DNA of 33,064 nucleotides from a virus. Positions 1 through 33,064 of the stretch are shown piece by piece. The notes below the pieces were generated by a model that saw nothing but the letters and a program-made list of their open reading frames with translations, did not search any database and was not told where the DNA came from. Made by a program: the position numbers and the translations under genes. The stretch covers positions 1-33,064 of the IMG/VR virus record IMGVR_UViG_3300033388_002208. The stretch is one strand, 5' to 3'. Every line of letters starts with the position of its first letter. Positions within the stretch are counted from its first letter, which is position 1.

Positions 1-76
1 TTTATTTGGAAAGCACACGCTCCGAAGAATTCGCACACAGTCACGTTAATTGATAGGGATGATTTAATTAAGTGAC

Positions 77-100
77 AAAAACACCCCGAACTAACGAGGT
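77..100 (-). terminator. Intrinsic terminator after the holin operon
   Basis: Read on the minus strand, a six-pair stem (ACCTCG/CGGGGT with one T-G wobble, plus positions 95-100 and 83-88) is followed at once by GTTTTTGT (82 down to 75). It lies just downstream of the last small minus-strand ORF and probably ends that transcript. Positions 1-76 hold nothing else that I recognise. Confidence 0.6.
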
Positions 101-114
101 TAATTTTAAATTCC

Positions 115-246
115 CTATCCGCCTAATGAATTTCGGGCGGTGGGTTTTCTTGGGGTGGCGGTAGGTATGGAGGCCTTGCCGCTTTCTCTTCTGTCATTCA
201 GTGGCGCGTCTTTATCTCTAAAGCGCGCGTTGTTCTTTTTAATCAT
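115..246 (-). CDS. Small protein coupled to the holin, unknown function (43 aa)
   Basis: A 43-residue ORF whose ATG overlaps the holin stop codon (ATGA), the usual sign of translational coupling in this genome. The protein is short, strongly basic and rich in Arg, Lys, Pro and Asn, with no membrane segment and no cysteine. It ends 15 nt before the start of the terminator stem. I do not recognise the family. Its place directly behind a holin would suit a lysis accessory or a late virion peptide, but it has neither the signal peptide of an Rz1 nor the helix of an Rz. Support is the overlap geometry and position only. Confidence 0.55.
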   Translation of the reverse strand: MIKKNNARFRDKDAPLNDRRESGKASIPTATPRKPTARNSLGG

Positions 247-482
247 TTTAAAGTATCCTTGTGGACACCCTTTTCTTTCTCTCTGGTTCTAGCTACAGCT
301 AACCCAATCATGGCCAACAAAGCCTGCCCCGTTAACATTGTATCAATTATTGGAAATTCGCCATCATAACCGCACATTGTAGCTATAAATCTCATTAACG
401 GCTCTATGAATGACGCGTAAAGCAAACCTAAAGCACACACCCATCCGACAGTAGGCCGCCAACCTTGAAAGAATACACTCAT
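243..482 (-). CDS. Holin of the 3-TM (gene-transfer-release) type
   Basis: A 79-residue protein with the look of the phage 3TM holin family. After a short amphipathic start (FFQGWRP) come two hydrophobic stretches at about residues 11-33 and 42-66, the first possibly forming a hairpin, and then a charged tail rich in Lys, Arg and Glu. Such proteins accumulate in the inner membrane and open it for the endolysin. The frame is open to 587, but I chose the ATG at 482 because AGAGG stands just upstream and the family motif begins right after it. It stands alone with one small coupled ORF, about 7 kb of structural genes and a plus-strand operon away from the amidase cluster, so this window has two candidate lysis loci. 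Confidence 0.75.
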   Translation of the reverse strand: MSVFFQGWRPTVGWVCALGLLYASFIEPLMRFIATMCGYDGEFPIIDTMLTGQALLAMIGLAVARTREKEKGVHKDTLK

Positions 483-548
483 GCAAACCTCTTTTGTTAG
501 GTTAAGTTTAACATAAAAAACTAATTGGATAAAATGTGATGAATTAAT

Positions 549-577
549 TTGACTAGTCAGATCTGATAGTTTAATAT
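549..577 (+). promoter_or_regulatory. Sigma-70 promoter for the rha operon with a palindrome in the spacer
   Basis: TTGACT (549-554), a 17-bp spacer and TAATAT (572-577) match the sigma-70 consensus closely, about 25 bp before the Rha ribosome-binding site (AGGGAG, 601-606). The spacer contains a perfect 10-bp palindrome, TCAGATCTGA, flanked by ACTA and TAGT in inverted order. A repressor bound there would block polymerase, so this is a candidate operator. Confidence 0.7.
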
Positions 578-608
578 TAACACTCACCTAGCAGATAAAG
601 AGGGAGTT

Positions 609-1100
609 ATGGATTCAATAGTTACACTAGATAAAGGGCAGTTAACGACATCATCAAAAATAGTATCTGATGTTTTTAATAAGGTTCATAGGAATGTTAT
701 GCGTGACATTCAATTACTTGAGTGTAGTGATAAGTTTAGAGCGCTCAACTTTGAGCAGTCAGAATACTTGACAACTAGAGGAAAGACATACAAGTGCTAC
801 AACATGACTAGAGACGGCTTTGCTTTTCTCTGTATGGGATTCACTGGCAAGAAAGCCTCTAAATGGAAAGAAAAGTATATCGCTGCATTTAACGAGATGG
901 AAAAAGGCTTGCTGAATGTCGATGCTGAGATGACAAAACTATCAAAACAAGGCGATGAATTAAAAAGACTTGGTAGTGATTGGAGTAAGTTCGGACACGA
1001 TATTAACAAGCAGAAAAAAGCGCATGACAAATCTGTTAATGAGTTGATGGATAAAGTTCAATTAAAGCTAGGGATTGATGATGACACAAACAACAGCTGA
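609..1100 (+). CDS. rha: Rha family phage regulatory protein
   Basis: The first 100 residues carry the Phage_pRha signature: SSKIVSDVFNKVHRNVMRDI, the NF.QSEY and GKTYKCYNMTRDGFAFL segments, then MGFTGKKASKWKEKYI and AFNEMEK. The remainder (about 100-163) is a charged helical tail with no second domain that I recognise. Rha proteins are small phage-encoded regulators first described in lambdoid phages, where they interfere with growth in some host backgrounds; their biochemical action is poorly defined. The gene has a strong Shine-Dalgarno (AGGGAG) and its own promoter. It heads an operon of overlapping genes that ends with RusA. The N-terminal half is unambiguous in type; its role in this phage is inferred. 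Confidence 0.9.
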   Translation: MDSIVTLDKGQLTTSSKIVSDVFNKVHRNVMRDIQLLECSDKFRALNFEQSEYLTTRGKTYKCYNMTRDGFAFLCMGFTGKKASKWKEKYIAAFNEMEKGLLNVDAEMTKLSKQGDELKRLGSDWSKFGHDINKQKKAHDKSVNELMDKVQLKLGIDDDTNNS

Positions 1101-1242
1101 TTCAATGATATGTGAAATGCTAGACGACGCAGAGATTCAACAGCTAGAAGATAAACTGCTACACGCTAACAATACGATTATGGAATTAGAAGCTAAGGTA
1201 GCAAAGCTTGAGCAACATATAAAATTTAAGGGGTTACAATGA
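1081..1242 (+). CDS. Small coiled-coil protein, unknown function (53 aa)
   Basis: A 53-residue ORF that overlaps the end of rha by 20 nt in another frame. It is preceded by AGGGA about 7-10 nt before the ATG. Residues about 16-48 are a leucine/isoleucine-spaced, strongly charged helix (pattern L..KLL.AN..I.ELEAKVAKLEQ) that should form a short coiled coil. Its stop TGA overlaps the next start (ATGA). I do not recognise the family. Tight packing in both directions supports it being a real gene; a helical partner for Rha or a membrane protein is only a guess. Confidence 0.6.
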   Translation: MTQTTADSMICEMLDDAEIQQLEDKLLHANNTIMELEAKVAKLEQHIKFKGLQ

Positions 1243-1319
1243 AAAAGTTAATCAATATATCTTGCTGGGCGGTAGCTATTGTTACTACTGTTATTTTTAT
1301 TAGTTTTATAGGGGGTTAA
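1239..1319 (+). CDS. Single-span membrane peptide (26 aa)
   Basis: A 26-residue peptide: Met-Lys-Lys start, then an unbroken hydrophobic run from about residue 4 to 24 ending Gly-Gly. It has a good ribosome-binding site (AAGGGG, 1229-1234), its ATG overlaps the previous stop, and its stop lies two bases before the next start. The composition matches a one-helix inner-membrane peptide or an uncleaved signal. Function unknown; the evidence is spacing, ribosome-binding site and hydrophobicity. Confidence 0.5.
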   Translation: MKKLINISCWAVAIVTTVIFISFIGG

Positions 1320-1320
1320 T

Positions 1321-1587
1321 GTGTTACTGAATTATAAAAAGGTTAATTGGATATATAACGCTTCATTACCTAAAGAAGTTCGAAAAATAACAGAAAGAAC
1401 CGCGTTGAGGCGCAAGAAGATTTTTAGCGTATTTAAAGATGAATCATTTTCTATAAATTTAATTCATAAGAGGTTTAAGGTTCCGTACTCAACAGCTAAA
1501 ACCGATGTTGAGGCATTAAAGGAAAGTGGCCAGGTTATTGATCTTGGCAAGGGTAGAGTAAAGCGGGCGATAGGGGTTGGATTATGA
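1321..1587 (+). CDS. Putative winged-helix DNA-binding protein (88 aa)
   Basis: A basic 88-residue protein starting at a GTG with a strong ribosome-binding site (AGGGGG). An ATG two bases earlier is in a frame that stops after three codons, so GTG is the better start. Residues about 40-85 read as helix-turn-helix plus wing: INLIHKRFKVPYSTAKTDVEAL, then a strand-like QVIDLGKGRVKRA. This resembles the small phage HTH proteins that bind DNA near their own operon. The ATG of the next gene overlaps its stop. No close family is recognised; DNA binding is inferred from pattern and charge. Confidence 0.6.
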   Translation: MLLNYKKVNWIYNASLPKEVRKITERTALRRKKIFSVFKDESFSINLIHKRFKVPYSTAKTDVEALKESGQVIDLGKGRVKRAIGVGL

Positions 1588-1874
1588 TTAGTGATGATAT
1601 GTCTGGTTATTTTAGTGACAAGGATGAAATAGCAAGTCTTAAAAAAAAGATTAGGCTGCTAATTAAAAACAACAGCAAGTGGAAGAGGGCTTACGAGGAT
1701 GCAAAAAGCGATAAACCATCAATAAGAAGGCAACGCACAAACAAAGCTGAAGCCCTTGTTCGTGCGTGGATAGGCGGGGATAAATCAATGAATTTTAGGG
1801 CGATAGCTGAAAAGTGCTTTCTTAGCCGTGAGACCATAAAGAATATCTCTTACAAGTTAAGACATAATAAATGA
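1584..1874 (+). CDS. Helix-turn-helix protein (96 aa)
   Basis: A 96-residue basic protein whose ATG overlaps the previous stop (ATGA). The N-terminal 45 residues form a charged helix (IASLKKKIRLLIKNN). Residues about 55-93 look like a homeodomain-like HTH: KAEALVRAWIGG, MNFRAIAEKCFLSRETIKN, then an Arg/Lys-rich end. The layout (coiled helix then HTH) suits a dimeric or oligomeric DNA-binding regulator, possibly of late genes as in the Q-position proteins of lambdoid phages, but I see no Q signature. Function is not established. Confidence 0.6.
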   Translation: MISDDMSGYFSDKDEIASLKKKIRLLIKNNSKWKRAYEDAKSDKPSIRRQRTNKAEALVRAWIGGDKSMNFRAIAEKCFLSRETIKNISYKLRHNK

Positions 1875-2317
1875 AAGACTTTACATTAACATTTACAACA
1901 CTAAAGGAGTGCAAGTTAAAGTTAAATGATTTATTCACAGGTAATCCACAGGGTAAATATAGGTTAACAATAACTAAGTGGACTAAAAAGCGCAGTATAT
2001 CAATGAACGCTCAACAGCACTTGTGGTACGGGCAAATAGCAAAATCACAAGGTGATAAAACGCCACTGGAAGTGAAGAACTTTTGCAAGGATGCTTTCGG
2101 GTTACCGATACTGTCAAATAGCGAGATTTACGGCGATAAGATAGAGTTTCTTTTACATAAGCTTGATTATTATAGTTACAGCTACGAAAGCAAAATGAAA
2201 CTTATACAGTGCTTGAGTATTACTTCTGAATTTACAACGAGTGAATCAAAAGAGTATTGTGACAACATGATATTTTATTTTAACGATTTAGGTATACCTA
2301 TTAAATATAAGGATTAA
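1871..2317 (+). CDS. NinB-like recombination protein
   Basis: A 148-residue protein with the core pattern of the NinB/YbcN group: a strand ending in YRLTITKW, then KKRSISMNAQQHLWYGQIAKSQG, where basic residues precede S.NAQQ..WY. NinB-type proteins are small single-strand or junction-binding recombination proteins of lambdoid nin regions and functionally replace RecFOR in lambda. The neighbours agree: an HNH nuclease and RusA lie just downstream, the arrangement typical of nin regions. Its start overlaps the previous stop (ATGA). The C-terminal half (70-148) is Tyr/Ser-rich and not recognised. Family assignment rests on a short conserved core, so it is moderate. Confidence 0.55.
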   Translation: MKDFTLTFTTLKECKLKLNDLFTGNPQGKYRLTITKWTKKRSISMNAQQHLWYGQIAKSQGDKTPLEVKNFCKDAFGLPILSNSEIYGDKIEFLLHKLDYYSYSYESKMKLIQCLSITSEFTTSESKEYCDNMIFYFNDLGIPIKYKD

Positions 2318-2322
2318 TGATT

Positions 2323-2475
2323 ATGTTTCCAAGTAGATTTTACAGTAAAGCGGCAAATACAGTATTCATCAGGGTTAAGGGGTATTTAGGTATATTTACA
2401 TCTCATAATATTTATTTAACGTATTGCGTTAGCTCAAGTGACGAGTGCAAGCAATCAACTATGCTGGAGTTTTAA
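2323..2475 (+). CDS. Small protein of unknown function (50 aa)
   Basis: A 50-residue ORF with a good ribosome-binding site (AAGGA about 10 nt upstream) that fills the gap between the NinB-like and nuclease genes. Its TAA overlaps the nuclease ATG (TAATG). The protein is aromatic-rich and slightly basic, with two cysteines near the end (YC and EC); there is no signal or membrane segment. Not recognised. Support comes from spacing on both sides. Confidence 0.5.
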   Translation: MFPSRFYSKAANTVFIRVKGYLGIFTSHNIYLTYCVSSSDECKQSTMLEF

Positions 2476-2852
2476 TGGCAGCTAAAAAAGCTAATGCAGC
2501 TCAAAAGCAGTGGATGAGTGATATGGCTGGATGGGCTGAATGTAACCTAGGCTTGCTTTATGGTGATATATATGACGGCTCTGAGGATATTCAGTTGCAT
2601 CACGTATTAGGTAGGAGTGCCAAGCACAATAAGGTGGCTGTAGGTCACTGGTTTATACTTCCTGTCCCTTTTGAGTTACATGACGTTAGTAGTAATCATC
2701 ATTTTAATGTAACTCACTACAAGAGAAATTTTACTAATCAATATGGGATGCAGAGAGATATATTTAACAAGGTTTATCAAGGGTTAAAAGTATGCGGATA
2801 CGAAGTACCTGGACAAGAGGTTTATGACGCAATAATGGACACAAGAGCATGA
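2475..2852 (+). CDS. HNH-type nuclease, RecA-dependent nuclease (Ref)-like
   Basis: A 125-residue protein. Key residues are the His pair at 42-43 (IQLHHVLGRSAKHN), HWFILPVPFELHD with His69, and a further cluster of His at 75, 76 and 81 followed by FTNQYGM. This order of LHH...G..(H)WF.LP...H....H...F...YG is that of HNH nucleases related to the P1 Ref/RecA-dependent nuclease group. The zinc-binding cysteine pairs of some relatives are absent. I place the start at the ATG at 2475, with GGAG upstream and the stop of the previous gene overlapping; an in-frame alternative start at 2445 would add ten residues but has a weaker context. It is followed by RusA with an ATGA overlap, so a role in recombination or junction processing is likely. 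Confidence 0.7.
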   Translation: MAAKKANAAQKQWMSDMAGWAECNLGLLYGDIYDGSEDIQLHHVLGRSAKHNKVAVGHWFILPVPFELHDVSSNHHFNVTHYKRNFTNQYGMQRDIFNKVYQGLKVCGYEVPGQEVYDAIMDTRA

Positions 2853-3175
2853 AGCTAGATATCAAACCCCTATCCGTTAATCAAGCATGGCAGGGCAGAA
2901 GATTCAAAACCGACAAATACAAGCGATATGAGCGCGATATATTGATGATACTACCAAAGCTCACAGTGCCAGAGGGTAAGCTTGAATTGTCGCTTAAATT
3001 TGGCTTTAGCAATAAAGCATCAGATATTGACAACCCTGTTAAATGCTTTGTTGATTGTTTACAGAAAAAGTATGGGTTTAATGATAGCCGGATATACGAA
3101 ATGAATATCAAAAAGGTCGACGTAAAGAAAGGGAAAGAATTTATAGAGTTTGAAATTAAAAGCGGCGCATCATAG
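2849..3175 (+). CDS. rusA: RusA-family Holliday junction resolvase
   Basis: A 108-residue protein of normal RusA length. It starts with the typical PLSVNQAW segment and a basic patch (RRFKTDKYKRYERD). Asp59 and Asp61 in SDIDNPVK with Lys65 match the spacing of the catalytic Asp70-x-Asp72 and Lys76 of E. coli RusA, and Asp79 in FNDSRI fits the position of Asp91. RusA dimers cut four-way junctions, which phages use to resolve recombination intermediates and clear branched DNA before packaging. Its ATG overlaps the nuclease stop. It is the last gene of the plus-strand operon, and its stop codon lies in the 3' stem of a terminator hairpin. Confidence 0.9.
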   Translation: MKLDIKPLSVNQAWQGRRFKTDKYKRYERDILMILPKLTVPEGKLELSLKFGFSNKASDIDNPVKCFVDCLQKKYGFNDSRIYEMNIKKVDVKKGKEFIEFEIKSGAS

Positions 3176-3190
3176 CGCCGCATATTACTT
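3153..3190. terminator. Bidirectional terminator between convergent operons
   Basis: A perfect 7-bp GC-rich stem, GCGGCGC (3162-3168) and GCGCCGC (3175-3181), with a 6-nt loop. On the minus strand the stem is followed by TTTTAATTT, a good terminator for the tailspike end of the virion operon. On the plus strand it is followed by ATATTACTT, which is weaker. It overlaps the last codons of rusA. Confidence 0.75.
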
Positions 3191-5321
3191 ATACTGTTGT
3201 TTCTGATATCGTAAACCAGTTACCAGCGTCCGCATCACATTGAATTGTAATTGCGTTACCTTGTGCTGATAAGGATCTAGTCTGTGCTGCTGTTCCATTT
3301 ACGCTTACAGTTTTACCCGCTCCTGCATCAACAGTAACAACATTAACTAACCCAGCTTTCCTTAATATCGTAATTGTCCTTCCTAGCGTACCTATAGGCA
3401 AGTCAACCGTTACTACGTTATTTGTTGTATTACAATGTATAACGTCATCAACATCAGTTACCGTAAAGTTAACAGCTTGTGTAAATGATAAGCCTCTTTC
3501 TCTTCCGCAGTTAGCTGTACTTGTTATACCTGGCATAAGAACCATGCGCTTCTGCTCTTGCTGGTCAAAGTCAGATATAGCTGTTACCGAATTCCACGTA
3601 TAAATACCAGAGTCCAAGTAATCCTTACCTGAGCCACCAAGGTTTACGTTTGTTCCTATAACACAGTGCTGCATAGCATCAGAGTCAGATAACCCTATAG
3701 CCGAACCGCTACGAGCTGAGCCAAATCTGTTATCAAATATAGATATATGGCTCGCCTGTGAACCAGGAGCGTTAACAAAAATACAGTTAGTTGTCGAGCT
3801 AGACGTTCTGCACTCGCTTATTCTCCCTCCTGAGCAACCGCCAACAGAGCTAACTCCGTCACCTTTGAACTGTGTTAGTATTATATCTGCAAGGCCGTCA
3901 CCAGCTTCAAATAATATACTTTCTACGATAAAATTATTAAGTCCGCCCATCTGAACACCGATAGGGCAACCGTTTATGTTACCGCCAGACAGTTTGAATG
4001 TGGCTCCGCCGTTGTGAAGTATGCCATAAAGCTCACTCCCGTTTACGTTAATGTCATAAATAGAAACCACGTTGGTAAAGTTAGTACTGCTTCCTGGTGT
4101 ATACTCGTCACCGTTAGTTAAGAATACACCAGCAGTTAATACACCCTCTATACTTAATCGCCTTAATGTAATTATCTCCGATTGGTCGCATACAACGCCA
4201 TAGGTAAAGTTTTGCAATGCCGTATCAGAATCAATCCTGATATCGGCAACACTTACACCACTGCCAGAAATTAAAGCTATAGCACCTTTCGTGCTTGATT
4301 GTGTGGTTTTTCTTATTCTAAAGTTACTTAATTCACCTTTAGTATAAGGGACAACGTTCTGTACCCCTACTTGACGGATTGCCTCTCCTACTCCTGGGTA
4401 TAATAAAGTAGTACCTATTTCACCAGCCGCCCTATCTGAACCCGCCCCAATCAATGATTTATGGTTAGGTATAATTAAATCACCATCTAATACACCATGA
4501 CCCACTGGCATTGTAACAATTGCAGCGCTAGTGTTTAGTGCTGCATTTATACCAGAAAACACACCAGTGACACCATCAAAAACAACGCCAACCTCTTGGC
4601 AGTTCAAAACAGCTTGCACCCTTAACGAAAAGCTTAAATCCAAGGTGTTATGCGCGACTATATCAAAACCGTTTGCTGTGCCTGTGCCAATTATAACGTC
4701 AAATATACCACCCGCTCTATCTGATAACATGTAAACTTGACCAGCAAGCACGGCGGTATCGACTATTTTATTCGCTAATGTAGATTGCAGCATGAATGCA
4801 TCGCTAGGAAACAAGCCTGGTGATAATTCACTTACATTTACATTTTCAAGCCCCGTTAAATCGCTCTTCCAGCGCATTAAAAACTGTGAAGCAGGGTTAG
4901 GTAGGCTAAGTGGTTTAGGGTCTTGTTGTGACTGCTGAAGAAGTAACGATCTATTGCTGTTATCTTCAATCTTTTTAGCTATAGAAACCACCCTATCAAA
5001 GTCAGCATTGACTACATCTGGCCTAAAGTCACCATTATTCTGGTAATCTGTAGTTCGGCTTGATGGCACGTTAGATACAATGGTAACCAAATCATTTATA
5101 TCAGTTCCAGTTGATAGGGTTATTGTTCCGCCATCCTCATCACCTAACCCAGTGACAGTGTAAGCCGTGGTTAAATCTATTGAGTCATTAGCCTCCTGTC
5201 CTGCTGGTGTTATGTAGACATTTAAGTCTGTGCTTGTAAATATCTTAAATGTATAATTGAAAATAGTCTGCGCCGCGTTAGCTGTATACTCGTTTCTAGC
5301 TGGTGCTACTGTGATTGTCAT
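3189..5321 (-). CDS. Tailspike/tail fibre with beta-helix
   Basis: A 710-residue protein with three parts. Residues 1-150 resemble the particle-binding N-terminus of T7-type tail fibres, including NADFDRVVSIAKKIEDNSNRSL, which precedes a Gln-rich linker. The middle (about 230-560) is a series of Gly/Asn/Val/Ile-rich short strands typical of a right-handed beta-helix of pectate-lyase type, as in polysaccharide-binding or -cutting tailspikes. The last 100 residues are a compact beta-rich cap (TITILRKAGLVNVVTVDAG and onward). I see no catalytic signature that would prove an enzyme. It is the last gene of the virion operon, has AAGGGG before its ATG, and ends at a terminator. It should determine host surface recognition. 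Confidence 0.85.
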   Translation of the reverse strand: MTITVAPARNEYTANAAQTIFNYTFKIFTSTDLNVYITPAGQEANDSIDLTTAYTVTGLGDEDGGTITLSTGTDINDLVTIVSNVPSSRTTDYQNNGDFRPDVVNADFDRVVSIAKKIEDNSNRSLLLQQSQQDPKPLSLPNPASQFLMRWKSDLTGLENVNVSELSPGLFPSDAFMLQSTLANKIVDTAVLAGQVYMLSDRAGGIFDVIIGTGTANGFDIVAHNTLDLSFSLRVQAVLNCQEVGVVFDGVTGVFSGINAALNTSAAIVTMPVGHGVLDGDLIIPNHKSLIGAGSDRAAGEIGTTLLYPGVGEAIRQVGVQNVVPYTKGELSNFRIRKTTQSSTKGAIALISGSGVSVADIRIDSDTALQNFTYGVVCDQSEIITLRRLSIEGVLTAGVFLTNGDEYTPGSSTNFTNVVSIYDINVNGSELYGILHNGGATFKLSGGNINGCPIGVQMGGLNNFIVESILFEAGDGLADIILTQFKGDGVSSVGGCSGGRISECRTSSSTTNCIFVNAPGSQASHISIFDNRFGSARSGSAIGLSDSDAMQHCVIGTNVNLGGSGKDYLDSGIYTWNSVTAISDFDQQEQKRMVLMPGITSTANCGRERGLSFTQAVNFTVTDVDDVIHCNTTNNVVTVDLPIGTLGRTITILRKAGLVNVVTVDAGAGKTVSVNGTAAQTRSLSAQGNAITIQCDADAGNWFTISETTV

Positions 5322-5330
5322 TTTGTCCCC

Positions 5331-7643
5331 TTAAAATTTTGGTAATGGCTGGCCTTTGCTCCACCAATAGTCCTGATTAAATTCCTTTTTACGCTTTTTC
5401 ATTATCCTATTGAATTTTTTCTGTGCTTTCGGGTCTGCCATTAATTCAAGCTGGTCAAATATAGCATTTTTAAATAGATGAGGTTGCCAGATATCGGGCG
5501 TGTATCTATCTATAAAGCGGATACTTTCATTGAGCACGTTGGTTTCTTCACCTTTAAAGGCTTGCTGAACATTACCAATAGTAAGCCCTTCAATCTTATT
5601 AAATAATTCACCAGTAGGGCCAGCAAGTGTTGATATGGTACCGCCGCCAAATCTGTTTTTGTCGCTAAATAAAAAATCACCCATTATACCCAGTCCACCA
5701 CCCTGCATAAAAGCAGCACCCAAAAACTTTTCATCTACTGGTCTCGGCTCCCTACCTGCTGCCAGGTCTTTCATCTGCAAAGCTACGCCGCCTAAAACAG
5801 CGGTACTAGCACCAAGCAAACCAACATAAGAAAGCTTTTGGCCTATTGTCGCCTGCATTGCAGCACGGTAAAAATGAGTGGTCATTATTGTTATAGGGAA
5901 TGATTTAAGCATCATACCTGTTCGCCACGCTTGCCCCACTATAGATGCCCTGCCTAATCCACCAGTAGTAAAAGCCCTAACTCTTGAATCAGGCGTAGGT
6001 ACTGCAAAATCAGTTTCAGATAAAACCATTTGATGAAATTTCTTTCCGCCATCTTGAGTCATATCAGCGAATTTAGCGCCTTTATGCTCTAGTGGTTTTT
6101 GTGCTCTGAATGTATTCCAATCCTGTTCATTAATCCCGTATGAGGCAAAAGCCTTTTTAACATTAGGATCCAGTTCATTAAACTTTTTAGGGAAGTTATC
6201 AGCAAGCATTGAGCTGTACTCCATGCCGAAACCCTTTCTACCTGCATCAGTCCAAGGAGCGAGCAATGAAGCCCTCATAACTCCTTCTGCTATCTTTTGA
6301 GTGGCATCGGTGCCGTATACATCTGCATACCTATTAGCACCAGTGGCTCTACCTTTCCAGGCTTCAGCTATTAAACCCATTTTAACTGCGGCAATTCTGT
6401 CAGCCTCATTGGCAGGATTCATTAAGCTCATCTGTTTATTTAAAACTTTTAACGCTGGTAGGTTGTTATACCTAGCTGTAATTGCCTGAAAACCAATATC
6501 ACTAAACGCAGACAAAAAAGCCTTGCCCAATGTAGAGGCAACCAAGACATTTCTTGTTGATTGCATAAAATCCGCAAGTGTTGTTAGCTCACCCTGGTTA
6601 ACTCGACCAGTGGCAACATCAAAAACCATTGTTGCAAATCTGCTTTGCCTAGGTTTAATTTGACCTTCTTTTTTAATTTGACCTTTTAGTGCGTCAAAGG
6701 TTGCTTGTGGGCTTGTGCCAAATACTTCCATCGTGGCAATGTCATTAGCTTTTGAACTAACGTGATCGGTTAATGTTGTGAATATGTCACCTTTGCCGTA
6801 AACCTTTTGATATTCCAACCATGAGTCAGCGTCTTTAAAGAAAAGAAAACGTTTTTCACTACCTTTGCGGGATAATTTCGCACCCATTCTAGGCACTGTA
6901 AAATCTTTTGTTTTATTTAATCCGCCACTCACGATTGTTTTAAAGGTGAAATCCAAGGCTTCATCAAATGCCTCATCACTTAACGGGTTGCCAATATCAT
7001 CAAGCATGTTATTTCTATCTAACATTGGAGTTATTTTAGCTTTCCATAACTCTTGAGATTCTGCCTCAGTCTTGCCTTTTGCTAAAATTTCACGGGCATC
7101 ATGATTTTGAGGCATCAGCCACTTTTCGTTTTTAGATATTGACCCGCCTTTAGCGTTAAAATCAGTTCTAATAGTTTCAACAGTGTCAGCCCAGTCTTTT
7201 GCGAACTTAGTTATTTGAGGGTCATCAACAGCTTCGCCATAAATAGCGCGAACCATACTTCTTAAACCTGCCTCATCTTGGCTAAACCCAACAGCACGAG
7301 TCCTGAATGCGGACAAAGCCTCGGCCAGCATAGAGTCATACTTGCCCTCGTAAAACTTGCCAAGGTATTCAACATTGAAATATCCAGCCTTGCCTTTTGG
7401 GTCTTTGGTTAGTAACCCTATAAGGCCATCATAAAGGCCATCAGGGTGAGTCTTTATATTATCCCATGCTTTAGATAATCTAACCGCTTGAATTGCCGCC
7501 TCGCGCTTTTGTCTAGACAAATCAGCAAGGACAGAATCAATGGCAACCTCTGGATCATCAGCCGCCTTTATTTTCTCAGCAACATCTTTTGTTATCTTGC
7601 CATTCTTAAAGGCGATATCTATACATTCATTATAACTAGCCAA
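5331..7643 (-). CDS. Large internal virion / DNA-ejection protein (about 770 aa)
   Basis: A protein of about 770 residues in the position of the largest internal core protein (gp16-like) of T7-type particles: after two other internal proteins and before the tail fibre. The first two thirds are mainly charged helices; a hydrophobic segment lies at about 615-640 (GLLGASTAVLGGVAL), followed by a glycine-rich stretch (GGGLGIMGDFLF) and a basic C-terminus (KKRKKEFN). Membrane-active segments fit an ejection-channel role. No lytic transglycosylase motif is visible. Start choice: GTG at 7649 has GAGG only one base away, whereas TTG at 7643 has GAGG at a normal 7 nt, so I use TTG. It overlaps the upstream gene. 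Function is inferred from position. Confidence 0.65.
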   Translation of the reverse strand: MASYNECIDIAFKNGKITKDVAEKIKAADDPEVAIDSVLADLSRQKREAAIQAVRLSKAWDNIKTHPDGLYDGLIGLLTKDPKGKAGYFNVEYLGKFYEGKYDSMLAEALSAFRTRAVGFSQDEAGLRSMVRAIYGEAVDDPQITKFAKDWADTVETIRTDFNAKGGSISKNEKWLMPQNHDAREILAKGKTEAESQELWKAKITPMLDRNNMLDDIGNPLSDEAFDEALDFTFKTIVSGGLNKTKDFTVPRMGAKLSRKGSEKRFLFFKDADSWLEYQKVYGKGDIFTTLTDHVSSKANDIATMEVFGTSPQATFDALKGQIKKEGQIKPRQSRFATMVFDVATGRVNQGELTTLADFMQSTRNVLVASTLGKAFLSAFSDIGFQAITARYNNLPALKVLNKQMSLMNPANEADRIAAVKMGLIAEAWKGRATGANRYADVYGTDATQKIAEGVMRASLLAPWTDAGRKGFGMEYSSMLADNFPKKFNELDPNVKKAFASYGINEQDWNTFRAQKPLEHKGAKFADMTQDGGKKFHQMVLSETDFAVPTPDSRVRAFTTGGLGRASIVGQAWRTGMMLKSFPITIMTTHFYRAAMQATIGQKLSYVGLLGASTAVLGGVALQMKDLAAGREPRPVDEKFLGAAFMQGGGLGIMGDFLFSDKNRFGGGTISTLAGPTGELFNKIEGLTIGNVQQAFKGEETNVLNESIRFIDRYTPDIWQPHLFKNAIFDQLELMADPKAQKKFNRIMKKRKKEFNQDYWWSKGQPLPKF

Positions 7644-9063
7644 TTGCACACCTCAACACGTCATCTATTCCCTTTATTTCGTCGTCGATACTTTTCATAA
7701 AATCATTAGCGTCAACAACCTGGTCATCTTGAACTATACGTGGATTATCTAAAGCTTTAAAGGCTCCAATATCAGTATCGTAATCTTTCGTTAAGCCATT
7801 TCGCTCTATTACTTCTCTTTCTCTTTGGGTTATTGATCCAGTTGTTGCGGGCTTCTTTTCTGGCTGGATGAAATTTTCTTTTACTTTTGACGGCTGGTTA
7901 ACTGTTTCCATCTTGTTATTGGTTTCAGTTAAAAACCTTGAGTCAACTTCTACCTCAGCTTCAGTCTTAATCTCATCCAGTCGCCTTTGATGCACCTCTG
8001 ACAGCTTTCCTTTTTCTAAGCTGGATAAGTCAGACTTGGCTTTTAATGATAATTCATCATTAGCAAGCCTAGTTTTAATGTCATCTATACTTACCTTAGC
8101 TGTTATCAAGTCCTCACCATCGAGAGACTTAGCCCTCAATTCAAGCTCGGCAACTTGCTCACTTAATGCTGACCTTTCTTTCTTTGTTATTTTTGATGAT
8201 GCAGCGGCGGTTAACTCTTCCCTTACTTCTTGTATAAATTCCTTTTCCACTTTTTCTAGATCAAGGTTTATTTTTTCAGGGTTTAAATTCAAATCATCTT
8301 CAACACGCGCCAAAGCCTGAAGCGACATAACCGCATCATCATCAAGTGGTAAGCCTGCCGTTTTTTCTCTAACTGATTTTAAATAACCTGATATCCCACC
8401 AACAGTACCGCCAATAGCGGCGGCACCAGTAGCGGCGGTAACGATATTTATCAAAGCGTCTTTGAATTCAAAGGGTGATTTTATATCATGTTTATGCTGA
8501 TACACCAGTGGCTGAATCATTAGCTCAGCAGCTATTGCCAAGCCTGCCTCATTCTTGCCTATAGTGATTGCGCGACCTAATGTACCCAAACCCTTAACAG
8601 TAGTTCCAGCGGTAGCTACTGGCATTGTCGCAATGTTGATAGGGTCAAGCATATAAGCAGTTGCCATACCTAAGAATTGAGCCATACCATTTCCGCGCTC
8701 GAATACATCTTGTGCGTACTCTCTACGGCCTTTTAATAACTCTGCTCGCTCATCAAATAACGTCTGGTTGTTTTTTATTTTAAAGTCAGGAAAGTCACTT
8801 GATATCCTTTCGTAGTCAACATCACCCACGGCACTTGTGTATTCAGAAATATTAAAAGCGCCTGAATTTCCAAGCTCTTTTACTTGGTCTTTTCTCTGGT
8901 TGAACCCTTGCATATTTAGCATTGAAGAAATTGACAATTCCTCATCAAATACTTGACCAACACCAGCAGCGAAAGTCTCACTAAAACTAGCTTCTTCAAC
9001 AAAACTAGCTGGTGATATGCTTTGCTGAACCTCGCGACTATCTCTAGTTGATAAGAATGGCAT
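7636..9063 (-). CDS. Internal virion protein with glycine-rich membrane-active segment (475 aa)
   Basis: A 475-residue protein between two other internal proteins. Around residues 185-235 is a small-residue, glycine-zipper-like hydrophobic segment (IVTAATGAAAIGGTVGGISG), and an earlier one lies at about 130-150. Residues 240-390 are long, highly charged helices, likely coiled coil (many E, K, L, D). The C-terminal part is polar. The mixture of coiled coil and membrane-insertable helix is typical of podovirus ejection proteins that leave the head and span the host envelope. Its ATG overlaps the previous stop (TAATG), with AAGGTC upstream. Not assigned to a named family; position and composition support the call. 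Confidence 0.6.
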   Translation of the reverse strand: MPFLSTRDSREVQQSISPASFVEEASFSETFAAGVGQVFDEELSISSMLNMQGFNQRKDQVKELGNSGAFNISEYTSAVGDVDYERISSDFPDFKIKNNQTLFDERAELLKGRREYAQDVFERGNGMAQFLGMATAYMLDPINIATMPVATAGTTVKGLGTLGRAITIGKNEAGLAIAAELMIQPLVYQHKHDIKSPFEFKDALINIVTAATGAAAIGGTVGGISGYLKSVREKTAGLPLDDDAVMSLQALARVEDDLNLNPEKINLDLEKVEKEFIQEVREELTAAASSKITKKERSALSEQVAELELRAKSLDGEDLITAKVSIDDIKTRLANDELSLKAKSDLSSLEKGKLSEVHQRRLDEIKTEAEVEVDSRFLTETNNKMETVNQPSKVKENFIQPEKKPATTGSITQREREVIERNGLTKDYDTDIGAFKALDNPRIVQDDQVVDANDFMKSIDDEIKGIDDVLRCAIG

Positions 9064-11117
9064 TAAAACGACCTTAATTTAGAGATTGAGGACTCTATAG
9101 TTTTAGCTTTAACGAATTTAAAGGCCTCCTGCTGCGCTTGGGATTCAGCGGTAAACTCGATGATTAATGGCTCGCCATCAGCTTTAAATAATGCTTGTGA
9201 TTCATTAGACATGACAATGTATTTATTAGCGCCAACGCTTTTTATCTTTCCATTTTGAATAACATTAGCCGCTTGATTATCAGTAAACCCAAGAACGCCG
9301 CCTAATTGTTCAACCTGAAGACCTGAGAAACCGTCTATAAAATCCTCAAAAGTATCTTCATCAACCCCCCTAGGTAGCTCAACCTTATTTCCGTTAACCT
9401 CACCTATCCCGCCAGTGACCGCAGCCAATGACTTTTTCCAAGCATCAGTATTAAACACGTCAACATTCCCAGCAGTGGAGGCGTAATGAGCTTTTGCGGC
9501 TTCTAATATTGCTGACTTATCTTGTGTGCCGTAAACATCACCAAGGAAATTTTGTGATACCCCTAAGTACTCACTAGGTTTAGCGGCAGTGACTAGCTTC
9601 TCTTTCAATAGCTCCTGCCCATTAAATACAGTGGACATCAAAACATTATCACCAGTTGCGCCAGCCATTGAAAATGCCTGTTGATTCTTGGGTGATATCT
9701 GCCCCCATACCGCAGGCGCTGAGTTTAAAGTCCCAGCAAGCTGCACTTTCTCTAGAACCGTCATATCATCAATACCTACAGACAGTGCGTTGGCTTCACC
9801 ATCTGTCAGCGGCGAAACTTGAACGCCATAATGATTGCTTAATGTTTCCGCTTGATCCGCTTTTAACTTCAAAGTTAATGGGTCTGAAGGGTCAAAGGTT
9901 ATTTGATTTATTAACCCTTGATTAACCCCTAATAAATAACCATCTTCAGTGGCCATTTTGTTTATTTCATTATTGGCTTGTAGTATAGATGCGAAGTCAG
10001 CTACATCATCCAGGTTGCCAGTTTCTGCATCATTTAACTGTGCCACTCTAGCATCAGACGGCAGGACTGAGAAAGCAGCGGTTTTATTAATTCTGTCAAA
10101 TTTATCTTGCTCAGGACGACCAGAAACTAAGCCCTTAACTCTTAACTTTTCCTCATTAGAAACATCAAAGCCCAAACTAACAGCGGATTCATATTGTTTT
10201 AGAGCTATTTTAGCCTCATTATTGACTTCCTGCCTGTTAGCTCTTTGCTTTGACAGCTCTCTATTTATGTCGGCTTGCTGTGAGTTGGTGTAAGTCTTCC
10301 ACTCATCAGGTGTCCAGCCTTTTTTGGTTTTTGTTCTGATTTTATTAAGCTCTTTTTGAGCCTCTAAAGGTCCGTCATTTAATATGATATCATCAAAACT
10401 CTTTCTACTAACCTGCTCGGTCATTTCACGGTTAATCTCGCGCTTTGCATTTGCAGCTTTGTCTGTTGCCATATCACCAGACTCAACAAGACCATCGATA
10501 ATAGCGAATGATTGTAGTGCAGATTCAGCGGCGCCAGTTGAATTGCCTTCACGAGCAAGGCTAGCGGCCTCATTACCAAAAGCAGTGACAGCCTTGGAGC
10601 TTTCAGCAACAGCTTCTGCTTTGTTTCGTTTAACAGTATTTCTGTGTACTCTTATTCTTGAGTTAGTAACTTGACTGTCTAAAAACTCAGCCATTTGATT
10701 TCTTACGGATGGGTCAACAGTTTTTAAAACTCCGTTAACATATCCTTGTGACTTATCGTTAAATTGAGTTATGTTATCAGGGTTTTCTGCCTCTATTGCG
10801 GACAAGGCCTCTCTAGAGTCATTACCTAAACCAGCTAGGTAAGCAGTTTCTAAGGATTTATTGTAAGCAGCAGTAGATACACCACCAGTTAGTACTTGCT
10901 CAGCAATTCCAGCTTCTCTTCTTTCAAACGGCTTACCCTCGGCAATAGCTTGTTGAGCTTCTTCTTTGCCTCTTTTGGTTTCAGTCACATTAATCAGGTT
11001 ATCAGTTGACCTCTTGAACTCTTGAAGCCTAGAAAGCAGGCTATTAGTGCCCTCAACAAATCCAGTTGATAGATTTTGTTGTCTTATCTGTACTTGGTCT
11101 GTAAATCTTTTAGGCAT
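9063..11117 (-). CDS. Internal virion protein (684 aa)
   Basis: A 684-residue, almost entirely helical and strongly charged protein rich in Ala, Gln, Glu, Lys and Asn. It has no signal peptide and no clear membrane span. It follows a small gp14-like internal protein and precedes the 475- and 770-residue proteins, the position of T7 gp15. Repeated N-terminal stretches such as RKRTDNLI-type amphipathic helices suggest a rod-like oligomer in the head core that is ejected with DNA. I see no enzyme motif. Start ATG overlaps the previous stop codon (TAATG). The call is from gene order and composition, not sequence identity. Confidence 0.6.
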   Translation of the reverse strand: MPKRFTDQVQIRQQNLSTGFVEGTNSLLSRLQEFKRSTDNLINVTETKRGKEEAQQAIAEGKPFERREAGIAEQVLTGGVSTAAYNKSLETAYLAGLGNDSREALSAIEAENPDNITQFNDKSQGYVNGVLKTVDPSVRNQMAEFLDSQVTNSRIRVHRNTVKRNKAEAVAESSKAVTAFGNEAASLAREGNSTGAAESALQSFAIIDGLVESGDMATDKAANAKREINREMTEQVSRKSFDDIILNDGPLEAQKELNKIRTKTKKGWTPDEWKTYTNSQQADINRELSKQRANRQEVNNEAKIALKQYESAVSLGFDVSNEEKLRVKGLVSGRPEQDKFDRINKTAAFSVLPSDARVAQLNDAETGNLDDVADFASILQANNEINKMATEDGYLLGVNQGLINQITFDPSDPLTLKLKADQAETLSNHYGVQVSPLTDGEANALSVGIDDMTVLEKVQLAGTLNSAPAVWGQISPKNQQAFSMAGATGDNVLMSTVFNGQELLKEKLVTAAKPSEYLGVSQNFLGDVYGTQDKSAILEAAKAHYASTAGNVDVFNTDAWKKSLAAVTGGIGEVNGNKVELPRGVDEDTFEDFIDGFSGLQVEQLGGVLGFTDNQAANVIQNGKIKSVGANKYIVMSNESQALFKADGEPLIIEFTAESQAQQEAFKFVKAKTIESSISKLRSF

Positions 11118-11518
11118 TATGCACCACCAACAGTAGCTTGACTAACTTTGTTTTCAACATCAGATATTAAACCTAAAGTGGCTTGAGATTTGGCTTGTTG
11201 CCTAGCAATCTTACCGCCAGCTCTTAAAGTAAGTGCGCGTAACTTAGTCTGGAAAACATCCCTTTCAGTTGCTTGTCCTTCCCTTCTAATATCTTCTTTC
11301 ATCACGGACAAAGGAGAACCTTCAAAAGCTGTGATACCAGCAGCACCAGCACTGGCATTTTGACTAGCCAATGCTTCAGCTAATCTAGCTTTTCTGTCGG
11401 ACTCTCTAGAGACACCAGCGGCCTCTTCAGCCTTGGCTTGAACCTCTGCTTGTCCTTGTGCTATTTTACCAGACGCTTTTTGCTGCTGAAAACTAGCTAT
11501 ATCTGCTGCTATACCCAT
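11117..11518 (-). CDS. Small internal virion protein, T7 gp14-like
   Basis: A 133-residue, Ala/Gln/Arg-rich helical protein. The segment ASQNASAGAAGITAFEGSPLS, cut here at the conserved GITAFEGSP core, followed by a long basic/acidic helix (RREGQATERDVFQ) is typical of the small internal core protein found in podovirus virion clusters after tail tube B. These proteins are ejected early and insert into the outer membrane. It overlaps both neighbours by one to two bases, with GGAGG before its ATG, so its production is tied to the tail-tube gene. Confidence is high for virion role, moderate for exact equivalence to gp14. Confidence 0.7.
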   Translation of the reverse strand: MGIAADIASFQQQKASGKIAQGQAEVQAKAEEAAGVSRESDRKARLAEALASQNASAGAAGITAFEGSPLSVMKEDIRREGQATERDVFQTKLRALTLRAGGKIARQQAKSQATLGLISDVENKVSQATVGGA

Positions 11519-13557
11519 TACTCTTTAACCTCCATGCCTATAGATAAAATAGTCATATTAAAAGGGGTTGTTTGTGTTATTTCAATGTCGGCCTCTAAAC
11601 TCCAACCCAACAAGGTAATACGTTTTATTTCTGTCTGTGGCTCTGGTGCATCAAATTGATTTAACCCGATAGTTTTATCAGCCAGTCTTTGACCGTTAAC
11701 TATAACCCCGTTAGAATCGTGCATCCTTATAGCTGCACGTAAAATCTTTTTCTTACTTGCTGCATTAGGTCCATTTTGCAAACCTATATTAACAGGCATT
11801 GTTTTGATTAATGGCTTGTAAGTTAATCCAGCCTCTATTGTATCAGCATCACGCGTTATTGTAACCTGCCCGCCAGACACAACAAACTCACCTTGAAAAG
11901 CACCATCCGCCTTAACGTCAACAGTCTCCCCTTCTAGGTGAGATAACCCCGTCAATGTATCAGAACCACCTACATTAGATATAACAGAACTATCAGTTAA
12001 CGCGGTCAATGATTCTATCTCGACATAATAAACAGTGGAGCTATTAATAACCCTCTCAACTAACAAGTATAGTACGTCACTAACAACAGACACTGACTTT
12101 ATATTGCCGCTTGACCATGTCGTGAACGCCTGTACACCCTCGCCAATCAACGTATTAAATACAGTCAATGAGCCATCTTCATTTAATATATAAACATAGT
12201 TTGCGTCACTTGATTCAGTGCCGCGACTAGCGACCAACTCTTTAGGCTTGTTTATTAAATGCGGCGATAAGGCAGAAACAGACGCGGTTTGATTTGATTG
12301 AAACTCATTAACAAACACAAACTGATTTATAACCTTGCCTGTTCTTTGGGCAAACAGTGTCACACCATCAATACTTACTGGTCTAACCCTTCTAGAGCCT
12401 AGGTTTGTTTGTGGTGTTACTGCAATTGTGGCTGGTGTTATTGGCTCACCACTACGTTGAGGAACATAAAACTCAGCGCCAGAAGTAAATATTTGCAATG
12501 AGCGATTACTAAAAACAGCCTCTATTGCATTGACCTGATCAGTATCTAGCGTAGCGGCAATTGATTCATCATCACGCGCCCGCCCATCATCAAAGTTAAA
12601 AAAGTCATTGACATTCGAACCCCATAAAGTAGCAGGACGAGACTTTGAGCCGCCAAAAAATAACCGTCCCTCATGAAATACACAAGTTTTCTGCCAACCC
12701 CTAAGTGCACTCCACGCGTCCTCCCTACTTGATGTGCCCGGTGAAACCTCAGTTACAGCAACAGTAAATCCTACGTCAACGGTTGATATAGGAGTAAATA
12801 CCATTAAGTCTAAATCATCGGCAGAGTCTCCAGAAAAAGTGACTGTGAAATCTGTATTAGTAGCATTATGAACAACAGTCACACCAGAATTACCAGTGTT
12901 AGGTAGGTCTAATAACGCCCTTTCTATGTTAGAAATATTTGTTGAAGCATCACCAGCATAAGCAATCTCATCAGTTAATATACCCTCTAGTGATATCTTG
13001 TATCTATCGCCTTGCGTGGCCAAAGTAAATACAAAGTTCTGTACTTCACTAACTGGGGTAGGGCTAGACGCGTCATTAAAATCAAACTGAGGAGTATTAA
13101 TAATTGGCACAACGCCAATACTCCAATCTGTATCTGACGTTCTGGTTATAAGTCTAGGCTCTACATCAACATGAGTTATTATAATGGTGTCAGCGGATTG
13201 AATATAATCAAACTCTTGAACTTGGGCTGTTGTATATGGCGTTACCAGATAATCAAACCCTGAGCCATTAATATTTATTTGCAATACACCATCTTTAAAA
13301 ATCTGCATTCTAAGGTCGGTAAATACCAACAAATAGTTTTGCTCAACATTAAAAGAAAAGTTTTCTAGACGACCATCACCTAAAGCGGCAGCAATAAACT
13401 CTTGACCTGGTCTACGCTTTACACCACCTTGAGGTAGAGTTAAAACATTAGTAGCCTCACGCAACCCGTTATAATAAGCCTGTATATCAATTCGACCAAC
13501 TAAAAGGGGGTCAAGCTCCCCCCTGTTCATGTTGGATTGAAAGTTCCATATAGTCAC
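11518..13557 (-). CDS. Tail tubular protein B / nozzle protein
   Basis: A 679-residue beta-rich protein beginning FQSNMNRGELDPLLVGRID with the nearby LPQGGVKRRPGQEFIA motif. This start (few residues, N.GELSP.L.GR.D...Y..G...N....PQGG...RPG) is the hallmark of the podovirus tail nozzle protein, gp12 of T7. The rest is a propeller-like series of strands (VNDFFNFDDG, ALRGWQKTC, VSALSPHLI). It forms the distal tail tube below the gp11-like adaptor. It starts with GTG, with AGAGG about 9 nt upstream, and its G is shared with the TAG stop of tail tube A. Length is slightly below T7 gp12. Confidence 0.9.
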   Translation of the reverse strand: MTIWNFQSNMNRGELDPLLVGRIDIQAYYNGLREATNVLTLPQGGVKRRPGQEFIAAALGDGRLENFSFNVEQNYLLVFTDLRMQIFKDGVLQININGSGFDYLVTPYTTAQVQEFDYIQSADTIIITHVDVEPRLITRTSDTDWSIGVVPIINTPQFDFNDASSPTPVSEVQNFVFTLATQGDRYKISLEGILTDEIAYAGDASTNISNIERALLDLPNTGNSGVTVVHNATNTDFTVTFSGDSADDLDLMVFTPISTVDVGFTVAVTEVSPGTSSREDAWSALRGWQKTCVFHEGRLFFGGSKSRPATLWGSNVNDFFNFDDGRARDDESIAATLDTDQVNAIEAVFSNRSLQIFTSGAEFYVPQRSGEPITPATIAVTPQTNLGSRRVRPVSIDGVTLFAQRTGKVINQFVFVNEFQSNQTASVSALSPHLINKPKELVASRGTESSDANYVYILNEDGSLTVFNTLIGEGVQAFTTWSSGNIKSVSVVSDVLYLLVERVINSSTVYYVEIESLTALTDSSVISNVGGSDTLTGLSHLEGETVDVKADGAFQGEFVVSGGQVTITRDADTIEAGLTYKPLIKTMPVNIGLQNGPNAASKKKILRAAIRMHDSNGVIVNGQRLADKTIGLNQFDAPEPQTEIKRITLLGWSLEADIEITQTTPFNMTILSIGMEVKE

Positions 13558-14147
13558 TAAAAGAAACCTCTATAGTTACCAGTTCCACCACCAACATGAG
13601 CATTGATTAACGGCGCATCAATAATTGCTTGCTGAGGTCTGCTTTGACTATCAATTGACATTGCTTGCCTAGTGGTAGCCATGGCTTTTTGGGTAAATAA
13701 TCCAGCCATAGTGTTGTCTTCAGTCACTGATATAGCAAAATCAGAAGCTAAGGAGTATTCAAGAGATTTAACAAAGTGAGGTGGCAAATTAACTTCATCG
13801 ACATCATAAACGTAAGTGGCTAATATTTCAGTTTCATTAGAATAAAGCAAATTACCAATCAATATGTACTGACTATGAGACTGAATATTCCATATACGGA
13901 TTAAATCTGTGGGCAACTGAAAGGCATTAGTGAACCCCGTTAACACATCAGGGTCTTGTGAAAGCTTATTTAGTCGCTGTTGCTTTAATGCAAACGACCA
14001 AGGATGTTCACTCAACAATCTTTTTTTGGTTTCTGGGTATAGGTTTGAGGCTACTTGAGCGCCAGCACCTGGATCATCAAATGAGGATATCGGATTATCA
14101 CCGATTAATACAAGAGCGTTTGACGCTATATCTATAGAACTAGGCAT
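13557..14147 (-). CDS. Tail tubular protein A / head-tail adaptor
   Basis: A 196-residue protein with the clear tail-tube A pattern. It opens IDIASNALVLIGDNPISSFDDP, followed by YPETKKRLLSEHPWSFALKQQRLNKL, a helix-loop typical of T7 gp11 relatives, and FQLPTDLIRIWNI. It links the portal ring to the nozzle. A strong ribosome-binding site (AAAGGG) precedes the ATG. It is the first gene after the terminator hairpin at 14160-14190, so expression depends on read-through or a promoter I cannot see; limited read-through would keep tail proteins below capsid levels. Confidence 0.9.
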   Translation of the reverse strand: MPSSIDIASNALVLIGDNPISSFDDPGAGAQVASNLYPETKKRLLSEHPWSFALKQQRLNKLSQDPDVLTGFTNAFQLPTDLIRIWNIQSHSQYILIGNLLYSNETEILATYVYDVDEVNLPPHFVKSLEYSLASDFAISVTEDNTMAGLFTQKAMATTRQAMSIDSQSRPQQAIIDAPLINAHVGGGTGNYRGFF

Positions 14148-14159
14148 AACAAACCCTTT

Positions 14160-14190
14160 ATTTAAAAGCCCTCACTCCATGTTGAGGGCT
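14160..14190 (-). terminator. Terminator between capsid and tail genes
   Basis: On the minus strand an 8-bp perfect stem (AGCCCTCA/TGAGGGCT; plus 14183-14190 and 14167-14174) with an 8-nt loop is followed by TTTTAAAT. It lies just after the 91-residue capsid-cluster gene and before tail tube A. T7 has a terminator in the matching position after its capsid gene, so a leaky terminator setting head-to-tail protein ratios is likely. Confidence 0.75.
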
Positions 14191-14200
14191 ATTCACACTA

Positions 14201-14476
14201 TTAAGCGAAGTCGTTCGCTACATCAACGGTTGCATTATTACTAACATCAACAGAGATGTGTAAGAATGACATACCATCACTAGCATCAACCAATATTACA
14301 TCACCATCACGTAACCCATACCCACCACCAGCAGTACCATTTACAGCGCCATTAAAGTAGTTAGCGCCCTTAATGGTTGCAAGCGCCTCTACTTCTCTGT
14401 AACGATGAATTCGTGACGCATTAGTGTTTGCGCCTGAGTCTGTTACAAAACTATCTTCATTGCCTGAAAAAGCCAT
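14201..14476 (-). CDS. Small capsid-cluster protein with anchor-like domain (91 aa)
   Basis: A 91-residue protein immediately downstream of the major capsid gene, with AGGAGATATATC before its ATG. From residue 23 it reads as a compact beta-domain: HRYREVEALATIKGANYF, GLRDGDVILVDASDG and a strand-rich end. The same order of YR, ATI, YF, GD-I and DASD occurs near the N-terminus of the 469-residue protein at 15527-16936, so the two seem to share a domain. A head decoration or accessory role is inferred from the position next to the capsid gene. No named family is recognised. Confidence 0.7.
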   Translation of the reverse strand: MAFSGNEDSFVTDSGANTNASRIHRYREVEALATIKGANYFNGAVNGTAGGGYGLRDGDVILVDASDGMSFLHISVDVSNNATVDVANDFA

Positions 14477-14497
14477 GATATATCTCCTAATTAAATA

Positions 14498-15361
14498 TTA
14501 AAGTTCTTCGTCATATTGTAACTTAATGATACCTTGCGCTTCACGAGCAATTGCGCCAGCTTTAAACATGCCGTTAGCAAGCCATGATGTTTTTTGTGCT
14601 ACCCAATCAATAGTAGTCTTCATATCGATACCAATAGCAAGGCCAATAGCCGACTTGTGATAAGCAAATGCTTCACGGTCATTAATAGCACCAGGTAATC
14701 CACCTTCGGCACGAGTACCGATAATATGGAATTTAAAACCTAAGTAAGTATCAAGCTCACCATTAACTAAGGCGCGAACAGTGTTGAAGTCTGTACTTGT
14801 TACAGTGGTATCTTCAAGTAGTTTTTGCAATGCTAAAGCACGCAAAACTATATGACGATCACCGCTATCAGATTCAATATCATCTAAATGACCTTTAGCG
14901 TCACGAATAAGGCTAAGGGTAAAGTTAGTTGTACCTGAATCATCAAATACACGACCAGTATCTGGATCACTATCATTAGAAGCAACAAAAGAAACAGCGG
15001 CTAATGCATCGATAATCAATTGATCTTCACGACGACCAATGGCCATAGCAATAGTCTTAGCTAGCTCTGACTTTTCATCAAAGTTAACTTCAGCTTGGTC
15101 AAAGATATCGGTATATTCTGGAGCGTTCCAGTTCTCAAGGTTGGCCGTTTGGCGACTATGAGTGATATCCATTGGAGTAACATCAGCTTGGGTTGCTTTC
15201 TGGTTTGCTAATCCTTTACCCATACGAGTAAATTTATAAGCATCACCAACAACGCCGGTACGGTTTGTTACAGTTTCACGAAGTGTTTTTGTGCCTTGGT
15301 ACTCATGTTTAACTTCTGAGTCAAACTCTTGTACCGCAGCATTAGATAAAAATTTAGACAT
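14498..15361 (-). CDS. Major capsid protein
   Basis: A 287-residue HK97-fold-type capsid protein of the podovirus (BPP-1/Bbp17-like) kind. Typical parts are the N-arm with EVKHEYQGTKTLRETVTNRTG, the FTRMGKG segment, the E-loop/early-spine region with MDITHSRQTANLENWNAPEYTDIFDQAEVNFDEK, the spine helix SELAKTIAMAIGRREDQLII, and the central domain with LVNGELDTYLGFKFHIIGTR. It assembles the icosahedral head with the scaffold at 17020-17829. A strong ribosome-binding site (AAGGGG) and its own promoter-like sequence upstream suit very high expression. It lies between the head-fibre-like gene and the small anchor-domain gene. Confidence 0.92.
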   Translation of the reverse strand: MSKFLSNAAVQEFDSEVKHEYQGTKTLRETVTNRTGVVGDAYKFTRMGKGLANQKATQADVTPMDITHSRQTANLENWNAPEYTDIFDQAEVNFDEKSELAKTIAMAIGRREDQLIIDALAAVSFVASNDSDPDTGRVFDDSGTTNFTLSLIRDAKGHLDDIESDSGDRHIVLRALALQKLLEDTTVTSTDFNTVRALVNGELDTYLGFKFHIIGTRAEGGLPGAINDREAFAYHKSAIGLAIGIDMKTTIDWVAQKTSWLANGMFKAGAIAREAQGIIKLQYDEEL

Positions 15362-15496
15362 TATATGCCCCTTATTAAGTTAATTTGTATTAGTAAGGGG
15401 GTGTGTCCTGAATGGGGCCGCCTAACCAAAGTTTTTGCATTCTTTAATTAGTCATGATTCAGGCTCAAAAGAGAGGTATCCGATAGACTTACCTAT

Positions 15497-15526
15497 ATAA
15501 TACAACCTTTCACAAGTAAAGTACAA
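15497..15526 (-). promoter_or_regulatory. Possible promoter for the major capsid gene
   Basis: On the minus strand TTGTAC (15526-15521), an 18-bp spacer and TATTAT (15502-15497) form a plausible sigma-70 promoter at the head of the 165-bp gap before the capsid gene. The resulting leader of about 130 nt contains a 7-bp inverted repeat (CCTGAAT at 15407-15413, ATTCAGG at 15457-15463). A capsid-specific promoter would boost the most abundant protein. Confidence 0.45.
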
Positions 15527-16936
15527 TTAGTTAATTCTAAGTACCGCGTCAGTCCCCGTTAAGTTAACGTCACTACTATCATTAAACGCAAATATCTCAA
15601 CAAAGTCATTAGTCACGAAAGTATGCTGCCATACTGAAGCTATCGTAGCCGCCTTGGTATTGCTTGCAGTACCAGCAAAGCATGTCGCGGAAACTTCCGT
15701 ACCGTTAATAGCGATACAGATACCGAGCTGCTTATCTCCCCCTGATGCAGATAACAAAGTAGCGATTACATCAATAGGTAATCTAATAGGGGTTTCACCT
15801 ATATAAGTCAACCTACCTAAACCATCTGAAGCAAATCTACTTAGGGCACTACCTACAAAAACAGCGTTTAATTTTACTGATACGCCTTGAGTGGCAATGG
15901 TTGTTTCTAGTGCGTTGGCCGATGTACTGATTAAACCATCACTTAAGGAGTTAGGTACACCAGCATTACCAGTGAAATTCCATCTAATATCTGTTTCACT
16001 AATGCCAGATAGCGGGGTTGTGAATGCTGAGAAACTACACAAGCTAACCGAACCTAGATTTCCAGTGATTATATTACCGCTACCTGCCAGCCCTGAAATA
16101 GCTGTAGCTGTTGGGTCGCCAAACATACTTATATTAGCAAGCTCAATTTCCAAAGATGTCATAGAGCCAAAATCAAAACCAACAGAGCCAGCGGTCATCC
16201 CGATAAATGCAATCTTTGAAAAGTGCAGTACCAATGCTGGTGATGTACCTGTAAACGATACAGCCGTAGAGCCTGTGACGTTACCTAGCTGAATTAAGTC
16301 GAAAACCTGAGCACCCGCGCCCGTTGACGTTAGCAATTTAACGCAATCATTCACCTGTAAAGCCATGGCGTTAACCCTATGTGCTGGGTTGCCAGTGTCA
16401 TCACCAATACATTCAAATACAGTTGCGCTAGGGCAATCAATAATAATATCGGCTATGTCAAAGTTAGCATTTGTGTTGGTGAACATTGAGCCTGAACCGG
16501 TATAAGTTAGCGTAGTTGCTAAGTTTAAACCTCTTAGTGTAGAGCCTTGAGTTATAAACCGCTTAGTTGTAGAGAAACTATCACCTATTTGATAATAAGA
16601 GCCTGGAGATAATGTGATAGTGGTAGCATCTTGGGTATCAAAATCAGCCTCTTCATTAATTATAATTACATTATTAGCTGTCTTAATTGTGCCGCCAGGG
16701 ACAAACTCTTGTATTGTGAACTTACCACCAGACTCAACAAAAAAACCTGTAGTGGACTTATCTGAGGCATCGATAGTAATTGAGTCGCCATTATTTAAGT
16801 TAGGGTATTTATTGATGAAATAGTCTTCAGCTGAAATTGTAGCGAAGGTGTCCGTTGAACGATAAGTCCATATGTTGGGGGAGTTACTGTTGCCGTGACT
16901 AGATATAGGGGCAAACGTTGACTGTGTAAATGACAT
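15527..16936 (-). CDS. Head-fibre or decoration-like protein with beta-helix (469 aa)
   Basis: A 469-residue protein placed between scaffold and capsid genes. Residues about 22-75 repeat the domain of the 91-residue protein (YRSTDTFATI, YF, NGDSITIDASD). Residues about 80-320 are short strands rich in Gly, Thr, Ile and Asn, consistent with a beta-helix. The last 130 residues (IGETPIRLPIDV, GICIAINGTEV, ATIASVWQHTFVTNDFVEIFAFN) look like a TNF/C1q-like jelly-roll tip. Anchor, shaft and tip in that order suggest a trimeric fibre attached to the head. Its ribosome-binding site is AAAGGTAG. It is unlike a scaffold or protease; the fibre role is inferred. Confidence 0.6.
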   Translation of the reverse strand: MSFTQSTFAPISSHGNSNSPNIWTYRSTDTFATISAEDYFINKYPNLNNGDSITIDASDKSTTGFFVESGGKFTIQEFVPGGTIKTANNVIIINEEADFDTQDATTITLSPGSYYQIGDSFSTTKRFITQGSTLRGLNLATTLTYTGSGSMFTNTNANFDIADIIIDCPSATVFECIGDDTGNPAHRVNAMALQVNDCVKLLTSTGAGAQVFDLIQLGNVTGSTAVSFTGTSPALVLHFSKIAFIGMTAGSVGFDFGSMTSLEIELANISMFGDPTATAISGLAGSGNIITGNLGSVSLCSFSAFTTPLSGISETDIRWNFTGNAGVPNSLSDGLISTSANALETTIATQGVSVKLNAVFVGSALSRFASDGLGRLTYIGETPIRLPIDVIATLLSASGGDKQLGICIAINGTEVSATCFAGTASNTKAATIASVWQHTFVTNDFVEIFAFNDSSDVNLTGTDAVLRIN

Positions 16937-16968
16937 GATTCTACCTTTTTTGTTGTATAATTAATTGG

Positions 16969-17013
16969 TTAAGTGGTTGTCGCTGGCAGGGTAGGAGCTG
17001 CCAGCGCACTTAA
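16969..17013 (-). other. Long hairpin between scaffold and head-fibre genes
   Basis: CGCTGGCAG (16981-16989) and CTGCCAGCG (16998-17006) form a perfect 9-bp GC-rich stem with an 8-nt loop. Outside it TTAAGTG (16969-16975) and CACTTAA (17007-17013) add 7 bp, with a one-sided 5-nt bulge. On the minus strand no U-run follows, so it is not a standard terminator; an RNase III-type processing site, mRNA 3'-end stabiliser or attenuator between scaffold and fibre are options. Confidence 0.7.
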
Positions 17014-17019
17014 CACTCC

Positions 17020-17829
17020 TTAGCCGTTAACGACTATCTTGTGATCTTCCATTCCATAAACATCATTTCTAAGTTTTTGATAACGCTTTTTAAACTCAGG
17101 GTCAGTGTTAATTCTTCGGTTGCCGTTCTGGTCTTTCTCAAACTGCATAGCATTGACATCTTCAGCACTTGCACCAGTGTTGCTACTAACTTCAGAAACG
17201 TCAACAGACGCATTACGAGTCATTGATATTATACGTTCAATAGTCTTTACATGCTCAGCACTAGTGGCAATACTCCTTAATCCCTCCATTGCTTCAGCAT
17301 CTAGATTTTTACTTGCCCACTGGTTTATATTTTCAAGGCGTGAATCAGCATTAGGACCCAAAGACTTTAATTGTTCAGCCTTAAAATCTTCCGTGGCTTT
17401 TTGCTCTGCAATTTCCTGCATAGCGTATAACTCAACCATCCCATTAAAACCCTCTTGGCTCATGTTGGAATCTTTAGCAAACTTCATTGCAGCTTCAAGC
17501 ATAGGGTCGTCTTTATCAAACTCCACACCTAGCCCCGTCAATTCTTCACTCAATGCAACTTCATAATTCTCAGGTGAGCCAGTGAACGAACCAAACTTAC
17601 TAGACAATTCATTGTAAGCCTTTGCCTGTTCTGCAATTGACTCAACCTCTGTCTTACCTTCAGTGACATACTTATTTTGTAGCCACTCTGGTTTCTCGTT
17701 TGCCATCTCTTCAACGGATGACTGATCGACTGATTGTTCCGCTACTTGCTCTGCTACAACTTCAGCACCACCGCCAGCTTCACCATCAGCACTTGCTTCT
17801 TCCATATATACTTGCCTATTAATAAACAT
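17020..17829 (-). CDS. Scaffolding protein
   Basis: A 269-residue, very acidic, helical protein just after the portal genes and before the head proteins, where podovirus scaffolds lie. The N-terminus is low-complexity (Glu, Ala, Gly, Gln, Val); the middle has the SPENYEVALSEE and KFAKDSNMSQEGFNGMVELYA segments common in T7 gp9/BPP-1-like scaffolds; the C-terminus is basic helix (EFKKRYQKLRNDVYG), which in other phages binds the capsid protein. It acts inside the procapsid and leaves before or during packaging. ATG at 17829 has AGAGAG 8 nt upstream; a second Met nine residues in is possible. Confidence 0.85.
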   Translation of the reverse strand: MFINRQVYMEEASADGEAGGGAEVVAEQVAEQSVDQSSVEEMANEKPEWLQNKYVTEGKTEVESIAEQAKAYNELSSKFGSFTGSPENYEVALSEELTGLGVEFDKDDPMLEAAMKFAKDSNMSQEGFNGMVELYAMQEIAEQKATEDFKAEQLKSLGPNADSRLENINQWASKNLDAEAMEGLRSIATSAEHVKTIERIISMTRNASVDVSEVSSNTGASAEDVNAMQFEKDQNGNRRINTDPEFKKRYQKLRNDVYGMEDHKIVVNG

Positions 17830-17830
17830 A

Positions 17831-18124
17831 TTAACTCTCTACTTTTTTAATGGTTAAATAAATATTACGGATAAATTCCTTGTTACCTTCTGCAATACCA
17901 GCTTGAAACGGCGTTGAATTAGGTGTGACAGTTGGTGTCATTATTAGCTTCTCTTTCCAAATAGATAATAATTCCTTACCTTGTGGGTTCTGCTCAAACA
18001 CTTGATGTATTAAGTTTTCGAACTTATCCCATATGGCCGCGTTATCTGATTTAATCTTGTTCAGTTCGGCTTCGTCAGGTAATCCACCTATCTGGTCAAA
18101 TCCACTACTGTACTGGTTGTTCAC
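17831..18124 (-). CDS. Bbp19-like small head protein
   Basis: A 97-residue helical protein encoded between portal and scaffold. Residues 33-97 read F..LIHQVFEQNPQGKELLSIWKEK, then a loop rich in Thr and Pro, and AGIAEGNKEFIRNIYLTIKK. This F...F....G...L, followed by G..E..R.I, is the layout of the small Bbp19-type proteins found in the same place in BPP-1-like phages, whose exact job is not known. It starts with GTG (GGAG upstream) and overlaps the portal C-terminus by 20 nt in another frame, so translation is likely coupled. Confidence 0.65.
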   Translation of the reverse strand: MNNQYSSGFDQIGGLPDEAELNKIKSDNAAIWDKFENLIHQVFEQNPQGKELLSIWKEKLIMTPTVTPNSTPFQAGIAEGNKEFIRNIYLTIKKVES

Positions 18125-19652
18125 TCGGCGCTCCTTCTAATTGTTGCTCTGCTGATTGCTGTACTTGTGAAGCTACTTCTTGTGTTTCTGCCTCACTTCT
18201 TATTAGTTCAGGGTCTGTACCAAGTTGTTCTTGGAACTTGCGTGGCAGGTCTTCAACTTTAACTTTAAGCGCTAACACTTCAGGAGGTACAAACTGAGAT
18301 AGTGTGCTCATCCATAATTGTGTATTCTGGAAGTTCTCCAAGTCTTCAGCCTTAGCTAGTGGCGATAACTGCTTAATAGTTACGTCTTGCCCGTCCACTT
18401 CAATATCAGGGAATTTGCCACGTTCCTTAAGTATATCTACACAAGCTGCCACGATAGGCTCAATCATTTCTGTTTTTTGCCTACCTATTGAAGCGCCTGA
18501 TTGCTTTAAGAACTCTTGGTTTTTAAGGATGTTAAAGCTGGCTGATTGGACAGGGTCTGACACATCTCCCAATGGAGAGCTAAAGAAAGCCTTGCGTATA
18601 CCCTCTTGATACTGGTTAAGAAGACCATCAGCAATACCTAAGTTGCCCGAAGGAGTCAAAGCCTTTAATGATGGGTTTGAATTGTCATTACTACCAACAG
18701 GAATAACAGTACCTGGCGCTATACGTACAGTGTGCGGGTTAAATATCCCATCACTTATACCAGTATAAACACCAGACATTTGTAGTGCTGCATTACCTAG
18801 AGTTAGTTCAACTATCTTATTAGCCGTTCTTATGTCAGGTAACTTCTTAATACCAGGACCACGACCATAAGCTTCACCTGGCGTTACTGACCAGCGGAAC
18901 ACAATCATTCTTTTAGTATTGAACGACTGAGTGAACAATAAATTCTTTTTCCATATGACTACTTGGTCATATTCCTTTGAATCTTGGTTAAACAAGAAGC
19001 CATTTAATATTTCAAGTTCTTCATTAGGGTTCTTCTCAATGATTTTATTAAGCTCGGCGTTCTCATCCATATTAGGCCAAGTAATTTTTACATTGATAGC
19101 TTCAACTTTCTGTTTGCGCCATACATTCTTGATGGAGCCTCGTGCTGGCTTTTCAATATACAACTCAGCCAAAGGAATATTAGTGAACTTAAACGCACTT
19201 GATTCATCAAAATCATTCTCTTCAACTAAGATACACCCAGTACCAATACCTAAATCAACAAGGGATGGTGTTATCTCTGTATCAAAATTAGAGTGATTAA
19301 GGTTAGAAAAGAATGTATCAGTAGCTTGTTTTAATGCTTTGTCGACTTCTTCTTTCTGGTCTTTAGGTACGTCATCACCAGCACTAAAGCTCATCCATTG
19401 TTGCCAAGTTGGAAGTAATGAGCCTTGTATGCGTGAGGCAAACTGCTCTATACCATCTTCAGCAGTAGAATCAAATATCCAATGATTCTTACGTTGACCT
19501 TCAGACCTAATGGTGAATGTTTCACGTTGAGGTGTGCAATAATCCATCGTTTCTTGGTGCAGAGTTCTCCACTTGTTGTAGCGCTCCTCTGACTTGTTAA
19601 ACCTTTTAAGTAGCTTTGGTACTGAACCAAGCCCTTTAGGGATAGTTGTCAT
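18105..19652 (-). CDS. Portal (head-tail connector) protein
   Basis: A 515-residue protein with the T7/BPP-1 head-tail connector pattern: N-terminal RYNKWRTLHQETMDYCTPQRE, the clip/stem region with STAEDGIEQFASRIQGSLLPTWQQW, LVDLGIGTGCILVEE, then RWSVTPGEAYGRGPG and the crown-side helix with Gln-rich tail. It forms the dodecameric ring at one head vertex through which terminase drives DNA and to which the tail adaptor binds. Size is typical for the family. The ATG at 19652 overlaps the end of the small gene before it, with AGGTAC upstream; its own end overlaps the Bbp19-like gene. Confidence 0.93.
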   Translation of the reverse strand: MTTIPKGLGSVPKLLKRFNKSEERYNKWRTLHQETMDYCTPQRETFTIRSEGQRKNHWIFDSTAEDGIEQFASRIQGSLLPTWQQWMSFSAGDDVPKDQKEEVDKALKQATDTFFSNLNHSNFDTEITPSLVDLGIGTGCILVEENDFDESSAFKFTNIPLAELYIEKPARGSIKNVWRKQKVEAINVKITWPNMDENAELNKIIEKNPNEELEILNGFLFNQDSKEYDQVVIWKKNLLFTQSFNTKRMIVFRWSVTPGEAYGRGPGIKKLPDIRTANKIVELTLGNAALQMSGVYTGISDGIFNPHTVRIAPGTVIPVGSNDNSNPSLKALTPSGNLGIADGLLNQYQEGIRKAFFSSPLGDVSDPVQSASFNILKNQEFLKQSGASIGRQKTEMIEPIVAACVDILKERGKFPDIEVDGQDVTIKQLSPLAKAEDLENFQNTQLWMSTLSQFVPPEVLALKVKVEDLPRKFQEQLGTDPELIRSEAETQEVASQVQQSAEQQLEGAPSEQPVQ

Positions 19653-19888
19653 TATGTAGTACCTGCTAAATTGCTTGACTTAGCACCAGTTTCACTCGTG
19701 CCAATTAATAATGAGCGACCAGCTTTGCCGCTTTTGGCTAACTGTTTCTTTCTAGCTATTACATCTTCACTTTCAGCAAGGGATAATTCATCAGCCTTTC
19801 TTTGCTTCTCAATTAACAGGCTTTGTTGTGCTGCTGCTTTCTTGGCTGTCGTCTTTCCTGTTCTAAATGGTTTTTCTATAGCTGACAT
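19652..19888 (-). CDS. Small basic virion/tail-assembly-like protein (78 aa)
   Basis: A 78-residue basic, alanine-rich protein. A Lys/Ala-rich N-terminal half leads to ARKKQLAKSGKAGRSLLIGT and a Ser/Gly end. A C-terminal basic stretch followed by GRSL and Gly/Ser is similar to the end of T7 gp7.3-type small tail-assembly proteins, which lie close to the portal gene. I choose the ATG at 19888 because GAGGT precedes it; the open frame begins 14 codons earlier without a ribosome-binding site. It overlaps the previous gene and the portal start. The family link is weak. Confidence 0.6.
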   Translation of the reverse strand: MSAIEKPFRTGKTTAKKAAAQQSLLIEKQRKADELSLAESEDVIARKKQLAKSGKAGRSLLIGTSETGAKSSNLAGTT

Positions 19889-20256
19889 TTTGTTAACCTC
19901 TTGTATAATTGAAACGGTGTAAAAGTCCAAAAAGACTTAATACCAAGTAATGACTTCACCACCTCTACACAATTAAAGCGACAGAAGTGACCCCTATCTT
20001 TTTTTAAATCATATCTAACTACTATTTTAACAATTTTATGACAGTTTGTCATTTTTGCTATGTTTTCTTTGTTGTTAGGTAATAAGTCTATATCAACATG
20101 GCTACGCATTGGCTCAACCATCATTAGAAACTGACCACCTGGTGACTCTTTAAAAGCGTAGCAATGGTAGAAGTCTTTCCTTAAAAACCTCTGAAACCAA
20201 TGCTTATCAGGTACGCTTTTAAAGCAGACGTGCCACTCTTCAATGATATCATCCAA
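19876..20256 (-). CDS. Conserved-looking protein between terminase and portal, His/Cys motif (126 aa)
   Basis: The protein begins right at the end of the terminase gene. The frame has no ATG there: the ATG overlapping the terminase stop is out of frame and stops after about 20 codons. An in-frame TTG at 20256 (AGGGA about 10 nt upstream) is the best start and gives 126 residues. Visible blocks are EEWHVCFKSVPDKHWFQRFL, DFYHCYAFKESPGGQF, and RFNCVEVVKSLLGI followed by FTPFQLYKRL. A conserved His in YHCYAF and a Cys in NCVEVVK recall the His-then-Cys order of permuted papain-like folds, but this is speculative. Its position between TerL and portal suggests a packaging or head-assembly role. An apparent 187-residue frame overlapping TerL further upstream is not needed. 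Confidence 0.65.
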   Translation of the reverse strand: MDDIIEEWHVCFKSVPDKHWFQRFLRKDFYHCYAFKESPGGQFLMMVEPMRSHVDIDLLPNNKENIAKMTNCHKIVKIVVRYDLKKDRGHFCRFNCVEVVKSLLGIKSFWTFTPFQLYKRLTKCQL

Positions 20257-21586
20257 AAATATTAAATCCCTGCGCTTGTGAGGGTTGTGACATTTCCATT
20301 CTGTTTGGCTGCGACAATCTATCTTGCCAAGCTTGAGCCATCTGCCTGAAAGCGTCTGCCCCATTCGATGCCCAATCATGCACTGGCCTGTCTCCGTATT
20401 TATCTTTCTTTTCGTCGTACTCTCTACGATAACTAGCAAGCGCGTTGATACCTAGTTCACATCTGGCTTCATCAAACCAAACGCGCGGAAATATCTTCCT
20501 TGTTGCTTCAATGCCATCAGCTATTTTTGATACCCTCCTTACTGTTATGAAGTTTATCCCCATAGCAATAGCGGTGTCTTTTCTGCTTTTGCCACTCATT
20601 AACTCCCTTACCTCAATGTCATGTGGCGCGAAGTGATCTCCATAATGAACATTATGCTCTCGCTTAAACTTATCCAAGTATGAAATATAATGAGCCATGC
20701 CCTCACCATTGTTTTCATAATAGTTGATACAGCGAATTTCTTTACCGATAGCCTGAACAAACCAGATTGTCATATCATCACCAATACCAAGATCCCAAAA
20801 AGTATGTACCTGTAATGATGCTTCGATAGGAACAAAGCCAATTCTCTTATCTTTGTGTGCTGCCGCTATTTCTTTAGCGTAATAAGCGCCAACAATAGCC
20901 GCATCAAATGAACAATAATACTCTTGCTGAATCATATCCTCTGACATTCCAGCGTCGCGATCATCTTGTATGGCTTCTTGGGTAATGATGGGTGAGCCGT
21001 CATCACGCTGGGTATCATCAACAGTCAAGCATGAGTAAAACCACTTTGGGTTCTTCTTTGCCATTTCTGCCATGGTATAGCCGTGATTTTTCCCGCGGGC
21101 TGTATAAATGAAAATAGCCCACCCTCCATTCTCAGCAAGTATTGGCCTAATGTAATCCCATGCTCTAGGGTTACATAGCGACCATTCAGAAAATATAACG
21201 CCTTTAGGGTTGGCACCAACTAGAGAATCAAAGTTATCGCTACCGCACAATTGCCAGATCGATCCGCTTTTCAATTCTATCTGCATTTCTTGCGAGCGGG
21301 TTGCGCTCCTTAACGATTTTGGGCAGCATTGATCTATCATTCGTCTACCGTGGCGGTCTATACCATCCCAAACAACTTTACGTGCTTGTTTTTGAGTTGG
21401 CAACATATGCCAATAAACACCGGGATTTTCTAGTGCTTCGGTTACAGTGTAATTCATTGAAGTTGAATCTTTGCCCGCTCTACGATGCCAAACAGCAACG
21501 GCGCGCTTACCGCCACCATCCAAAAAGTTCCACAAAGGAACCTGATGAGGCATACAATCCCATTCATTAGGCATTTCAATCTGCAT
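20249..21586 (-). CDS. terL: Terminase large subunit
   Basis: A 445-residue packaging motor. The ATPase part has a Walker-A-like HRRAGKDST at 34-42, a Walker B at about 129-134 (GVIFSEW) with Glu134 in the catalytic position, and the coupling motif IYTARGKNHG at about 160. The nuclease part has Asp265 in FWDLGIGDD, Asp323 in FAPHD and Asp404/Asp411 in HDWASNGADAFR, the usual RNase H-fold acidic set. It binds the portal, cuts concatemeric DNA and pumps it into the head. Its start overlaps the small terminase by 11 nt; the weak upstream GGTAA suggests coupling. Length is at the short end for the family but complete. Confidence 0.95.
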   Translation of the reverse strand: MQIEMPNEWDCMPHQVPLWNFLDGGGKRAVAVWHRRAGKDSTSMNYTVTEALENPGVYWHMLPTQKQARKVVWDGIDRHGRRMIDQCCPKSLRSATRSQEMQIELKSGSIWQLCGSDNFDSLVGANPKGVIFSEWSLCNPRAWDYIRPILAENGGWAIFIYTARGKNHGYTMAEMAKKNPKWFYSCLTVDDTQRDDGSPIITQEAIQDDRDAGMSEDMIQQEYYCSFDAAIVGAYYAKEIAAAHKDKRIGFVPIEASLQVHTFWDLGIGDDMTIWFVQAIGKEIRCINYYENNGEGMAHYISYLDKFKREHNVHYGDHFAPHDIEVRELMSGKSRKDTAIAMGINFITVRRVSKIADGIEATRKIFPRVWFDEARCELGINALASYRREYDEKKDKYGDRPVHDWASNGADAFRQMAQAWQDRLSQPNRMEMSQPSQAQGFNIFG

Positions 21587-21959
21587 CTTTTTTACCGTAT
21601 TGTTTTCTGACTACTGTGAAATTAACATCCTGCTCTATTTTATCAGTGAATAACTTTAAATGTCTTCCGGCCAATTCTAAGCCTTTATAAGCCTTGCTTG
21701 GGTCTTCACAATCCATTAGCTCATTGGTTATCTTTTCTATACCTTTAAGTACCCATTCGGCTGTAATACCCGTATTTAATGAACGCTCAGCCATTGCTTT
21801 TTCTATGCGTTCGAGTATGACAGGTTTTGCCATGTTCTCTGCACCCTGCTGTCTAGCTGCGTTTTCACTGTATCCAGCCCTTATACATGCTTGTGTAGCG
21901 TTAAGATCAACTAGGTATTCTTTGCAGAACATTTCTTGTTTAGCGGTTAGTTTGGCCAT
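21576..21959 (-). CDS. terS: Terminase small subunit
   Basis: A 127-residue protein with the Terminase_2 pattern: LTAKQEMFCKEYLVDLNATQACIRAGYS, then ARQQGAENMAKPVILERIEKAM, which is the N-terminal HTH that recognises the packaging site. The rest is helical and would form the oligomer. It starts with ATG overlapping the previous stop (TGATG) with AGAGGTGG upstream, and overlaps the large subunit gene at its end. Together with TerL it starts packaging. No pac or cos site is identifiable by eye. Confidence 0.92.
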   Translation of the reverse strand: MAKLTAKQEMFCKEYLVDLNATQACIRAGYSENAARQQGAENMAKPVILERIEKAMAERSLNTGITAEWVLKGIEKITNELMDCEDPSKAYKGLELAGRHLKLFTDKIEQDVNFTVVRKQYGKKDAD

Positions 21960-22240
21960 CAGTAACCACCTCTTAATCTAAGTAGTAACTTATCAATAAT
22001 CTCATCCTTGACTTCGTCTCTGATTTGTTCACGCTCTTTTTGCTGCGTTAACTCTTTCTTTAATCTACCCATTTCACTAGATAGTGACGCAACCTGTCTA
22101 TTAAACTCTATCAACCTGCTTGTTTCAATTGACTGTAGCGCCTTGTCTGGTAGTTCGTGAATCTCTCCGCATACATCTATTGATATAGAAGTATTATCGT
22201 CACTGATTATAATTTTAGGATTGTACTTAAGGTTACTCAT
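21959..22240 (-). CDS. Coiled-coil protein, unknown function (93 aa)
   Basis: A 93-residue protein: a short beta-like N-terminus (IIISDDNTSISIDVCGEIHELPD) followed by a long charged helix from about 38 to 88 that should form a coiled coil (FNRQVASLSSEMGRLKKEL and onward). I use the ATG at 22240 because GGTAG stands 6 nt before it; an ATG two codons earlier is too close to that site. It overlaps neighbours on both sides and lies just before the small terminase gene. Function not recognised. Confidence 0.6.
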   Translation of the reverse strand: MSNLKYNPKIIISDDNTSISIDVCGEIHELPDKALQSIETSRLIEFNRQVASLSSEMGRLKKELTQQKEREQIRDEVKDEIIDKLLLRLRGGY

Positions 22241-22418
22241 GAGCATCTACCAACTTATAGCCATGGTCTAGCAGCAGGTGTTCTAGTGCGTCGAGGAATT
22301 GTGATTGTCCAGCGTTAATATCTTTTAGCTCTATTAGCTCGGCTGCCATTGATGTGTTTGATTCTGACAGATGCTTTATCTTTTCTTTATCCGTCATGTG
22401 TAAGTATGGTTTGTTCAT
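22233..22418 (-). CDS. Small helical protein, unknown function (61 aa)
   Basis: A 61-residue helical protein with acidic and leucine-rich stretches (AAELIELKDINAGQSQFLDALEHLL). The ATG at 22418 has AAGGA about 9 nt upstream, and its end overlaps the next gene. It is part of the run of small genes leading into the terminase operon. No family recognised. Confidence 0.55.
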   Translation of the reverse strand: MNKPYLHMTDKEKIKHLSESNTSMAAELIELKDINAGQSQFLDALEHLLLDHGYKLVDAHE

Positions 22419-22450
22419 TATCAAGTATCCTTTCGGGTTGATTTAATTAT

Positions 22451-22684
22451 TTAGGTGTACTTCTTGCCCATGTCCTGTTTCTTTGGTGTCCACTTCTCAA
22501 TACTAAATTCTTTTAAGTGATTACCGTAACCAGTTAAAGTGGCTATCTTAGCAAGTGCTAGTGTTAGCTTTGCAACTTGCGCTTCTAGTAACTCAACTTG
22601 GCTTGGTGCTTTCTTGGTTACTTTCTTTTTCTTTGGTTTAACTTCTTCTGTTAACTCTTCTGGTAAAATCATTTCTTCTAACAT
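22451..22684 (-). CDS. Small Lys-rich protein with coiled coil (77 aa)
   Basis: A 77-residue protein: acidic start (EEMILPEELTEE), a Lys-rich linker (VKPKKKKVTKKAPS), a leucine-zipper-like helix (VELLEAQVAKLTLALAKIATL) and a basic end. AAGGAG lies 6 nt before the ATG. The acidic-basic-zipper layout suggests a small oligomeric nucleic-acid- or protein-binding factor. Not recognised as a family. Confidence 0.55.
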   Translation of the reverse strand: MLEEMILPEELTEEVKPKKKKVTKKAPSQVELLEAQVAKLTLALAKIATLTGYGNHLKEFSIEKWTPKKQDMGKKYT

Positions 22685-22693
22685 ACTGTCTCC

Positions 22694-22963
22694 TTAATGA
22701 ATTATTATACTACCTGTTCGCTTTTCTCTCAAACTTTGCTCTGCTAACCTTAGTTTTTCATCAATAAACAAAGCGTCCGTTTGCTTCTTTGCCATTTCTA
22801 TAATATATATTCGCATATCTAGGAATGACTTCTGAGTTAATCCAGACTTAGCCCAGTACCTTGCTAGTTCGACCAGTGATTCTCCACCGCTATTTATGTC
22901 GTCACTGGCAAGGTTGCTGATGCATTCTTCAATCATTGCATCAGCTTTATTCATGATTGGCAT
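22694..22963 (-). CDS. Small helical protein, unknown function (89 aa)
   Basis: An 89-residue helical protein with a regular mix of acidic and hydrophobic residues (ADAMIEECISNLASDD, LVELARYWAKSGLTQKSFLDM). Its ATG overlaps the stop of the gene before it (TAATG), with AGGT about 8 nt upstream, so translation is coupled. No cysteine or His cluster and no membrane segment. Family not recognised. Confidence 0.55.
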   Translation of the reverse strand: MPIMNKADAMIEECISNLASDDINSGGESLVELARYWAKSGLTQKSFLDMRIYIIEMAKKQTDALFIDEKLRLAEQSLREKRTGSIIIH

Positions 22964-23205
22964 TAAGCTGACCTATCTTGCAGCTTAATCTGTGCCGTGC
23001 CATCACCAGTTATTAATGCTTTAATCTGGCAATCTGGTAATTGTATCACATCTTGACTGTCGGCAGCGAAGGAGCCGTTATTGACTGGCTTGAATGCTTC
23101 GCCGTCCATTGATATCTCGAAAGATACCGCTCCCGTGGTCATTACTACGTTATAAATGTAATCGCCTGGTTGCACTGTAACTGGGGTGTCGTGAATTAGT
23201 AACAT
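22963..23205 (-). CDS. Small beta-rich protein, possibly virion-associated (80 aa)
   Basis: An 80-residue protein that alternates polar and hydrophobic residues in short strands (VTVQPGDYIYNVVMTTGAVSFEISMDGEAF, cut into strands by Gly and Pro) and ends in AQIKLQDRSA. It resembles small beta-sandwich head or tail accessory proteins of podoviruses seen upstream of terminase, but no named family is assigned. It sits in an overlapping run of small genes, which supports it being real. Confidence 0.55.
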   Translation of the reverse strand: MLLIHDTPVTVQPGDYIYNVVMTTGAVSFEISMDGEAFKPVNNGSFAADSQDVIQLPDCQIKALITGDGTAQIKLQDRSA

Positions 23206-23225
23206 TATCTACTCCTTTGTATCTA

Positions 23226-23516
23226 TTAATTTACTGCTGGTGTTGGTTTGAATGCTGAATGGTTACTATGCAACCATAAGCCTTGTGCCTTACTGAGTAT
23301 AACCAATTTATTTGATGGTTGCTCTGCCCTGAATAAGTCTATCGCAGATTCTAGTGCGCTATTTGTAATGTCCTCGCCACTCATGTTATCAATACTGCCA
23401 GAAAAGTTAGTAGGCTCCTCACCCGTCAAGGTAAGGTCACCGCCATCATACGTAGCAGCATCAGGAAAGTCATTCAACAAAGGGCTTGCAAATTCTGTGT
23501 GCATTATGTAATACAT
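23226..23516 (-). CDS. Small protein of unknown function (96 aa)
   Basis: A 96-residue acidic protein. The first half is Asp/Gly/Thr-rich (DAATYDGGDLTLTGEEPT), followed by a helix (NSALESAIDLFRAEQ) and a hydrophobic, Trp-containing end. AGAGG lies about 10 nt before its ATG; an internal Met at codon 5 is an alternative start. It follows the LamG-like protein gene by two bases. Not recognised; a virion accessory role is a guess from its neighbours. Confidence 0.5.
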   Translation of the reverse strand: MYYIMHTEFASPLLNDFPDAATYDGGDLTLTGEEPTNFSGSIDNMSGEDITNSALESAIDLFRAEQPSNKLVILSKAQGLWLHSNHSAFKPTPAVN

Positions 23517-23518
23517 AT

Positions 23519-24181
23519 TTAAGCTACCTCTATAACTGCTGGGAGTACTTGTGTGGGCGGGCTTATATTATTCCATTGCGTGTTATCGGCACTTAACCGG
23601 AATAACTCCCTGTTAGTGTCTGGTATATTAACATAAGTCAATATATTGCTTGACTCTGTGCTTTGCTCTGAATTTCCTGTAGCTAAATCTAATGAGTGGG
23701 TAGTAGTTACGCTGCTTATTGTTGCTTTGGTGTTAGCTATTATCCCGTCATAAAACTCTTCTATTGTAAATCGACTACCTATGAATTTTATCATTGCTTT
23801 TGCATTAAATATTAACTTCATCGTGTGCAGTTTATCATCAGTAGGGTAAGCAGTTCCCACTAATGGGACACTAACGCCATCTAAAATCATAGTGCCTATG
23901 GTAGAGTTTGGATCAAGTAACCCGTCAAAACTCTCTACAAGAACATAACCCCTATCATTAACTACGCTACTGTCAGAAAGGTAAAACGTGTTGGCATTTG
24001 CCTTTCCTAAAAACTCAAATTCAAAAGTGTCACCTGAAAAAAATACCAATTCAGTAGCATATGAATAGTAACTATTGAGTACGGGGTCTAACTCTATAAA
24101 TATTCTTTCGGTCGATGATGATGGATTAACCATAGATTTAACCATTGAGCTTACCATCGATTTAACCATTGAGTTAATCAT
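23519..24181 (-). CDS. LamG-like beta-sandwich protein with Met-rich N-terminal repeat (220 aa)
   Basis: A 220-residue protein. Residues 1-18 are a four-residue repeat of the type M-V-x-S with Met at 1, 5, 9, 13 and 17. From residue 25 on it is beta-rich: RIFIELDPV, TELVFFSGDTFEFEFLG, GTMILDGVSVPL, DKLHTMKLIFNAK, and FTIEEFYDGII, the strand order and FFSGDTFEFEF-type opening expected for a LamG/concanavalin-like fold. Such domains bind sugars or surfaces; here it could be a virion adhesin or membrane-linked protein. It lies between the membrane cluster and small virion-like genes. Fold is inferred by eye; the repeat is directly visible. Confidence 0.55.
   Translation of the reverse strand: MINSMVKSMVSSMVKSMVNPSSSTERIFIELDPVLNSYYSYATELVFFSGDTFEFEFLGKANANTFYLSDSSVVNDRGYVLVESFDGLLDPNSTIGTMILDGVSVPLVGTAYPTDDKLHTMKLIFNAKAMIKFIGSRFTIEEFYDGIIANTKATISSVTTTHSLDLATGNSEQSTESSNILTYVNIPDTNRELFRLSADNTQWNNISPPTQVLPAVIEVA
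24134..24181 (-). repeat. Two imperfect 24-bp tandem units at the start of the LamG-like gene
   Basis: The 5' end of the gene consists of two 24-bp copies (TTTAACCATTGAG in each, plus-strand sense) that differ at a few bases, so five Met codons are spaced every 12 nt, all in frame. A partial third copy may precede them. Change in copy number would keep the frame. Each ATG is also a possible start codon. Confidence 0.8.
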
Positions 24182-24456
24182 TACTTACCTTCTGTTATTT
24201 CACATCTGTAGTTGTTTTCATCATTAAGCGGTTTAATATAAAGCGCACTAATACCCCTTGACTTCAATAGAAATTTATAATCACCAATGTTACACGATAA
24301 AGTTTTATTAGTGTAGCTAGCAACGTAAATCATACCTCTTTCAACGTGCACGAATCTGCATTCTTTGCATCTTTCCTTTGATACAGCAGCAACATGATTA
24401 TTATATATCAACCATAATACTAGTGACATTATTATAGTTGCCGTGTATTTAATCAT
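24181..24456 (-). CDS. Membrane-anchored Cys-containing protein, unknown (91 aa)
   Basis: A 91-residue protein. Residues 5-24 are a hydrophobic signal or anchor helix (TATIIMSLVLWLIYNN); the rest is a polar domain with four cysteines (Cys30-x-x-Cys33, Cys55 and Cys85), consistent with disulfides in the periplasm. No lipobox is visible, so it is not a classical Rz1. AGAGGG precedes the ATG, which overlaps the previous gene by eight bases. Its place beside two membrane proteins and upstream of an amidase suggests a lysis or superinfection role; that is inference. Confidence 0.5.
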   Translation of the reverse strand: MIKYTATIIMSLVLWLIYNNHVAAVSKERCKECRFVHVERGMIYVASYTNKTLSCNIGDYKFLLKSRGISALYIKPLNDENNYRCEITEGK

Positions 24457-24691
24457 CAGCCCTCTTTTTATTGCCAGCCTTTGCGCGTGTGAAATGGTCT
24501 CTTTTTATATCTAAAATATGCTTAACAAAAAGCAAGCAAAGCACACCAAAACCCAAAACAGTGGTCATTTCATCAATAACTGGCTCTATATGAGAGAACC
24601 ACTTATTAGACATAATACCAGTAGTGACAGCCGCCTGAACCTTTGGGTTGTTAATTACCACTTCTACTATTTGTTTTGCGCTGTCGCTCAT
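24449..24691 (-). CDS. Putative small membrane protein, holin-like (80 aa)
   Basis: An 80-residue protein with a polar N-terminal helix (1-40, KQIVEVVINNPKVQAAVTTGI), one strong hydrophobic segment at about 43-62 (VLGFGVLCLLFVKHIL) and a basic C-terminus (KRDHFTRAKAGNKKR). Single-span holins and antiholins look similar, and the cluster next to an amidase supports that, but no family signature confirms it. It overlaps both neighbours by four to eight bases. The separate 3-TM holin near the left edge could be the main holin, in which case this one may be an antiholin or unrelated. Confidence 0.5.
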   Translation of the reverse strand: MSDSAKQIVEVVINNPKVQAAVTTGIMSNKWFSHIEPVIDEMTTVLGFGVLCLLFVKHILDIKRDHFTRAKAGNKKRADD

Positions 24692-25182
24692 TTGAAAGCC
24701 TTTTTGCTTTGTAAGATTTTACGATTGACAAAAGCTGCTTTAATGCCGCCAATGACATGACTATCAGAAATAATCCGTTTGACAGTATCTCTAATTCCAT
24801 TTAATACTCCTCTTGGGAGTATAGCAACCAACTGAAGTGTCAGTAGCAGAAACGCGACTTTATTATAAATAGTCTGATCATAATAACAAGACCACCACGT
24901 CAACCCCAAAAAATAACTTCCAAAAAAACTAAACCAAACCGTATTGCATAAAATCATAGCGTAGCTACAAGCGGCGGCGGGTTTATTTCTTGACTGTAAC
25001 ATGTACGCAACAACCAAGTTTAATAATGATGAGCTAGTGTAATAATCCATCGCTGGCAATGGTATAACAATAAACTGATAAAACAGGTATGCAACAAATA
25101 AAACAAGGGCATCAAGAGTTGACGCCCTTATAAATATAAGTCGATATATAATAAAAACTATAATCCACTGGGCTATATCCAT
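24688..25182 (-). CDS. Polytopic membrane protein, unknown (164 aa)
   Basis: A 164-residue very hydrophobic protein with four or five membrane segments: about 3-18, 24-44, 51-64, 70-95 and 105-122. A basic amphipathic C-terminal tail (about 130-164) follows. Rich in Tyr, Phe and Trp and with a few cysteines. It is translated from an ATG overlapping the end of the small Gly-rich gene region and overlaps the next holin-like gene. No family recognised. A role in lysis timing, superinfection exclusion or membrane remodelling are options; nothing in the sequence decides. Confidence 0.55.
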   Translation of the reverse strand: MDIAQWIIVFIIYRLIFIRASTLDALVLFVAYLFYQFIVIPLPAMDYYTSSSLLNLVVAYMLQSRNKPAAACSYAMILCNTVWFSFFGSYFLGLTWWSCYYDQTIYNKVAFLLLTLQLVAILPRGVLNGIRDTVKRIISDSHVIGGIKAAFVNRKILQSKKAFK

Positions 25183-25185
25183 TTA

Positions 25186-25362
25186 TTACCCAGCTGCACC
25201 AGCCGCACCGACAGCACCGACCGCACCTTCATCCTTCTTGGCCTGCCTAGCTTTTCTGGCTCGTCTAGCTTTTTTCTTTCTTTTTTTCTCCGCCTCTTCC
25301 TCAATAGACAATGTTGATTTAGGTAGTGAAGGTCCATTTCCGCCAATTGATGTACAGCTCAT
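25186..25362 (-). CDS. Small Lys/Arg-rich protein with Gly-Ala tail (58 aa)
   Basis: A 58-residue protein: MSCTSIGGNGPSLP start, an acidic patch, a very basic helix (EKKRKKKARRARKARQAKK) and a collagen-like GAVGAVGAAGAAG end. Proteins of this style (short cysteine-containing start, charged middle, Ala/Gly end) are common around podovirus virion and lysis genes but their role is unknown. It heads the membrane cluster, about 24 nt downstream of an extended -10 promoter. The start codon is preceded by a weak GGAT ribosome-binding site. Confidence 0.6.
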   Translation of the reverse strand: MSCTSIGGNGPSLPKSTLSIEEEAEKKRKKKARRARKARQAKKDEGAVGAVGAAGAAG

Positions 25363-25392
25363 AACATATCCGCTTTATTTAAGTATATTTGT

Positions 25393-25401
25393 ATTATATC
25401 A
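25393..25401 (-). promoter_or_regulatory. Extended -10 promoter for the membrane cluster
   Basis: On the minus strand TGATATAAT (TGnTATAAT) is an extended -10 element with a perfect TATAAT. No good -35 lies 16-18 bp upstream, which is usual for this class. It stands just downstream of the amidase stop and about 24 nt before the start codon at 25362. It would serve the genes from 25186 leftward and perhaps the virion operon. Confidence 0.5.
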
Positions 25402-25404
25402 TTA

Positions 25405-25788
25405 TTATCTAGTGAATGCATTACTGAGCCATTCTTGCACATCGAACCCTGGACAAGCCTTTGATGATATCTCATTATGCCCAATAATCTTAGCGTCTGG
25501 GTATTTACTGTATAACTCGTTTATCAATGTTTTCAGTGACACCCATTGAGCATCGCTAAATTCATCAGTACCAATCAGACAAACACCTACCGAATCTTTA
25601 TTGTAGCCCATAGCATGAGAGCCTTGCCAATAATCAGGCCGTCCATTTTGAATCTCACCTGATACACATATGACCTTATGATACCCGATACCGTCCCAAC
25701 CTCTTTCCAAGTGCCAGCGGTGAATATCTTCTGCTGTATCTGGCCGTCCGTTTGGAGTTGCTGAGCAATGAATAATTATTTTCTTCAT
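25405..25788 (-). CDS. T7-lysozyme-like N-acetylmuramoyl-L-alanine amidase (endolysin)
   Basis: A 127-residue Amidase_2 enzyme that cuts the amide bond between MurNAc and L-Ala of peptidoglycan. Zinc ligands are His7 (IIIHCSAT), His104 and Cys112 (GHNEISSKACPGFD); Tyr36 (GIGYHKV) and Lys110 fit the catalytic Tyr and Lys of T7 lysozyme. The 6- and 8-residue spacing His-Lys-Cys is the same as in T7. I start at the ATG at 25788, with AAGGA upstream and the family start MKKIIIHCSAT; the open frame runs 19 codons further without support. T7 lysozyme also inhibits T7 RNA polymerase, but no such polymerase is in this window. It has no signal peptide, so it needs a holin. Confidence 0.93.
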   Translation of the reverse strand: MKKIIIHCSATPNGRPDTAEDIHRWHLERGWDGIGYHKVICVSGEIQNGRPDYWQGSHAMGYNKDSVGVCLIGTDEFSDAQWVSLKTLINELYSKYPDAKIIGHNEISSKACPGFDVQEWLSNAFTR

Positions 25789-25847
25789 CTTTTTTATCCT
25801 TAATCTTTCTAAGTCATCGACTATTATCGTTGTTTTGAATGTCATAA

Positions 25848-26069
25848 TTACTTTACTTGTGTTAATGGCGCATTACGGCACCACCACTTATAAGCTTTCC
25901 ATATTCTAAATTTCTGCAAAAACCCCATATACATGCCACTTTCATAAGGCCTACAGCAACCAAGCCCGTTTGCAATCCACAACTTAAAACCTGAAGAGTG
26001 CGTAAATACATGTTCGGATATAGACCAATCACCAGGGTCGCTGTAGATGCTGCTAATTAATTCATCCAT
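25848..26069 (-). CDS. Conserved-looking small phage protein, unknown (73 aa)
   Basis: A 73-residue Trp- and aromatic-rich protein: DWSISEHVFTHSSGFKLWIANG, then MGFLQKFRIWKAYKWWC. The start (SIYSDP.DW) and the WIANG segment are recalled from many small phage proteins of unknown function near replication and lysis genes, though I cannot name the family. GGAG lies 9 nt before the ATG. It is 2-3 bases from the open frame of the amidase. It follows the terminator behind ssb, so it needs its own promoter or read-through. Confidence 0.6.
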   Translation of the reverse strand: MDELISSIYSDPGDWSISEHVFTHSSGFKLWIANGLGCCRPYESGMYMGFLQKFRIWKAYKWWCRNAPLTQVK

Positions 26070-26084
26070 CTTTATATCTCCAAT

Positions 26085-26125
26085 TAATTATAAAATAGCA
26101 GGCAACATACAATAGTAGTTGCCTG
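26085..26125 (-). terminator. Terminator after the ssb gene
   Basis: On the minus strand an 8-bp stem CAGGCAAC/GTTGCCTG (26125-26118 and 26106-26099) with an 11-nt loop is followed by CTATTTTATAATTA. The U-run is interrupted, so it may be leaky. It lies eight bases past the ssb stop. Confidence 0.55.
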
Positions 26126-26133
26126 TTTAAATG

Positions 26134-26613
26134 CTACCCGTTGTTTTGATAATTTGGCGGCGCTTGTTGAAAGCTACTTTGATTACCTTGTTGTTGTGGC
26201 GCTTGTTGTTGAAATCCCCCTTGCGGCTGCTGCTGTTGCGGTTGAAATCCTTGGCTTTGTTGTTGAGTTTGCACTTGCTGCTGACTCTGTACTTGCTGCC
26301 CAGTATGAACATAACCTAATCTAGCGTTAAGCATATCAATTGATAATAATTGCCCGTTTTGACCATCAAAGCTATCAATCTTTAATTGATCACATGATAC
26401 CTCTACCACTGAATTTTCAACTAATGCGCTTTGATAAAACTGAATTTGCCCTGGTGACTTGGCGAATATAACCGCCGAATAATTACACCATGCGTCTTCT
26501 TTTGTTTTTGGGTCACGGTATTTTACGCCTAAACGAATACCAAACCCTGTAGATTCGCCTGCTTGAAATACGTTTGCGGCCTTGTTTAATTTACCTGTTA
26601 TAGTTGTCGCCAT
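26134..26613 (-). CDS. ssb: Single-stranded DNA-binding protein with Gln-rich tail
   Basis: A 159-residue protein. Residues 1-103 look like an OB-fold SSB core (ITGKLNKAANVFQAGESTGFGIRLGVKYRD, CNYSAVIFAKSPGQIQFYQ, VENSVVEVSCDQLKI). Residues 104-159 are almost all Gln, Pro, Gly, Asn and Ser. Bacterial SSBs end in an acidic DDDIPF-like tip that recruits partners; this one ends in NYQNNG without it, so it may not use host SSB partners. It lies directly after the RecT-like gene, a common pairing, and would coat single strands for annealing. The stop is eight bases before a terminator hairpin. Confidence 0.8.
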   Translation of the reverse strand: MATTITGKLNKAANVFQAGESTGFGIRLGVKYRDPKTKEDAWCNYSAVIFAKSPGQIQFYQSALVENSVVEVSCDQLKIDSFDGQNGQLLSIDMLNARLGYVHTGQQVQSQQQVQTQQQSQGFQPQQQQPQGGFQQQAPQQQGNQSSFQQAPPNYQNNG

Positions 26614-26634
26614 TTTCTTTTATCTCCTAGTTAT

Positions 26635-27600
26635 TTAATTAATTCTTGCTTTAATGCCGTTATTTATTATCTGTAATTCTAAATCACTCAACTCTTCTTT
26701 TGCTTCGTTTATTGCTGATTCGTCGTCACCCTCAAATATTCGCTTGTACTCAAAAAACAAATCTCTAGCCTTTTTTAATATTGATGAAATTTTTGTTTTA
26801 TGCCCTTTAGGGAAGTTTCTATAAATATACTGTGATACTTCCTCATCTTCTCTGTACTGCTCAATGTAACCCCACAACACCAAAGGTTCGCCATTGTTAT
26901 CATAAAGCGAATTGAACTTATCTGAATACTCTTTACGGGTATCTTCTAGCCCTTCGTTGTTATCAGTGTTTAAGTGATGGATGGCATCGTTTAGTCTTTC
27001 TATAGCTGGCCAGTATTTAGCTGCACGTTTAACAACTGTTTTTCTGGCCATTTCATTCCAGTGGGTTTTCCATGGCCCATTCTTGGCTTTAGATGAGTTC
27101 TGAACGGTAACAATATCGGCGTGTGACATTTCATCCGTTAAATAATCACCATGACAAGTCTTAACTGTACAGTAAGCACCAATCACATTACCCCTATCAC
27201 CAAACGGACTATAAGAATGGTCAGGTGCCTTGTCTAAACCTTTATTTTTGTAAGTGTCGTTACTGTGAACTAACTTACATTGACCCCATAGAATTGAGCC
27301 TGTTGACATTGCTAGGTGCATTAGCCCCATATAAGATATGTCTAAACAAATCTTTCCATCTCTAGGTACCAAGTAAGCATGTTTCTGTGCTGGGTTTAAA
27401 CTAATACCAATTGACGCAACATTAATAATTGCCGCCTGTAAACTGGCTGTATTTTTTTGAGCCGTAGAAAGCAGAAAGCTATTACCGTTGAAAGCCTGTA
27501 TAGCAAATTGCTTTTCTTTCTCCCAAGATATCCCTTTATCAGTGATAGCAGGTAGAAATAATTCCTTTTGACTCTCTATGTATGTTACTAAATCACTCAC
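26635..27600 (-). CDS. recT: RecT-family single-strand annealing protein
   Basis: A 321-residue protein with RecT-like features in the first 210 residues: LQAAIINVASIGISLNPAQKHAYLVPRDGKICLDISYMGLMHLAM, where the A...GL..NP....YLVP and D..Y.G....A are family-typical, and GPWKTHWNEMARKTVVKRAAKYWP, the M..KT..K...K.WP core. The C-terminus is acidic and helical. RecT proteins anneal complementary strands, usually with an exonuclease partner, which I do not see in this window. I choose GTG at 27600 (AGGGG 8 nt upstream) because the earlier GTG at 27609 lacks a spaced site. The start overlaps the stop of the previous gene. Confidence 0.85.
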   Translation of the reverse strand: MSDLVTYIESQKELFLPAITDKGISWEKEKQFAIQAFNGNSFLLSTAQKNTASLQAAIINVASIGISLNPAQKHAYLVPRDGKICLDISYMGLMHLAMSTGSILWGQCKLVHSNDTYKNKGLDKAPDHSYSPFGDRGNVIGAYCTVKTCHGDYLTDEMSHADIVTVQNSSKAKNGPWKTHWNEMARKTVVKRAAKYWPAIERLNDAIHHLNTDNNEGLEDTRKEYSDKFNSLYDNNGEPLVLWGYIEQYREDEEVSQYIYRNFPKGHKTKISSILKKARDLFFEYKRIFEGDDESAINEAKEELSDLELQIINNGIKARIN

Positions 27601-27970
27601 AACTAACACCCCTTAATTTCTGTATAGCATCCAGCTTGTTATTGATAGCCCCGCTTATTTGACTAACACTGTCATATTGATTGCCTTTAATTTCATTCAG
27701 CAAGTTAATTAGTGTTAGTGATTCTGTAGCCATAACTAAATCATTTATTAAATCATCGCCATCTACATCTGTGTCAGCGTATCGCCATTGAGTTAAACCA
27801 TCATCAAGCATTACATTCTTGATTGATTCGCCATCAAATCTAGCGTTATATTTCACAACTACATGTTGCTTACTAGTTTTATCTGCTGGAAATTCTCTAC
27901 TTGTGTTCTTTGCTATAACCTCTCTATCTGCGAGAGGTGCAACTGCTTCTGTGTTAAACCATGTACTCAT
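27593..27970 (-). CDS. Unknown protein in the recombination operon (125 aa)
   Basis: A 125-residue acidic protein. The first half is basic and beta-like (EFPADKTSKQHVVVKYNARFDG), and the middle has DTDVDGDDLINDLVM. It lies between the zinc-ribbon gene and recT with the usual overlap; AAGGGG precedes the ATG at 11 nt. Its place fits an accessory to RecT or SSB. No exonuclease or ATPase motif is visible. Family not recognised. Confidence 0.6.
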   Translation of the reverse strand: MSTWFNTEAVAPLADREVIAKNTSREFPADKTSKQHVVVKYNARFDGESIKNVMLDDGLTQWRYADTDVDGDDLINDLVMATESLTLINLLNEIKGNQYDSVSQISGAINNKLDAIQKLRGVSCE

Positions 27971-27983
27971 AATTATCTACCCC

Positions 27984-28136
27984 TTAAAAATCATCGTGAG
28001 TAATTTCTCTCACATAACCACATTCATCACACACCAAATCAAAAACATTGTCATAAGTCATTATCCCACCACACTCTGAACAATAAATCTCGTCATCATC
28101 ACAGTGTTTAGCTATTTGATTGTCTATGCCGCACAT
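27984..28136 (-). CDS. Small zinc-ribbon protein (50 aa)
   Basis: A 50-residue protein with Cys19-x-x-Cys22 and Cys36-x-x-Cys39, a zinc ribbon spaced by 13 residues, plus acidic surroundings and a DDF end. The longer frame to 28208 lacks a ribosome-binding site; ATG at 28136 has GGAAAAG upstream. Zinc ribbons of this size bind DNA, RNA or polymerase parts; here the target is unknown. It is the first gene of the leftward recombination operon, next to the divergent promoter region at 28137-28289. Confidence 0.7.
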   Translation of the reverse strand: MCGIDNQIAKHCDDDEIYCSECGGIMTYDNVFDLVCDECGYVREITHDDF

Positions 28137-28204
28137 AATTCTTTTCCGCTTCGCTGTTGATGTAGTAACTTTAGCAAACAGAATTAAACCTTGCAAGTGT
28201 TTTA

Positions 28205-28218
28205 TCAAATTAATTTGA
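28205..28218. promoter_or_regulatory. Perfect 14-bp palindrome, candidate operator
   Basis: TCAAATTAATTTGA is a perfect 14-bp palindrome in the divergent intergenic region, between the zinc-ribbon gene (minus) and the HTH gene (plus). Such sites often bind a dimeric HTH protein; the product of 28290-28502 is the nearest candidate. Confidence 0.5.
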
Positions 28219-28230
28219 GTTTATTATTAT

Positions 28231-28259
28231 TTGACAATCACACTATATAGTAGTAGATT
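28231..28259 (+). promoter_or_regulatory. Sigma-70 promoter for the HTH operon with a palindrome in the spacer
   Basis: TTGACA (28231-28236), 17 bp and TAGATT (28254-28259) lie about 30 bp before the HTH start. The spacer contains the perfect 10-bp palindrome ACTATATAGT (28242-28251), so polymerase and a repressor would compete. On the opposite strand several weak -35/-10 pairs exist (for example TTGATA then TAATTC 16 bp away), probably serving the recombination operon. Confidence 0.6.
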
Positions 28260-28289
28260 TAACGTATCATTTAAATAACAGGGGTTATC

Positions 28290-28502
28290 ATGGAAAACAG
28301 AGAGTTAAAAAGAATCATTCAAGAGGCAGCAGAAGATAGAGGTATTAATGGCATTATGGAACTAACTAGCTTATGTGATATTAGCTATGAGAGAGTATCA
28401 AGAGTATTCGGCGGCAGTGTTACAGCCAAATTATGTGATGTAGCTCATGTTGCTAGTGTTCTCGGGTTAAAGATTAAATTTGTTGAGATAGGTAAAGATT
28501 AA
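28290..28502 (+). CDS. Small HTH regulator, Cro/CI-like
   Basis: A 70-residue protein with a lambda-repressor-type HTH: helix (GINGIMELTSLC), turn and recognition helix (ISYERVSRVFGG), then a third helix (VAHVASVLGLKIKFVEI). Its size equals Cro-like repressors. AGGGG precedes the ATG. It is transcribed away from the recombination operon, from a promoter with a palindrome inside the spacer, so it is likely to repress itself and possibly the leftward genes. There is no visible CI-type cleavage domain. It is followed by two small genes and a terminator. Confidence 0.75.
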   Translation: MENRELKRIIQEAAEDRGINGIMELTSLCDISYERVSRVFGGSVTAKLCDVAHVASVLGLKIKFVEIGKD

Positions 28503-28525
28503 CTTTCAAAAACCAAGGATGAATC

Positions 28526-28705
28526 ATGATTAACACAATGAATAGTGAGTCAGCAAAAGAACTAAACAAAAACCGCATTTGTAAAATGCAGGAGGCGCAC
28601 GACATTATTGAAGCAAAGGAATACAAGAAGAGATTAGCACTCGAGCTTAAGAAGCACAATCTCGAACTTGAAAAGCTTAGTGGCGATTACGCCTTGGATT
28701 ATTAA
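28526..28705 (+). CDS. Small coiled-coil protein in the HTH operon (59 aa)
   Basis: A 59-residue, highly charged helical protein (IIEAKEYKKRLALELKKHNLELEKL). AAGGA lies upstream of the ATG. It sits between the HTH regulator and another small gene in the same operon, 23 bases after the first. Function unknown; charge pattern suggests a coiled coil. Just short enough to be missed by simple ORF cut-offs. Confidence 0.55.
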   Translation: MINTMNSESAKELNKNRICKMQEAHDIIEAKEYKKRLALELKKHNLELEKLSGDYALDY

Positions 28706-28717
28706 AAGGGGAAATTT

Positions 28718-28918
28718 ATGGCGGTTTTAGATATAAAGTTTAACGTAGGTGATAACAATACTAGCGGTATGCTAGATACTACAATAGAATCAAGAATTAA
28801 GCTTGAGTTAACATCCGCTATTCGTGCATACACACAAGCTAATGAACATAGTATATTAAAGGACGGGGGAATAGTTAAAATAGAGTTGATGAAATCACGA
28901 AAACGAGGGGTGAGTTGA
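28718..28918 (+). CDS. Small protein of unknown function in the HTH operon (66 aa)
   Basis: A 66-residue protein: beta-like start (AVLDIKFNVGDNN), a helix (IESRIKLELTSAIRAYTQAN) and a beta/basic end (GIVKIELMKSRKRG). AAAAGGGG lies before its ATG. It is the last gene of the operon, followed after ten bases by a good terminator. No family is recognised; the layout could be a small dimeric or DNA-binding protein. Confidence 0.55.
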   Translation: MAVLDIKFNVGDNNTSGMLDTTIESRIKLELTSAIRAYTQANEHSILKDGGIVKIELMKSRKRGVS

Positions 28919-28928
28919 TAGATTAGAT

Positions 28929-28951
28929 AGCCGCTTAATTGCGGCTTTTCT
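28929..28951 (+). terminator. Terminator of the HTH operon
   Basis: AGCCGC (28929-28934) and GCGGCT (28941-28946) make a perfect 6-bp GC-rich stem with loop TTAATT, followed by TTTTCTTT on the plus strand. It ends the short rightward operon just before the convergent minus-strand gene at 28952. Confidence 0.85.
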
Positions 28952-29218
28952 TTAACTATTATTTGATGTTACGTGATAAACAAACACGAAACGACCACCA
29001 ACAACCTTGAAGTGCCTCTGTAATGACTCTCTGTTTTCAGAGAAGCAGCGACCACCCAAGCACACCCCTATTTTTTTTAACTCCTTTAGCTCATTATCAC
29101 TTACTTTTACCTCATAAGTCCCTACATCATACTCGTTACCCATAATACCAGTGGCAATAAATCTTATTATGTAGTGTCGCTTCTTATATTGAAATAGCCA
29201 TTTAATGAATTTATCCAT
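28952..29218 (-). CDS. Unknown basic protein (88 aa)
   Basis: An 88-residue basic protein with aromatic residues and two cysteines (GVCLGGRCFSENRES). The start (FIKWLFQYKKRHYIIRF) is hydrophobic-basic and the end beta-like (HFKVVGGRFVFVYHV). A consensus-like GGAGG stands 8 nt before the ATG, a strong site. It is the last gene of the leftward early operon and converges on the HTH operon. No family recognised. Confidence 0.6.
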   Translation of the reverse strand: MDKFIKWLFQYKKRHYIIRFIATGIMGNEYDVGTYEVKVSDNELKELKKIGVCLGGRCFSENRESLQRHFKVVGGRFVFVYHVTSNNS

Positions 29219-29239
29219 TACTCTATCCTCCGTTAAAAT

Positions 29240-29416
29240 TTAATTTAAATCTTTAATCATTGCGCCGAGTGTTGCTATTTCTCTTTTCATCAATTCTTGC
29301 TCATCAACTAATTTTTTCATTGCCCACTTGTTTTTTTGGCACTCGTACTTTGGCTTATCTTGCTCTTTTGTTAGTTTATCCCTGATGCGGTTAACGACTT
29401 CTTTTTTTACATTCAT
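29240..29416 (-). CDS. Small basic helical protein, unknown (58 aa)
   Basis: A 58-residue Lys-rich helical protein (NVKKEVVNRIRDKLTKEQDK, then KKLVDEQELMKREIATLGAM). I place the start at the ATG at 29416, with GGAG about 9 nt upstream; eight earlier codons are open but lack a ribosome-binding site. It lies just downstream of a promoter at 29471-29499 and of the large non-coding tract. No family recognised. Confidence 0.6.
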   Translation of the reverse strand: MNVKKEVVNRIRDKLTKEQDKPKYECQKNKWAMKKLVDEQELMKREIATLGAMIKDLN

Positions 29417-29470
29417 TGTATTTACTCCATAAGGTGACATTTAAGTACGTTGGTTGGTAAGCCAAGGAAC

Positions 29471-29499
29471 CTAATATTTAATTTATAATAACTGGTCAA
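29471..29499 (-). promoter_or_regulatory. Promoter-like sequence before the gene at 29416
   Basis: On the minus strand TTGACC (29499-29494), 17 bp and TATTAG (29476-29471) resemble a sigma-70 promoter, about 55 bp upstream of the start codon. It could fire the two small leftward genes independently of the promoter at 30068-30095. Confidence 0.45.
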
Positions 29500-29751
29500 A
29501 TATAAATAACTTTATCGAGCAAAGTTTAAAGTCTTATCAGGACTGGTAACATTAATGAGCTTATTGTTTTGTTAATGCAGCTTCAACATCTGCTTATCTC
29601 TATAATGATCTTACCAACACATACTCGTTTATCCACCACTACCCATAGTTACTTAGGGGTTAGGCTACCGTACTTGTCCAATCCTGATTCACATCGTTAT
29701 TGCGCCGCATCCTTACGACTAGTAGGTTATTTATATCGGCAGTGTGGTTAA

Positions 29752-29834
29752 TCTGTATTGTGAAGTGAGCTAAACCGATTGATGGTTATCGCGAATTAAC
29801 CAATCGCATGAATAGCTCACTTCACTAATACAGA
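29752..29834. repeat. 83-bp near-perfect hairpin (21-bp arms)
   Basis: Left arm 29752-29772 and right arm 29813-29834 are reverse complements over 21 bases with a single one-base bulge (T29826). Inside them CGATTG (29776-29781) pairs CAATCG (29801-29806) and GTTA (29785-29788) pairs TAAC (29797-29800) around the loop. No target-site duplication is seen. It may be a structured RNA arm, a cruciform origin element or a small mobile relic. Confidence 0.9.
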
Positions 29835-29912
29835 CTATAAGAAGCTTTGAAAGGGGTGTGCCTGCAAGTGTTATATAGCTCGTTTTAACTTGCTTGTTTT
29901 ACCTACAGACAC

Positions 29913-29938
29913 AAAAAAAGGCTAGTTGTATAAAGCCC
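29913..29938 (-). terminator. Terminator-like hairpin at the end of the structured RNA
   Basis: On the minus strand GGGCT (29938-29934) and AGCCT (29923-29919) form a 5-bp stem, including one G-U, with a 10-nt loop, followed by a run of seven T ending at 29913. Weak alone, but it competes with an alternative upstream pairing. Confidence 0.5.
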
Positions 29939-30061
29939 TAAAACATTTCAGGATGGAATCAAAACGGTGAGAGTTTTTAAACCCTATGCGCTTTAAGACC
30001 TTATACAAATAACCTTTAATGTTTTGATTCCGTTTCACAGCCTCTCACAACTGCGGTTTAC
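29913..30061 (-). ncRNA. Putative structured RNA or attenuator leader (about 150 nt)
   Basis: Bounded by a strong minus-strand promoter (30068-30095) and a terminator-like hairpin with seven T at 29919-29913. It contains complementary segments that cannot all form together. An 11-bp pair is 30021-30031 with 29955-29965. A 7-bp pair is 30042-30048 with 29967-29973. An 8-bp pair is 30001-30008 with 29926-29933, extended by CCTTT/AAAGG (30013-30017 with 29917-29921). An alternative 8-bp pair is 30018-30025 with 29940-29947. The 29926-29933 pair lies in the loop of the terminator hairpin and its extension uses the terminator stem, giving a terminator/antiterminator switch. The pairs are visible in the sequence; RNA function is inferred. 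Confidence 0.6.
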
Positions 30062-30067
30062 AATTAC

Positions 30068-30095
30068 ATTATACTTTATTTATTTTTGTTTTCAA
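30068..30095 (-). promoter_or_regulatory. Strong sigma-70 promoter upstream of the structured RNA
   Basis: On the minus strand TTGAAA (30095-30090), a 16-bp spacer and a perfect TATAAT (30073-30068). Predicted start near 30061. No gene lies immediately downstream for 640 bp, which is why an RNA or long leader is the best reading. It begins eight bases past the stop of the gene at 30104-30382. Confidence 0.75.
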
Positions 30096-30103
30096 GTTTA
30101 AAT

Positions 30104-30382
30104 CTAAATACAACCACCACAATGACCCCAATCTACCTGTGAATTCACTGCATCCTCTATCGGCTGCCTTAGCTTTTCTGGCAACAAGTCAGGCCAAGCG
30201 GTCAGCGTCCATTCACCACTTGATACCTGTTCATTCCAATCACCATCAAAACCTACCGACCCACCAGGCGACATACAATAATCAGGGAAGACCCACTTAA
30301 CCCCGTCAATAATAGCAATTAACTTCCCATTACATAGGTTTGGGTATTCCCCGTCATATATGATTTTTATTTCATCACTCAT
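30104..30382 (-). CDS. Unknown acidic protein (92 aa)
   Basis: A 92-residue acidic protein rich in Gly, Trp and Asp, with a beta-like start (IKIIYDGEYPNLCNGKLIAIIDG), the segment FPDYCMSPGGSVGFDGDW and a Cys-containing end (DWGHCGGCI). AGAGG lies before its ATG. Small early proteins of this kind often inhibit or redirect host proteins, but nothing here identifies a target. It is in the leftward early group. Confidence 0.6.
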   Translation of the reverse strand: MSDEIKIIYDGEYPNLCNGKLIAIIDGVKWVFPDYCMSPGGSVGFDGDWNEQVSSGEWTLTAWPDLLPEKLRQPIEDAVNSQVDWGHCGGCI

Positions 30383-30388
30383 ATTCTT

Positions 30389-30577
30389 TTACCTCTTATT
30401 ATTAGCACTAACAGAGCCAATACCATCCAAAGCCAAAATACCATCAACATGATTTATCATTGCCGCCATATTGCCCCTTAATATTTCAGCTGTTTGATTT
30501 TCAGAATCAGCTGCAATATCTCTAAGCGTATTATTAAGTAACACCAGCATATCTATACGCGAACTTTTTTTACTCAT
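30389..30577 (-). CDS. Small helical protein, unknown (62 aa)
   Basis: A 62-residue helical, Asn- and Ala-rich protein (LVLLNNTLRDIAADSENQTAEILRGNMAAMI). GGAG stands 10 nt before the ATG, and the same upstream phrase ATGGAGTAAACAAAG precedes the next gene upstream (30604-30762), suggesting duplicated start regions. No family recognised. Confidence 0.6.
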   Translation of the reverse strand: MSKKSSRIDMLVLLNNTLRDIAADSENQTAEILRGNMAAMINHVDGILALDGIGSVSANNKR

Positions 30578-30603
30578 CTTTGTTTACTCCATTTGTTGTG
30601 TTG

Positions 30604-30762
30604 TTAAATATCCCAAGCACATAAAGCCATTTCACATGCTTGCTCTAATACCTCGTCTGTAACATCGGTCAACCCAGTTATTAATGATATTAGACATTCC
30701 ATTTCTAAATTATGTACTTTGGCCTTGTCTAGCATCGCTTGTAAAATCATAAGTTGGTTCAT
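30604..30762 (-). CDS. Small early protein, unknown (52 aa)
   Basis: A 52-residue helical, mildly acidic protein with three cysteines (MECLIS, EQACEMALCAW). GGAG lies about 10 nt before its ATG. It is the first gene downstream of the strong leftward promoter at 30796-30824. Too short for a simple length cut-off but the promoter and ribosome-binding site support it. The function is unknown; its place suggests an immediate-early role. Confidence 0.65.
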   Translation of the reverse strand: MNQLMILQAMLDKAKVHNLEMECLISLITGLTDVTDEVLEQACEMALCAWDI

Positions 30763-30795
30763 TCTTTGTTTACTCCATTTAGTTAAGTTGAGTTA

Positions 30796-30824
30796 ATACT
30801 AGGCTTTATTGATTTAACTGTCAA
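30796..30824 (-). promoter_or_regulatory. Strong leftward early promoter
   Basis: On the minus strand TTGACA (30824-30819), 17 bp and TAGTAT (30801-30796): a near-consensus sigma-70 promoter for the leftward early genes. The TTGACA overlaps one copy of the 12-bp operator-like sequence at 30812-30823. Confidence 0.85.
30812..30823. promoter_or_regulatory. Operator-like 12-bp site, left copy
   Basis: ATTTAACTGTCA is the exact reverse complement of TGACAGTTAAAT at 30881-30892. It covers the -35 region of the leftward promoter. Two inverted copies 57 bp apart (end to start), each on a promoter, are typical of a repressor controlling divergent transcription. Confidence 0.7.
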
Positions 30825-30848
30825 TATAATATTTATATATTTTTTATG

Positions 30849-30877
30849 TTGCGTTTTATAAGTATTGCATATAGAAT
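30849..30877 (+). promoter_or_regulatory. Rightward promoter for the RHH gene
   Basis: TTGCGT (30849-30854), 17 bp and TAGAAT (30872-30877). The predicted start near 30884 falls inside the right operator copy (30881-30892), so a bound repressor would block its own synthesis. Confidence 0.65.
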
Positions 30878-30880
30878 TGA

Positions 30881-30892
30881 TGACAGTTAAAT
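30881..30892. promoter_or_regulatory. Operator-like 12-bp site, right copy
   Basis: TGACAGTTAAAT, inverted copy of the site at 30812-30823. It lies at the transcription start of the rightward promoter and 17 bp before the RHH start codon. Confidence 0.7.
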
Positions 30893-30908
30893 AACTTAAG
30901 GAATAATT

Positions 30909-31073
30909 ATGAAAGCAAAAAAGAAACCGTTATTAGTTAGCTTTATAGAGTTAGAGCATGATTTTATTAGTTTGGCTGCACAATCAAAAGGAATAAGTAA
31001 AACAGCTTATATAAGATTGCTTGTTACTAAGCAGCTAGTGAAAGAAGGGTACGACATGAAGGTGCTGGGATAA
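30909..31073 (+). CDS. Ribbon-helix-helix (Arc/MetJ-type) repressor (54 aa)
   Basis: A 54-residue protein of Arc size. A basic N-terminal arm (KAKKKP) leads to a beta-strand (LLVSF, about 8-12), helix A (LEHDFISLAAQSKG, 15-28), turn, and helix B (ISKTAYIRLLVTKQLVKEG, 29-47). This is the ribbon-helix-helix order; RHH dimers put the strand into the major groove of short inverted sites. AAGGAA stands 6 nt before the ATG. The two inverted 12-bp sites lie upstream, on its own promoter and on the divergent one, so autoregulation and control of the leftward early genes are likely. Downstream are the replication genes. Confidence 0.8.
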   Translation: MKAKKKPLLVSFIELEHDFISLAAQSKGISKTAYIRLLVTKQLVKEGYDMKVLG

Positions 31074-31097
31074 AAAAACCGCTCCTTGTGAAAGCGG
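31072..31097 (-). terminator. Terminator-like hairpin behind the RHH gene
   Basis: CCGCT (31079-31083) and AGCGG (31093-31097) form a 5-bp stem with a 9-nt loop. On the minus strand it is followed by seven T (31078-31072). On the plus strand only CTTGAT follows. It would stop leftward transcripts entering the RHH gene; the direction is odd because no minus-strand gene lies to the right. Confidence 0.4.
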
Positions 31098-31148
31098 CTT
31101 GATAACAAGATACAACAACAAACAATGTGTCAGAGGAGTTAATTATAC

Positions 31149-31925
31149 ATGAAAAAAACATTTAGTGTTAAAAACTGGGATGAGTTCCAGCACTACAAAG
31201 ATAGAAACCCACCATGGATTAAATTACATAATCATTTATTAGATGATTATGAGTTTGAAAATTTAGGTGATGCGGCTAAAGGTCACTTGCTTTGCATATG
31301 GATGTTAGCAAGTAGAACTAAGAACGAAATGCCCTTTGATGAGAAATGGATCACTAAAAAGATAGGTGCATCATCAAAAGTAAACCTTCAAGCCTTAGTG
31401 GATGCGGAGTTCCTTACAATGGAGCATGATGCTAGCACTTTGCTACAGACCGTGGGGCAAGTTGCTACAGTAAGTGTTCCCTTAGAAGAGGAGAGAAGAG
31501 GAGAGACAGAGAAGAGTAGAGTAGATAAAGGACGGTTTACACCGCCGTCAGATATTGAAACAGTTTCTTACTTTGAAGATAAAGGCTCTAACAATATCGA
31601 AGCTAAAAAATTCTGGCTGTTTTATGACTCTAAAAACTGGATGGTTGGCAAAAGTAAAATGAAGAAGTGGCAATCAGCCGCTAGTGGTTGGATAACTAGA
31701 AATAAGGCGGGCGACGATGGACAAAACAATGCAAACTCTCAAGGCACTGGTAAAAAGAAATCAGCATACGAGCGAGCAAGAGAAGCAAATAGCGAATATA
31801 GACAACCCGATGAACGCCAAGTGGTTATGGGAGCAGATGGCGGACATTTGGGGGGAGCAGTGGATGAGAGAGAGGGGAGAGCAACCATCGAACATGTGGA
31901 TAACTCAACTTTCGTCGATTACTGA
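31149..31925 (+). CDS. Replication initiator / primosome protein (lambda O- or DnaT-like)
   Basis: A 258-residue protein. Residues 1-105 are a winged-helix-like domain common in phage replication proteins (VKNWDEFQHYKDRNPPWIKL, DAAKGHLLCIWMLASRT, ITKKIGASSKVNLQALV). A Ser/Arg/Thr linker follows. Residues about 150-185 (EAKKFWLFYDSKNWMVGKSKMKKWQSAASGW) are the DnaT-like motif seen in many O-like proteins. The last 70 residues are disordered. GAGGAG precedes the ATG. It should bind the origin and recruit the helicase loader encoded next. Its 3' end overlaps the next gene by up to 209 nt in another frame. Confidence 0.8.
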   Translation: MKKTFSVKNWDEFQHYKDRNPPWIKLHNHLLDDYEFENLGDAAKGHLLCIWMLASRTKNEMPFDEKWITKKIGASSKVNLQALVDAEFLTMEHDASTLLQTVGQVATVSVPLEEERRGETEKSRVDKGRFTPPSDIETVSYFEDKGSNNIEAKKFWLFYDSKNWMVGKSKMKKWQSAASGWITRNKAGDDGQNNANSQGTGKKKSAYERAREANSEYRQPDERQVVMGADGGHLGGAVDEREGRATIEHVDNSTFVDY

Positions 31926-32337
31926 GCAACACCTTAAAAGGGGCGTAAGTAGGGTTATAAGCGAGCGTTTGAGATGGCCGCCCTCATTGCCTGAGTTTCT
32001 GAGTTTATGCCTTGATTTTGACACCACGGAGGCTTATCAGCGAATGATTAAAGGTGAGCCTGCATTAGATGACGTTGAATATTATACTCGGGCAGATGTT
32101 GGCTTTAGATGTAAACGCCAATTGCCCGAAGATAAGGCCATGAAGCTTTTTGAGAAAGTGTTCAAAATTAAGTTGGAATTAATGCGCAAGGGTAGATTGC
32201 CGCAACGTGATCAGAAGTTATTAGCTAGTCAATCTGTAGTTACTGAAACTGACAAGGCTATAACTAATCGCGGCAATGGTGATACTGAAATTGAAAAGCG
32301 TATGGCTAAAATAATAGCTAATCGTACTAACAAATAA
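31717..32337 (+). CDS. Lambda P-like helicase loader
   Basis: A 206-residue protein. Residues 32-98 carry the P-family pattern MNAKWLWEQMADIWGEQW, MWITQLSSITEQHLKRGVSR, and RLRWPPSLPEFLSLC, the last with the typical PP.LPEFL.LC end. P binds DnaB and loads it at the O-marked origin. I take the ATG at 31717, with AAGGCGGG upstream, which overlaps the O-like gene by 209 nt; the ATG at 31810 matches the family start better but lacks a ribosome-binding site. Either way part of the DNA is coding in two frames. The C-terminal 100 residues are basic and helical. Confidence 0.8.
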   Translation: MDKTMQTLKALVKRNQHTSEQEKQIANIDNPMNAKWLWEQMADIWGEQWMRERGEQPSNMWITQLSSITEQHLKRGVSRVISERLRWPPSLPEFLSLCLDFDTTEAYQRMIKGEPALDDVEYYTRADVGFRCKRQLPEDKAMKLFEKVFKIKLELMRKGRLPQRDQKLLASQSVVTETDKAITNRGNGDTEIEKRMAKIIANRTNK

Positions 32338-32358
32338 GGAATATAACAAATGAATGTA
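32328..32358 (+). repeat. 31-bp direct repeat, left copy
   Basis: This 31-bp stretch covers the last codons and stop of the P-like gene, the ribosome-binding site AAGGAATA and the first three codons (MNV) of the next gene. It is identical to 32952-32982, 624 bp (208 codons) away. The bases just outside both copies differ. Confidence 0.95.
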
Positions 32359-32961
32359 AAGCCTATTTCAAGAGGTGATTGTGAGCCATTTATTATAGGT
32401 ATTCATTACGCTCATAGATGGCCATCAATTAGTTATCGTTTCGGCTTATTTGATGATAAAGAGTTAATTGGTGTTATTACCTATGGAACGCCAGCAAGCG
32501 CACCATTAAAAAGAGGTGTCGCTGGTGATGAGTACAAAGGTGATGTATTGGAATTAAATAGACTCTGCTTGCTATATAACCGAAAAAATGAAGCTAGCAT
32601 GTTGATTGCTGCGTCACTAAAAAAACTCCCAAAAGGGAAAATAATAATATCTTATGCTGATATATCTCAAGGTCATAACGGATGCGTTTACCGTGCATCT
32701 AATTTTACATATCACGGACTAAGCGCAAAAAGAACTGATTGGAAAGTCAAAGGCAAGGAGCATCTTCACGGGCAAACGATAGCCGATGAGTTTAGAGGCG
32801 TTAAAAACAGAGCGCAAGCCATGAGGGATAAATACGGTGATGATTTTTATTTAAAGCCAAGACCTAGAAAGCACAGGTATATATTTGTAACTGGTAGCAA
32901 GACGCAAAAAAAGAAGATTAAACGGGCGATTAAATATAAACAAGAAACATTTAACAAATAA
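32350..32961 (+). CDS. Mom-like GNAT-fold DNA-modification protein
   Basis: A 203-residue protein similar in style to phage Mu Mom and its relatives: HYAHRWPSISYRFGLFDDKELIGVITYG, VLELNRLCLLYNRKNEASMLIAASLK, a central ISYADISQGHNGCVYRASNF, and a C-terminus with NRAQAMRDKYG and KPRPRKHRYIF. Mom proteins belong to the GNAT acyltransferase fold and change adenines in phage DNA so that restriction enzymes fail. The HY, D-x-x-Q-GH-G and NR motifs are the ones I rely on. The next gene is a C5-cytosine methyltransferase, so the two may form a modification module. The gene is framed by 31-bp direct repeats that include both its start and the next start. Confidence 0.7.
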   Translation: MNVKPISRGDCEPFIIGIHYAHRWPSISYRFGLFDDKELIGVITYGTPASAPLKRGVAGDEYKGDVLELNRLCLLYNRKNEASMLIAASLKKLPKGKIIISYADISQGHNGCVYRASNFTYHGLSAKRTDWKVKGKEHLHGQTIADEFRGVKNRAQAMRDKYGDDFYLKPRPRKHRYIFVTGSKTQKKKIKRAIKYKQETFNK

Positions 32962-32982
32962 GGAATATAACAAATGAATGTA
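32952..32982 (+). repeat. 31-bp direct repeat, right copy
   Basis: Identical to 32328-32358. It covers the last codons of the Mom-like gene, its stop, the ribosome-binding site and the first three codons of the methyltransferase gene. Recombination between the copies would remove exactly the Mom-like gene and leave an intact gene start. Confidence 0.95.
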
Positions 32983-33064
32983 TTAAGTTTATTTAACGGC
33001 ATGAGTTTTGGGATGATGGCACTGGAAAAGCTAAATATACCAGTGACCAATTATTACAGCAGCG
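32974..33064 (+). CDS. DNA cytosine C5-methyltransferase, N-terminal part (cut by the window edge)
   Basis: Only the first 30 residues are present. MNVLSLFNGMSFGMMALEKLNI matches motif I of C5-cytosine methyltransferases, the S-adenosylmethionine-binding FxGxG-type start (here FNGMSFGMMAL), and the following YYSS fits the typical strand end. The Met-Ser change from the usual Gly-Gly-type loop also occurs in phage enzymes (FDGMSCG). The gene starts with AAGGAATA upstream inside the direct repeat. Catalytic Cys and target domain lie outside the window. Confidence 0.8.
   Translation, partial: MNVLSLFNGMSFGMMALEKLNIPVTNYYSS

Follow-up and report, generated by a model that had tools for sequence, protein, structure and literature searches.

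A structured phage RNA, probably of about 600 nt, with crossing helices, conserved competing pairings and, in many members, tRNAs or remains of tRNAs

The giant ornate RNAs of phages fall, to our knowledge, into only a few classes, whose function has yet to be explained. GOLLD RNA is phage-borne and longer than 500 nt, has a variable 5' region, a conserved 3' region and pseudoknots, may carry tRNAs in its variable linkers or nearby, and assembles as a 14-mer cage (PMC12286853). The ROOL RNA env-120 is 659 nt long (PMC12286853). Large and abundant ncRNAs of unknown function have also been reported from phage ICP1, which infects Vibrio (about 800 nt, PMC7567579), and from phage K (lncRNAs, PMC9241854).

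The window analysed here, the whole of a 33-kb virus record, contains genes including those for a head-tail adaptor, a terminase, RecT and a Mom-like protein. The last of these, a DNA modification protein at 32350-32961 (phrog_1384, E 1.6e-52), adjoins two genes of the helicase-loader/replication type. An earlier note had described positions 29913-30095 as a promoter-driven structured RNA with crossing helices and competing pairings. Our analysis supports this description of a noncoding RNA with well-supported structure, and the region is probably the 5' domain of a structured phage RNA of about 600 nt, running from about 30061 to 29441, both ends being estimates from promoter position and conservation. 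The RNA is common to many phages of marine bacteria, and tRNAs or remains of tRNAs often lie within its middle.

In being phage-borne, longer than 500 nt, variable at the 5' and conserved at the 3' side, pseudoknotted and built on a plan that includes tRNAs, the RNA resembles GOLLD (Rfam RF02032), and here too a tRNA is sometimes found inside the linker. The order of the elements differs, however. Neither the window nor any of nine phage records matched the GOLLD model, conserved 3' region included, at E<=10, and in the Colwellia genome discussed below its scores were only 9-11 bits (cut-off 150), as expected by chance. Further searches likewise produced no GOLLD match at E<=1. With ROOL (RF03087) the RNA shares a similar length, an ornate fold and a location in phages near tRNAs; the ROOL model had no match in 11 records, a negative result weakened by control genomes being equally silent. 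The ICP1 ncRNA is likewise a large ncRNA carried by a Vibrio phage, and the ICP1 intergenic region 80097-81107 gave no 5'-domain match to R2, the covariance model which we built for this domain. The phage K lncRNAs are comparable as large phage ncRNAs by description alone. In agreement with the earlier note, which recognised no known family, an Rfam search gave no match at the gathering score. Relaxed matches to microRNAs were due to chance, as was a weak full-length covariance match to RAGATH-6 (RF02686; 23.9 bits against a cut-off of 170, E 0.2-0.8), which aligned through the promoter and was not repeated in the homologue L045. Literature searches of partial coverage did not find a description of this RNA. 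By analogy, it may act like GOLLD or ROOL without being a member of either family.

Promoter and crossing helices of the 5' domain

The near-consensus promoter proposed on the minus strand is present, with 11 of 12 consensus matches (Table 1), and the homologues likewise have a TATAAT-like -10 element approximately 10-15 nt ahead of P1. For the minus strand the folding energy was -47.1 kcal/mol, with a z-score of -4.6, and none of 200 shuffles folded as well, whereas the z-score of the plus strand against shuffles was only -1.2.

Table 1 Features of the RNA and its promoter in the window
Feature	Position	Strand	Basis
Sigma70-type promoter, TTGAAA (30090-30095), 16 nt, TATAAT (30068-30073)	30068..30095	-	sequence and homologues
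P1 hairpin GCAG/CTGT, 5' end of the RNA; loop bears helix c (30042-30048)	30037..30054	-	covariation
Helix c, 30042-30048 with 29967-29973, 7 bp	29967..30048	-	covariation
Helix b, 30021-30031 with 29955-29965, 11 bp (pair of the earlier note)	29955..30031	-	covariation, shuffles
Competing helix d, 30018-30025 with 29940-29947, 8 bp	29940..30025	-	covariation, exact pair
Helix a, 29990-30017 with 29917-29944, long, ends at U tract	29917..30017	-	folding, covariation
U7 tract	29913..29919	-	6-7 U in 21/21 aligned members
Stem directly 3' of U7, 29901-29912 with 29858-29869, 12 bp	29858..29912	-	covariation
Conserved single-stranded linker CCCCTTTCAAAGC	29844..29856	-	conservation
Second insert, 10-bp outer and 13-bp inner stem, D-arm-like hairpin (29788-29809)	29750..29836	-	folding, comparison
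3' domain (about 29441-29736), covarying helices X and Y	29454..29736	-	covariation
Helix X, 29726-29736 with 29500-29510	29500..29736	-	covariation
Helix Y, 29610-29617 with 29454-29461	29454..29617	-	covariation

From 5' to 3' the domain consists of the P1 hairpin (its loop forming one strand of c), b, d, a, c', b', d', a' and U7. The exact pairs of 11, 8 and 7 bp were located where the earlier note had placed them and in the crossing order it gave, and mutually crossing exact stems of at least 11, 8 and 7 bp occurred in none of 2000 dinucleotide shuffles. The pair described as 8 bp plus 5 bp does contain the exact 8 bp, but these are merely part of a helix of about 24-28 bp with G-U pairs. 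For this reason the complementarity between the supposed terminator loop and 30001-30008, which is present, is simply that of the long helix a.

Compensatory changes in relatives, on which the earlier note had staked its reading, are abundant among the 21 aligned members. P1 shows a double change from AU to GC, and helix c occurs as GTGAGAG/CTCTCAC, GTGGAAG/CTTCCAC, GTGAGAAG/CTTCTCAC and TTTAGTAG/CTACTAAA. When helices were segmented by hand, helix b was paired in 126 of 126 cells, compared to 62 % with partners swapped between sequences, and over the helices c, b and a the values were 96-100 % compared to 62-89 % with swapped partners; P1 behaved likewise. As the segmentation was done with pairing in mind and so favours it, the control with a plain MAFFT alignment, made from the sequences alone, is important: the double changes in the structure of P1, c, b and a exceeded those of 500 out of 500 shuffles and of slid versions. 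No support was obtained for a helix between the P1/J1 strand and the CCTTTCAAAGC linker (5.7 bp within the same sequence and 5.6 bp across sequences).

A second 5' architecture has the order c b a b' c' a'. There c is a loop-loop kiss, for example TTTGGCGA/TCGCCAAA, TTTAGTAG/CTACTAAA or TTGGTAG/CTACCAA, in comparison windows that, like those of the 3' domain, were chosen by eye.

A conserved overlap between helices b, d and a

A fourth pair had been described as competing with the 11-bp helix. This pair, helix d, is an exact 8-bp match whose overlap is conserved and covarying. Read 5' to 3' on the RNA, positions 30021-30025 both terminate b and begin d, and positions 29940-29944, with which d' closes, also belong to the top of helix a. 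The overlapping segment reads AAAC, AGTA, AGAT or GAAC in different members, AAAAC in the window and AGAAC in L061. Its 4-5 nt vary in concert with the partner in b', the partner in d'/a' and the second copy at the top of helix a. Length varies in step as well, the window and L061 having coordinated 5-nt versions. In the hand segmentation all four combinations were 98-100 % paired compared to 71-74 % with swapped partners, and pairing with the d' overlap was 100 % compared to 72 %. The 2-3 further pairs belonging to d itself (types AT, TA, CG and TG) were 98 % paired compared to 91 %, a small margin.

These coordinated changes indicate that the overlap is not accidental and that it represents a conserved, predicted four-strand exchange element in which competing pairing is maintained. 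As such it is a clear natural case of alternative pairing kept by evolution. With joins of 0-3 nt, d and a complete helix a cannot, judging from the geometry, be present at once. Helix d would thus be either an intermediate in refolding or an alternative conformation. The calculated stabilities in the window differ greatly (a -30.5, b -13.0 and d -3.9 kcal/mol), so d is expected to be transient unless something holds it.

U tract, linker cargo and 3' domain

The supposed terminator, at 29913-29938, had been taken in the earlier note for the 3' end of the RNA. It is not the end of the conserved element, whose structure continues for approximately 500 nt beyond the U tract, and an RNA end at this point is unsupported. 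The local 4-bp terminator stem GGCT/AGCC is retained by a single subtype and has been lost from phage H105/1. The U7 tract itself may be a regulated terminator. In nearly all members a GTGTCTG-like sequence follows directly after U6-7 and has its partner 30-130 nt further on, before AA-CCCCTTTCAAAGC. Most members have 7-12 bp in the resulting stem, which shows covariation (on average 8.0 bp within sequences, 5.7 across sequences and 4.7 in shuffled ones), and in tRNA-bearing members its place is that of the tRNA acceptor stem.

This continuity bears on whether the 5' domain is instead a stand-alone small RNA of about 150 nt which ends at U7, the downstream stems and the 3' domain belonging to a separate or rarely read-through transcript. 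A promoter at the 5' side, together with a strong helix and U6-7 at the 3' side in all 21 members, gives the domain a terminator-like look that speaks against a single long RNA, and swaps of the 5' core leave the remainder unaffected. Nevertheless, the next covarying stem begins at the first base past the U tract, and members read over their whole length contain the 5' domain together with the 3' domain; we consider such a small RNA unlikely, and as the whole story it was rejected because a stem and domains come after U7.

The linker carries tRNAs in some members. In L049 a tRNA-Arg begins 2-4 nt past U7 and is followed by a tRNA-Met, and in the Vibrio breoganii phage 1.116.O (L125) a tRNA-Trp starts at the U tract, with a tRNA-Arg in addition. 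In other members the linker holds tRNA-like modules that possess the acceptor, the D-arm and the T-arm and are aberrant in the middle; those of L115, L054, L118, L060 and L052 reach the tRNA cut-off in spite of a long, aberrant middle, and L054, L052, L060 and L115 have such modules at the site of the second insert. The window has stems and a D-like hairpin only (29750-29836). A T-loop motif was enriched 48-fold in the 700 nt past the U tract compared to the rest of the loci, a count that takes in both real tRNAs of L049. In Vibrio phage 242E40-1 (L118:3134-3236) the tRNA-like linker module is annotated as 'tRNA-Und', and further phages in GenBank may carry the same misannotation. L004:2900-3180 (minus strand) contains two tandem inserts with the same type of outer stem (AGTCTGT...ACAGATT), one with the T-loop motif, which suggests that each linker module behaves as a unit when it is gained or duplicated.

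The position of these tRNAs would also suit a leader whose 5' domain governs tRNA release, either by termination and anti-termination through d and a or by processing, and d does compete with the top of a. Yet in many members the site holds nothing more than degenerate modules or plain stems, Vibrio phage 1.148.O (L129) has kept both domains without any tRNA, and the local terminator stem is not conserved, which makes a tRNA leader quite unlikely.

The 3' domain contains the interleaved helices X and Y (order X-Y-X'-Y'), a second pseudoknot. In the larger group of sequences, group 2, X had 11.1 bp within the same sequence compared to 6.7 bp across sequences and Y 8.3 compared to 5.6 bp, with changes such as CATGG/CCATG to CAAGG/CCTTG. 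The four sequences of the window's own group also have X and Y, with a modest difference between same-sequence and cross-sequence pairing. A 311-nt query from L062 matched the 3' domain in 74 phage records and a query from phage phiV208 in 33, the overlap between the two sets not being counted; the matching sites are mostly unannotated or assigned to a short hypothetical protein.

Probably, then, the region is the 5' domain of an approximately 600-nt phage RNA with tRNA cargo in its linker and a pseudoknotted 3' domain, functioning as a particle or scaffold similar to GOLLD and ROOL; of the roles considered, this is by analogy the most likely one. Transcription would proceed from 30061 to about 29441 as one RNA, in which the P1 loop and the strand following it would pair into the loop region of the long hairpin (helices c, b and a). 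The four-segment repeat could allow strand exchanges between b, d and a during transcription, i.e. co-transcriptional refolding with a possible role in timing. The transcript would read through the U tract into a linker of tRNAs, tRNA-like modules or plain stems and continue into the 3' domain, and an RNA-only assembled particle or scaffold may carry or display the linker cargo during infection. Against this explanation, tRNA processing at the linker would part the 5' and 3' domains. It is also conceivable, though unlikely, that the RNA represents a new class of phage RNA particle in which swappable 5' heads provide every phage with an assembly specificity of its own, tRNAs are the built-in cargo and the exchange element drives or times assembly during transcription; if so, branch migration of the Holliday type would take place in the element, inside a single RNA molecule.

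The small genes at 28952-29416 had been suggested as targets of an attenuator or riboswitch. A ribosome-binding site and start codon (GGAG 29425-29428, ATG 29416) do follow approximately 25 nt after the element. However, the genes past the element differ between phages (phosphatase, methyltransferase, HNH and unknown genes), which disfavours such control, about 500 nt of conserved structure separate the supposed terminator from the gene, and the 88-aa protein has no relatives in viral contigs. The last conserved RNA bases precede the ribosome-binding sites of unrelated genes, so no particular gene appears to be the target, and we regard this explanation as highly improbable.

Homologues and exchange of the 5' domain

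Homologues were found by blastn against phage loci fetched via the neighbouring replication gene (L014, 72 % identity; L027, 81 %), with DNA patterns in IMG/VR (L045, L046, L052, L054, L055, L057, L060, L061 and L062, and further L113, L112, L114, L115 and L117) and in the named phages Vibrio phiV208, Vibrio NF and Pseudoalteromonas H105/1, in all three of which the site is unannotated. The R2 model matched rearranged versions in Vibrio phages 242E40-1 and 1.116.O, Pseudoalteromonas phage HS2, L004 and a second Colwellia copy. Beyond known members, the pattern GGTTATNTNTNTNAGGNCTTA gave chance matches only, and a search of plasmids with L065 gave no match. No conserved partner protein was found, the upstream replication gene being present in only 8 of 16 loci.

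The single true match in a scan of cellular genomes was a Colwellia contig. Since only one of 395 genomes of the order of Colwellia matched, the one already known, the element appears to be phage-borne. This 38.5-kb contig (L122 and G001:C100) carries the RNA twice, 15 kb apart and with differing 5' architectures, and is probably phage DNA binned with the MAG.

Between phiV208 and NF identity is approximately 90-100 % around the 5' core and 55-65 % inside it, and the Vibrio phages 1.116.O and 1.148.O have 3' domains that are 96 % identical and 5' domains that differ, tRNAs being present in the former and absent from the latter. The 5' domain is thus swapped as a cassette. Such natural swaps and sister pairs with and without tRNAs are ready-made experiments. 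GenBank phages of culturable Vibrio and Pseudoalteromonas, the Nahant V. breoganii phages among them, carry the RNA without annotation, and genetics and RNA-seq of infections are therefore feasible at once. One or more further 5' architectures, with a long helix and a U tract and a different inner part, are attached to the same 3' domain in L126, L128 and L129.

Matches to Sulfurimonas in the genome scan were rejected as homologues, as they belong to a different terminator-like element. This short intergenic element of Sulfurimonas and relatives ends in GGCTAGGGCTTCGGTCTTAGCC and U8-9 (L083, L086, L087, L093, L094, L099, L100, L101, L104, L106, L108 and L109), often has a TATACTTCT-like -10 element approximately 60-70 nt upstream and occurs more than once per genome; it is possibly a small RNA family of Sulfurimonas.
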